From Methylotenera sp. (lineage in GTDB: Bacteria > Pseudomonadota > Gammaproteobacteria > Burkholderiales > Methylophilaceae): a stretch of 41,780 nucleotides of DNA. The position numbers were made by a program, and so were the translations under genes. The first letter of the stretch is position 1. Each line of letters begins with the position of its first letter. The stretch is taken from the NCBI GenBank assembly GCA_030652995.1, contig JAUSAG010000048.1, positions 1 through 41,780 on the forward strand, read 5' to 3'. The notes under the pieces are model-generated. The model was not told where the DNA came from, made no database searches, and saw nothing but the letters and a program-made list of their open reading frames with translations. Positions 1-41,780 of the stretch are shown piece after piece.

Positions 1-52
1 AGCGCATTGCTTCTATCCCTGATGGAATTTGCTGAATAACGCCAGATCATTA

Positions 53-209
53 GGACGCACTCTAGGTGCTATGGAAAATACTGGTTTGGTTACTCACGGT
101 CTGACCTGTCTCGCCATCACTTCATGATTGCCTGTGCAATCGGTGGAAGCCTTTCTCCTTAATCTCGTTTTTGACGTTCGTTACCAATTTGTTTGTATGC
201 AGCCGTCTT
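53..209 (-). ncRNA. Candidate bridge/seek RNA region of the IS110-family element
   Basis: The stretch between the transposase stop and the left subterminal repeat contains no ORF. IS110-family elements encode a guide RNA (bridge or seek RNA) in a non-coding end, and in the IS1111 subgroup it lies downstream of the transposase, which is this position. The sequence does not by itself show loop specificities; the call rests on location and family knowledge. Confidence 0.35.
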
Positions 210-246
210 GATCATGCTACGCAGCGTAAGCTGCCGTAGCATGATC
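210..246. repeat. Perfect 12-bp inverted repeat at the 3' end of the transposase gene
   Basis: GATCATGCTACG at 210-221 is mirrored by CGTAGCATGATC at 235-246. The 13-base loop itself contains CAGC/GCTG, so the stem can extend. The arms code for the transposase C-terminus and include its stop codon. There is no U-tract on the minus strand, so this is not a classical terminator. It may fold at the mRNA 3' end, or delimit the start of the guide RNA. Confidence 0.7.
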
Positions 247-1251
247 ATGGCGGAATGTTGTACCTTTGGCCAGCAGCGCCCAGATGACCCTAGCATTCTT
301 GTTTGCCAAAGCAACCGCCGCCACGTTCTTGTTACGCCGTGCCATGAGCTTGCATAGCCAACTCTCTGGTGCCGCCTTGTGCTCGGCAAAACGGATGACT
401 GCCCGCGCACCGTGAATCAGCAAGGTTCTGAGGTAAGTATCACCACGCTTACTGATGCCAAGCAGATGCTGCTTGCCACCACTGGAGTGCTGCCGAGGTA
501 CCAGTCCCATCCACGCCGCCAACTGGCGACCATTTTGGAATTCTTTTACCTCTCCTACCGTCGCTACGATCGCGCTCGCGGTAATGGGGCCAATGCCAGG
601 AATCGTTTCCAGCTTGCGGCTGAGTTCACTTTCTTTGTGCCACAGCTTGATCTGTAGTTCCAGCTCGTCCACCTGACGATCCAGCACCTTCAGGTTCTCC
701 GTCAGTCGTTTCAACAGGTTGCGCATGGTGCCTGGCAAACCATTCTCACGATCTTCCAGAATGTCTGGTACACGTTTGGCAATCGCGTTGATACCTTGTG
801 GGATGACAATACCAAATTCGGAGAGCAAGCCTCGCATCTGGTTGGCCTGTGCGGTTCTCGCCTTCACAAACCCTTGTCTTGCGCGATGTACCGACAGCAT
901 TGCTTGCTGTTCGACATTCTTCATCGGTACGAAGCGCATATTGGGTCGGGTCACGGCTTCGCAAATGGCTTCTGCATCTGCCATGTCGTTCTTATTGGTC
1001 TTCACATACGGCTTAACGAATTGCGGTGCCATAAGTTTCACGGTATGTCCGTACTCGCCTAGCTTCCTTGCCCAGTGATGCGCACTGCCGCAGGCTTCCA
1101 TGCCAATCAGGCAGGGTTCCAAATTGCTGAAGAACTTTGCCATCTCGCTCCGGCGCAGTTGCTTACGCAGAACCGCTTTGCCATGTGTATCTACGCCGTG
1201 AATCTGAAACATTTCCTTTGCCAAATCAATGCCAATTGTTGTAATCTTCAT
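217..1251 (-). CDS. IS110-family transposase (DEDD recombinase)
   Basis: This 344-residue protein is a full-length RNA-guided DEDD recombinase of the IS110 family. The N-terminal RuvC-like domain shows GIDLAK (Asp near residue 9), MEACGS (Glu) and DMADAEAI (two Asp). The C-terminal Transposase_20 domain has the helix-hairpin-helix-like IPGIGPITASAI and the QHSSGGK segment with the serine needed by this family. The ATG at 1249-1251 directly follows the right-hand non-coding end. No frameshift or stop interrupts it, so the copy could be active. The last codons lie inside a strong hairpin (210-246). Family assignment is secure; the IS1111 subgroup is inferred from the layout of the non-coding ends. 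Confidence 0.95.
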   Translation of the reverse strand: MKITTIGIDLAKEMFQIHGVDTHGKAVLRKQLRRSEMAKFFSNLEPCLIGMEACGSAHHWARKLGEYGHTVKLMAPQFVKPYVKTNKNDMADAEAICEAVTRPNMRFVPMKNVEQQAMLSVHRARQGFVKARTAQANQMRGLLSEFGIVIPQGINAIAKRVPDILEDRENGLPGTMRNLLKRLTENLKVLDRQVDELELQIKLWHKESELSRKLETIPGIGPITASAIVATVGEVKEFQNGRQLAAWMGLVPRQHSSGGKQHLLGISKRGDTYLRTLLIHGARAVIRFAEHKAAPESWLCKLMARRNKNVAAVALANKNARVIWALLAKGTTFRHDHATAAYAA

Positions 1252-1575
1252 TTGGACGCCTCTTTCTAGTTAAGTGGTTTGTAGAAACTCTACTTTGGCA
1301 CGTTGATGCCGTTTTAGGAAGTGGGCGTCCATTCCATTATTAGGACTTGGAATGGTAACGCCGCACAGTTTGGTGGATTTTTTGTGCACGTTTTATGGAC
1401 AATAGTCACTCTATTGACAGAAAATTTGTACAAAAAAGGCGCAAAATTGCAAGTTAACATTCAAGTAGATGATAAATCACCTAATGGAGAATCTGGGTTT
1501 AAGCTATCGGCTTCTATCTGAAAAATTATAAATGCTTGTTGTTTCTCGCCTTTTTGTAGCTGATAATCTCACCTT
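1252..1575. other. Intergenic: right end of the IS element, then the leader of the Fur/Zur-type gene
   Basis: The first 90 bases belong to the insertion sequence and contain the pair GGACGCC (1254-1260) / GGCGTCC (1324-1330). A second inverted repeat, CCATTCCA (1329-1336) / TGGAATGG (1348-1355), overlaps the element boundary. From about 1360 to 1575 I see AT-rich sequence that should hold the promoter of the regulator gene. A 66-codon ORF here shows no recognisable features and is not called. An AAATGC half-site near 1529 only weakly resembles the palindromes found downstream, so autoregulation is not demonstrated. Confidence 0.5.
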
Positions 1576-1992
1576 ATGAATACTGAAGAACTTATTACAA
1601 GGGCGGGATTAAGACCGACCCGGGCGCGTATTGTAGTGCTTGACGTACTTGCAAAAGCTAGTAGCGCCATGAGCCACGCTGAAATTCTGGCTCAAATGTC
1701 CCATCAAAAAGAATTTGATAGAGTCACTATTTATCGAGTGTTGGATTGGCTGACTGAACATCACTTAATTCATAAAATTTCAGGTGATAATCGTGCCTGG
1801 AAGTTTCAGCTATCTCAATATGAGCGAGAAGACGAATCTTTGCATCAGCATGCACATTTGCAATGCAGTGCATGCGGCAAAGTGATTTGCATACACGAAC
1901 TTGAACCGCACTTTCCCAGCAAAATCCTTGCTAAATACCACGTTAAATCTATTGATATTCATATCAAAGGTTTATGCCCTGATTGTATTTAA
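1576..1992 (+). CDS. zur: Fur-family transcriptional repressor, probably Zur (zinc uptake regulator)
   Basis: This 138-residue protein has Fur-family architecture: an N-terminal winged helix (RPTRARIVVLDVL and FDRVTIYRVLDWL, recognition helix around residues 48-60) and a C-terminal dimerisation domain. The structural zinc site is formed by C97-x2-C100 and C134-x2-C137. HQHAH at residues 90-94 supplies regulatory metal ligands. A Fur-family protein beside a ZIP transporter, two COG0523 GTPases and a TonB receptor points to zinc sensing rather than iron. Expected action is repression with zinc bound, relieved by starvation. Two palindromes that I take as its operators lie just downstream, before the ZIP gene. 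Fur-family membership is firm; zinc specificity is inferred from context. Confidence 0.85.
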   Translation: MNTEELITRAGLRPTRARIVVLDVLAKASSAMSHAEILAQMSHQKEFDRVTIYRVLDWLTEHHLIHKISGDNRAWKFQLSQYEREDESLHQHAHLQCSACGKVICIHELEPHFPSKILAKYHVKSIDIHIKGLCPDCI

Positions 1993-2017
1993 CTTACCCT
2001 AAGCTACCTTCTAGATA

Positions 2018-2050
2018 AAATATAAATGCAATAATGTTGCATTTATATTT
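2018..2050. promoter_or_regulatory. Putative Zur box 1: perfect 14-bp inverted repeat
   Basis: AAATATAAATGCAA (2018-2031) and TTGCATTTATATTT (2037-2050) are exact inverse complements separated by TAATG. The core TGCAATAATGTTGCA matches the two other palindromes in the window (2062-2082 and about 10663-10683). It lies about 120 bases before the ZIP start codon and just after the regulator gene, so as RNA it could also serve as a rho-independent-like end of that gene. Operator function is inferred from repetition and context. Confidence 0.65.
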
Positions 2051-2061
2051 CCACACCCTTA

Positions 2062-2082
2062 AAATGCAACACTGTTGCTTTT
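2062..2082. promoter_or_regulatory. Putative Zur box 2
   Basis: GCAAC-ACT-GTTGC is a perfect palindrome at 2066-2078, embedded in AAAT and TTTT flanks that extend the symmetry. It shares 12 to 13 of the central 15 bases with the sites at 2018-2050 and near 10673. Spacing of about 38 bases to the centre of box 1 would allow two dimers to bind before the ZIP operon. Confidence 0.65.
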
Positions 2083-2169
2083 TATGTAATCCAGCCTTAA
2101 TCAACGCATCATAACGATACTTTATTAACCTATCCAATCAATGCGTACCTGTATAACAAGCTCAATAAC

Positions 2170-2913
2170 ATGACACTCATACAAATTATTCTTGCCACGC
2201 TCATTGGAGGTATTTTTTCAGTATTACTAGCCGCTACCATTGCGCTTACATTCTTAGCAAAATTCGCTAACCGCATGGTGGCATTTTCTGTAGGCGTGCT
2301 ACTTGGTTTTGCTTTAACAGATATTTTTCCAGAAGCAGTAAATCTTGGTCTAGATATAACCGAAGCAGGCTGGGTATTGGTGGCAGGCATCATGCTCTTT
2401 TTTTTACTAGAAAAGCTAGCTTTATGGCGACATGACCACGCAACCAGTCTAGGTAAAAGTCAGTACAAACCTCAGGTTGCAATGGTAGTCATCGGCGATG
2501 GTATGCATAATTTTGTAGATGGGGTTTTGCTGGCTGCCGCATTTTTAACCGACTGGAAGTTAGGTTGGGCTACCGCTATCGCTATTACCGCACATGAAAT
2601 ACCTCAAGAGATATCAGATTTTATGGTGTTGTTAAATGCTGGCGTTTCAAAAACAAAAGCACTATTACTTAATGCTATTTCAGGTGCAGCCATGACTTTG
2701 GGCGGTTTAATCGGCTGGTTAAGCTTAACTAATGCAAATACAGCAATTCCTTATGTATTAACTTTGGCCGCATCTAGTTTTATCTACATAGCCGTGGCTG
2801 ATTTAGTCCCTGAGCTTCACCATCACCGCAAACCTAAAGATATGTTAATACAACTAGGTTTAATTGCACTAGGGCTGTGTGTAGTAGCGCTTGCTAAATT
2901 AATACAACATTAA
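2170..2913 (+). CDS. ZIP-family zinc/divalent metal transporter
   Basis: A 247-residue inner-membrane protein with about eight hydrophobic segments, of normal length for bacterial ZIP proteins such as ZupT. The TM4 signature is GDGMHNFVDG (H113, N114, D117) and the TM5 signature is AHEIPQE (H142, E143, E147); together these form the binuclear metal site. A short hydrophilic loop around residues 86-100 (WRHDHATS) has histidines that may help capture metal. The expected role is uptake of Zn2+ into the cytoplasm. It is first in a run of same-strand genes reaching to 9596, and the two palindromes before it suggest Zur control. The ATG at 2170 is the first in frame after those sites. Family is certain; the exact cation range is not visible. 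Confidence 0.9.
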   Translation: MTLIQIILATLIGGIFSVLLAATIALTFLAKFANRMVAFSVGVLLGFALTDIFPEAVNLGLDITEAGWVLVAGIMLFFLLEKLALWRHDHATSLGKSQYKPQVAMVVIGDGMHNFVDGVLLAAAFLTDWKLGWATAIAITAHEIPQEISDFMVLLNAGVSKTKALLLNAISGAAMTLGGLIGWLSLTNANTAIPYVLTLAASSFIYIAVADLVPELHHHRKPKDMLIQLGLIALGLCVVALAKLIQH

Positions 2914-2940
2914 AAAATTTTGGGCTCATAAAGGATCAAC

Positions 2941-4208
2941 ATGATAAAAAATACAGATACAAAAATAAAAAAACTCCCCGTCACTGTGCTTTCTGGCTTT
3001 TTAGGTGCTGGCAAAACTCTATCAGATCAACTAGACAAGTTAATTGTCGCTAGACCAGACAAGATAATTGTCGCTCAATAGGCAAGCGTGTCGCGGTGAT
3101 CGTTAACGACATGTCAGAAGTCAACATCGACGCACAACTCGTGCGTGAGGGAGGCGCTGAACTATCACGTCAAGAGGAAAAGTTAGTAGAAATGAGCAAC
3201 GGTTGCATATGCTGCACCTTGCGTGAAGACTTATTATTGGAAATCACCCGTTTGGCCAAAGAAAATCGTTTTGATTACCTGCTAATAGAAACCACAGGAA
3301 TTTCAGAACCTTTACCTATTGCCGAAACTTTTACATTTGCTGATGAAGATGGCACCTCGCTCGCAGATGTTGCACAATTAGACACCATGGTAACAGTTGT
3401 AGATAGCTACAATTTCCTCAAAGACTACAGTTCACAAGATATGCTAACTGCACGTGGCGAATCACTCGGTGAAGAAGATGAACGTACCGTGGTGGATTTG
3501 CTGGTTGACCAAATTGAGTTCTGTGACGTGCTGGTTCTTAACAAAACCGACTTGATGACGCCGAGCGAAATCGCTCGACTTGAAGGCATCCTCAAAACAT
3601 TTAACCCACGTGCTCAGATCATCCATAGCAGTTTTGGGAAAGTACCGCTAAATCGCATCATGAATACAGGTTTATTCGATTTTGACCAAGCGGCAGATGC
3701 TCCCGGATGGTTACAAGAGTTACGTGGTGAACATGTTCCTGAAACAGAGGAATATGGAATTAGTAGCTTTGTGTATCGAGCGCGTAAACCGTTTCACCCA
3801 CAACGCTTATGGCAATGGTTCAATACCGAATGGTCTGGTGTGGTACGCTCTAAAGGACGTTACTGGATAGCCTCACGCCCTGATTTCTGCGCCACATGGT
3901 CACAAGCAGGCGCTGTGACTCGCACAGAGCTTGCAGGTATGTGGTGGGCAACCACTCCGCATGAGCTATGGCCTGAAGATGATGAAAGTTTCCAGCATAT
4001 TAAATCACGCTGGCAAGAACCTTACGGAGATAGACAACAAGAATTGGTCATCATTGGTATGCAGATGGATAAAACAACACTGACCGCCAGCTTTGATGCA
4101 TGTTTACTCACAGACGCAGAGTTAGCTCTTGGGATGGAGGCTTGGAAAACAATGGATGACCCATTCCCCAAATGGCCGAATGTTGAGCCTGCTCAAGAAA
4201 TCGCATAA
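2941..4208 (+). pseudogene. COG0523 (CobW/ZigA-like) GTPase gene disrupted after the P-loop
   Basis: Reading starts at ATG 2941 with a typical COG0523 N-terminus (LPVTVLSGFLGAGKT, complete Walker A). It then runs into 62 bases (3019-3080) where the family has about 33 bases coding TLLNH-type residues, and stops at TAG 3079-3081. The rest is intact in another frame (GKRVAVIVNDMSEVN onward). It carries the GCICC zinc motif, the ETTGISEP switch, the NKTD guanine-specificity motif and a full CobW C-terminal domain with WIASRP, ending at 4208. The largest remaining ORF (GTG 3096 or ATG 3111) would make a protein without a P-loop, unable to bind GTP normally. Its codon use and length look unchanged, so the break appears recent; a sequencing error cannot explain a 29-base net gain. 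The intact family would be a zinc-delivery GTPase. A second complete paralogue lies at 10910-11926. Confidence 0.75.
3033..3075 (+). repeat. Two 19-bp direct repeats, 24-bp period, inside the broken COG0523 gene
   Basis: AGACAAGTTAATTGTCGCT at 3033-3051 recurs at 3057-3075 with one change (T to A). Each copy contains an imperfect dyad, GACAA-N5-TTGTC. They sit exactly in the extra sequence that interrupts the GTPase. A plain 24-base duplication would preserve frame, so an additional event is needed. Tandem sites with this look resemble transposase-binding repeats at ends of TnsB/TniA-type elements; that comparison is from memory and is only a suggestion. Confidence 0.7.
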
Positions 4209-4234
4209 AATAAATCGTTGATAGGAATTACTTC

Positions 4235-6217
4235 ATGAAACAAAAAATTATTTCAATTGCTGTGTCACTTCTCTTTGCACCCTTAGTGTATGCAGAGACA
4301 AAAAATAACGCCATTCAATTAGACAGTGTCGCTGTGATCGGGAAACATGAGTTACTTAATATTGACAGAAGCCTTGCAGGTTCGGTCGATGTCATCACGC
4401 GCGATGAGCTGGAATACGAACACGTGACTGATACCCTAGAACTGTATACCAAGGCACCTGGCGTGGTGCTGTCACGCTACAACCAAGGGATCATCAACAC
4501 TGATATATCCATTCGTGGTTTTGCCGGTGATGGCAGTACACCGCATGCTAAATTATTAGTGGATGGTATTCCATCAAATTTACACAATGGTTACAATGAA
4601 ATGGACTACCTATTTCCTACTAACATTCAAAGCATTCAAGTTTTTAAAGGCACAAGTGACCCTGCTTCAGGCGTATTTGCTACCGCTGGCAACTATAAAG
4701 TGGAGACTCGCAAAGATAATGGTAAGCAGCTACAGGCCAGCTTTGGTAGTTTTGATACAAAAGAATTACAAGGCTACTTTGGTGACAAACAGGGTGACTT
4801 AACCCAGAACTATGCACTAGGCTACCGCGCTGGAAAAGGCTATCGTGATCATACTGACATCGAAAAAATTGCTTTATCAGCGCGCTGGCAATATGACTTT
4901 GAAAAATCAAGCCTGGCGCTAAGTACAAAATATGGAAAATATAATGCATTTGAAGCGCCAGGTTACTTATCGAAAGATGAGGCACGTCGCAATCCAAGAC
5001 GTTCAGCTGACTTCGCTAACCAAGATGATGGTGAAAAAGAATTTAAACATATCAGTCTACATTACGACTACTTTTTTAATGAAGACACAGATTTAAGCCT
5101 CAAAGCATACAGTCAAGGTTTTGAACGAGAGAGAAATGTTCGATTTTCAGCTTCGCAATTATTAGTTGAGAACCGTTTTGATGACCAGAATATGCAAGGC
5201 ATAATCGCCAAGTTAAACTGGCGAATTAACCAAAACTGGACGTTACAAACAGGCTATGATATAGAAAAGCAAAAAGTCCTAGAACAGCGCTTCAGAGGAA
5301 CACAAACCCGGCGTGATTTCGACTTTGATTTTGAAACCCAAGGTGCTTTTGTACAACTTGAAAACACACCCACCAACTGGTTACGCTGGAACGTCGCGCT
5401 TAGAGCTGACCGACTAGATGGCGATGTAAATCGCGCATTTGTTGTGAATGGTGCAGCAACTAACCGTCGCATGTTTGATTTTGGTACGATCATGCAACCT
5501 AAGCTGAATGTATTTGCTAATATCACAGATACGCAAACCGTATTTGCTAACTATGGTCGCTCATTCCAGCATCCATTTGGAGGTGATGCTTTCACGACTG
5601 GTAATAAAAATGCGCGCGATGTTGCAATTAACGACGGTTGGGAGCTAGGGTTAAAAAGCAATTGGGCTAAACTCAACACACGCGTTTCATATTGGCAACA
5701 AGATGCACAAGATGAGTTTGTAGTCATCGACGGTACTGGTCAAAACGTAGGAGAAACTGAGCGCAAAGGATTGGATGCGAGTTTTGATATTACATTCAAT
5801 GAACAATGGTCTATTTGGGGGAATGTCTCTAAAGTATTTACCGAAATCACAAATGCATCAACTGCAAATCAGAACTTTACAGGCAACGACTTACGAGGAA
5901 TTCCAGACCATACTGCATCTGTCGGATTGCAATATACATACAGCGATAAATTGGTGGCTCGCGTTCACGTCGATAGACAAGGCGCCTACTATCTAAATGA
6001 AGCTAATATTGGTGGAAAGTATGGCGCATATACCCTCACTCATGCCAATGTCGATTACAAAACAAGTTGGGGAACAGTAAGTTTGCAAGCCAATAATATC
6101 TTTAATAAGTTTTACGAATATGTATTCGACCAAAATTTGATCAGTTCGGTCGTAGATTCGATTCACTCGCCTGGTGCTGGCCGCAACTTTACATTATCAG
6201 CAACAATGGACTTTTAG
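4235..6217 (+). CDS. TonB-dependent outer-membrane receptor, probably for zinc or a zinc complex
   Basis: A 660-residue protein with a signal peptide ending in VYA (about residue 20), a plug domain (about 25-155, with IDRSLAGSVDVITRDEL, SIRGF, LLVDGIP and IQSIQVFKGTSDPASGVFATAG) and a 22-strand type barrel ending in aromatic phenylalanine (TLSATMDF), as needed for BAM assembly. No N-terminal signalling extension is present, so it is not a surface-signalling transducer. It follows the GTPase gene by 26 bases and precedes the ABC ATPase by 9, so it is probably co-transcribed. The expected role is energised uptake across the outer membrane, substrate unknown. Zinc is inferred from the ZIP, COG0523 and Zur neighbours; iron-siderophore transport is the main alternative. 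Confidence 0.9.
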   Translation: MKQKIISIAVSLLFAPLVYAETKNNAIQLDSVAVIGKHELLNIDRSLAGSVDVITRDELEYEHVTDTLELYTKAPGVVLSRYNQGIINTDISIRGFAGDGSTPHAKLLVDGIPSNLHNGYNEMDYLFPTNIQSIQVFKGTSDPASGVFATAGNYKVETRKDNGKQLQASFGSFDTKELQGYFGDKQGDLTQNYALGYRAGKGYRDHTDIEKIALSARWQYDFEKSSLALSTKYGKYNAFEAPGYLSKDEARRNPRRSADFANQDDGEKEFKHISLHYDYFFNEDTDLSLKAYSQGFERERNVRFSASQLLVENRFDDQNMQGIIAKLNWRINQNWTLQTGYDIEKQKVLEQRFRGTQTRRDFDFDFETQGAFVQLENTPTNWLRWNVALRADRLDGDVNRAFVVNGAATNRRMFDFGTIMQPKLNVFANITDTQTVFANYGRSFQHPFGGDAFTTGNKNARDVAINDGWELGLKSNWAKLNTRVSYWQQDAQDEFVVIDGTGQNVGETERKGLDASFDITFNEQWSIWGNVSKVFTEITNASTANQNFTGNDLRGIPDHTASVGLQYTYSDKLVARVHVDRQGAYYLNEANIGGKYGAYTLTHANVDYKTSWGTVSLQANNIFNKFYEYVFDQNLISSVVDSIHSPGAGRNFTLSATMDF

Positions 6218-6226
6218 ACGCCCGAA

Positions 6227-6940
6227 ATGACCCTATTATCAATCAAGCTTTTCTCCTGTGCGTTCGAAGGTAAAAAGGTACTGCAATCACTTAACCTGAC
6301 CGTAGAAAAAGGTCAGGTTTTGTCTATTTTAGGTAGTAATGGCGCGGGTAAATCGACTTTACTTAAATGTATCCTTGGGCTTACTGACAAAAACGCACAA
6401 CTAGATGGTGATATTGAGATTTCAGGACACAGCGTATTTCAGCAGCCTTTGTTAGCTAGGGAACAACTAGCTTATGTACCTGAGCAACCTGCGGTTTATG
6501 GCCATTTGTCGGCCCTTGAAAATATACGTTATTTTCTAAGTCTATCGAGCACGTCTCAGGTATCGGCTCCTATCGAAGCCTATTTAAAACAGGTAGGACT
6601 GTTACAAGAAGCCTGGGATCGTCCGTGTAGTGAATATTCTAAGGGCATGAAACAAAAAGTGATGTTGGCGCTAGCTTTGGCAAAACAGGCCAAACTACTA
6701 CTGATGGACGAACCCAACTCTGGCTTAGATCCACAGGCGACAGATGAACTCAATCAAATTATTTTGCAATGCAAAAACAATGGTATGGGTGTGCTGGTCG
6801 TAACTCATGATGTATTGTCAGCCATGTCATTTTCAGACCAGTTGTATATGTTATCCAATGCACAACTGCAGCCCATATCAATTGATCAATCAACACTAAC
6901 GCTAGATAACCTCAAAAAAATGTATCAAGGTCAAGCATGA
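6227..6940 (+). CDS. ABC transporter ATP-binding protein (ABC-2 type)
   Basis: A 237-residue ATPase with all motifs: Walker A GSNGAGKST (residues 36-44), Q-loop YVPEQPAVYG (83-92), a signature-like YSKGMKQ (137-143), Walker B LLLMDEP (157-163), D-loop SGLDP and H-loop THD (H194). The YSKGMKQ form of the signature is that of the ABC-2/CcmA-type exporters and NosF-like proteins rather than of ZnuC-type importers. It starts 9 bases after the receptor gene, and its stop overlaps the next ATG by four bases (ATGA, 6937-6940), indicating translational coupling with the two permeases. It should energise them at the inner membrane. Confidence 0.92.
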   Translation: MTLLSIKLFSCAFEGKKVLQSLNLTVEKGQVLSILGSNGAGKSTLLKCILGLTDKNAQLDGDIEISGHSVFQQPLLAREQLAYVPEQPAVYGHLSALENIRYFLSLSSTSQVSAPIEAYLKQVGLLQEAWDRPCSEYSKGMKQKVMLALALAKQAKLLLMDEPNSGLDPQATDELNQIILQCKNNGMGVLVVTHDVLSAMSFSDQLYMLSNAQLQPISIDQSTLTLDNLKKMYQGQA

Positions 6941-8346
6941 CACTAACACCAGTTGTGATGATAATGCGCAACGAGTGGCAGCGCCTATGGCATGCCCGTA
7001 TCCCTGTATTATTACTAGTGGTGCTAGTGGTGCTGTGGACGATTGCGGCTTTTACTGCGCACCACCACTGGCAAGACCATGCACAAAATGTAGCGCAAGT
7101 CACCAAACAAAGCCAACAAGATTGGCAATCTCAACCGAACCGCCATCCGCATCGCGTATCACATTACGGCGATTTCGTTGTCAAGCCCTTGCATCCACTT
7201 AGCGTGATAGAACCTGGTATCATTGATCAATCTGGGCATTTGGTCTATCTGGAAGCGCATCGTTTAAACAGTGCCAATTTCAACCCTGCGACCGAGGCTA
7301 CCAGTTTGGGGCGTTTTCCGCTGATAACCCCAGCCATGATTGTGCAATGGTGGATGCCGTTATTTCTAATTATGATAGGCTATGCCAGCATCACAAGCGA
7401 AAAAGTGGCAGGCACTCTGGCTTATATGCGTGGCAACGGTAGCCCAGCTTGGCAAATTGCGGCAGGTAAATGGTTAGCTTTATTTTTACCATTGGCTTTT
7501 TTATTGTTATTACAAGCGCTACTTACCGCAGCGTGGATTTGGGGCACCGACCAAGCACTGCTGAGGCTATCTACCATGTGGTTGGGGCAAATGTTATATA
7601 TCGCTAGCTGGTGTGTACTTGTCATTTTGGTTTCATGGCACAGTCGTCAACTACACAGCGCATTGTTGACATTGCTATTGTGTTGGGTCTGCGTTTGCAT
7701 TATTTTCCCCAAGGGTTTAGCCAACTTAGCACAAATGAATCACCCCACCCAGCCACGCACTGAGGCCGAATACCATGCGGAACTGAAACTCAAAGAAATT
7801 GGTGATAGCCATAACCCAGACGACCCGCACTTTGCAACCTTTAAAGCAAGCCTGCTTAACCAATATGGCGTAACCCGTACTGAAGACCTACCTGTAAATT
7901 ACAACGGATTGCTCATGCAAGAAGCCGAGCGTTTGACTACCCAAGTATATCGCGAGCAACATGCACTGCATAACAAGCAACTTAATAAACAAAATGGTGC
8001 CATTCGCCAATGGTTATGGCTAACACCTGCATTAGCATTACAATATATACAAATGGCAAGTAGTGGTAATGATTTAGCACATCACCAAGCTTTTATTGAA
8101 CAATCTGAAAATAGACGTTATCAACTGATTCAGTACCTTAATCTGATACACACCCAAAAGGTAGATCAGCATGACGATAAAAATACCCGTGTTTCGGCAG
8201 AATTTTGGCGAAATGCTCCACGCCCACCTGTCACCTTAGCTACTTTAATAGTTAGTCGAGACTCATTAGTCACATCCTTGGCTGTATTGCTAGGATGGAT
8301 TCTGCTGCCAGTATTCTTACTTTACCGAGTATGGCATCGCACATGA
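6937..8346 (+). CDS. ABC-2 type permease with large extracytoplasmic domain (DUF3526-like), first of a pair
   Basis: A 469-residue membrane protein. Residues about 15-37 form the first membrane helix (IPVLLLVVLVVLWTIAAF), followed by a roughly 100-residue extracytoplasmic stretch that starts with a histidine cluster (AHHHWQDH). Then come about five helices (residues 130-270), a second soluble domain of about 150 residues with the HHQAFIEQSENRRYQ and RPP segments typical of DUF3526 proteins, and a final helix (about 440-465). NosY/ABC-2 permeases have six helices, so this is an expanded version. It is coupled by ATGA overlaps to genes on both sides. Substrate is unknown; histidine-rich loops facing the periplasm fit a metal role but do not prove it. 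Confidence 0.8.
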   Translation: MTLTPVVMIMRNEWQRLWHARIPVLLLVVLVVLWTIAAFTAHHHWQDHAQNVAQVTKQSQQDWQSQPNRHPHRVSHYGDFVVKPLHPLSVIEPGIIDQSGHLVYLEAHRLNSANFNPATEATSLGRFPLITPAMIVQWWMPLFLIMIGYASITSEKVAGTLAYMRGNGSPAWQIAAGKWLALFLPLAFLLLLQALLTAAWIWGTDQALLRLSTMWLGQMLYIASWCVLVILVSWHSRQLHSALLTLLLCWVCVCIIFPKGLANLAQMNHPTQPRTEAEYHAELKLKEIGDSHNPDDPHFATFKASLLNQYGVTRTEDLPVNYNGLLMQEAERLTTQVYREQHALHNKQLNKQNGAIRQWLWLTPALALQYIQMASSGNDLAHHQAFIEQSENRRYQLIQYLNLIHTQKVDQHDDKNTRVSAEFWRNAPRPPVTLATLIVSRDSLVTSLAVLLGWILLPVFLLYRVWHRT

Positions 8347-9596
8347 AGCATGAACTAATCTTATTACTGAAACAACGTAGCGTATTACTTTTGTTGTTGA
8401 TTAGCGTAGCGCTCACCAGTTTAAGTTTATTGAACGGTTGGCAAAATATCAGTCACATGCGAGCGCAAATCAGCCATGCGCAATTAGAGGAACAGCGCCA
8501 AAGGGAACGTCAATTGGTTGCATATGCAGACCAAGGCAAAATCGATGCTGGTGAAGTTGGCTATTACGTGTTTCATTATGTCTATCAACATCCATCAGAA
8601 TGGAGCTTTATTGCACTTGGTAATCGACTTGTCACGCCCTATGTGCAACGCATTCGATTACTAGGCTTACAAGGTCAACTTTACGATGGTGAATCTCATC
8701 ATCCTGAATATGTCATGCTTGGTAGCTTTGATTACGCTTTTTGGTTAGTTTTTTTCTCTCCCTTGCTATGTATCGCACTGATGCATGATCTCAAAGCAAG
8801 TGAATTTGAGGCACAACGGCTAAAACTCTTAGCTAGCCTAGTTAAAAATCCCTTTATTTTTTGGGCTAGGCGTATATTCATTCGTTGGGTCTTGATTTTT
8901 ATGACTTTAATCATTCCACTGGCAATATTTTCCATCTTAAAAAATCTGACATTACCTTCACTAATAGTTATCATCACCACCACTTGTTTATATACACTAT
9001 TTTGGACTATGGTATGCATAATGGTCAGTTTACGCGCCCGTGCGCTGAACGCCAGCCTAAATGCCATACTACTCGCAAGTGCTTGGCTTTTGGTCTGTGT
9101 AATACTTCCCAATCTATCCCAACTCTGGCTAAACGATCGCTATCCGGCGCAAGATGGTAGCCAAATTGCCTTACAACACCGCCAGCTGGTACATGGCGCA
9201 TGGGATCTAGAAAAAACAGATACACTGAATCCGTTTTATGAAATTTATCCTCAATGGCAGCATACTCCACCGGTCACGGGGCGCTTCCACTGGAAATGGT
9301 ATTATGCCTTTCAACACATGGCAGATGTTCGTCTTACTTCAAACGTCATGGCACGCGAACATGCTTTGCTACAACGCCATCAAGCAACAATAAGTCTGGG
9401 GTTAATTCTACCAAGCATTTGGGTGCAACGCAGTCTTGAGGATATAGCGCAAAGCAATATCATACACTTACTGAATCATCGCCAGCAGATTACAGAATTT
9501 CATAACCGTCTGCGGCACTTCCTGTATCCGTATTTGTTTGAAGAAAAAGCCTTAACATCTCAGGAGTTTGGTCATATGCCAGCTTTTGAACATTAA
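8343..9596 (+). CDS. ABC-2 type permease with large extracytoplasmic domain (DUF3526-like), second of a pair
   Basis: About 417 residues, built like its upstream partner: a first helix (VLLLLLISVALTSLSLL), a long extracytoplasmic segment, four to five central helices (about residues 130-270), a second soluble domain with LLQRHQATISLG and a C-terminal tail without a clear last helix. In-frame ATGs exist at 8295, 8331 and 8343. I chose 8343 because it forms an ATGA overlap with the preceding stop, the same junction as before the previous gene, and it leaves a normal N-terminus beginning MKHELILLLKQ. The two permeases probably form a heterodimer driven by the ATPase at 6227. The gene ends 25 bases before the convergent peptidase gene and closes the operon. 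Confidence 0.78.
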   Translation: MKHELILLLKQRSVLLLLLISVALTSLSLLNGWQNISHMRAQISHAQLEEQRQRERQLVAYADQGKIDAGEVGYYVFHYVYQHPSEWSFIALGNRLVTPYVQRIRLLGLQGQLYDGESHHPEYVMLGSFDYAFWLVFFSPLLCIALMHDLKASEFEAQRLKLLASLVKNPFIFWARRIFIRWVLIFMTLIIPLAIFSILKNLTLPSLIVIITTTCLYTLFWTMVCIMVSLRARALNASLNAILLASAWLLVCVILPNLSQLWLNDRYPAQDGSQIALQHRQLVHGAWDLEKTDTLNPFYEIYPQWQHTPPVTGRFHWKWYYAFQHMADVRLTSNVMAREHALLQRHQATISLGLILPSIWVQRSLEDIAQSNIIHLLNHRQQITEFHNRLRHFLYPYLFEEKALTSQEFGHMPAFEH

Positions 9597-9621
9597 CACC
9601 AACAAGTTTCTTATTAGTAAG

Positions 9622-10644
9622 TTAGTCACTTAAACCAATATCGGTTGTCGTTTCACCCTTTCGAATAGGTGGCGTTTCTTTTTGCATTAAAACTGTACCG
9701 GCTGAAGGTGATCGAAGTGTTGCAATTAAATTTCCAAAATAATCACTTACCCAGCCAATCTTTTGGTCTTTCTCTACATGCTCGCCCACCTTAATTTGCG
9801 GGTGAAATATTCCGGTTTCGGTACTTTGAACAGAAACTAATTTGCGATAAATTACCACATTTTCCATTGGATACTCAGAGCTCTCATGCATACCTAAATG
9901 GCTCATGGCATTCAAACAAGCTTGATATATCAAATTAACATCTAACTCCTCGCTTTGACCAAGATGTCCCACTTCCAATGTCAAGCCGGGCTTACCTCTA
10001 GTTTGGGCAGTATTAGGATAAGAAATAGCATTCTCAGGATCACGCGGCCGCTCATCATATAAAACGATATGTGGTATGCCTAGCGATTTTGCTAAGGCCA
10101 AAGTTTTTTTATCTAGTGATGCATTATTCATAACCGGAGAATATACATGTGGCAACAAAGTCTGATTCCAGCTACCAGAGTGAATATCAATAAGGTAATC
10201 TGTTTTGGCAATAATTTGATGCGTCATAAAAAATGCAATTTGCTCTGTTAACGTTCCATCTTTACGTCCTGGAAAGACTCTGTTAAGATTTTTCTCGTCT
10301 ACAGGACTTAGTGCTACCCTTCGTGCATGAAAACCCTCAAGATTGGCAAGATGCACTACAATTAAAGTCCCCCGCAATCTTTCTGGCTTTATTTCTTGCC
10401 TAAGTTTATGCAATGCAAAGATGGCTGGAAACTCATCTCCATGAATCCCAGCGGTTAACGTCAGAACTGGGCCAGGATATTGGCCATGAATCACTGTAAT
10501 GGGCATTGACGTACTTGCAACATCTTGCACCCATGAATGTTTACTTCCTGCTTTAATCTGATTGCCGATGAATGAGAACAGCACATCCGCATGGGTTGTT
10601 TGGATGAAACTTAGAAATAAAACAAGCAAAATATAATGCATCAT
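9622..10644 (-). CDS. Secreted succinylglutamate desuccinylase/aspartoacylase-family zinc hydrolase (M14-like)
   Basis: A 340-residue protein with an N-terminal signal peptide (hydrophobic core about 4-14, cut after HA at residue 19). The fold is recognisable from the zinc ligands H68 and E71 in GIHGDE and H155 in DIHSG, plus the general-base glutamate in LTLEVGH (about residue 226). The C-terminal 80 residues resemble the beta-barrel, biotinyl-like extension common in AstE/AspA-type proteins (VGEHVEKDQKIGWV). The protein probably hydrolyses an amide or peptide bond in the periplasm. It diverges from the second GTPase gene, and a palindrome identical in type to the ZIP-operon sites lies about 20 bases before its ATG, so zinc-dependent repression is likely. 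A zinc enzyme made under zinc shortage suggests work on a metal-binding ligand, which is inference. Confidence 0.85.
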   Translation of the reverse strand: MMHYILLVLFLSFIQTTHADVLFSFIGNQIKAGSKHSWVQDVASTSMPITVIHGQYPGPVLTLTAGIHGDEFPAIFALHKLRQEIKPERLRGTLIVVHLANLEGFHARRVALSPVDEKNLNRVFPGRKDGTLTEQIAFFMTHQIIAKTDYLIDIHSGSWNQTLLPHVYSPVMNNASLDKKTLALAKSLGIPHIVLYDERPRDPENAISYPNTAQTRGKPGLTLEVGHLGQSEELDVNLIYQACLNAMSHLGMHESSEYPMENVVIYRKLVSVQSTETGIFHPQIKVGEHVEKDQKIGWVSDYFGNLIATLRSPSAGTVLMQKETPPIRKGETTTDIGLSD

Positions 10645-10662
10645 TAATAATCGACTATGATA

Positions 10663-10683
10663 ATATGCAACATTGTTGCGTAA
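10663..10683. promoter_or_regulatory. Putative Zur box 3 before the secreted hydrolase
   Basis: TGCAACATTGTTGC forms a perfect GCAAC-ATT-GTTGC palindrome centred near 10673 (position good to about one base). It differs from box 2 by a single central base and from box 1 by two. It sits roughly 20-25 bases upstream of the hydrolase ATG, overlapping the likely core promoter on the minus strand, and about 235 bases upstream of the divergent GTPase gene. Regulation of the hydrolase is therefore more likely than of the GTPase. Confidence 0.65.
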
Positions 10684-10909
10684 ATTGAATTAAGAGTAAA
10701 TTGTTTTCATCTTTATTTACAAAAATCGAGGTTAAAACCAGTTTATGTTGAAACAATTCTTCAGTGCAGTGATTTAATCAGGTTAAATTATGTGCGAGTG
10801 AATTACCTCAATAGTAGCCTTTTTCAATTCAGCAAATAATTCAAAATAAATCAACTCCGTTACGGACTGATTAACTTAAATTAGACTTCTTTGATACCAA
10901 GAACAATCC

Positions 10910-11926
10910 ATGGACAATCGCATCCCAGTTACTTTGCTTACCGGCTTTTTAGGTAGCGGCAAAACTACATTGCTCAATAAATTACTTAGCCACTCTAAAA
11001 TGCAAGATTCGGCAGTTATTATCAACGAGCTTGGTGAAGCTGGACTTGACCACATTCTTGCCACACAAGTTGAAAGTGAACACATCGCAGACAATACAGT
11101 ACTTTTGAACTCTGGTTGCATTTGTTGCAGTTTGAAAAATGAACTGGCAGACACGATGCGAGATTTGTTTTTTAAGCGGGCACTGCAAGCTATTCCCGAG
11201 TTTAATCGCTTAGTGATTGAAACCACTGGCATGGCTGACCCCGGCCCGATACTGGCTAATTTGATGAACGAGCCTGTGATTGAATCTACCTACAGACTTG
11301 ACGCGGTGGTGGTCACAATTGATAGCGTTTATGGCTTGGCGCAAATTGCAAACAATCCAGAAGCCTTAAAACAAGCGGCTGTAGCGGATATACTACTACT
11401 GACTAAAACTGATTTAGCTAGCGCAGAACAAGTCGAAGAGTTAGAACAAAAACTTACCAGTATCAACCCTGGCGCTACACAGCATAAAATTATGAATGGT
11501 GAATTAGACCCTGCTTTTATCATTGATGTTGGGCTATTTGGCCTTACCACCAAACAGGCTGAACCACAACGCTGGCTGCGCGCCCCAAGCCAAGCAAAAT
11601 TACCTAAAGGCACTTTACCGCAGAAAGTACATGACGATGAAATCGTAAGCTTCACTGTCACCATGCCAAACCCTTTGTATTGGCGCGATCTCAAACCCGT
11701 GATTCTAAAGTTATGCCAAACGCACGGTGAAAAACTATTACGCTTAAAAGGCATTATTCACGCTGAAGATCAACCGTCACCACTCGCCATTCATGCGGTA
11801 CATTTCACGCCTTATCCACCTACGCTACTAGAAGGCTGGGAAGAGGCCGAACCTAGCTCGCGTATTGTGATTATTGGTAAAGGACTGGATGAACTGGAAA
11901 TTAGAAAAATTTTAATGCAGGTTTAA
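10910..11926 (+). CDS. COG0523 (CobW/YjiA-type) metal-chaperone GTPase, intact paralogue
   Basis: A 338-residue G3E-family GTPase. Walker A is GFLGSGKTT (residues 12-20), the switch I/II segments include INELGEAGLD and ETTGMADP, the zinc-binding motif is GCICC (C70, C72, C73) and the guanine-specificity motif is TKTD. The C-terminal CobW domain spans about 225-335 with the usual short IHAVH/IIGKGLD core. Members load zinc or other metals into client proteins at the expense of GTP. This copy is shorter and more YjiA/CobW-like than the broken ZigA-like copy at 2941-4208, so they are distinct subtypes, not a recent duplication. CAGGTTTAAAACCTG (11918-11932) spans its stop codon as a 15-base palindrome and may help end the transcript. 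Confidence 0.92.
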   Translation: MDNRIPVTLLTGFLGSGKTTLLNKLLSHSKMQDSAVIINELGEAGLDHILATQVESEHIADNTVLLNSGCICCSLKNELADTMRDLFFKRALQAIPEFNRLVIETTGMADPGPILANLMNEPVIESTYRLDAVVVTIDSVYGLAQIANNPEALKQAAVADILLLTKTDLASAEQVEELEQKLTSINPGATQHKIMNGELDPAFIIDVGLFGLTTKQAEPQRWLRAPSQAKLPKGTLPQKVHDDEIVSFTVTMPNPLYWRDLKPVILKLCQTHGEKLLRLKGIIHAEDQPSPLAIHAVHFTPYPPTLLEGWEEAEPSSRIVIIGKGLDELEIRKILMQV

Positions 11927-11980
11927 AACCTGTACTAGTAAGACTTACGTCATCAAATTAATCACTAAAAATATAATGTA

Positions 11981-12799
11981 TTACTGCTCACATTGTCCAT
12001 TATTCTCTTGGCGTTCTAAGCGCTCATTCTGCGTAGGCTTACGCTGAGTAGGTCGTACAATTAAAACAGATTTTAACGGCGCTTTTTTCCAATTTGGTTT
12101 TAATGGCGTCATGCCTACCACACGTTTTTTTGCAACAATAAAATAGACACCGCCCATCACAGTTAACCAACGGGCCGCGATCCTATTCATAAAACCAAAA
12201 CGGTTACGCCAGGTTTCTTGCTCAAAAGGTGGTTCATGGCAACACATCTCAACCGACACCACCTCAAATCCAAGCAGTGCTAACCAGTCTTTTAAGCGGT
12301 TAAGCCCAATAAACTTACCGTTCCATGGAAATGTGTTAACGACTGTGTTTTTATTTGAGACTAGTTTTTTAAAAGCCAGCACTAAACCCCAAAAACCAAA
12401 TGGATTAAATCCAGTGATCAATAAATGTCCCTCTGGCATCATCACCCGCTCTGCCTCACGTAAAGTTTGATGCGGACGCTCACTAAATTCAAGCCGATGT
12501 GGTAACAGTAAAACATCTAAGCTCATGTCAGCAAAGGGTAAAAAATCATCCTGACAACATAAATCATGTGTGTTTGTTGCACAGGCATACTCTGCCGAGT
12601 GATACCGATGTGCAATCCGTGAGTTACGTAGCAAATCCATCTGCAAGCAACCCATTTGCAATGCATTAAAGCCAAACAAATCAACGACAGCTTGGTCATA
12701 CAATGCCTGCTCTTGCCGTTGCAAATACTGCCCCAACGCAGAATCCAGCCACTGGCGCTGAGCATTTCGTATGTCTTGTAGATTTATTTGCGAACTCAT
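11981..12799 (-). CDS. YafS-like class I SAM-dependent methyltransferase
   Basis: About 272 residues from the ATG at 12797-12799; a TTG at 12815-12817 would add six residues but I prefer the ATG. The methyltransferase_11-type core is visible: acidic DFLPFADMSLDVLLLPHRLEF (motif II/III area), LREAERVMMPEGHLLITGFNPFG (post-motif) and a C-terminal extension with FIGLNRLKDWLALLGFEV. The nucleotide-binding glycine loop is replaced by a poorly conserved segment, as in the YafS group. Position next to a divergent gloB matches the E. coli yafS-gloB arrangement. The substrate is not known. The C-terminal 30 residues are basic (KPNWKKAPLKS, RPTQRKPTQ). Confidence 0.8.
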   Translation of the reverse strand: MSSQINLQDIRNAQRQWLDSALGQYLQRQEQALYDQAVVDLFGFNALQMGCLQMDLLRNSRIAHRYHSAEYACATNTHDLCCQDDFLPFADMSLDVLLLPHRLEFSERPHQTLREAERVMMPEGHLLITGFNPFGFWGLVLAFKKLVSNKNTVVNTFPWNGKFIGLNRLKDWLALLGFEVVSVEMCCHEPPFEQETWRNRFGFMNRIAARWLTVMGGVYFIVAKKRVVGMTPLKPNWKKAPLKSVLIVRPTQRKPTQNERLERQENNGQCEQ

Positions 12800-12872
12800 T
12801 GTGTAATTACCATTCAAACAAACTTATTAGTTTTAATTGACATTTAAAGCGCTTAACCAAATGATAGTCGAT

Positions 12873-13649
12873 ATGCAAGCTCAATTACAAATTATCAGCA
12901 TTCCCGCGTTTAAAGACAATTACATCTGGCTGATTCACAATGGTCACCAAGCGATTGTAGTTGACCCTGGCGACGCGCTACCTGTGCTTAATACCTTAAA
13001 CCAGTGTCAATTAACTTTACATACCATTTTAATTACCCATCATCATCAAGACCATATTGGCGGCGTAACTGCACTGGTAGAAAAATATCCTGATGTAAAA
13101 ATATTTGCACCAAAAAATGAGCAATATGAGTTTAAACATACACAAGTCTGCGAACCTGATGTCATTAAATTAGCGACGTTTAATATTGAATTTACGCTCA
13201 TCGACCTACCAGGACACACACTTGGGCACGTTGCTTATTATGTAGCACATCATGATAACCCCTGGTTGTTCTGTGGTGACACCCTATTTGGTGCAGGTTG
13301 TGGGCGTCTATTTGAAGGTTCACCGGCCCAAATGCTAAATTCTTTGCAAAAGCTAGCAGCCTTACCTACCAAAACCAAAGTATTCTGCACGCATGAATAT
13401 ACATTACACAATATTGGCTTCGCATTAACGCTTGAACCTAATAATTCAGCACTACGCCAACGACAACATGACACCCTTAAATTAAGAAATGCTCACCTTC
13501 CGAGCTTACCCTCTACTATTGCCTTAGAGTTAACCACCAATCCTTTTTTACGTTGTAATTCGACAGAAATCCAATCGTCACTTCAACAAAAAAATGCCAG
13601 CTTACTGCAAGTTTTTAGCTTGATTAGAGAAATGAGAAATCATTATTAA
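12873..13649 (+). CDS. gloB: Hydroxyacylglutathione hydrolase (glyoxalase II)
   Basis: About 258 residues from ATG 12873, which puts the conserved IPAFKDNYIW near the N-terminus as in other GloB proteins; ATG 12861 or TTG 12837 would add only unconserved residues. The metallo-beta-lactamase fold shows the binuclear metal motif THHHQDHIGG, then LPGHTLGHVAYY, FCGDTLFGAGCGRLFEG and FCTHEYT, with a C-terminal GloB domain (LRQRQHDTLKLRN, the glutathione-contact region). It hydrolyses S-D-lactoylglutathione to D-lactate and glutathione in methylglyoxal detoxification. It is divergent from the yafS-like gene and followed ten bases later by the mltD-like gene. Confidence 0.95.
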   Translation: MQAQLQIISIPAFKDNYIWLIHNGHQAIVVDPGDALPVLNTLNQCQLTLHTILITHHHQDHIGGVTALVEKYPDVKIFAPKNEQYEFKHTQVCEPDVIKLATFNIEFTLIDLPGHTLGHVAYYVAHHDNPWLFCGDTLFGAGCGRLFEGSPAQMLNSLQKLAALPTKTKVFCTHEYTLHNIGFALTLEPNNSALRQRQHDTLKLRNAHLPSLPSTIALELTTNPFLRCNSTEIQSSLQQKNASLLQVFSLIREMRNHY

Positions 13650-13659
13650 TCAATAAGAT

Positions 13660-15705
13660 ATGAACTATACATCAAGTAAATTAGACTTTTATTTACTTGA
13701 CTTTGCGACGCTTTTTTCGTTACTATGTCGCTACATTATGATTAAGAGCGTTTTTATGGGTTTTCAATTATTTCTGCGCATTCATCATTCTTGCAAAAAT
13801 ATCAGGTGCTTTATCACAATTAAATTGTCTAGCGTTAATCTACGAAATTATTTAATGATGTTATTGACAGGCCTGTGCTTACACAGCCCGCTTTTGCACG
13901 CCGAGTCCCACACGGAATTTAACGTATTAGGCGATGAAATCATTATCTTTGCAGATGATACTTTTAAACCTGCGCTTAAAAATTTAGGCGCGAGTGGAAA
14001 TTTAGGGGTAAATGAAAGCCGCTCAAAAGAGCTTGCTATCAAGAGCGCGCCTACTGAAAACCGCCGTAATGATAGCCCTAACTACAAAACCCCACGCGGT
14101 GGGCGTTTAGGCGATGCGCTCGATACTAGCCTGAGTGAAGCAAATATTAATGTCGAAGCTAATGCCAATAGCACCAACAATGACGCGACTGACGTCATTA
14201 CGATCAGTAGTGACGACTTATGGCAACGCATCAAAAATGGCTATGCCATGCCCGAGTCAACCTCTATCCTCACCACTAATCATGAAAAATGGTATAGCTC
14301 ACGCCCAGACTATATTAAACGCATGGTGGAGCGTAGCCAAAGATACTTATTTCATATTGTGGAAGAAGTTGAAAAACGCGGCATGCCAACTGAAATTGCA
14401 CTGTTACCAATGATTGAAAGTGCCTATAACCCACAGGCCAATTCAACGAGTAATGCTTCCGGTATTTGGCAATTTATACCTTCTACTGGCAAGCATTTTG
14501 GTTTAAAGCAAAATTGGTGGGTGGATAACCGACGCAACATTACCTTTGCTACGGAAGCCGCACTGACTTATTTACAAAAACTTCATGCCATGTTTGGCGC
14601 TTGGGATTTAGCATTAGCTGCTTACAACGCTGGCGAAGGCACCGTTGGCCGTGCTATTGAAAAAAACAGAAAACTCGGGCTTCCGACAAATTATGAAAGC
14701 TTGAATTTACCGCTGGAAACTAAAAACTATGTTCCAAAGTTACAAGCGGTTAAGAACATCATGACTAACCCTGAAAATTTTGGTCTTGACATCCAAACAA
14801 TTGCCAACACACCATATTTTGCCAAAGTAAACGCACCGGCACAAATAGACTCACGTTTAGCAGCAAGACTTGCTGAAATTAGCGATGACGAATTTCTTGC
14901 ACTTAACCCTAGCTACAAACGTCCAGTTGTCACCAGTAGCAGCGAAAATCATGATTTGCTACTCCCTATTTTTTCTGCACAAACGTTTAGAACCAACCTC
15001 GCTAACTATGACAAACCACTGGTAAGCTGGCAAACTTACCATGCAAAACGTGGTGAGCGAATGGAAACAATCGCAAGTAGATTTGGTATTAACGTGACAA
15101 AACTACGCAACATTAACAATTTACCAACACAGAATAAAATTAAATCATCCGCTACAATTTTAGTCCCTAATGGAAAACAAACTGATTTTAATAGCAAAGA
15201 AGTTGCAACAGACCTAAATACTGACAAATCAACAACGGTTACTCAAGAACATGTCTTAACGTCGCAGCAAAATGCAGCAAATATAGACATGGTAAGTCTG
15301 CAGAATATCGTTGCCGATAGCAGTGTAGCAGGTCAAAATGAACTAGTGGAGAGCAATAACGTCACACACAAAGTTAAAAAAGGTGAGGTGATGCAGAGCA
15401 TCGCAAAACGCTACGGGGTAAGTGTTAAGCAGATTATGGTCGCAAACTCACTTAAAAGTAATCAGCTAAAAGCTGGCCAACTATTAAATATAAACACTAA
15501 GGCAAACAGCAAAACTACTAAATCTGCATCCTTTAAAAAGTCAACTAAAAAACAAATCTACATCGTGAAACGTGGCGACACTTTACATAGTATTGCGGAA
15601 AAATTCGACGTTGCCATTACAGACATTAAACGCTGGAACAAAAAGGTCAGTCATCATATTCAACCTGGCAATAAACTCACCATCATCCCGACTGATACCT
15701 TGTAA
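13660..15705 (+). CDS. mltD: Membrane-bound lytic murein transglycosylase D with three LysM domains
   Basis: The ORF spans 681 codons but the true start is unclear. ATGs at 13660, 13738 and 13756 give an unusually long pre-signal region, whereas a TTG at 13825 gives a standard signal peptide (core MMLLTGLCLHSPLLHA) cut before ESHTE. The lytic transglycosylase (SLT) domain covers about residues 220-380 of the long form, with the catalytic glutamate in PMIESAYNP and the family motifs ASGIWQFIP and AAYNAGEG. Three LysM peptidoglycan-binding repeats follow (YHAKRGERMETIASRFG; HKVKKGEVMQSIAKRYG; YIVKRGDTLHSIAEKFD). The enzyme cleaves peptidoglycan strands to 1,6-anhydro-muropeptides at the envelope. 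The gloB-mltD neighbourhood is conserved in many proteobacteria. Confidence 0.93.
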   Translation: MNYTSSKLDFYLLDFATLFSLLCRYIMIKSVFMGFQLFLRIHHSCKNIRCFITIKLSSVNLRNYLMMLLTGLCLHSPLLHAESHTEFNVLGDEIIIFADDTFKPALKNLGASGNLGVNESRSKELAIKSAPTENRRNDSPNYKTPRGGRLGDALDTSLSEANINVEANANSTNNDATDVITISSDDLWQRIKNGYAMPESTSILTTNHEKWYSSRPDYIKRMVERSQRYLFHIVEEVEKRGMPTEIALLPMIESAYNPQANSTSNASGIWQFIPSTGKHFGLKQNWWVDNRRNITFATEAALTYLQKLHAMFGAWDLALAAYNAGEGTVGRAIEKNRKLGLPTNYESLNLPLETKNYVPKLQAVKNIMTNPENFGLDIQTIANTPYFAKVNAPAQIDSRLAARLAEISDDEFLALNPSYKRPVVTSSSENHDLLLPIFSAQTFRTNLANYDKPLVSWQTYHAKRGERMETIASRFGINVTKLRNINNLPTQNKIKSSATILVPNGKQTDFNSKEVATDLNTDKSTTVTQEHVLTSQQNAANIDMVSLQNIVADSSVAGQNELVESNNVTHKVKKGEVMQSIAKRYGVSVKQIMVANSLKSNQLKAGQLLNINTKANSKTTKSASFKKSTKKQIYIVKRGDTLHSIAEKFDVAITDIKRWNKKVSHHIQPGNKLTIIPTDTL

Positions 15706-15718
15706 TTAACTACACCCG

Positions 15719-17386
15719 ATGACAAGTCATACACTACATTTCATCAAAAACACGATTGTTGTCATTATTTGTATATGGCTGTCCGCCTGTGGTGAATCAC
15801 CGAATAGTCATCAACCTGCTACTGTTGATTACTTCACCAATTACCCGATTGAGTCTGGTGGCGCATTGATTAACGCCATGACAGGCGAACCTAGCGGCTT
15901 AATCTCGATGATTGCCGGTGAGTCTGCTTCTTCGGCCATCTCCTCCAACATCTTTAACAGCTTGCTTAAGTATGACAAAAATCTTGAACTTGAAGGCGAT
16001 TTAGTCAAAAGCTGGCAAATTTCAGCAGACCAGAAAACCATTACTTTTAAACTGAAACCCAACTTAAAATGGGCAGATAATCAGCCACTCACCAGTGCCG
16101 ACGTTCTGTTTACATGGCAAGCAGTTACCAACGAAAAAACAGCCAGTCCCTACGCCTCTGATTTTCAACTGGTTAAAAAGGCAGAAACACCAGATGCGCT
16201 GACATTTAGCATTACTTATGACCAAGCCTACGCCCCAGCCCTTGATAGCTGGGCAGGTTTGCACATTTTGCCTAAACATTTACTAAAAGGAAAAGATTTA
16301 CACACAAGTTCCTTTGTACGCAACCCTGTTGGTAGTCATTATTACAAGCTGGATAAATGGGCGCATGGAGAAAATTTAAAATTATCAAGGAATGCCAACT
16401 CCGTATTGGGGCAAGCTAAAATAGATAAACTGATCACGCGCATTATTCCTGATAACTCTGCGCAATTTCTAGAGCTAATGGCAGACAATATCGACTTGAT
16501 GGGTTTGGATCCCATCAAGTACTCGCGCATCATCCCGGCACGCCCTGAGCTACAGCAAAAACTAGCACTTTATAAAGAGCTGGGGAACAGTTACACCTAT
16601 ATGGGTTTTAACCTTAAACACAAGCCGTTTGATGACATTCGCGTGCGCCATGCCATCAACTATGCCATTGATAAACAAGAGGTTATTGACGGTGTTTACC
16701 TAGGCTTAGGCATTAATATTGCCTCACCTTACAAACCCGGCACACGCTGGAGCAACCCAGCACTCACGCCCTACCCTTATGACCCTGCAAAAGCCAAAGC
16801 TTTGCTAAAACAGGCTGGGTTTGTAGACACTGACGGCGATGGCATTGTGGAACGTGATGGTAAACCATTTGCTTTTGAAATTATCACCAATCAAAATAAA
16901 GAACGTGAAAAATCAGCAGTGCTGATTCAACGTAGACTTAAAGACGTAGGTATCGATGTTAAAATTCGTGCTATTGAGTGGGCAAGTTTTATTAGCCGCT
17001 TTATTAAAACCGGCGATTTTGATGTCGTGGTGCTCGGCTGGGGTTTAGGCTTAGACCCTGACCAATTTAACATTTGGCATTCCAGCCAACAGGCGCCTGG
17101 GCAATTTAATTTTATCGGCTACAACAACCCTGCTGTGGATAATCTTTTAGAGCAAGGGCGGTTAGAACTTAACCCAGATAAACGCATGAAAATCTATCAT
17201 GAATTTGCACGTGTTTTGTTAGAAGATAGCCCAATTGTGTACTTATCTGCTGGCTACGGCTTAACCGCTATCAATAAACGGGTGAAAGGTATCGACAACC
17301 CCGCTCCACCAGCTGGCATCGGCCACAACTCGCATGAGTGGCATATCCCTACACCATTACGCAGAAACGAAATTAGCGCCAATTAG
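15719..17386 (+). CDS. Periplasmic peptide-type solute-binding lipoprotein (SBP_bac_5)
   Basis: A 555-residue binding protein of the OppA/DppA/AppA family. The N-terminus is a lipoprotein signal with lipobox LSAC (Cys near residue 24). Family landmarks are LVKSWQISADQKTITFKLKPNLKWADN, the FVRNPVGSHYYKL region, RVRHAINYAIDKQEVI and a C-terminal FNIWHSS segment. DTDGDGIVERDGKP (about residues 368-381) is a DxDxDG loop often seen in this family. It presents peptides or related solutes to the two permeases encoded immediately downstream; the next gene starts two bases after its stop. It begins 13 bases after mltD, so muropeptide or cell-wall peptide recycling is possible, but that is inference. 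Confidence 0.9.
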   Translation: MTSHTLHFIKNTIVVIICIWLSACGESPNSHQPATVDYFTNYPIESGGALINAMTGEPSGLISMIAGESASSAISSNIFNSLLKYDKNLELEGDLVKSWQISADQKTITFKLKPNLKWADNQPLTSADVLFTWQAVTNEKTASPYASDFQLVKKAETPDALTFSITYDQAYAPALDSWAGLHILPKHLLKGKDLHTSSFVRNPVGSHYYKLDKWAHGENLKLSRNANSVLGQAKIDKLITRIIPDNSAQFLELMADNIDLMGLDPIKYSRIIPARPELQQKLALYKELGNSYTYMGFNLKHKPFDDIRVRHAINYAIDKQEVIDGVYLGLGINIASPYKPGTRWSNPALTPYPYDPAKAKALLKQAGFVDTDGDGIVERDGKPFAFEIITNQNKEREKSAVLIQRRLKDVGIDVKIRAIEWASFISRFIKTGDFDVVVLGWGLGLDPDQFNIWHSSQQAPGQFNFIGYNNPAVDNLLEQGRLELNPDKRMKIYHEFARVLLEDSPIVYLSAGYGLTAINKRVKGIDNPAPPAGIGHNSHEWHIPTPLRRNEISAN

Positions 17387-17388
17387 CC

Positions 17389-18411
17389 ATGCTTAAATAC
17401 CTGATTAAACGTGTGTTGTGGATGATACCAATGCTGATTGGCATTAGCCTCATCTCGTTCTTCATCATGCACTTGGCACCGGGTGACATCACCAGCAATG
17501 AAGCTGCATTTAATCCAAAGGCTAGCGAAGAATCACGTCAAAAATTACGTGAAATGTATAACCTAGATAAACCGGTCACTGTGCAATACGGCCTATGGCT
17601 TAAACGTATGGTCACTTTGGACTTCGGTAAATCGTTTGCCAGCCATCAAAAACCAGTATTTTGGCAAACCACAGATACAGATGGCAATGTGACTAAAGGC
17701 CTTATTCAAGAAGCTCTGCCAATTACCTTAATGATTAACTTGTTAGGGCTTGGCATCACGCTGATGCTAGCCATCCCATTGGGCATCATCGCTGCACGTA
17801 AATATCTGGGCTGGCAAGACCGATTCATCACCTTGTTTAATTTTATTGGCTTTTCTATTCCAGGTTTCTGGCTATCCTTACTGTTAATGTACTGGCTGGG
17901 CGTGGTCAATAACTGGTTCCCCATCTCAGGATTGCACAGCCTTAATTACGAATCACTAGATACCTGGGGTAAGCTTAAAGACTCATTAAGCCACTTGTTT
18001 CTACCTGTTATCATTCCTTCAATTACAGGTCTGGCAGGCATCACCCTATTTGTTAAAAATGGCATGTTAGATGTGCTACAACAAGATTACATTACCACTG
18101 CCCGCGCTAAAGGCCTGAATGAGCACAAAGTTGTCTATACCCACGCCTTGAGAAATGCGCTGCTACCGCTCATCACCATTGTTGGCCTGTCTATACCAGG
18201 TTTAATTGGTGGCTCCGTCATAGCCGAGACTATTTTTGCCATCCCCGGCATGGGCAAGCTATTTTACGATGCCGTTCTAATGCGCGACTTTCCGGTAGTG
18301 ATGGGCATCCTCACCATCGGTTCTGCACTCACACTGGTGGGCAACTTACTGGCAGATGTCGCCTACGCATGGGCAGACCCACGCGTGCGGCGTGGTGTGG
18401 CTAGGGGCTAA
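17389..18411 (+). CDS. Peptide ABC transporter permease (DppB/YejB type)
   Basis: A 340-residue inner-membrane permease with six hydrophobic segments. The conserved N-terminal part reads MLKYLIKRVLWMIPMLIG with PGDI after the first helix. The cytoplasmic EAA-type loop that docks the ATPase is at about residues 236-265 (DYITTARAKGLNEHKVVYTHALRNAL). The insertion around residues 78-105 (FASHQKPVFWQTTDTDG) is longer than in DppB and resembles YejB-like proteins. Its stop lies one base before the next permease gene's ATG, consistent with a coupled operon. No ATP-binding subunit is encoded beside it. Confidence 0.92.
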   Translation: MLKYLIKRVLWMIPMLIGISLISFFIMHLAPGDITSNEAAFNPKASEESRQKLREMYNLDKPVTVQYGLWLKRMVTLDFGKSFASHQKPVFWQTTDTDGNVTKGLIQEALPITLMINLLGLGITLMLAIPLGIIAARKYLGWQDRFITLFNFIGFSIPGFWLSLLLMYWLGVVNNWFPISGLHSLNYESLDTWGKLKDSLSHLFLPVIIPSITGLAGITLFVKNGMLDVLQQDYITTARAKGLNEHKVVYTHALRNALLPLITIVGLSIPGLIGGSVIAETIFAIPGMGKLFYDAVLMRDFPVVMGILTIGSALTLVGNLLADVAYAWADPRVRRGVARG

Positions 18412-18412
18412 T

Positions 18413-19252
18413 ATGAATAAAAATGTATTCATAAAAGCTTTATCCAATCCACTTGCATTAGCTGGCTTCATTATTATCGTGCTGGTATTTTTATTATCGA
18501 TGCTCGCACCTTTTATAGCCCCATTTGACCCTAATGACATCAATGTAAAAGCTATATTAGTTGAACCTTCAATGCAGCATTGGATGGGCACAGACGGTCT
18601 AGGACGTGACGTACTTAGCCGCATGCTACATGGTGGACGCATTTCTTTACTGGTAGGTTTAGTTGCCGTCGGCATTTCGACCGCTATTGGCATTATCCTA
18701 GGTGCAATCGCAGGCTTTTATCGTGGCTGGATAGACACTTTTATTATGCGTCTAGTCGATGTCATGCTATCCATCCCCAGTTTCTTTTTGATATTAGCGG
18801 TCATCGCGTTTTTAACGCCTTCAATTATCAACATCATGATTGTGATTGGGCTTACCTCTTGGATGGGCGTCACGCGTCTCGTTCGTGCAGAATTTTTAAG
18901 TTTAAACGAACGTGAGTTTGTAACGGCCTCTCGCACACTAGGCGCAAAAGACACACGTTTAATTTTTACCCATTTGCTCCCTAACAGCCTCACCCCTATC
19001 ATTGTGAGCGCAGTGCTTGGTGTCGCTGGCGCAGTTTTGATGGAATCTGGATTAAGCTTCCTAGGTCTTGGTGTACAGGCACCGCAAGCCTCATGGGGTA
19101 ACATTCTGACTGACGGCAAAGAATACATTCAGTTTGCCTGGTGGTTATCGTTGTTCCCAGGCTTAGCTATTTTAATCACAGTGTTGGGGTATAATCTACT
19201 CGGTGAAGGCTTACGTGATGCGCTTGACCCACGAAGTGGGTCAAGCAAATAA
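18413..19252 (+). CDS. Peptide ABC transporter permease (DppC/OppC type)
   Basis: About 279 residues from the ATG at 18413, preceded by a good ribosome site (AGGGG at 18403-18407); an upstream in-frame start would overlap the preceding gene. Six membrane helices, the OppC_N motif APFDPNDIN, and HWMGTDGLGRDVLSRMLHGGR are seen. The ATPase-docking EAA loop is REFVTASRTLGAKDTRLIFTH. It pairs with the permease at 17389. The final codons (LDPRSGSS) are contained in a perfect 11-bp hairpin at 19222-19246, just before the TAA. The cognate ATPases must be encoded elsewhere. Confidence 0.93.
   Translation: MNKNVFIKALSNPLALAGFIIIVLVFLLSMLAPFIAPFDPNDINVKAILVEPSMQHWMGTDGLGRDVLSRMLHGGRISLLVGLVAVGISTAIGIILGAIAGFYRGWIDTFIMRLVDVMLSIPSFFLILAVIAFLTPSIINIMIVIGLTSWMGVTRLVRAEFLSLNEREFVTASRTLGAKDTRLIFTHLLPNSLTPIIVSAVLGVAGAVLMESGLSFLGLGVQAPQASWGNILTDGKEYIQFAWWLSLFPGLAILITVLGYNLLGEGLRDALDPRSGSSK
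19222..19246 (+). repeat. Perfect 11-bp hairpin at the end of the DppC-like gene
   Basis: GCTTGACCCAC (19222-19232), loop GAA, GTGGGTCAAGC (19236-19246). The structure is entirely coding and ends four bases before the stop codon. It lacks a following U-tract, so it may protect the mRNA 3' end or pause ribosomes rather than terminate. Confidence 0.7.
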
Positions 19253-19278
19253 CTTGCATCAAAAAGCATGGGCTAATA

Positions 19279-19298
19279 AAACGAGTCTCAACTCGTTT
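19279..19298 (+). terminator. Hairpin between the peptide transporter operon and fabI
   Basis: AAACGAGT (19279-19286), loop CTCA, ACTCGTTT (19291-19298), followed by the mixed tract CAATTT. The stem is modest and the U-run interrupted, so termination would be partial; some read-through into fabI is plausible. Confidence 0.45.
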
Positions 19299-19323
19299 CA
19301 ATTTAAGACAATAGGATATAGAT

Positions 19324-20109
19324 ATGGGATTTTTAGCTGGTAAAAAAGTACTCATCGCGGGCTTATTAAGTAACCGCTCAATCGCTTACGGCATCGCAGT
19401 TGCCATGAAACGTGAAGGCGCTGAACTCGCTTTCACCTATCAACTCGAAAAACATGAAAAACGTGTTGCTGATTTAGCTGCCGATTTTGACTCAAAAATC
19501 GTACTGCCGTGTGATGTTGCTGAAGACGCACAAATTGACGCCCTCTTTCCAGCACTGGCTAAACATTGGGATGGCTTGGATTCACTAGTACACTCGCTTG
19601 CATTCGTACCAAAAGTAGCGCTGGATGGCGATTATCTAGACGCTGTTAATCGTGAATACTTTCGTATAGCACATGACATTAGCTCATACAGCTTTTCAGC
19701 GCTTGCCAAAGCGGCATACCCGATGATGCAAGGCCGTAAAGGCAGCTTGCTTACATTAAGTTATCTAGGTGCAGAGCGTACCATGCCTAACTACAATGTC
19801 ATGGGCGTTGCCAAAGCGAGTTTAGAGGCCAATGTGCGCTATTTAGCGCAAAGCCTAGGCCCTCGTGGTATTCGTGTTAATGCTGTGTCTGCAGGCCCCA
19901 TTAAAACGCTTGCAGCTTCAGGTATTGCAGACTTTGACAAAATGATAGGCTTTAACGAGAAACATGCTGCATTACGTCGCAATGTCACAATCGAAGAAGT
20001 CGGCAACGCTGCGGCATTCCTCTGTAGCGATCTAGCCTCCGGTATTACAGGTGAAATTACTTATGTCGATGGCGGAATGAATATTACTGCCGCAGGCCAA
20101 ATTGATTAG
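19324..20109 (+). CDS. fabI: Enoyl-[acyl-carrier-protein] reductase (NADH), FabI
   Basis: A 261-residue atypical short-chain dehydrogenase, the usual FabI length. The cofactor site is seen as [13 protein letters not shown] (residues about 13-25) in place of the classical glycine triad, with CDVAED next. The catalytic Tyr-x6-Lys is YNVMGVAKA, and the substrate loop is [11 protein letters not shown]. It reduces trans-2-enoyl-ACP to acyl-ACP in the last step of the fatty-acid elongation cycle. It has its own leader of about 70 bases with an AGGATAT ribosome site, and ends at a strong bidirectional terminator shared with ppiD. Confidence 0.96.
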
Positions 20110-20141
20110 CACTCACAAATAAGCATAAGTGTTACGTGCAT

Positions 20142-20171
20142 AAAAAAGCCGATGTAAACATCGGCTTTTTT
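20142..20171. terminator. Bidirectional intrinsic terminator between fabI and ppiD
   Basis: AAAAAAGCCGATG (20142-20154), loop TAAA, CATCGGCTTTTTT (20159-20171). The stem has a GC-rich base flanked by A6 and T6, so it can stop transcripts from both convergent genes. Confidence 0.92.
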
Positions 20172-20207
20172 ATTACTACAAACTTATCCCAGATTTTTCA
20201 TTAGGAC

Positions 20208-22109
20208 TTAATTTGAAGCATTATCTAATAACAAACGCTCATTAACTTTAATCTTAGATTTTTCACGCAAGGATTGTTTGTAGGCCGCAAGGTATTCACT
20301 GCTCAATGCGGCATCTAATTCTGATTTCACTGCCTTAGCAACACCAGCATCGTCAGCTGCAGCATTTTCTACCTTAACAACCTTAACTAGTAAGTACCCT
20401 TGTTTTTCATCAGCTAGCCCTGAATAAGCCGGCAATTGACTAATATCAGTTTTAAACACTTGCGTCATTGCCAATTGGGTTAGACCTTGCGCATTTTTAC
20501 GATCCACCGTTACTTCAGGAATCCAGTTAACACCATCGACAGCATTGCCTGCACGCAGCCCTTTTAATGCAGCTTCACCCTTAGTTAACGCCAATTTAGA
20601 TGCAGCCTCTAACTTAAGCAAACTTTCAATCCCAGTTTTAACCTCATCAAAACTTCTTGGTAAGGCGGCTTTATAGTCAATCACGCGCGCAGAAACTAAA
20701 TTATTCGGCGCTATCTCCACCGCTTCTGTATTACGGCGATCTTTTAAGGATTCTTCAGAAAAAACCAAAGCCATCAATTTGTCACTATTTTTAAAATACT
20801 CAGCGCCTGACTCGCGACTCAACCAATCTGACTTCTGCACTTGCCCGCCATAAGCCTTGGCTGCAGGCTCCAAACTACCTGACTGCTCATAGACAATGTT
20901 ACTAAAGCCTTCAGCCTGTTTACCAAACTCTTCCTGCGCTTTCTTGAACATTAAGTCACCTTTGATTTGTGGCTTTAATGCATTGAAATCAGAACTCTGG
21001 CCTGTAATTCCTGTGACCTTGATAATATGGTATCCGAACTCAGATTCCACTAAATCACTCACCTCATTGACTTTCATACTAAAAGCCGCCTCTTCGAACG
21101 GCTTAACCATTGCACCACGGCCAAAACTACCTAGATCACCGCCCTTAACAGCAGAGCCTGGATCTTGAGAGTTTTTAACTGCCAACTCCTCAAATGACTT
21201 TGGATTCTTTTTAATTGCTGAAAGTAAGGCCTCTGCTTTGCCTTTGGCCTCTTGTTTATTCTCAGGAGTCGCATTTACGCCAAAACCTATTAGAATATGA
21301 CTGGCGCTACGTTGCTCATTCCCTTGAAATTGCGCCGCATTCTCATCGTAAAAAGCTTTTACTTCAGCATCATCAACGTTTACTTTTGTAATTAAATTAG
21401 CTGCAGAAAGTAATAAAAACTCAACTTTAACTTGAGCTGGCGCAATAAATTTATCTTTATGCTGTTCGTAATAAGCTTTAACTTGTGTCGGCTCAATTTT
21501 CACCTGATCAATAAAATCTTTAGTTTTAATCTCAGCAACTGTGACATGACGTTTTTGATTAACTAAGTTTAAAGTATGATCAGCGCGTGCATTAGAAATA
21601 AAACCAAGCTTAGTAATACCATCTTGCGCTTGTTGCGCCAACAAATCTGAGCGCATTCCCGCTTCAAATTTGGTAGGGGTTAAATTATTTTGTTGCAATA
21701 CTTGATCATACAAGTCTTGTGAAAACTTTCCATCTTTTTGGAAAGTTGGCATGCCTGTAATATAGGTGGCAAGTTGCGCATCGCTAATTGCATATTTTTC
21801 GCGCTTAATCTCCTCAGAGAGCAACTGCTCGTTGATCAGTCGATCAAGCACCAATGATTTAACGATTGGGCTATCAAGCTGCGCTTGATCAACTTTACCT
21901 TCTGATTGCATACGATTACGTACTTCTTGCATTGCATTAGAATAGGCTTGAATAGAAATATCAGTGCCATTAACCTTAGCAATCGCGACATTTTTACCTG
22001 ATTGACTCAAATAGGAGTCAATTCCAAATAAAGCAAATGGTATTGTAATTAAAGCTAACAATGTTTTACCAACCCAACCTTTGGCTACATCGCGGATACT
22101 ATCTAACAT
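20208..22109 (-). CDS. ppiD: Peptidyl-prolyl cis-trans isomerase/chaperone PpiD (SurA_N plus parvulin)
   Basis: About 633 residues from the ATG at 22107-22109, preceded by AGAAGAG; an upstream in-frame extension lacks conservation. The N-terminus [12 protein letters not shown] and a single membrane anchor ([14 protein letters not shown], about 16-30) are typical of PpiD. A SurA_N-type chaperone domain follows (about 40-225). The parvulin domain is at about 265-365 ([57 protein letters not shown]). The C-terminal half continues as a chaperone module. It assists folding of proteins leaving the Sec translocon on the periplasmic side. Its position after hupB and two tRNA genes matches the lon-hupB-ppiD order in proteobacteria. 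Confidence 0.95.
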
Positions 22110-22200
22110 AAAAAATTCTCTTCTTAAATATTCACTAACCAGTAAAAAAATAAAAAATCTGCAAACTCTCAAAATAGAAATTACAAACTAAAGCTGGCGC

Positions 22201-22230
22201 TAATATATCACAAGTTTACTTGATATATTA
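22201..22230. repeat. Perfect 10-bp inverted repeat upstream of ppiD
   Basis: TAATATATCA (22201-22210) and TGATATATTA (22221-22230) flank CAAGTTTACT. An overlapping inner dyad CAAGT-TT-ACTTG lies at 22211-22222, so alternative pairings exist. It is about 90-120 bases before the ppiD start and could be an operator or lie in the promoter. Function is unknown. Confidence 0.55.
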
Positions 22231-22327
22231 ATACTGAAACCTATGACATAAGATAATAAAAACAAGTTCTTAATCAGACGAAATTACTTGATTTTCACTT
22301 ATTAGACAACTGATTGAAAATATAAAT

Positions 22328-22359
22328 AAAAAAAGCGAGTCCTAAGACTCGCTTTTTTT
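22328..22359. terminator. Intrinsic terminator after the tRNA-Val/tRNA-Asp genes
   Basis: A7 then GCGAGTC (22335-22341), loop CTAA, GACTCGC (22346-22352), then T7. On the minus strand it follows the 3' CCA of tRNA-Asp by four bases. The symmetrical A and T tracts make it a strong bidirectional terminator. Confidence 0.93.
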
Positions 22360-22362
22360 ATT

Positions 22363-22439
22363 TGGCGGAGCGGACGGGACTCGAACCCGCGACCTCCTGC
22401 GTGACAGGCAGGCATTCTAACCAACTGAACTACCACTCC
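22363..22439 (-). tRNA. tRNA-Asp (GTC)
   Basis: Seventy-seven bases including encoded CCA. The acceptor stem is GGAGTGG, the anticodon stem-loop CCTGCCTGTCACGCAGG gives anticodon GTC, and the T-loop is GGTTCGAGTCC. It follows tRNA-Val on the same strand. Confidence 0.96.
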
Positions 22440-22610
22440 TTAAACTGCAACGTATTATTAATAGCTAATACATATTAAAATTTTGCGCTTCAAATTTTAC
22501 CCATTGGTTATCAATAGCTCTTTACAAAATAAAGAGTGCCTAAATTACTAGCACTCTCAATTTATAAAATTAGAAACGGCTTAGTCACATATAACATAAT
22601 AGTTGGTTTT

Positions 22611-22686
22611 TGGTGGGTGCTAACGGGGTCGAACCGCTGACATTCGCCTTGTAAGGGCGACGCTCTACCAACTGAGCTAAGCACCC
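22611..22686 (-). tRNA. tRNA-Val (TAC)
   Basis: Seventy-six bases including encoded CCA. The acceptor stem is GGGTGCT, the D-arm TAGCTCAGTTGGTAGAGC, the anticodon loop CTTACAA gives TAC, and the T-loop is GGTTCGACCCC. It begins 19 bases after hupB. Between it and tRNA-Asp lie about 170 AT-rich bases holding only a weak hairpin, AGAGTGC (22533-22539) / GCACTCT (22551-22557). Confidence 0.96.
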
Positions 22687-22705
22687 TGCATAACCAACTA
22701 AAACG

Positions 22706-22978
22706 CTAGTTTACAGCATCTTTAAGTGCTTTACCAGCTCTAAATTTTGGAGAATTTGCTGCTGCAATCTTGATTGTTTCACCTGTACGTGGGTTACGGC
22801 CGTTACGAGCCTCACGTTTACCAACATAAAATGTTCCAAAGCCGATCAATGTTACCAAATCGCCTTTTTTAATTGCAGCTGTAATTGCAGCTGTTGTTGC
22901 ATCTAATGCGCGACCAGCAGCAGCTTTAGAAATACCAGCAGCGTTTGCAATCTCGTCAATCAGTTCTGATTTATTCAC
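22706..22978 (-). CDS. hupB: DNA-binding protein HU (beta type)
   Basis: A 90-residue histone-like protein, exactly the standard length. It starts [11 protein letters not shown], has the dimerisation helices ([14 protein letters not shown]), the beta-saddle [23 protein letters not shown] with the DNA-intercalating proline arm, and the C-terminal helix [13 protein letters not shown]. It compacts and bends DNA without strong sequence preference. It lies downstream of lon, as in E. coli, with about 135 bases between that may hold its promoter. Confidence 0.97.
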
Positions 22979-23113
22979 GTGTAATCCCCTCTCAAGGTTT
23001 TATTAAATAAAGATATCGGTAAATGTTTGGAGAATAAAATCCCCGTATCAGCTTTATATCAAGCCTACAAAGGCTATGTCAAGCTTTTATGCGCCTTACA
23101 CCGTACTTATTTT

Positions 23114-25573
23114 TCAATGTTTTGTTGTCTCCGTAATAATAGAGGAACTTTCCTTAGGCTTATCAGTAGGTTGAACGTCTTTTGATATATCCTCTTTAAT
23201 TTTATCAGTTTCAGGCAATGGCTCTGGTTTAGCCGCCAGCGCTAAGGCTAGCACATCATCTATCCATTGCACTGGGTGTATATCCAAATGATTTTTGATA
23301 TTTTCCGGGACATCAGTCAAGTCCTTTACATTCTGCTGCGGAATCAACACTGTTTTAATGCCGCCTCTATGCGCTGCTAACAACTTTTCTTTTAGCCCAC
23401 CAATCGGCAACACTTCACCCCTTAGCGTGATCTCGCCCGTCATCGCTACGTCTGCACGCACTGGAATGCCCGTCAGAATCGATACCAGCGCTGTGGTAAT
23501 AGCAATACCTGCACTTGGGCCATCTTTAGGCGTCGCACCCTCGGGAAAGTGAATATGAATATCATTCTTCTCATAAAAATCATCAGCGATACCTAGGCGT
23601 TTAGCTCGGCTACGCACGACGCTCATCGCCGCCTGAGTAGATTCCTTCATCACATCACCTAATTTTCCGGTTGTTGTAGTTTTACCTTTACCTGGCAACA
23701 ACACCGCCTCAATCGTCAGCAACTCTCCACCCACGGAAGTCCATGCTAGACCAGTTACCTGGCCAACTTGATTTTCTTTAGCCGCCACACCGTAATCATA
23801 ACGCTGTACACCTAAGTACTTATCCAGATTTTTAGGTGTAATACTGATTTTTTTAGGAGCTTTCGCGCCCTCTTTTGCTTTAGTGGTCAACAATTCTTTA
23901 ACTACTTTTCTGCAAACTTTAGACACTTCCTGCTCAAGCTTACGTACCCCAGCCTCACGTGTGAAGTAGCGTACAATGTCACGTACCGCAGCCTCTGAAA
24001 CAATCACTTCCTGCTCTTTTAAACCATGTGTTTTTAATTGCTTAGGCAATAAATATCGCATAGCAATATTCACTTTTTCATCTTCGGTATAGCCAGAAAG
24101 ATGAATAATTTCCATACGATCCAACAATGCCGCAGGGATATTCATTGAGTTTGCCGTTGCTACAAACATGACGTCAGATAAGTCATATTCGACCTCAACA
24201 TAGTGGTCAGCGAAGGTATGGTTTTGCTCAGGGTCTAAAACTTCCAGCAATGCCGAAGAAGGATCACCTCTAAAGTCTTGCCCTAACTTATCGACTTCAT
24301 CGAGTAAGAATAGTGGGTTTTTAACGCCAACTTTAGTCATACTCTGTAATATCTTGCCTGGCATTGAGCCAATGTAGGTACGCCTATGACCTCGAATCTC
24401 TGATTCATCACGTACGCCGCCCAAGGCCATACGCACAAATTTACGATTAACCGCTTTTGCTATACTTTGTCCAAGCGAAGTTTTACCAACGCCCGGTGGC
24501 CCTACCAAGCATAAGATTGGTGCCTTAATTTTGTCAACTCGTTGTTGTACCGCGAGATATTCAACAATACGCTCTTTAACTTTCTCAAGACCGTAATGAT
24601 CGTCGTCCAACACAGCTTCAGCCTTGATCAAATCTTTACTGATTTTAGTTTTTTTCTTCCAGGGTAAATTGATCAAAGTATCAATATAGTTACGTACAAC
24701 GGACGCCTCGGCAGACATTGGCGACATCAATTTCAATTTCTTTAATTCACTGGACACTTTAGCAAGCGCATCTTTAGGCAGATGCGCTGCTTCAATGCGC
24801 TTATCAAGCTCATCCATTTCATCAGTTTCATCTTGCTCACCCAGCTCTTTTTGAATCGCCTTAACCTGTTCATTTAAGTAATATTCACGCTGTGTTTTTT
24901 CCATTTGACGTTTTACACGACCACGAATACGCTTTTCTACTTGCAGAATATCAATTTCACCTTCCATCAGGTGTAGCAGATGCTCTAGGCGTACGGCAAC
25001 ATCAAACATTTCAAGAATTTTTTGCTTCTCATCAAGCTTCAATGTCAAGTGTGCGGCAATTGTATCAGCCAAGCGTCCTGCTTCATCGATACTGGCAAGC
25101 GAAGTTAATATTTCAGGTGGTATTTTTTTATTCAATTTAACGTACTGGTCAAATTGTGCAAAAACCGTACGCATTAAAGCTTGTATCTCTACATCACTCA
25201 CTGATTCTTCAATCAACTCTGTACGTGCCGCAAAACACTCTTCCGTTTCAGTAAAGTCAATAATTTTAGCACGTTGCACACCTTCAACTAGCACCTTAAC
25301 AGTACCATCAGGAAGCTTGAGCATTTGCAATACGGTCGCAATGGTTCCCACGTCGTGCAAATCGTTAGCTTCTGGATCATCCTTATTAGCGGATTTTTGC
25401 GCTACTAGTAGAATCTGCTTATTGCCTTCTGATGCAAGCTCAAGCGCTTTCACAGATTTAGAGCGCCCAACAAAAAGCGGAATAACTAAGTGCGGATATA
25501 CGACGACATCACGCAATGGTAATAGCGGGATTAAACCGCCATCTGAACTATACGAAGGGAGTAATTGCGCCAT
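23114..25573 (-). CDS. lon: ATP-dependent Lon protease
   Basis: About 819 residues from the ATG at 25571-25573 ([10 protein letters not shown]); an upstream in-frame start adds four unconserved residues. The N-terminal substrate domain begins with [17 protein letters not shown] sequence, followed by a coiled coil with [18 protein letters not shown]. The AAA+ module has Walker [10 protein letters not shown] and Walker [11 protein letters not shown]. The protease domain has the Ser-Lys dyad in PKDGPSAGI (Ser) and [13 protein letters not shown] (Lys). The C-terminal tail of about 40 residues is charged and longer than in E. coli Lon. It degrades misfolded and regulatory proteins in the cytosol. 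A sigma-32 type promoter lies about 50 bases upstream. Confidence 0.97.
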
Positions 25574-25625
25574 GAAAGACCTCAATAAGCTAAAAAATTA
25601 AGCATAAAATGCCTGAATGTATATG

Positions 25626-25653
25626 GTATGGGGTGTTTTCTTTACACTTCAAG
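25626..25653 (-). promoter_or_regulatory. Sigma-32 (heat-shock) type promoter of lon
   Basis: On the minus strand, CTTGAAG (25647-25653) is followed after 13 bases by CCCCATAC (25626-25633). The sigma-32 consensus is CTTGAAA, 11-15 bases, CCCCATNT, so both elements and the spacing agree closely. It stands about 52 bases before the lon ATG. Confidence 0.8.
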
Positions 25654-25747
25654 TATCAGATAGTATTTAAGCACTAATTTAGCGCGTTAAATCGGAATAT
25701 TTGAAAGAAATTTAGCGAGTACTACGATACGCGATAAGCGTCATGAC

Positions 25748-25786
25748 AATCTCAGCTTTAAGCGCTAGGCGCAACAAGCTGAGATT
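25748..25786. terminator. Stem-loop between clpX and lon
   Basis: AATCTCAGCTT (25748-25758) pairs perfectly with AAGCTGAGATT (25776-25786). The 17-base loop contains GCGC-TAG-GCGC and can extend the stem. No U-tract follows on the minus strand, so it may act as an attenuator, a rho-dependent end or an mRNA stabiliser for clpX. Confidence 0.5.
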
Positions 25787-25802
25787 ATAGTGCAAACAAT
25801 AA

Positions 25803-27083
<1,281 letters not shown>

Positions 27084-27151
27084 CAATTATGTCCTATTGA
27101 ATTAGTAGTGCTGATTAAATAACGCAATACCAACGTGGTGGTATGTTTTAT

Positions 27152-27796
27152 TTATGCTGTTTCGTTACGGTTACCAATAACTTTATCAATCATGCCATAA
27201 GCCACTGATTGTTCAGCGCTCATGAAGTTGTCGCGCTCTGTATCACGGTCTATTTCTTCAGCTGTTTTACCAGTATGGTGCGCTAGGATATCGTTTAATT
27301 TAGCACGCAAGTACAAAATCTCTTTTGCATGAATTTCAATATCACTCGACTGCCCCTGAAATCCGCCTGAAGGCTGATGAATCATCACACGTGAGTTTGG
27401 TAAGCTAAATCGCTTATCTTTTGCACCTGCAGCCAATAAAAATGCGCCCATACTAGCAGCTTGACCAATGCACAAGGTACTGACATCTGGCTTAATAAAC
27501 TGCATGGTGTCATAAATTGACATTCCAGCCGTAACAGAGCCGCCGGGCGAATTAATATACAAAGAAATATCTTTATCTGGATTATCAGCTTCTAAAAACA
27601 AAAGTTGAGCCACTACCAAATTGGCTGTCATATCATTGACAGGGCCCACTAGAAATACAACTCGCTCTTTTAAAAGACGAGAATAAATATCAAAAGAACG
27701 CTCGCCGCGGCCACTTTGCTCAATCACCATTGGGATATAACCCAAACCTTTTGGTGTTAAGTCATCCTGCGCTTGTGACTGCAACATATTGTTCAT
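27152..27796 (-). CDS. clpP: ClpP, proteolytic subunit of ATP-dependent Clp protease
   Basis: A 214-residue serine peptidase. Family landmarks are [33 protein letters not shown], the catalytic serine in [10 protein letters not shown], the histidine in MIHQPSGG and the aspartate in DTERDNFM. It assembles as a tetradecamer with ClpX or ClpA. Its ATG directly abuts the TAA of tig (no spacing), so translation is coupled within the tig-clpP-clpX operon. Confidence 0.97.
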
Positions 27797-29101
27797 TTAA
27801 GCATTTCCCATTAAGTCGTCAAATTTAACTTTTTTATCACTCACTTTAGCTTTCGACAACACCCAGGCAACTGCGTTCTCTTCTGTCGCCAATGCAGAGG
27901 GCTCATCTAAACGCTTAGGATCAGCATAATACCAAGTAATGACATCTGCCGGACGCTCAAAGCTTTGTGAGAACACGTCGACCATTGCACGCACTTGATC
28001 TGCACTTGCATGCAGGCTATTGGTGTTAATCAACTCACCTAAAACTAAGCGTAATTTAGCACTGCGTTTGGCTTGATCTTCAAACATTGACGGTTCGAGT
28101 GTAATGTTGCCTAAATCCGCCCCACGCTGCTTCAGATTTTGCTCTGTTGTTTGCATCATGCGGTTAACTTCAGACTCTAATATGATGCGTGGAATTTCAA
28201 ATTCCGCGTTATCTACCAAGGCCTGGAATACTTGTTCTTTTAGTTTCGCGCTTACGCGCTTAGCAACTTCTTGATCTAAACTCTCGCTTATTTCAGTTTT
28301 CATTTTTTCAATATCACCATCTTCAACACCTAAGCTTTTAGCAAAGTCTGCATCGATTTCAGGAAATTTAGGTTGTGAAACACTGACATAAGTCACTTCA
28401 TAGCCTACTGTTTTTCCAGCAAGTTGCTCTGGGCTGTGATCTGCAGGGTAGGTAATATCAAAGCTCTTGGTTGTACCGGCCTTGCCGCCTACCAACTGCT
28501 CATCAAACGACTCTACGCGCCCAGCTTCACCTAACACCAAATCAATACCATTGTCACCAGTTGATTCTACTTCTTTTCCATCAATCGACGCCTTTAGGGT
28601 AACGTTAACGCGATCACCTTTTTTAGCTGCACGTTTAACTGGCTCGAAGCTCACTCGTTGCTTAACCAAAACGTCTAATGTTTTCTTTACGTCAGCATCA
28701 GTTAACTCAATCACTGGGCGCTCGATTTTTACTTTAGATAAATCACCCAAAGAAACTTCAGGAAACACCTCAAACGTAGCGGTGTACTCTAAAACTTCGG
28801 ATGCGGCATCGAATGGCTTATGCTCAATGTTAGGAAAGCCTGCAACGCGTAATTTATTTTCATCCACGGCTTCGCCAAAGCTTTTTTCTACAGCCGCAGA
28901 GTACACCTCATCGCGCACTTGATTGCCGTAATGCTGATTAACCAGACCTAGCGGCGCCTTTCCAGGACGGAAGCCCGAAAATTTTGCGGTGCGAGCGACT
29001 TGGTTTAACCGTTGTTTGATTTGGGCTTCTAGCGGTTCAAGTGGAACACTAATTGTGATTCTACGTTCGAGTTTACTGAGGGTTTCAACATTTAGAGCCA
29101 T
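27797..29101 (-). CDS. tig: Trigger factor, ribosome-associated chaperone/PPIase
   Basis: About 434 residues from the ATG at 29099-29101 (MALNVETLSKLERR); an upstream in-frame extension is not conserved. The N-terminal ribosome-binding domain shows FSGFRPGKAPLGLV, the signature contact loop to L23. The FKBP-type PPIase domain covers about 155-240 (KKGDRVNVTLKASIDGKEVE, FDEQLVGGKAGTTKSFDITYPADH). The long helical C-terminal arms follow. It shields nascent chains at the ribosome exit. It leads the tig-clpP-clpX operon. Confidence 0.97.
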   Translation of the reverse strand: MALNVETLSKLERRITISVPLEPLEAQIKQRLNQVARTAKFSGFRPGKAPLGLVNQHYGNQVRDEVYSAAVEKSFGEAVDENKLRVAGFPNIEHKPFDAASEVLEYTATFEVFPEVSLGDLSKVKIERPVIELTDADVKKTLDVLVKQRVSFEPVKRAAKKGDRVNVTLKASIDGKEVESTGDNGIDLVLGEAGRVESFDEQLVGGKAGTTKSFDITYPADHSPEQLAGKTVGYEVTYVSVSQPKFPEIDADFAKSLGVEDGDIEKMKTEISESLDQEVAKRVSAKLKEQVFQALVDNAEFEIPRIILESEVNRMMQTTEQNLKQRGADLGNITLEPSMFEDQAKRSAKLRLVLGELINTNSLHASADQVRAMVDVFSQSFERPADVITWYYADPKRLDEPSALATEENAVAWVLSKAKVSDKKVKFDDLMGNA

Positions 29102-29189
29102 GCCGTATTTCCTAATTTTTCTGTAATTGTATATAACGTGCAGATGCGCGATGTTATGCAGCAACGCAAGATAACAATTTAAGTAATGA

Positions 29190-29274
29190 TGGTGCGAAAG
29201 AAGAGACTCGAACTCTTACACCCGAAGGCGCTGGAACCTAAATCCAGTGCGTCTACCAATTCCGCCACTCTCGC
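29190..29274 (-). tRNA. tRNA-Leu (TAG)
   Basis: Eighty-five bases including encoded CCA. The acceptor stem is GCGAGAG/CTTTCGC with discriminator A. The anticodon arm CTGGATTTAGGTTCCAG gives TAG, and a long variable arm (CGCCTTCGGGTG region) marks it as class II. It is on the tig strand, about 90 bases upstream of it. Confidence 0.95.
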
Positions 29275-29501
29275 AGGTAGTGTACGACTCGTAAATACTT
29301 AGTCGTTCAGATAATTTGCTATTGTATCTCAACTTTTAGAAATCAGAAAAGACATAAAATAAAAAAATGTTAATTTTATTTCAGCAAGTTTTATTCTTAA
29401 TGATTTAATATGCATCGAATAGCTAGTAGAGCTAGCTACGATTGTGAGAAAATAGGATAGAAATTAAATTTTTATAACAACATTTAAAGTTGATCATTAA
29501 T

Positions 29502-29750
29502 ATGCAAAATAGTCTTAATCAAAATGAAATCAGCATGCTACGCACTGAGTTAGAGCTACTTATGCGTGAACGCCAAACTTTATTAAAAGTAACGGGGGTT
29601 GCCGCTGGATTGGTGGCTGAGTTAACTAGCCATAACTTACCTATTACTGCAGTTGAGGCCGCAGACCTACTGGCTACTTCTATCAACCATTTAAGCGAAG
29701 AAACTTTGCAGGATGCTTTAAATGCCGTACATGCTGAGATTATTCAATAA
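29502..29750 (+). CDS. Small hypothetical protein (about 82 residues)
   Basis: I do not recognise this family. From ATG 29502 it encodes about 82 residues that look all-helical: an amphipathic first half (LRTELELLMRERQTLLKVTGVAAGLVAEL) that could form a coiled coil, then a second helical pair (AVEAADLLATSINHLSEETLQDALNAV). There are no cysteines, signal peptide or membrane segment. Codon use looks genuine, and 27 bases separate it from the outer-membrane factor gene, so it may head that operon. A role in efflux is not implied by the sequence itself. Confidence 0.6.
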   Translation: MQNSLNQNEISMLRTELELLMRERQTLLKVTGVAAGLVAELTSHNLPITAVEAADLLATSINHLSEETLQDALNAVHAEIIQ

Positions 29751-29777
29751 GCTCATATTGCGCTATTGATTTAAAAG

Positions 29778-31274
29778 ATGGCTCAATTGAAAAACAAAAA
29801 ATCTACAATTTGGACTAACCCAAGCTTTAGTATTCAGTCTAATTCAGGTGTAAAGGCGATTTATAAAAGCACATTACTCATCTGCTTGCCTTTGATATTG
29901 GTAGCATGTGGTTTTGAGCAATATATTGCAAAACCAATGGATACAAAAGCGATTGCCCTGAAAATTGAAAGCAAAAACCCTGAAAGCCCGCAATTTCAAC
30001 AGTTTTTAATTAACAATGGCTTTTCACCTGAGCATCTACCCGTTAAACAATGGGACGTGGATGCGCTAACTTACTGCGCATTATTCTTCCACCCAAGTTT
30101 AGATGTAGCGCGTGCACAATGGCGTGCCGCTGAAGCAGCCACTCTGGTTGCGGCAACAAAACCCATTTCTGGTATTAATAGCCATATCGCCGATAGCAAT
30201 AACGCAAACAAAGACATTAGCCCTTATACCTTTGGCTTAAGTATAGATGTGTCGATTGAATCCGCAAACAAACGGGATATTCGCATTGAAAATGCAATGC
30301 ACTTATCGCAAATTTCCAAGCTTGAAATCGCGCAAACGGCGTGGCAGTTACGCAACTTTGTGGCACAATCTTTATATGAAACTCAACTTAATCAGCAACA
30401 AATTAACCTCTTGACTCAAGAGCAATCGTTTCGGCAGCAGGTAGTCACCATTTATCAAAAACGCGCAAATTTAGGGGTTGCATCGAATGTTGAATTAAGC
30501 ACGGCAAAACTCCAGTTGCAGCTAAGCACTGCTGAATTAAATGCTGTACAGCACAATAAGCTGGTGTTGCTAGCTAGATTAGCCAGTCATTTAGGATTAC
30601 CGCTTAGCAGAGTAGAAGCCATGCCTTTGTTGCAAGACGCATACAATACGTCTATACGAAGCTCAGCGGGCTCGATTCAAGTAAAGCCTGAAGCGCTTAA
30701 TCGTGCCGCGCTGTTAAACCGATTGGATATTCGCATCGCGCTTGAACGCTACGCCACTGCGGAAGCTAAATTAAAATTAGAAATCGCTAAGCAGTACCCA
30801 GACATTAAGCTTAGTCCAGGCTATACCTATGAATTTGGTAGCCACGTCTGGTCACTTGGGCTATCTGGCTTACTAACATTATTAAATAAAAATAAGTTAG
30901 CTATTGCCGAAGCCAAACAATTACGCGAGGTTGATGCTGCCCAGTTTGAAGCTTTGCAAAGTAATGTGATTGCAGAGGCTAGCGCAGCAAATGCCAAGGT
31001 CATACAAGCCCAACAGGCACTCACGCAACAACAAAAACTTTACGAACTCCAGCAACACAATACCCAACGGATGACACAAAGGTTGGCGGTTGGCGAAATT
31101 GATCGATTAGAATTAACTTTTAGTAAATTAGAAGACGTGATTGCCGAAAAAAATATAGCTTTAGCGCATTTTCAGCTTAAAACAGCCATCAATCAATTAG
31201 AGAACACGCTGCAACAACCGATCAACACTTTGATCACTCAAGAAAAACTTGAAGCGTTATCTTTGAACCAATGA
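29778..31274 (+). CDS. TolC-family outer-membrane efflux lipoprotein
   Basis: A 498-residue outer-membrane factor. The N-terminus has an extended basic region, then a hydrophobic core and a lipobox (LVAC, Cys near residue 45), as in CusC/NodT-like factors. Long helical segments with the OEP repeat pattern are seen (SLYETQLNQQQINLLTQEQSFRQQ; ANLGVASNVELSTAKLQLQ; QRLAVGEIDRLELTFSKLE). It should form the trimeric outer-membrane tunnel for the adaptor and pump encoded downstream (gaps 50 and 6 bases). Confidence 0.88.
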   Translation: MAQLKNKKSTIWTNPSFSIQSNSGVKAIYKSTLLICLPLILVACGFEQYIAKPMDTKAIALKIESKNPESPQFQQFLINNGFSPEHLPVKQWDVDALTYCALFFHPSLDVARAQWRAAEAATLVAATKPISGINSHIADSNNANKDISPYTFGLSIDVSIESANKRDIRIENAMHLSQISKLEIAQTAWQLRNFVAQSLYETQLNQQQINLLTQEQSFRQQVVTIYQKRANLGVASNVELSTAKLQLQLSTAELNAVQHNKLVLLARLASHLGLPLSRVEAMPLLQDAYNTSIRSSAGSIQVKPEALNRAALLNRLDIRIALERYATAEAKLKLEIAKQYPDIKLSPGYTYEFGSHVWSLGLSGLLTLLNKNKLAIAEAKQLREVDAAQFEALQSNVIAEASAANAKVIQAQQALTQQQKLYELQQHNTQRMTQRLAVGEIDRLELTFSKLEDVIAEKNIALAHFQLKTAINQLENTLQQPINTLITQEKLEALSLNQ

Positions 31275-31324
31275 GTTTTGAATGTTAATCATTGAGCCAA
31301 AGCGCGTGATGAGGATAAAATAAA

Positions 31325-32389
31325 ATGAATCGTAAAATCGCTATTATCATCGGCATACAGGCATTTTTAATTGTAATGCTGTTTTGGCTATTGGTTTTTT
31401 ATGGCAAAGATGAATTTGAAGCCTTAAACCAGCAACATGAAGAAGAAATTGAAACGCCTAATCTCGTAAGTAGTAAAGACGGTCTCACCGTTATTAACGT
31501 GAATACGGCCACGCAAATTCAAAGTGGCATTCATACCAGCCCGCTGCATGCCAGCACACACCAAGCCAACATCAGCACTTATGGTAGCGTGGTGAGTCTT
31601 GACAGCTTGATTGACCTTAGAACGCGTTATTTGGCGGCTAAATCTGAAATCGAAGTTTTACGTACGTCTTTAGCGCCACATAAAAATGAGTATGCGCGCT
31701 TAAATGTGCTCAATTTAGATGACAAAAATGTGTCTGATAAAGTGGTTGCAGTTGCTGCCAGTAATATCAAAGCGGATGAAGCCAAAATAGCTGCGGCCGA
31801 ATCGAATGTTAGAAATATTGCTGACAGCATACGTCAACAGTGGGGTGAGTCCTTGGCAAAGCAGGCAACACTAGCAAGCACTAGTGGATTACTGCAAAAT
31901 TTAATTGCTGGCAAAGAGGTGTTAATACAAACAACACTGCCGTTTGATGCCGCTGAACCGCGTGAAAACAGCAGCATTATGATTGCACCAACGGCAGCAC
32001 CATCACATACCGTTCGCGCCTATTACATTTCACGTGCGCCAATGAGTAACACTACGATTCAAGGCAAAACTTATTTTTACCGTGCAATTTCCACTGAGTT
32101 GCGCGCCGGCATGCAAATCAACGCCATCAATGCCACTTCAAATAAAAGCGTTTCCGGCGTTATCGTACCCAACGATGCCATTATTTGGTACGCAGGAATG
32201 CCATGGGTTTATCGTAAAACCGGTGAAGAAGAATTCAGCAGGTTGCCGATCAAAACCAATATTGAAGTTGAAACTGGCTGGTTTTATCAGGGCAATTTGA
32301 AAGAGAAAGACGAGGTTGTAACCAGCGGCGCACAATTGCTGTTATCAGAAGAGTTTAAATCTCAGATTACCAACGAGAATGAGGATTAA
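31325..32389 (+). CDS. Periplasmic adaptor (membrane-fusion protein) of an RND efflux system
   Basis: A 354-residue protein with one N-terminal membrane anchor or uncleaved signal (IAIIIGIQAFLIVMLFWLLVFY, residues 5-26) followed by an acidic linker. The hairpin region (about 100-180) is short, with a helical SEIEVLRTSLAPHKNEYARL stretch, and the lipoyl/beta-barrel parts are divergent. The C-terminal membrane-proximal domain is recognisable (GVIVPNDAIIWYAGMPWVYRK, LKEKDEVVTSGAQLLLSEEF). Identification relies on both similarity and position between TolC-like and RND genes. It would bridge the pump and the tunnel. Confidence 0.82.
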   Translation: MNRKIAIIIGIQAFLIVMLFWLLVFYGKDEFEALNQQHEEEIETPNLVSSKDGLTVINVNTATQIQSGIHTSPLHASTHQANISTYGSVVSLDSLIDLRTRYLAAKSEIEVLRTSLAPHKNEYARLNVLNLDDKNVSDKVVAVAASNIKADEAKIAAAESNVRNIADSIRQQWGESLAKQATLASTSGLLQNLIAGKEVLIQTTLPFDAAEPRENSSIMIAPTAAPSHTVRAYYISRAPMSNTTIQGKTYFYRAISTELRAGMQINAINATSNKSVSGVIVPNDAIIWYAGMPWVYRKTGEEEFSRLPIKTNIEVETGWFYQGNLKEKDEVVTSGAQLLLSEEFKSQITNENED

Positions 32390-32395
32390 ATCGCC

Positions 32396-35300
32396 ATGAT
32401 GTCGGCTTTAGTCCGTTTTTCCATTCGCTTTAGTGGCGTTATCATTGGCTTAGCCATGATTGTAGTGCTCTATGGTTTGTATAGCCTTAACCGCAGTAAT
32501 TTAGACGTATTTCCGGAGTTTTCACCCACACAAATCATCATTCAAACAGAGTCGCCAGGACTTTCTGCTGAGTTAGTTGAAAGCATCGTCACGCAGGCCA
32601 TTGAAACCAGCATCGCAGGTACGGTTGGCATTGAAAGCATGCGCTCGCAATCTATTCCTGGCTTATCAATTGTCACTATTATATTTGATGAGGGTAGCGA
32701 TATTTACCGTAATAGGCAAGTGATTGCAGAACGCCTCACCACACTTAACAATAAACTTCCCCAAGGCATCACGCCCAATATTACCCCACTGACCTCTTCT
32801 GCCAGCACTGTACTTGGCTTCGGCTTGACCTCGAAAACACGCAACCTCACTGAAATTCGCACACTAGTGGATTGGGTGATTGTGCCGCATTTACTGGCAA
32901 TTCCAGGTGTGGCAGATGTGAATGTATTTGGCGGAAAAGTACGGCAACTCCAAGTGCAAGTCGATCCTGAAAAAATGATACGCTATGGTATCTCACTGCT
33001 TCAAATTGAAGAGGCCGTTAAAAAAGCAACGGGGGTACGTGGTAATGGCTATATTGAAAACAAAAATCAGCGCATTGTCATCAATACTGAGGGTCAAGCC
33101 ACCTCCCCCGAAAAATTAGCACAAGTCACATTGCTACATCGTAATGGACAAACCATCCGTCTAGGTGATATTGGACAAGTGATTGAAGGTGCAGCACCAT
33201 CAATCAGTGCCGCAGCGATTAACGAAGAAACGGGCGTTTACCTTTCAGTACAGGGTCAATTAGGTGCCAACACCCACGGCGTGACCCTTGCTATTGAGCG
33301 TGCATTGCAAGAATTAAAACCTAGCTTAACTACAGAAAACGTCACCTTGCATGAAGGTTTGTTTAGACCAGCCAATTTTATTGAAGTTGCCATTAAAGGC
33401 GTACGTACGGACATTTTAATCGGCTCTATATTAGTCATTGCCATTCTATTTCTATTTCTATTTAATGTTCGCACCGCATTTATTTCAGCAACCGCTATTC
33501 CGCTTTCATTACTCACCGCTATCGTGGTGATGAGTTACTTCAACATTGGGCTTAACATCATGGTACTGGGTGGTTTGGCGATCGCCCTGGGTGAAGTGGT
33601 TGATGACGCCATTATTGATACCGAGAACATTTTTAGACGGTTGCGGGAGAATCGCATGTTGGCGCAGCCCATAGCCACCCATCGCGTCGTATTTGATGCC
33701 TCAATGGAAGTACGTAGCTCCGTGGTCTATGCCACCATTATTGTCGCGCTAGTATTTATACCACTGCTAACATTAGGTGGCATAGCTGGTAAATTATTCG
33801 CGCCTCTGGGCTTTGCTTATATTTCCGCCATCATCGCATCTTTAGTGGTTGCACTCACCCTCACCCCTGCACTATGCTATCTGTTGTTAGGTAACGCTAA
33901 GCTAGAATCAGAAGATCCACCCATGATACGCATCATTAAAAAATGGTACGTTAAAACGCTACACCGGATTGAAAAACAATACAAATTCATTATCGCAATA
34001 AGCTTTATGTTTATCGCCATTGGCTTAGGCACTCTGCCGCTATTCAAAAGCCAGTTTATTCCAGCGTTGCATGAAGGTCATTACATCATGCACATGACTG
34101 CCGTGCCAGGTACGTCAGAGCAAGAGTCACTTCGGATTGGCAAAAAAGTTTCTGCCGTTATTCGGAACGTCAAAGGGGTAAAATCAGTCACGCAATGGGT
34201 TGGACGTGCGCCCAATGGCGCAGACTCTTTTGGCACACATTACAGCGAATTTGAAATTGAAATTGGTGCAATTTCGGGTGAAGAGCAACGACGTATCCTC
34301 AACAGAATTCGTGAAGAATTGGCGGGTGAAGAAGTCGATGATGACGGTGATGGTATCGCCGAAGCTGGCTTTATTGGGGTTAATTTTGCGATCAATACTT
34401 TCTTGACCGAACGGATAGAGGAAACTATTTCCGGCTACGCCGCCTCCACTGTCATTAACATCTATGGCCAAGATTTAGATGCGCTGGATCGCGATGCCAA
34501 TGCGGTTGCCAGCGTTGTAAAAAACATCAAAGGTGCGACAGACGTAATGGTGCAATCGCCACCTGGTACACCGCAGCTCGTCATACGGCTACGCCCGGAA
34601 AAAATGGCACAATTAGGCTTACAGCCCACCGATGTTTTAGATAACATTCGCGCCGCCCACGAAGGCACGCCGATTACACAAGTGTATGAAGGAAATCGTG
34701 TGATTGGTGTCAGCGTGTTATTGGCGTTAGAAGCCCGTGATGATGTGCAAGAAACCGGCAGTTTGCCATTATTTAATCCTGAAGGAAAATTACTGCGCTT
34801 ACGTGATGTCGCTGATATTGTGCAAGAAAATGGACGCTCAAAAATACTGCATGCTGGTGCAAAACGTATTCAAACCGTCACCGCAAATGTCAATGGTCGC
34901 GATATAGAATCATTTACTGACGAGATTAAAGACACGTTAAAAAATGATGTCATTTTGTCGCAAGGTTCTTATTTAGAATTTACCGGGGCGGCAGAAGCTA
35001 ATGCTAAGTCTAAAGAGGCACTGATTTTACATTCGCTATTGGCGGGCGTCACTGTGTTCTTAATGCTTTATATCGCGTTTGGCCGCTTACGTAACTTATT
35101 GCTCACGTTTGCAAACTTACCATTTGCTTTATTTGGCGGCGTGCTCGCCATCATGGCAACGGGCGGCTGGATGTCGATAGGCTCACTGGTCGGCTTTGTC
35201 ACTTTATTTGGCATTACCTTGCGCAACTCTATTATGATGGTGTCACACTACCAACATCTGGTGGACGAAGAACACTGTACTTGGGGTTTGGAAACCTGCA

Positions 35301-35530
35301 TCCGCGGCGCCTCTGAACGCCTACCCTCTATTTTAATGACCGCGCTAGTGACAGCGCTCGGCTTATTACCGCTTGCCGCCGCCAGCGGTCAACCAGGACG
35401 TGAAATTGAAGGCCCAATGGCCACCATTATTGTGGGTGGTTTAATCACATCCACCATCCTTAACCTGCTGATTCTACCGACAATTATGTTGCATTTTGGA
35501 AAATTTGAGAAAGCTAAATTTGCATCCTAG
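32396..35530 (+). CDS. RND efflux pump, heavy-metal efflux (CusA/CzcA-like) family
   Basis: A 1044-residue inner-membrane proton-driven transporter, normal for the family: twelve membrane helices and two large periplasmic loops. HME-type motifs are [21 protein letters not shown] near the N-terminus, and the TM4 charge relay [13 protein letters not shown] (residues 399-411; D403/D404, D408, E410). The expected role is export of metal cations, perhaps from the periplasm, via the adaptor and TolC-like partners. Cus-type methionine pairs are not obvious, so copper is not favoured; zinc, cobalt or other substrates are possible. Residues 648-653 (DDDGDG) form an insertion resembling a calcium-binding loop. 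Confidence 0.9.
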
Positions 35531-36416
35531 AAACAAGCACAATGGTCGTTATGACTTCGACCTTCTCATTCAAGCCAGCCCTGCACTGGCACAGTTTGTA
35601 AAGTTAAATGCTTACAACAACACCTCCATAAACTTTGCTAATCCACAAGCCGTTAAGGCGCTGAATAAGGCATTACTTATTCAGTATTACAACATTCTAG
35701 AGTGGGATATTCCCGCACAGTACCTTTGCCCGCCTATTCCTAGTCGTGCAGACTATTTACATTATCTGGCTGATTTATTAGCTGAAACCAACCACGGCAA
35801 AATTCCACACGGCAACACTATCCGCCTGCTGGATATAGGCGTAGGTGCCAATTCTATTTACCCGCTCATTGGCAACCGTGAATACGGCTGGTGCTTTGTA
35901 GGGGCTGATATCGATGCGACTGCACTCGCCAATGCACAACAGATTTTGCATGCAAATGCGGGGCTAACCACGTCTATTGAGCTACGCTTGCAGGCAACGC
36001 CAACCAATATTTTTAAAGGCATTATCCAGCCCGATGACTTTTTCAACCTCACTCTGTGCAACCCACCGTTTCATGCATCGCTGACTGAGGCACAGGCAGG
36101 CACGCAGCGTAAATGGCAGAATCTGGGCATCAATACCGGCAAAAGTAAAGCATTTAAACTCAACTTCGGCGGTCAATCGGCTGAACTTTATTGTAATGGT
36201 GGTGAAGTCGCCTTTGTAAGCCGGATGATTGAAGAAAGCATACAATTTAAAAACCAATGCACTTGGTTTACCACGTTGATCTCTAAAGCTACGAGCTTAT
36301 CTAGTGTCTATAGCGCACTTAAAAAAGCACATGCGTTAAAGGTAAAAACCATCGACATGGCACAAGGTCAAAAGCAAAGCCGCATCGTGGCTTGGACATT
36401 TTTTAGCACAAAATAA
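35520..36416 (+). CDS. rlmF: 23S rRNA (adenine-N6)-methyltransferase RlmF-like
   Basis: About 298 residues. No in-frame ATG precedes the conserved N-terminus [16 protein letters not shown] codons exist at 35496, 35505 and 35520. I chose TTG 35520 because GAGAAAG at 35507-35513 is well spaced before it and because the homologous E. coli protein has this motif close to its start. The gene thus overlaps the pump gene by about eleven bases. Landmarks are [41 protein letters not shown], the SAM loop [15 protein letters not shown] and the catalytic NPPF. The enzyme methylates A1618 of 23S rRNA. Confidence 0.92.
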
Positions 36417-36447
36417 CTAGGCCCTCATGGACTAAACTAAGCGCTAG

Positions 36448-37086
36448 TTACGCATCCAGCAAGCCGCTACGCATGGCGATCAAGGCAATTTCAGCGGAGT
36501 TATTAGCGTTGAGTTTTTGTTTGATGTTATAAAGATGCGTGCCGACAGTACGTGGGCTTAAAAATAAAGTCTCAGCTATTTCGTTAGTGGTTTTACCTTT
36601 AGCCAGCGCCATAAATACTTCGAACTCACGTGGTGACAAAACGTCTACAGGATTCTGGTCGCCATTCAACTGCTGTATAGCCATTTGCTGCGCAACACTT
36701 GCCTCCAGATATTTTTTACCGGTTGCTACAGTGCGTATTGCTTTAATCAGCTCTTCAGCCGCGCTACGTTTTGTCAAATAGCCCATTGCGCCTGCATTTA
36801 GCACACGTTTGGGGTGCACTGAGTCTTCATGCGCAGATAATACTAAAATTTTAGCCGAACTATCTTTTGCTAAAATACGCTCAATGGCTTCCAAGCCGCC
36901 AATACCTGGCATGGTGATGTCCATCACCACCACATTCGGCTTGTGTTCCATATAGCGTTGAATCGCCAGTTCGCCATTTTCGGCTTCTGCAATCACTTTG
37001 ATATCAGTATCTGATTCAAGTAGCATTTTAAAACCCATACGCACTACCGCATGATCATCTACCAGCATGACGTTAATTTGACTCAT
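36448..37086 (-). CDS. LuxR/NarL-family response regulator
   Basis: A 212-residue regulator. The receiver domain has the acidic pocket DD (residues 10-11), the phospho-acceptor D56 (VVMDITMPG), and the conserved Ser and Lys (VLSAHED, YLTKRS). The LuxR-type HTH is at about 148-205 (LSPREFEVFMALAKGKTTNEIAETLFLSPRTVGTHLYNIKQKL). It lies 39 bases downstream of its likely kinase on the same strand. Target genes are not apparent in the window. CTAGTTA (36444-36450) and TAACTAG (36414-36420) form a weak dyad at the convergent end with rlmF. Confidence 0.93.
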   Translation of the reverse strand: MSQINVMLVDDHAVVRMGFKMLLESDTDIKVIAEAENGELAIQRYMEHKPNVVVMDITMPGIGGLEAIERILAKDSSAKILVLSAHEDSVHPKRVLNAGAMGYLTKRSAAEELIKAIRTVATGKKYLEASVAQQMAIQQLNGDQNPVDVLSPREFEVFMALAKGKTTNEIAETLFLSPRTVGTHLYNIKQKLNANNSAEIALIAMRSGLLDA

Positions 37087-37125
37087 GTTGCTTACCTTCT
37101 CCCGATGTCGGGATGTTAAATATGA

Positions 37126-38496
37126 TTAACTTACGATACGCTTAGGAATGTGGATAGAAATAACCGTACCCTGATTTGGCGCAGCCTCAATACTAAAACT
37201 TCCATACAATGCCTGCACTCGCTCACGCATACCTAGTAAACCAAAATGCTTATCCTGGTCAACGGTTTCTATATCCATGCCCACGCCATTATCTTTAATT
37301 GCTAACTGCAACTCACCGTCTGGGGTTTTAATGAGACTAACAGTAATAGTGGTTGCCTTTGCATATTTCAACGCATTATTAAGTGACTCTTGTACGATTC
37401 GATACAAATTGATGCTGACAGTTTCACCTATCCGCTCTAAATTTCCAGATAAATACAATTGAATCTGAATTTCAGGGTGCTGTACTTGATGACTGCTCAC
37501 CAAATCTTTTAAGGTTTCAGCTAAGCCCAAGTTATCTAGCGACGCTGGGCGCAATTGACGCACAATATTATGCATGCCGTCATATATTTGATTCGCTGCG
37601 GATACGATAATTTGTGCGCTTGATGCAACCTCCGTCATCCCCGCACTTGCGCTATTGGTTTTGGCTTTATTAGCGATACCTACAGCAAAAGTTTTGATCG
37701 CCGTGACATATTGACCGAGTTCATCATGCAGCTCGCGCGCCAGACTTGCCCGCTCTTCTTCAATATGCTTTTGAATCAAATGTGTTAGTTGACGATTTTC
37801 TTCCAACTGGCGTTCTGCAGTAAGTGACTCAGCCATACGATTAAGACTGTGGCCAATGCGGTCAAATTCCGGCAAGGTGAACGTTGGCAAGCGTGTAGTT
37901 AAATCACCTTGTTCAATGCGGTTAATCGCAGCTAAAATTTGATTCACAGGTCTAAGTGAATGGCTTAACAGCAGATACACCATCGTGTTCAGCAGTAAAA
38001 AAAATGCCAAGCCAACCCACATGAGTTGGCTAAACCCAGACCACGCTTCACGAATAGAACCGGCCGCACTTGATGACACCACTAAAGTACCATAGCGAAT
38101 CTTGCGCTCCACGATTTCAACCTTAGGTTGCACAAGCTTAACGAACCAGTCTGGCGGATACACCTCACTTTTGAACGTTGAATCTGGTGAATGGTAAAGT
38201 TCATGCCCTTGATAATCATAAAGCGCAATATGGCTACTACGTACATAACCTAATGAGGTTAAAAATTGCTGCAACACAATATGCGTAGGTCCCATTTCAG
38301 GATTTATGGCAGAACTCACAATCACAGTATCTAATAATTGCACCGTTACGCGACTTGCAGCCTCAACCCGCTCGCGAATTGAAACGCGGGTATCGTTCAC
38401 CAAAATAGTGCCAACCACCAGAATAAAAGCCAGCGATAGAAAAGTAACAAGTAAATTTAAGCGGAAACGTAAGCTCATGAGTTGTAAAGGTGGCAT
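37126..38496 (-). CDS. Sensor histidine kinase, NarX/UhpB-like (HisKA_3)
   Basis: About 456 residues from ATG 38496; a TTG at 38517 and an ATG at 38478 are alternatives. Two membrane helices (LLVTFLSLAFILVVGTILV and MWVGLAFFLLLNTMVYLLL) flank a periplasmic sensor of about 120 residues with no recognised fold. A HAMP linker follows (SLRPVNQILAAINRIEQGDLTTRLP), then the dimerisation/phospho-acceptor box RELHDELGQ (His 264 of the long form), an N-box (VQESLNNALKYAKA) and a G-box (DNGVGMD, FGLLGMRERV). It should sense an envelope signal and phosphorylate the neighbouring response regulator. Confidence 0.92.
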   Translation of the reverse strand: MPPLQLMSLRFRLNLLVTFLSLAFILVVGTILVNDTRVSIRERVEAASRVTVQLLDTVIVSSAINPEMGPTHIVLQQFLTSLGYVRSSHIALYDYQGHELYHSPDSTFKSEVYPPDWFVKLVQPKVEIVERKIRYGTLVVSSSAAGSIREAWSGFSQLMWVGLAFFLLLNTMVYLLLSHSLRPVNQILAAINRIEQGDLTTRLPTFTLPEFDRIGHSLNRMAESLTAERQLEENRQLTHLIQKHIEEERASLARELHDELGQYVTAIKTFAVGIANKAKTNSASAGMTEVASSAQIIVSAANQIYDGMHNIVRQLRPASLDNLGLAETLKDLVSSHQVQHPEIQIQLYLSGNLERIGETVSINLYRIVQESLNNALKYAKATTITVSLIKTPDGELQLAIKDNGVGMDIETVDQDKHFGLLGMRERVQALYGSFSIEAAPNQGTVISIHIPKRIVS

Positions 38497-38552
38497 AACA
38501 TGTATAGAGTTTAACAACTTTAATCAATTCACAACATAGTGTTATTCATGAA

Positions 38553-39188
38553 ATGAAAACTTCATTTATTTTATCTGCGGCTATTGCCATACGCGACACC
38601 ATTTTAAACAATGAATCGACACTGGAGTCACTAGATCGCGCCATTGGCGATGGTGACCACTACATCAACATGAAGCGTGGCGCTGGCGCAATTGTTGACA
38701 TGCAGGCTGAGTTGGAATCACTCAGCCCTGACGCAGCACTTAATAAAATCGGCTTAAAGTTACTTAGCACCATCGGCGGGGCTTCCGGACCATTACTCGC
38801 CAGTTTTTTTATGGGCATGGCTAAAGTGCTTAAAGATAACGGTGATGAATCGGTGCCAACTTATGCCGCTGCTTTTGCGGCTGGTGTTGACCTTATCCGC
38901 CAGCGTGGCAAAGCAGATATTGGTGAAAAAACCATGCTGGATGTGTTGATCCCTGTTGCCAACCAATTCAAGGCACTTGCAACAGCTAATGCTAATGTAA
39001 AAGAAATATGCAATGCACTGATAGACACCGCAGAACAAGGCATGCTGGCCACAAAAGGTTTAATCGCAACTAAGGGGCGCGCTGCTGGCTTGGGTGAACG
39101 AGCGATTGGTCATATAGACCCAGGAGCAAAAAGCTGCCAGTTAATGATTATGACTGTTTGCCAACAGCGACTCTATAGTGAAAATTAA
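38553..39188 (+). CDS. dhaL: Dihydroxyacetone kinase subunit L (DhaL-like)
   Basis: A 211-residue nucleotide-binding subunit. The magnesium/ADP site is visible as AIGDGDHYINMKRG (three aspartates/His), with tyrosine where GDGDHG is usual. Other landmarks are GGASGPLLASFF and RAAGLGERAIGHIDPGA near the C-terminus. With DhaK it phosphorylates dihydroxyacetone; the phosphoryl donor is a bound nucleotide recharged by DhaM in PTS systems, or ATP in others. It precedes dhaK by 11 bases (order L-K rather than K-L). It is divergent from the kinase gene at 37126, with about 55 bases between. Confidence 0.9.
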   Translation: MKTSFILSAAIAIRDTILNNESTLESLDRAIGDGDHYINMKRGAGAIVDMQAELESLSPDAALNKIGLKLLSTIGGASGPLLASFFMGMAKVLKDNGDESVPTYAAAFAAGVDLIRQRGKADIGEKTMLDVLIPVANQFKALATANANVKEICNALIDTAEQGMLATKGLIATKGRAAGLGERAIGHIDPGAKSCQLMIMTVCQQRLYSEN

Positions 39189-39199
39189 AAGGTGATCTC

Positions 39200-40222
39200 A
39201 TGAAAAAATTTATCAACAAAATTGATGATGTATTAGTTGAAAGCCTCAGCGGCTTCGCATCAGCGCACAGTGATTTAGTCAGCCTAAATTTAAACCCAAA
39301 CTTTTTAACGCGCAAAAAAATAGCTACAAACAAAGTTGCAATCATCTCTGGCGGTGGCTCTGGCCACGAGCCGCTACACGCTGGCTACATTGGTTACGGC
39401 ATGCTGGACGCTGCCTGCCCGGGCTATGTATTTACCTCACCCACACCCGACCAAATGTTGGCCGCAGCAACACTAGTGCACGCAGACAATGGCATTTTAT
39501 TTATTGTTAAAAATTACGCAGGCGACGTGATGAACTTTGAAATAGCAGCGGAGATGCTACCATTTGCCAATGGATTACCTATAAAAAGTGATACCGTACT
39601 CACCAGCGACGACTGTGCTGTAGTCAATAGCACTTACACCACTGGCCGCCGCGGTGTAGCTGGCACGGTGATTGTAGAAAAATGTGTAGGCAGCTTGGCA
39701 GAAACAGGTGCCGATTTACCGGCTTGTAAAGCATTAGGCGACAAAGTAAATAGCCAAACCGCAAGTATAGGCGTAGCGCTCACTAGCTGCACAGTACCTG
39801 CCGCTGGCCGCCCTACTTTTGACATGAGTGACACCGAGCTTGAAATGGGCGTGGGCATACACGGCGAGCCAGGTCGCAGACGTGAAACCATGCGTGAGGC
39901 CGATGCCATTGTGCGTGATTGTGTAGAAGCCATCATCACCGACCTTAAAACGAGAGCGATTTTGACGTCCAATACGCACGAAGCGCTATTGCTGATTAAC
40001 GGCTTTGGTGCCACACCGCTGATGGAGCTCTACTTGATTTACAACACCGCGCTTAAGTTATTCAATCAGCACGGCATTAAAATTGCGCGCTCACTGGTTG
40101 GCAACTACACCACCGCGCTGGATATGGCGGGCGCTTCTATTACACTATGCTTATTAGATGATGAGATCAAACAGCATTGGGATAGCCCGGTGCACACGGC
40201 GGCCTTGCGTTGGGGCAGGTAA
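39200..40222 (+). CDS. dhaK: Dihydroxyacetone kinase subunit K (DhaK-like)
   Basis: A 340-residue substrate-binding subunit. The Dak1 domain shows SGGGSGHEPLHAGYIGYGMLDAACPG near the N-terminus, IVKNYAGDVMNFE, TGRRGVAGTVIVEK and the histidine that forms a covalent hemiaminal with dihydroxyacetone in MGVGIHGEPG. It is slightly shorter than E. coli DhaK. A ribosome site (AAGGTGATCTC) precedes the ATG. No dhaM or PTS gene is visible in the window. Confidence 0.93.
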   Translation: MKKFINKIDDVLVESLSGFASAHSDLVSLNLNPNFLTRKKIATNKVAIISGGGSGHEPLHAGYIGYGMLDAACPGYVFTSPTPDQMLAAATLVHADNGILFIVKNYAGDVMNFEIAAEMLPFANGLPIKSDTVLTSDDCAVVNSTYTTGRRGVAGTVIVEKCVGSLAETGADLPACKALGDKVNSQTASIGVALTSCTVPAAGRPTFDMSDTELEMGVGIHGEPGRRRETMREADAIVRDCVEAIITDLKTRAILTSNTHEALLLINGFGATPLMELYLIYNTALKLFNQHGIKIARSLVGNYTTALDMAGASITLCLLDDEIKQHWDSPVHTAALRWGR

Positions 40223-40401
40223 AAAATAATCAAATTAAGTGCATCGCCAGCTTCGACCAAAACCATTAGGCAAATACGGTTAAATTCTATATGATTAAAC
40301 CTAAATTAGGTAATGGCCAGTAATGACTATGGTGTAGCCTGGCAACATTTTTAAAAACCATCACCCGTACGTCACTCAACCAACAGCAGATTGCCTTCCA
40401 C

Positions 40402-41430
40402 TTGCAACCTTATTGTATTAACGCACTTTTAAGCAGCCTCATTGCACTCACGCATGAGCGCGACGAGGCTATGCTTGAAATTACACTGATCAAAACATTA
40501 ACAAAATTGATTGCATCCCAGCATGGTGAGGAAGCAAAGCCAGTTGTTATTTACTACCTCAATGACGAAAAACAACCGCGACTATCCGCATTTACCGTTG
40601 ATGACGATAAAGTTGATGATAATAAAACAGAAACTTCAGTTTCAATCTCACTGCAACCAACAATCATTAACAGCTTTCAATCGGGCGAAATATGCCGCCT
40701 GACAAATACAAACAACGCGACCCATAAGTTTTACCCGCTTAAGAACGCAAACGGTCAAATTGCCAGTGTTATCGGCATTGCATACCCGCCCTCTGATATA
40801 CACAGCGAAATTACCATCAGGATGGTATTGCAGATTTATCAGAACTATACCAATCTGATTAACGACAATGAATGTGACACGCTTACCGGCTTATTAAATC
40901 GTAAAACATTTGAATACAAAATCAACAAAGTGCTCGCACATACTCAAAGCTCAACTAAGCGCCGTGAAGATAAACCTGACCAAACTTACTTTTTAGCTAT
41001 TTTTGATATTGACCATTTCAAAAGAGTTAACGACGTATTTGGGCATCTGATTGGTGATGAAGTGCTACTGATGTTTGCTCAGTTGATGCGACATTGCTTT
41101 CGAGAGTCCGACCCACTATTTCGCTTTGGCGGAGAAGAATTTGTCGGCGTATTTGAGTGCAGCCGCGAGGAGGATATTAAAATGATTCTCGAACGTTTTA
41201 GGCTCAAGGTAGCGCAGTTTTCATTTCCACAAGTAGATAAAGTAACGGTAAGTGCTGGATGCACTAGAATTTCTGACTTTGACACTTCAAGCCAGCTGAT
41301 AGACCGCGCAGATTCCGCACTCTATTTTGCTAAAAATCATGGTCGGAACCGCATTGCAATTTACGAACAGTTAATTATGGATGGCGAACTGCATGAAGTT
41401 AAAAAAGAAGGTGACATTGAATTTTTTTAG
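40402..41430 (+). CDS. Diguanylate cyclase (GGDEF domain) with N-terminal sensory region
   Basis: Up to 342 residues. The N-terminal 150 residues look like a GAF-type or similar small-ligand domain (SISLQPTIINSFQSGEICRLTN, FYPLKNANGQIASVIGIAYPPSD). The GGDEF domain (about 165-325) begins with DTLTGLLNRKTFE, has FDIDHFKRVND and the active site FGGEEF. The allosteric I-site RESD stands five residues before it, so product inhibition is likely. The start is uncertain: TTG 40402 or ATG 40471, since no ATG lies upstream in frame. It synthesises c-di-GMP from two GTP. Its leader contains the 13-base palindrome ACCTAAATTAGGT (40299-40311). Confidence 0.92.
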   Translation: MQPYCINALLSSLIALTHERDEAMLEITLIKTLTKLIASQHGEEAKPVVIYYLNDEKQPRLSAFTVDDDKVDDNKTETSVSISLQPTIINSFQSGEICRLTNTNNATHKFYPLKNANGQIASVIGIAYPPSDIHSEITIRMVLQIYQNYTNLINDNECDTLTGLLNRKTFEYKINKVLAHTQSSTKRREDKPDQTYFLAIFDIDHFKRVNDVFGHLIGDEVLLMFAQLMRHCFRESDPLFRFGGEEFVGVFECSREEDIKMILERFRLKVAQFSFPQVDKVTVSAGCTRISDFDTSSQLIDRADSALYFAKNHGRNRIAIYEQLIMDGELHEVKKEGDIEFF

Positions 41431-41551
41431 TCGCTTCTCTAACACTTATTGCGCGGAAATCTTTGCCTCTTCACGGCGGAGATGAATAGCGCGGATGACG
41501 AAGTTATCCTTTGCTTACTGTAAATACAATATATTATATACAATAACATTC

Positions 41552-41780
41552 ATGCTAACCGCCACTAAGATCCGCATCTATCCAAAACCAGAAGTGTTGC
41601 TCAACGGAAAAATTCTAGGCATAGATGTTGGACTAACTGACCTAGCCGTCACCAGTGACGGCTCTAAATTCAGCAATCCTAAGCACGTAGCAACCTAAAA
41701 CGTAAACAACAACACCTAAGCCGCAAGGCGAAGGGAAGTAACACGCGCAACAAAGCACGATTGCTCGTGGCTAAAGCGCA
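41552..41780 (+). pseudogene. IS605-type TnpB (OrfB) remnant, deleted and frameshifted, continuing past the window
   Basis: From ATG 41552 the sequence encodes MLTATKIRIYPKPE, a typical TnpB N-terminus. It then jumps directly to ILGIDVGLTDLAVTSDG, the RuvC-I region that normally lies about 170 or more residues further on. The frame breaks at TAA 41696. The next part continues in another frame from about 41692 (LKRKQQHLSRKAKGSNTRNKAR), a segment that in TnpB directly follows NPKH. Thus one large internal deletion and one small frameshift are present. The RuvC aspartate is retained, but the protein cannot be functional. The C-terminal half, with any omegaRNA end, would lie beyond the window. 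Confidence 0.85.

Follow-up and report, generated by a model that had tools for sequence, protein, structure and literature searches.

An ABC complex encoded in the genome of a methanol-consuming Methylotenera sp. bears on how, in bacteria that lack ZnuB, zinc passes from a TonB-dependent receptor to the inner membrane. We analyzed a window of 41,780 nt (GCA_030652995.1, contig JAUSAG010000048.1, positions 1-41,780, forward strand), in which an initial annotation had placed a six-gene metal-acquisition operon. On balance, we favor a Zur-type zinc-starvation operon in which a four-gene cassette (receptor, ATPase, and two DUF3526 permeases) was inserted behind zigA and in which the ABC complex would serve to release metal. 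A role of the operon in zinc starvation is very likely, and comparison with other genomes bore out the proposed link to zinc acquisition. We advance more tentatively, at somewhat under even odds, the idea that the complex does mechanical work at the periplasmic face and does not move a solute.

All six same-strand coding stretches (2170-9596) are present, and their Pfam domains are, in order, Zip, cobW plus CobW_C, Plug plus TonB barrel, ABC_tran, ABC2_membrane_2 plus DUF3526, and DUF3526 (Table 1). Their spacing is operon-like, with gaps of 27 bp (ZIP to the ATG of zigA), 26 bp (zigA to receptor), and 9 bp (receptor to ATPase) and a 4-bp overlap of ATPase and permease 1. The layout goes beyond chance because the same architecture recurs in relatives. 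The operon as first annotated stands in its coding stretches, Pfam calls, and spacing, but it contained a broken zigA and a wrong start for permease 2. Most aligned homologs begin at 8343, where the gene shares an ATGA overlap with permease 1, and the listed start at 8295 is too early. The Fur-family gene and the two palindromes just upstream also belong to the picture. Scanning for promoters and terminators yielded no excess over shuffled sequence; separately, Rfam recorded three tRNAs at the gathering threshold.

Table 1. Features of the zinc-related locus (window coordinates)
Feature	Position	Strand	Basis
Fur-family regulator, presumed Zur	1576..1992	+	Pfam FUR 53 bits
Operator 1 (palindrome, presumed Zur box), AAATGCAATAATGTTGCATTT	2024..2044		Box search
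Operator 2 (palindrome, presumed Zur box), 38 bp from operator 1	2062..2082		Box search
ZIP-family zinc importer (ZupT-like)	2170..2913	+	Pfam Zip 116.6 bits; NCBIfam ZupT 69.6 bits, under the 252 cut-off
zigA (COG0523 zinc metallochaperone GTPase), broken	2941..4208	+	Stop inside frame; NF038288 match for remnant
Stretch inside zigA, 97% identical to G000 C33:57858-57933	3006..3080		Genome comparison
TonB-dependent outer-membrane receptor	4235..6217	+	Pfam Plug + TonB_dep_Rec_b-barrel
ABC ATPase (ZnuG-like)	6227..6940	+	Pfam ABC_tran; 40% identity to L172 counterpart
ABC permease 1 (ZnuH-like)	6937..8346	+	ABC2_membrane_2 + DUF3526
ABC permease 2 (ZnuI-like)	8343..9596	+	DUF3526
AstE/AspA-type hydrolase	9622..10644	-	Pfam AstE_AspA_cat
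Third presumed Zur box, between AstE-like gene and second COG0523 gene	10666..10680		Box search
Second COG0523 GTPase, intact	10910..11926	+	Pfam cobW + CobW_C

From its ATG the zigA frame runs through the P-loop (GFLGAGKT) to a TAG at 3079-3081, so that the break falls right after the P-loop and separates this motif from the remaining GTPase frame. About 63 other bases (3018-3080) stand in place of about 34 native ones; the similar copy elsewhere in the genome, at G000 C33, adjoins a transposase-like frame, whose transposase matches are weak and below cut-off. All that stays open is a remnant that starts downstream at a GTG (3096-4208) and lacks the P-loop; by itself this remnant passes the NF038288 ZigA model (614.2 bits, cut-off 600). 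The second COG0523 gene directly follows zigA in 10 of 14 loci that have no cassette. The AstE-like gene, which has a box of its own in another genome (L102), probably belongs to the same regulon as the operon. By eye, the N terminus of its product resembles a signal peptide.

The regulator is named Zur by context only, because every matching model scores below its cut-off: this holds for all eight matching NCBIfam Fur/Zur/PerR/Irr models, including the curated Zur model NF008646 (34.5 bits, cut-off 167), although other Zur types are perhaps unmodelled. The context is that the fur gene adjoins zigA in relatives, where box pairs at the 38-bp spacing are also present. Operator 1 is one of only three genome sites with at most one mismatch to TGCAACANTGTTGCA (0.49 expected), and we presume from context that the palindromes act as Zur boxes. 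Beneath the two window sites, most hits of a genome-wide search with the full 21-mer were noise, and the 15-mer core was cleaner. The motif was not confirmed for Methylophilaceae among the literature matches listed, judged by title, and at the search cut-off the receptor had no box of its own in those Methylophilus loci that leave ~240 bp free ahead of it. Other boxes neighbor genes of no clear zinc sense, namely MFS or kinase genes (L092, L096, and L099), a PEP-CTERM protein (L100), and an outer-membrane efflux protein (L101).

The system had been put forward as undescribed, which the Caulobacter crescentus literature overturns: ZnuK-ZnuGHI (CC1517-CC1520), a Zur-repressed TonB receptor with an ABC-2 system of the same family, was reported there, its ABC machine being induced by zinc shortage (PMC4176598). 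A znuK mutant of that species has also been described. Both loci have a TonB receptor beside an ABC-2 ATPase and two permeases, with DUF3526 in each. Window permease 1 is 33% identical to Caulobacter vibrioides P0245, and permease 2 and the ATPase are 36% and 40% identical to their counterparts in the Caulobacter-type locus L172. The relationship of the window ABC to the ZnuGHI family is thus supported at the sequence level. The two receptors differ, that of the window matching the one in L172 only over two local pieces of 25-28% identity. The loci also differ in that ABC and receptor are co-directional within the fur-ZIP-zigA operon in the window and divergent in L172, and in the operator, which is TGCAACAnTGTTGCA in the window and GTTA-N5-TAAC in the Caulobacter type.

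How might such a complex contribute? When zinc is scarce, Zur would leave the two boxes and the operon would be read; the receptor would then bring zinc, free or complexed, into the periplasm. Set in the inner membrane, the ABC complex would have its large DUF3526 parts, which bear invariant histidines, presumably on the periplasmic side, where movement driven by ATP might strip, release, or hand over zinc by analogy with the copper system NosDFY. ZIP would finally move Zn2+ inwards. Structure searches matched the membrane domains of both permeases to NosY, permease 2 more weakly (Foldseek E 0.28), so that a NosY fold is supported for both predicted structures. This agrees with the earlier view of the ABC as an exporter-like or mechanical type unlike the ZnuABC importer, its fold being NosY/ABCA-like. 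Fold alone does not decide function, because transporters of lipids and small molecules (ABCA and ABCG types) and PmtCD are also among the Foldseek matches. The conserved permease histidines, which in permease 1 comprise H70, H72, H76, H108, and H292, are common also to family members without zinc signs, and in permease 2 histidine is not enriched among invariant residues (2/22 histidines invariant against 52/433 residues). No histidine-rich stretch was found in the receptor. Sequence searches of the PDB returned no match for permease 1 and one weak match for the receptor, the ferric alcaligin receptor.

Export by the ABC of a small zinc-binding molecule, which the receptor would take back with its zinc, would suit a fold class that includes many exporters and a receptor that is the constant neighbor of the ABC. 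We nevertheless consider this zincophore route unlikely, as neither the cassette nor any constant neighbor in the Methylophilaceae loci, so far as these neighbors were annotated, showed a recognizable biosynthesis gene, and pseudopaline leaves through an EamA-like exporter and MexAB-OprM rather than such an ABC (PMC10393844).

Similarly improbable is the role suggested by the name ZnuGHI, import of zinc or of a zinc complex across the inner membrane. For Caulobacter the system is described as a putative high-affinity uptake system (PMC4176598), and ZnuB is lacking: PF00950 has no match in this 99.96% complete genome and was found in 13 of 14 control genomes, all except Caulobacter. The initial statement that ZnuABC is absent therefore holds genome-wide for the ZnuB family. 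Against import, the cassette encodes no binding protein, the fold is NosY/ABCA-like, and a ZIP gene lies in the same operon, with Zip matches at two other places in the genome.

The expected conservation of the receptor-ABC pairing was found, the reverse of an ABC occurring mostly without the receptor. The receptor gene adjoins the ABC here and in 16/16 close relatives within the family, with score thresholds (yielding 16 and 16 genomes) chosen after the gap in scores was visible. One laboratory strain with the cassette is M. methylotrophus DSM 46235 (L015). Beyond the family, 27 loci were sampled and 26 have the receptor beside the ABC, as called with a model derived from 12 receptors; 7 of these come from the same loci and were also checked with Pfam, the other outside receptors being called by the model alone. 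Sequence comparison thus supports receptor and ABC as one heritable cassette; a permease-1 relative occurred in 9 of 72,556 plasmid records. The name DUF3526, alone or with TonB or Zur regulon, was not found in the open-licence literature searched.

A pairing this general would also fit an ABC that serves the receptor independently of metal, for example by assembling or maintaining it or by removing toxic ligands. No zinc sign was seen in 17 of the 27 outside loci. Among all 27, the stricter core GTTA-N5-TAAC lies just upstream of the cassette only in L172, L173, and L174. In the permease-1 tree, the window falls on the same side as P0245 of a split with 100/99 support; across that split, a zinc sign is lacking in 12 of the 15 rows, and the zinc label is weakly clustered (11 changes needed, 36 of 500 shuffles as low). 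Yet zinc signs occur in 17/22 tested rows on the window and Caulobacter side against 3/15 on the other (p 0.0009, or 0.006 with near-copies collapsed; descriptive only, because zinc labels were set after the loci were seen), and more than one ABC lineage has gained the local box, so we judge the non-metal role quite unlikely. This comparison left out five protein-only rows without gene context (P0185, P0197, P0205, P0211, and P0232) and took the P0245 label from the paper (PMC4176598). Our preferred reading, metal release within a zinc-starvation operon, is weakened because zigA is broken, the regulator falls below cut-offs, and so many outside loci carry no zinc sign.

It is very unlikely that in this strain the operon is decaying or hitch-hiking, with a zigA-to-AstE-like block from a Methylophilus-like donor that no longer fully works: Fur, ZIP, and the second COG0523 protein are 98.6, 93, and 90% identical to those of cassette-less G129 and zigA 75%, against 89% for zigA and 84% for the receptor with a Methylophilus locus, and zigA is broken, but the frames of the receptor and of the three ABC genes are uninterrupted, the intact COG0523 gene may stand in for zigA, and DNA similarity to G129 runs through zigA to 4175 (83% mean over 1498-4175).

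The release machine that we prefer shares with ZnuABC and ZnuD a presumed job, zinc uptake under Zur, and differs from them in the missing ZnuB-family permease and in an ABC of another fold class. Its likeness to the ZigA/COG0523 zinc operons of Acinetobacter, Burkholderia, and Cupriavidus is a zigA with zinc-linked control. Zur-regulated COG0523 clusters were drawn with DUF1826 and an outer-membrane protein by Haas 2009 (PMC2770081), whose main text does not contain the words ABC and TonB; in the accessible parts of the Burkholderia and Cupriavidus zinc-operon literature we found no mention of a DUF3526-type ABC. Pseudomonas aeruginosa PA4063-PA4066 also ties an ABC system to zinc scarcity, under which it is strongly expressed, and the proteins presumed to bind its substrate do not have the typical structure (PMC10393844).

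As sampled here, an ABC family annotated only as DUF3526 accompanies outer-membrane receptors throughout the phylum and, over one large section of its tree, zinc regulation as well. It is a speculative extension, and one we hold doubtful, that DUF3526 complexes are widespread NosY-type machines of Pseudomonadota, coupled to TonB receptors and freeing metal in the periplasm by ATP, with the ZnuGHI zinc branch as one part that was several times recruited to Zur control. NosDFY(L) is the copper machine of nitrous oxide reductase, and NosDFY is proposed to use ATP-driven periplasmic movement in copper handling. The window complex differs from it in its two unlike permeases, its large DUF3526 insert, and a sequence identity of 14-20%, and no NosD or NosL partner is found among the cassette genes. 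If the ABC does power periplasmic metal release, NosY-type ABCs would have a second example of a motor that handles metal.

The TonB receptor and the ABC genes behind zigA form a real cassette that is linked to zinc. The window corresponds to contig 47 in a genome of 2.66 Mb (completeness 99.96%); among named organisms, Methylophilus and other Methylophilaceae are closest to it. Its first COG0523 gene scores 614.2 bits against the NCBIfam ZigA model (cut-off 600). A periplasmic metal-binding ligand is a possible substrate of the AstE/AspA-type hydrolase. Its gene adjoins a presumed Zur box (10666-10680), and another gene of this type lies within the zigA cluster of genome G046 (locus L130). 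Directly upstream of the fur-zip operon, 217-1251 (-) holds a 344-residue frame that by its look we take to be an IS110-type transposase.

Features of the gene set, in window coordinates
Feature	Position	Strand	Comment
fur-family gene	1576-1992		leftmost of the set
Palindrome	2024-2044		between fur-family gene and ZIP
Palindrome	2062-2082		between fur-family gene and ZIP
ZIP gene	2170-2913		
zigA			between ZIP and receptor; ZigA by NCBIfam model
TonB receptor	4235-6217		
ABC ATPase	6227-6940		
Permease	6937-8346		DUF3526
Permease	8343-9596		DUF3526
AstE/AspA-type hydrolase	9622-10644	(-)	opposite strand to operon; N-terminus signal-like
Second COG0523 gene (COG0523b)	10910-11926		after hydrolase gene

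From the neighbouring genes, the palindromes are presumed to be Zur boxes. With at most one mismatch, the core TGCAACANTGTTGCA occurs at three sites in the genome, all inside the window (2027, 2065 and 10666), against 0.49 expected from base composition; with up to two mismatches there are 23 sites versus 4 for the reversed pattern. A literature search found no published confirmation of a TGCAACANTGTTGCA-type motif as a Zur box, and the window's fur-family regulator fell under the cut-off of every curated model it matched. The accessible text of PMC10882993 describes two Zur boxes ahead of a COG0523 operon in Cupriavidus metallidurans. The two palindromes are spaced by 38 bp, as are pairs in 8 of 21 relative loci carrying an ABC of this family (two of the eight from one genome); one further locus of the 21 has a pair at 54 bp, and the rest a single site or none at the cut used. 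Sites precede the zigA unit in all 14 cassette-less loci fetched, as a 38-bp pair in 12.

A scan of 187 family genomes matched permease 2 in 19 (E <= 1e-20) and the receptor in 22 (E <= 1e-60). Strong matches, defined as below 1e-100 for the permease and below 1e-200 for the receptor, fell in the identical 16 genomes and were adjacent by coordinates in 16/16, although these are mostly of one genus and so not 16 independent cases. zigA exceeded its cut-off in 40 of the 187, including 15 of the cassette genomes, and is split across two contigs in the sixteenth (G080). Judged by gene order, the receptor and ABC genes, often with an AstE-like gene, are a unit inserted behind zigA, because genes that come after the cassette directly adjoin zigA in cassette-less loci. 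COG0523b is the gene after the cassette in the window and in L011, and it comes directly after zigA in 10 of the 14 cassette-less loci. A protein of ~1000 residues (74-95% identical) is encoded after the cassette in L012, L013 and L016, and after zigA in the cassette-less L132 and L134. The cassette-less L129 and L130 have other neighbours after zigA. Of the 21 relative loci (several were fetched twice), 12 have a DUF1826 gene separating zigA from the receptor; the window has none at this place. In one Methylophilus operon (L017:2784-4892, same genome as L045) the cassette receptor is immediately preceded by a second receptor-like gene.

Identity to the cassette-less genome G129 is 98.6% for Fur, 93% for ZIP and 90% for COG0523b but just 75% for zigA, and a Methylophilus locus is 89% identical in zigA, 84% in the receptor and 75% in permease 1, which suggests that the block in the window was acquired by transfer. 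DNA similarity to G129 nevertheless continues through zigA to 4175 and picks up again at 10909. Past the P-loop, the zigA frame enters other DNA and reaches a stop at 3079-3081. Within the gene, the 75 bases of 3006-3080 match contig-33 DNA at 97% identity, with shorter copies at C6:60534 and C33:60220. A long frame adjoining the contig-33 copy, with weak transposase-domain matches below cut-off, is presumably of the IS21 kind. Alternatively, the break in zigA may be an assembly fault.

Three genomes of one other genus carry the ABC trio away from zigA and under a box of its own, which places the ABC by itself in the presumed regulon. The box precedes the ATPase by 72 bp in G057 and by about 100 bp in G058, and lies close to the ATPase start in G056. 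As G056/G057 and G058 fall in parts of the permease tree other than the window's, the same operator stands on three ABC lineages within Methylophilaceae. A receptor directly follows the ABC in G058; no receptor directly adjoins it in G056 or G057. In G056, a sigma-70-family (ECF-like) gene comes after the detached trio, and farther out on both flanks lie frames resembling receptor pieces by eye (L048:1-3846 and L048:9285-11459). Other box-adjacent genes encode a TonB receptor (L094), MerC (L095) and a DksA paralogue (L093), and in G042 an AstE-like gene stands apart with its own box (L102). The MerC-domain membrane protein (L095:3096-3473, Pfam) resembles by eye a protein beside another presumed box (L097:3770-4147). 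Box neighbours in L092, L096, L099, L100 and L101 have no evident zinc role.

Outside the family, a search of 368 other genomes of the class matched permease 2 in 8 (E <= 1e-15), and one of 397 further genomes of the phylum matched permease 1 in 20 (E <= 1e-30); G460 is common to both sets of matches, and all 27 distinct loci (447 kb) were fetched. The receptor-ABC pairing put forward in the initial annotation is conserved here, a TonB receptor standing beside the ABC in 26 of 27 (exception L175). Receptors make up 30 of 133 genes within three genes of the permeases versus 2 of 118 at five or more genes away. Within the 447 kb, the Zur core GTTATAnTATAAC was counted 8 times at <=1 mismatch, versus 0 or 1 in each of 10 Markov resamplings. 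In L059, L170, L171, L173 (two sites) and L174 this core precedes a receptor or ATPase gene by 15-133 bp. In L061 it precedes, by 21 bp, a small frame that itself stands ahead of the receptor; in L184, which also has two COG0523-like genes, it precedes a fur gene by about 300 bp. L181, a locus from the window's own taxonomic order, carries TGCAACACTGTTGCG at 250 bp before its receptor. The stricter core GTTA-N5-TAAC has 11 sites in the 447 kb and is kept just upstream of the cassette only in L172, inside the 29-bp gap separating divergent receptor and ABC, and in L173 and L174. MerC and DUF1826 neighbours occur in L061 and L168, with MerC inside the cassette in the former and beside it in the latter. 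By box and neighbour-gene tests, 17 of the 27 loci gave no zinc sign.

A permease-1 tree of 42 rows is split by a branch with 100/99 support into 27 rows, including the window and Caulobacter, and 15 others. Zinc signs mark 17 of 22 tested rows on the former side versus 3 of 15 on the latter (12 of 17 versus 3 of 15 with near-copies collapsed). However, explaining the zinc label takes 11 changes on the tree, and no more are needed under 36 of 500 shuffled labellings, which counts against this contrast. Either zinc control has repeatedly been gained or lost, or the tests missed boxes.

The initial annotation put the machine forward as a candidate undescribed one, a claim that yields to ZnuK-ZnuGHI (CC1517-CC1520) of Caulobacter crescentus, a described precedent with a related ABC. 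In the accessible text of Mazzon et al. 2014 (PMC4176598), a zur mutant raised znuK (TonB receptor) 41-fold, the ABC-2 ATPase gene znuG 29-fold and the permease genes znuH and znuI 38- and 12-fold, a listing accompanied by gel shifts and lacZ fusions; both znuK and znuL are important when cells grow without zinc. Among 14 control genomes, DUF3526 was matched solely in Caulobacter vibrioides, which is also the one control lacking the ZnuB family PF00950. Against proteins named Caulobacter, including P0245 of C. vibrioides, the L172 permease shows 88-91% identity, and between the L172 box ATTGTTACGGTATAACATC and the znuG site ATTGTTATGATATAACATC published in the same accessible text 2 of 19 bases differ. 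L172 therefore most likely represents znuK-znuGHI in a Caulobacter relative, with P0245 as the most likely ZnuH. Permease 1 of the window is 33% identical to P0245, permease 2 and the ATPase are 36% and 40% identical to their L172 counterparts, and the window's receptor differs from the Caulobacter-type receptor; by these comparisons, the ABC is a relative of ZnuGHI paired with another receptor. The window's cassette belongs to the ZnuGHI kind, and such cassettes are spread more widely than the single studied case suggests.
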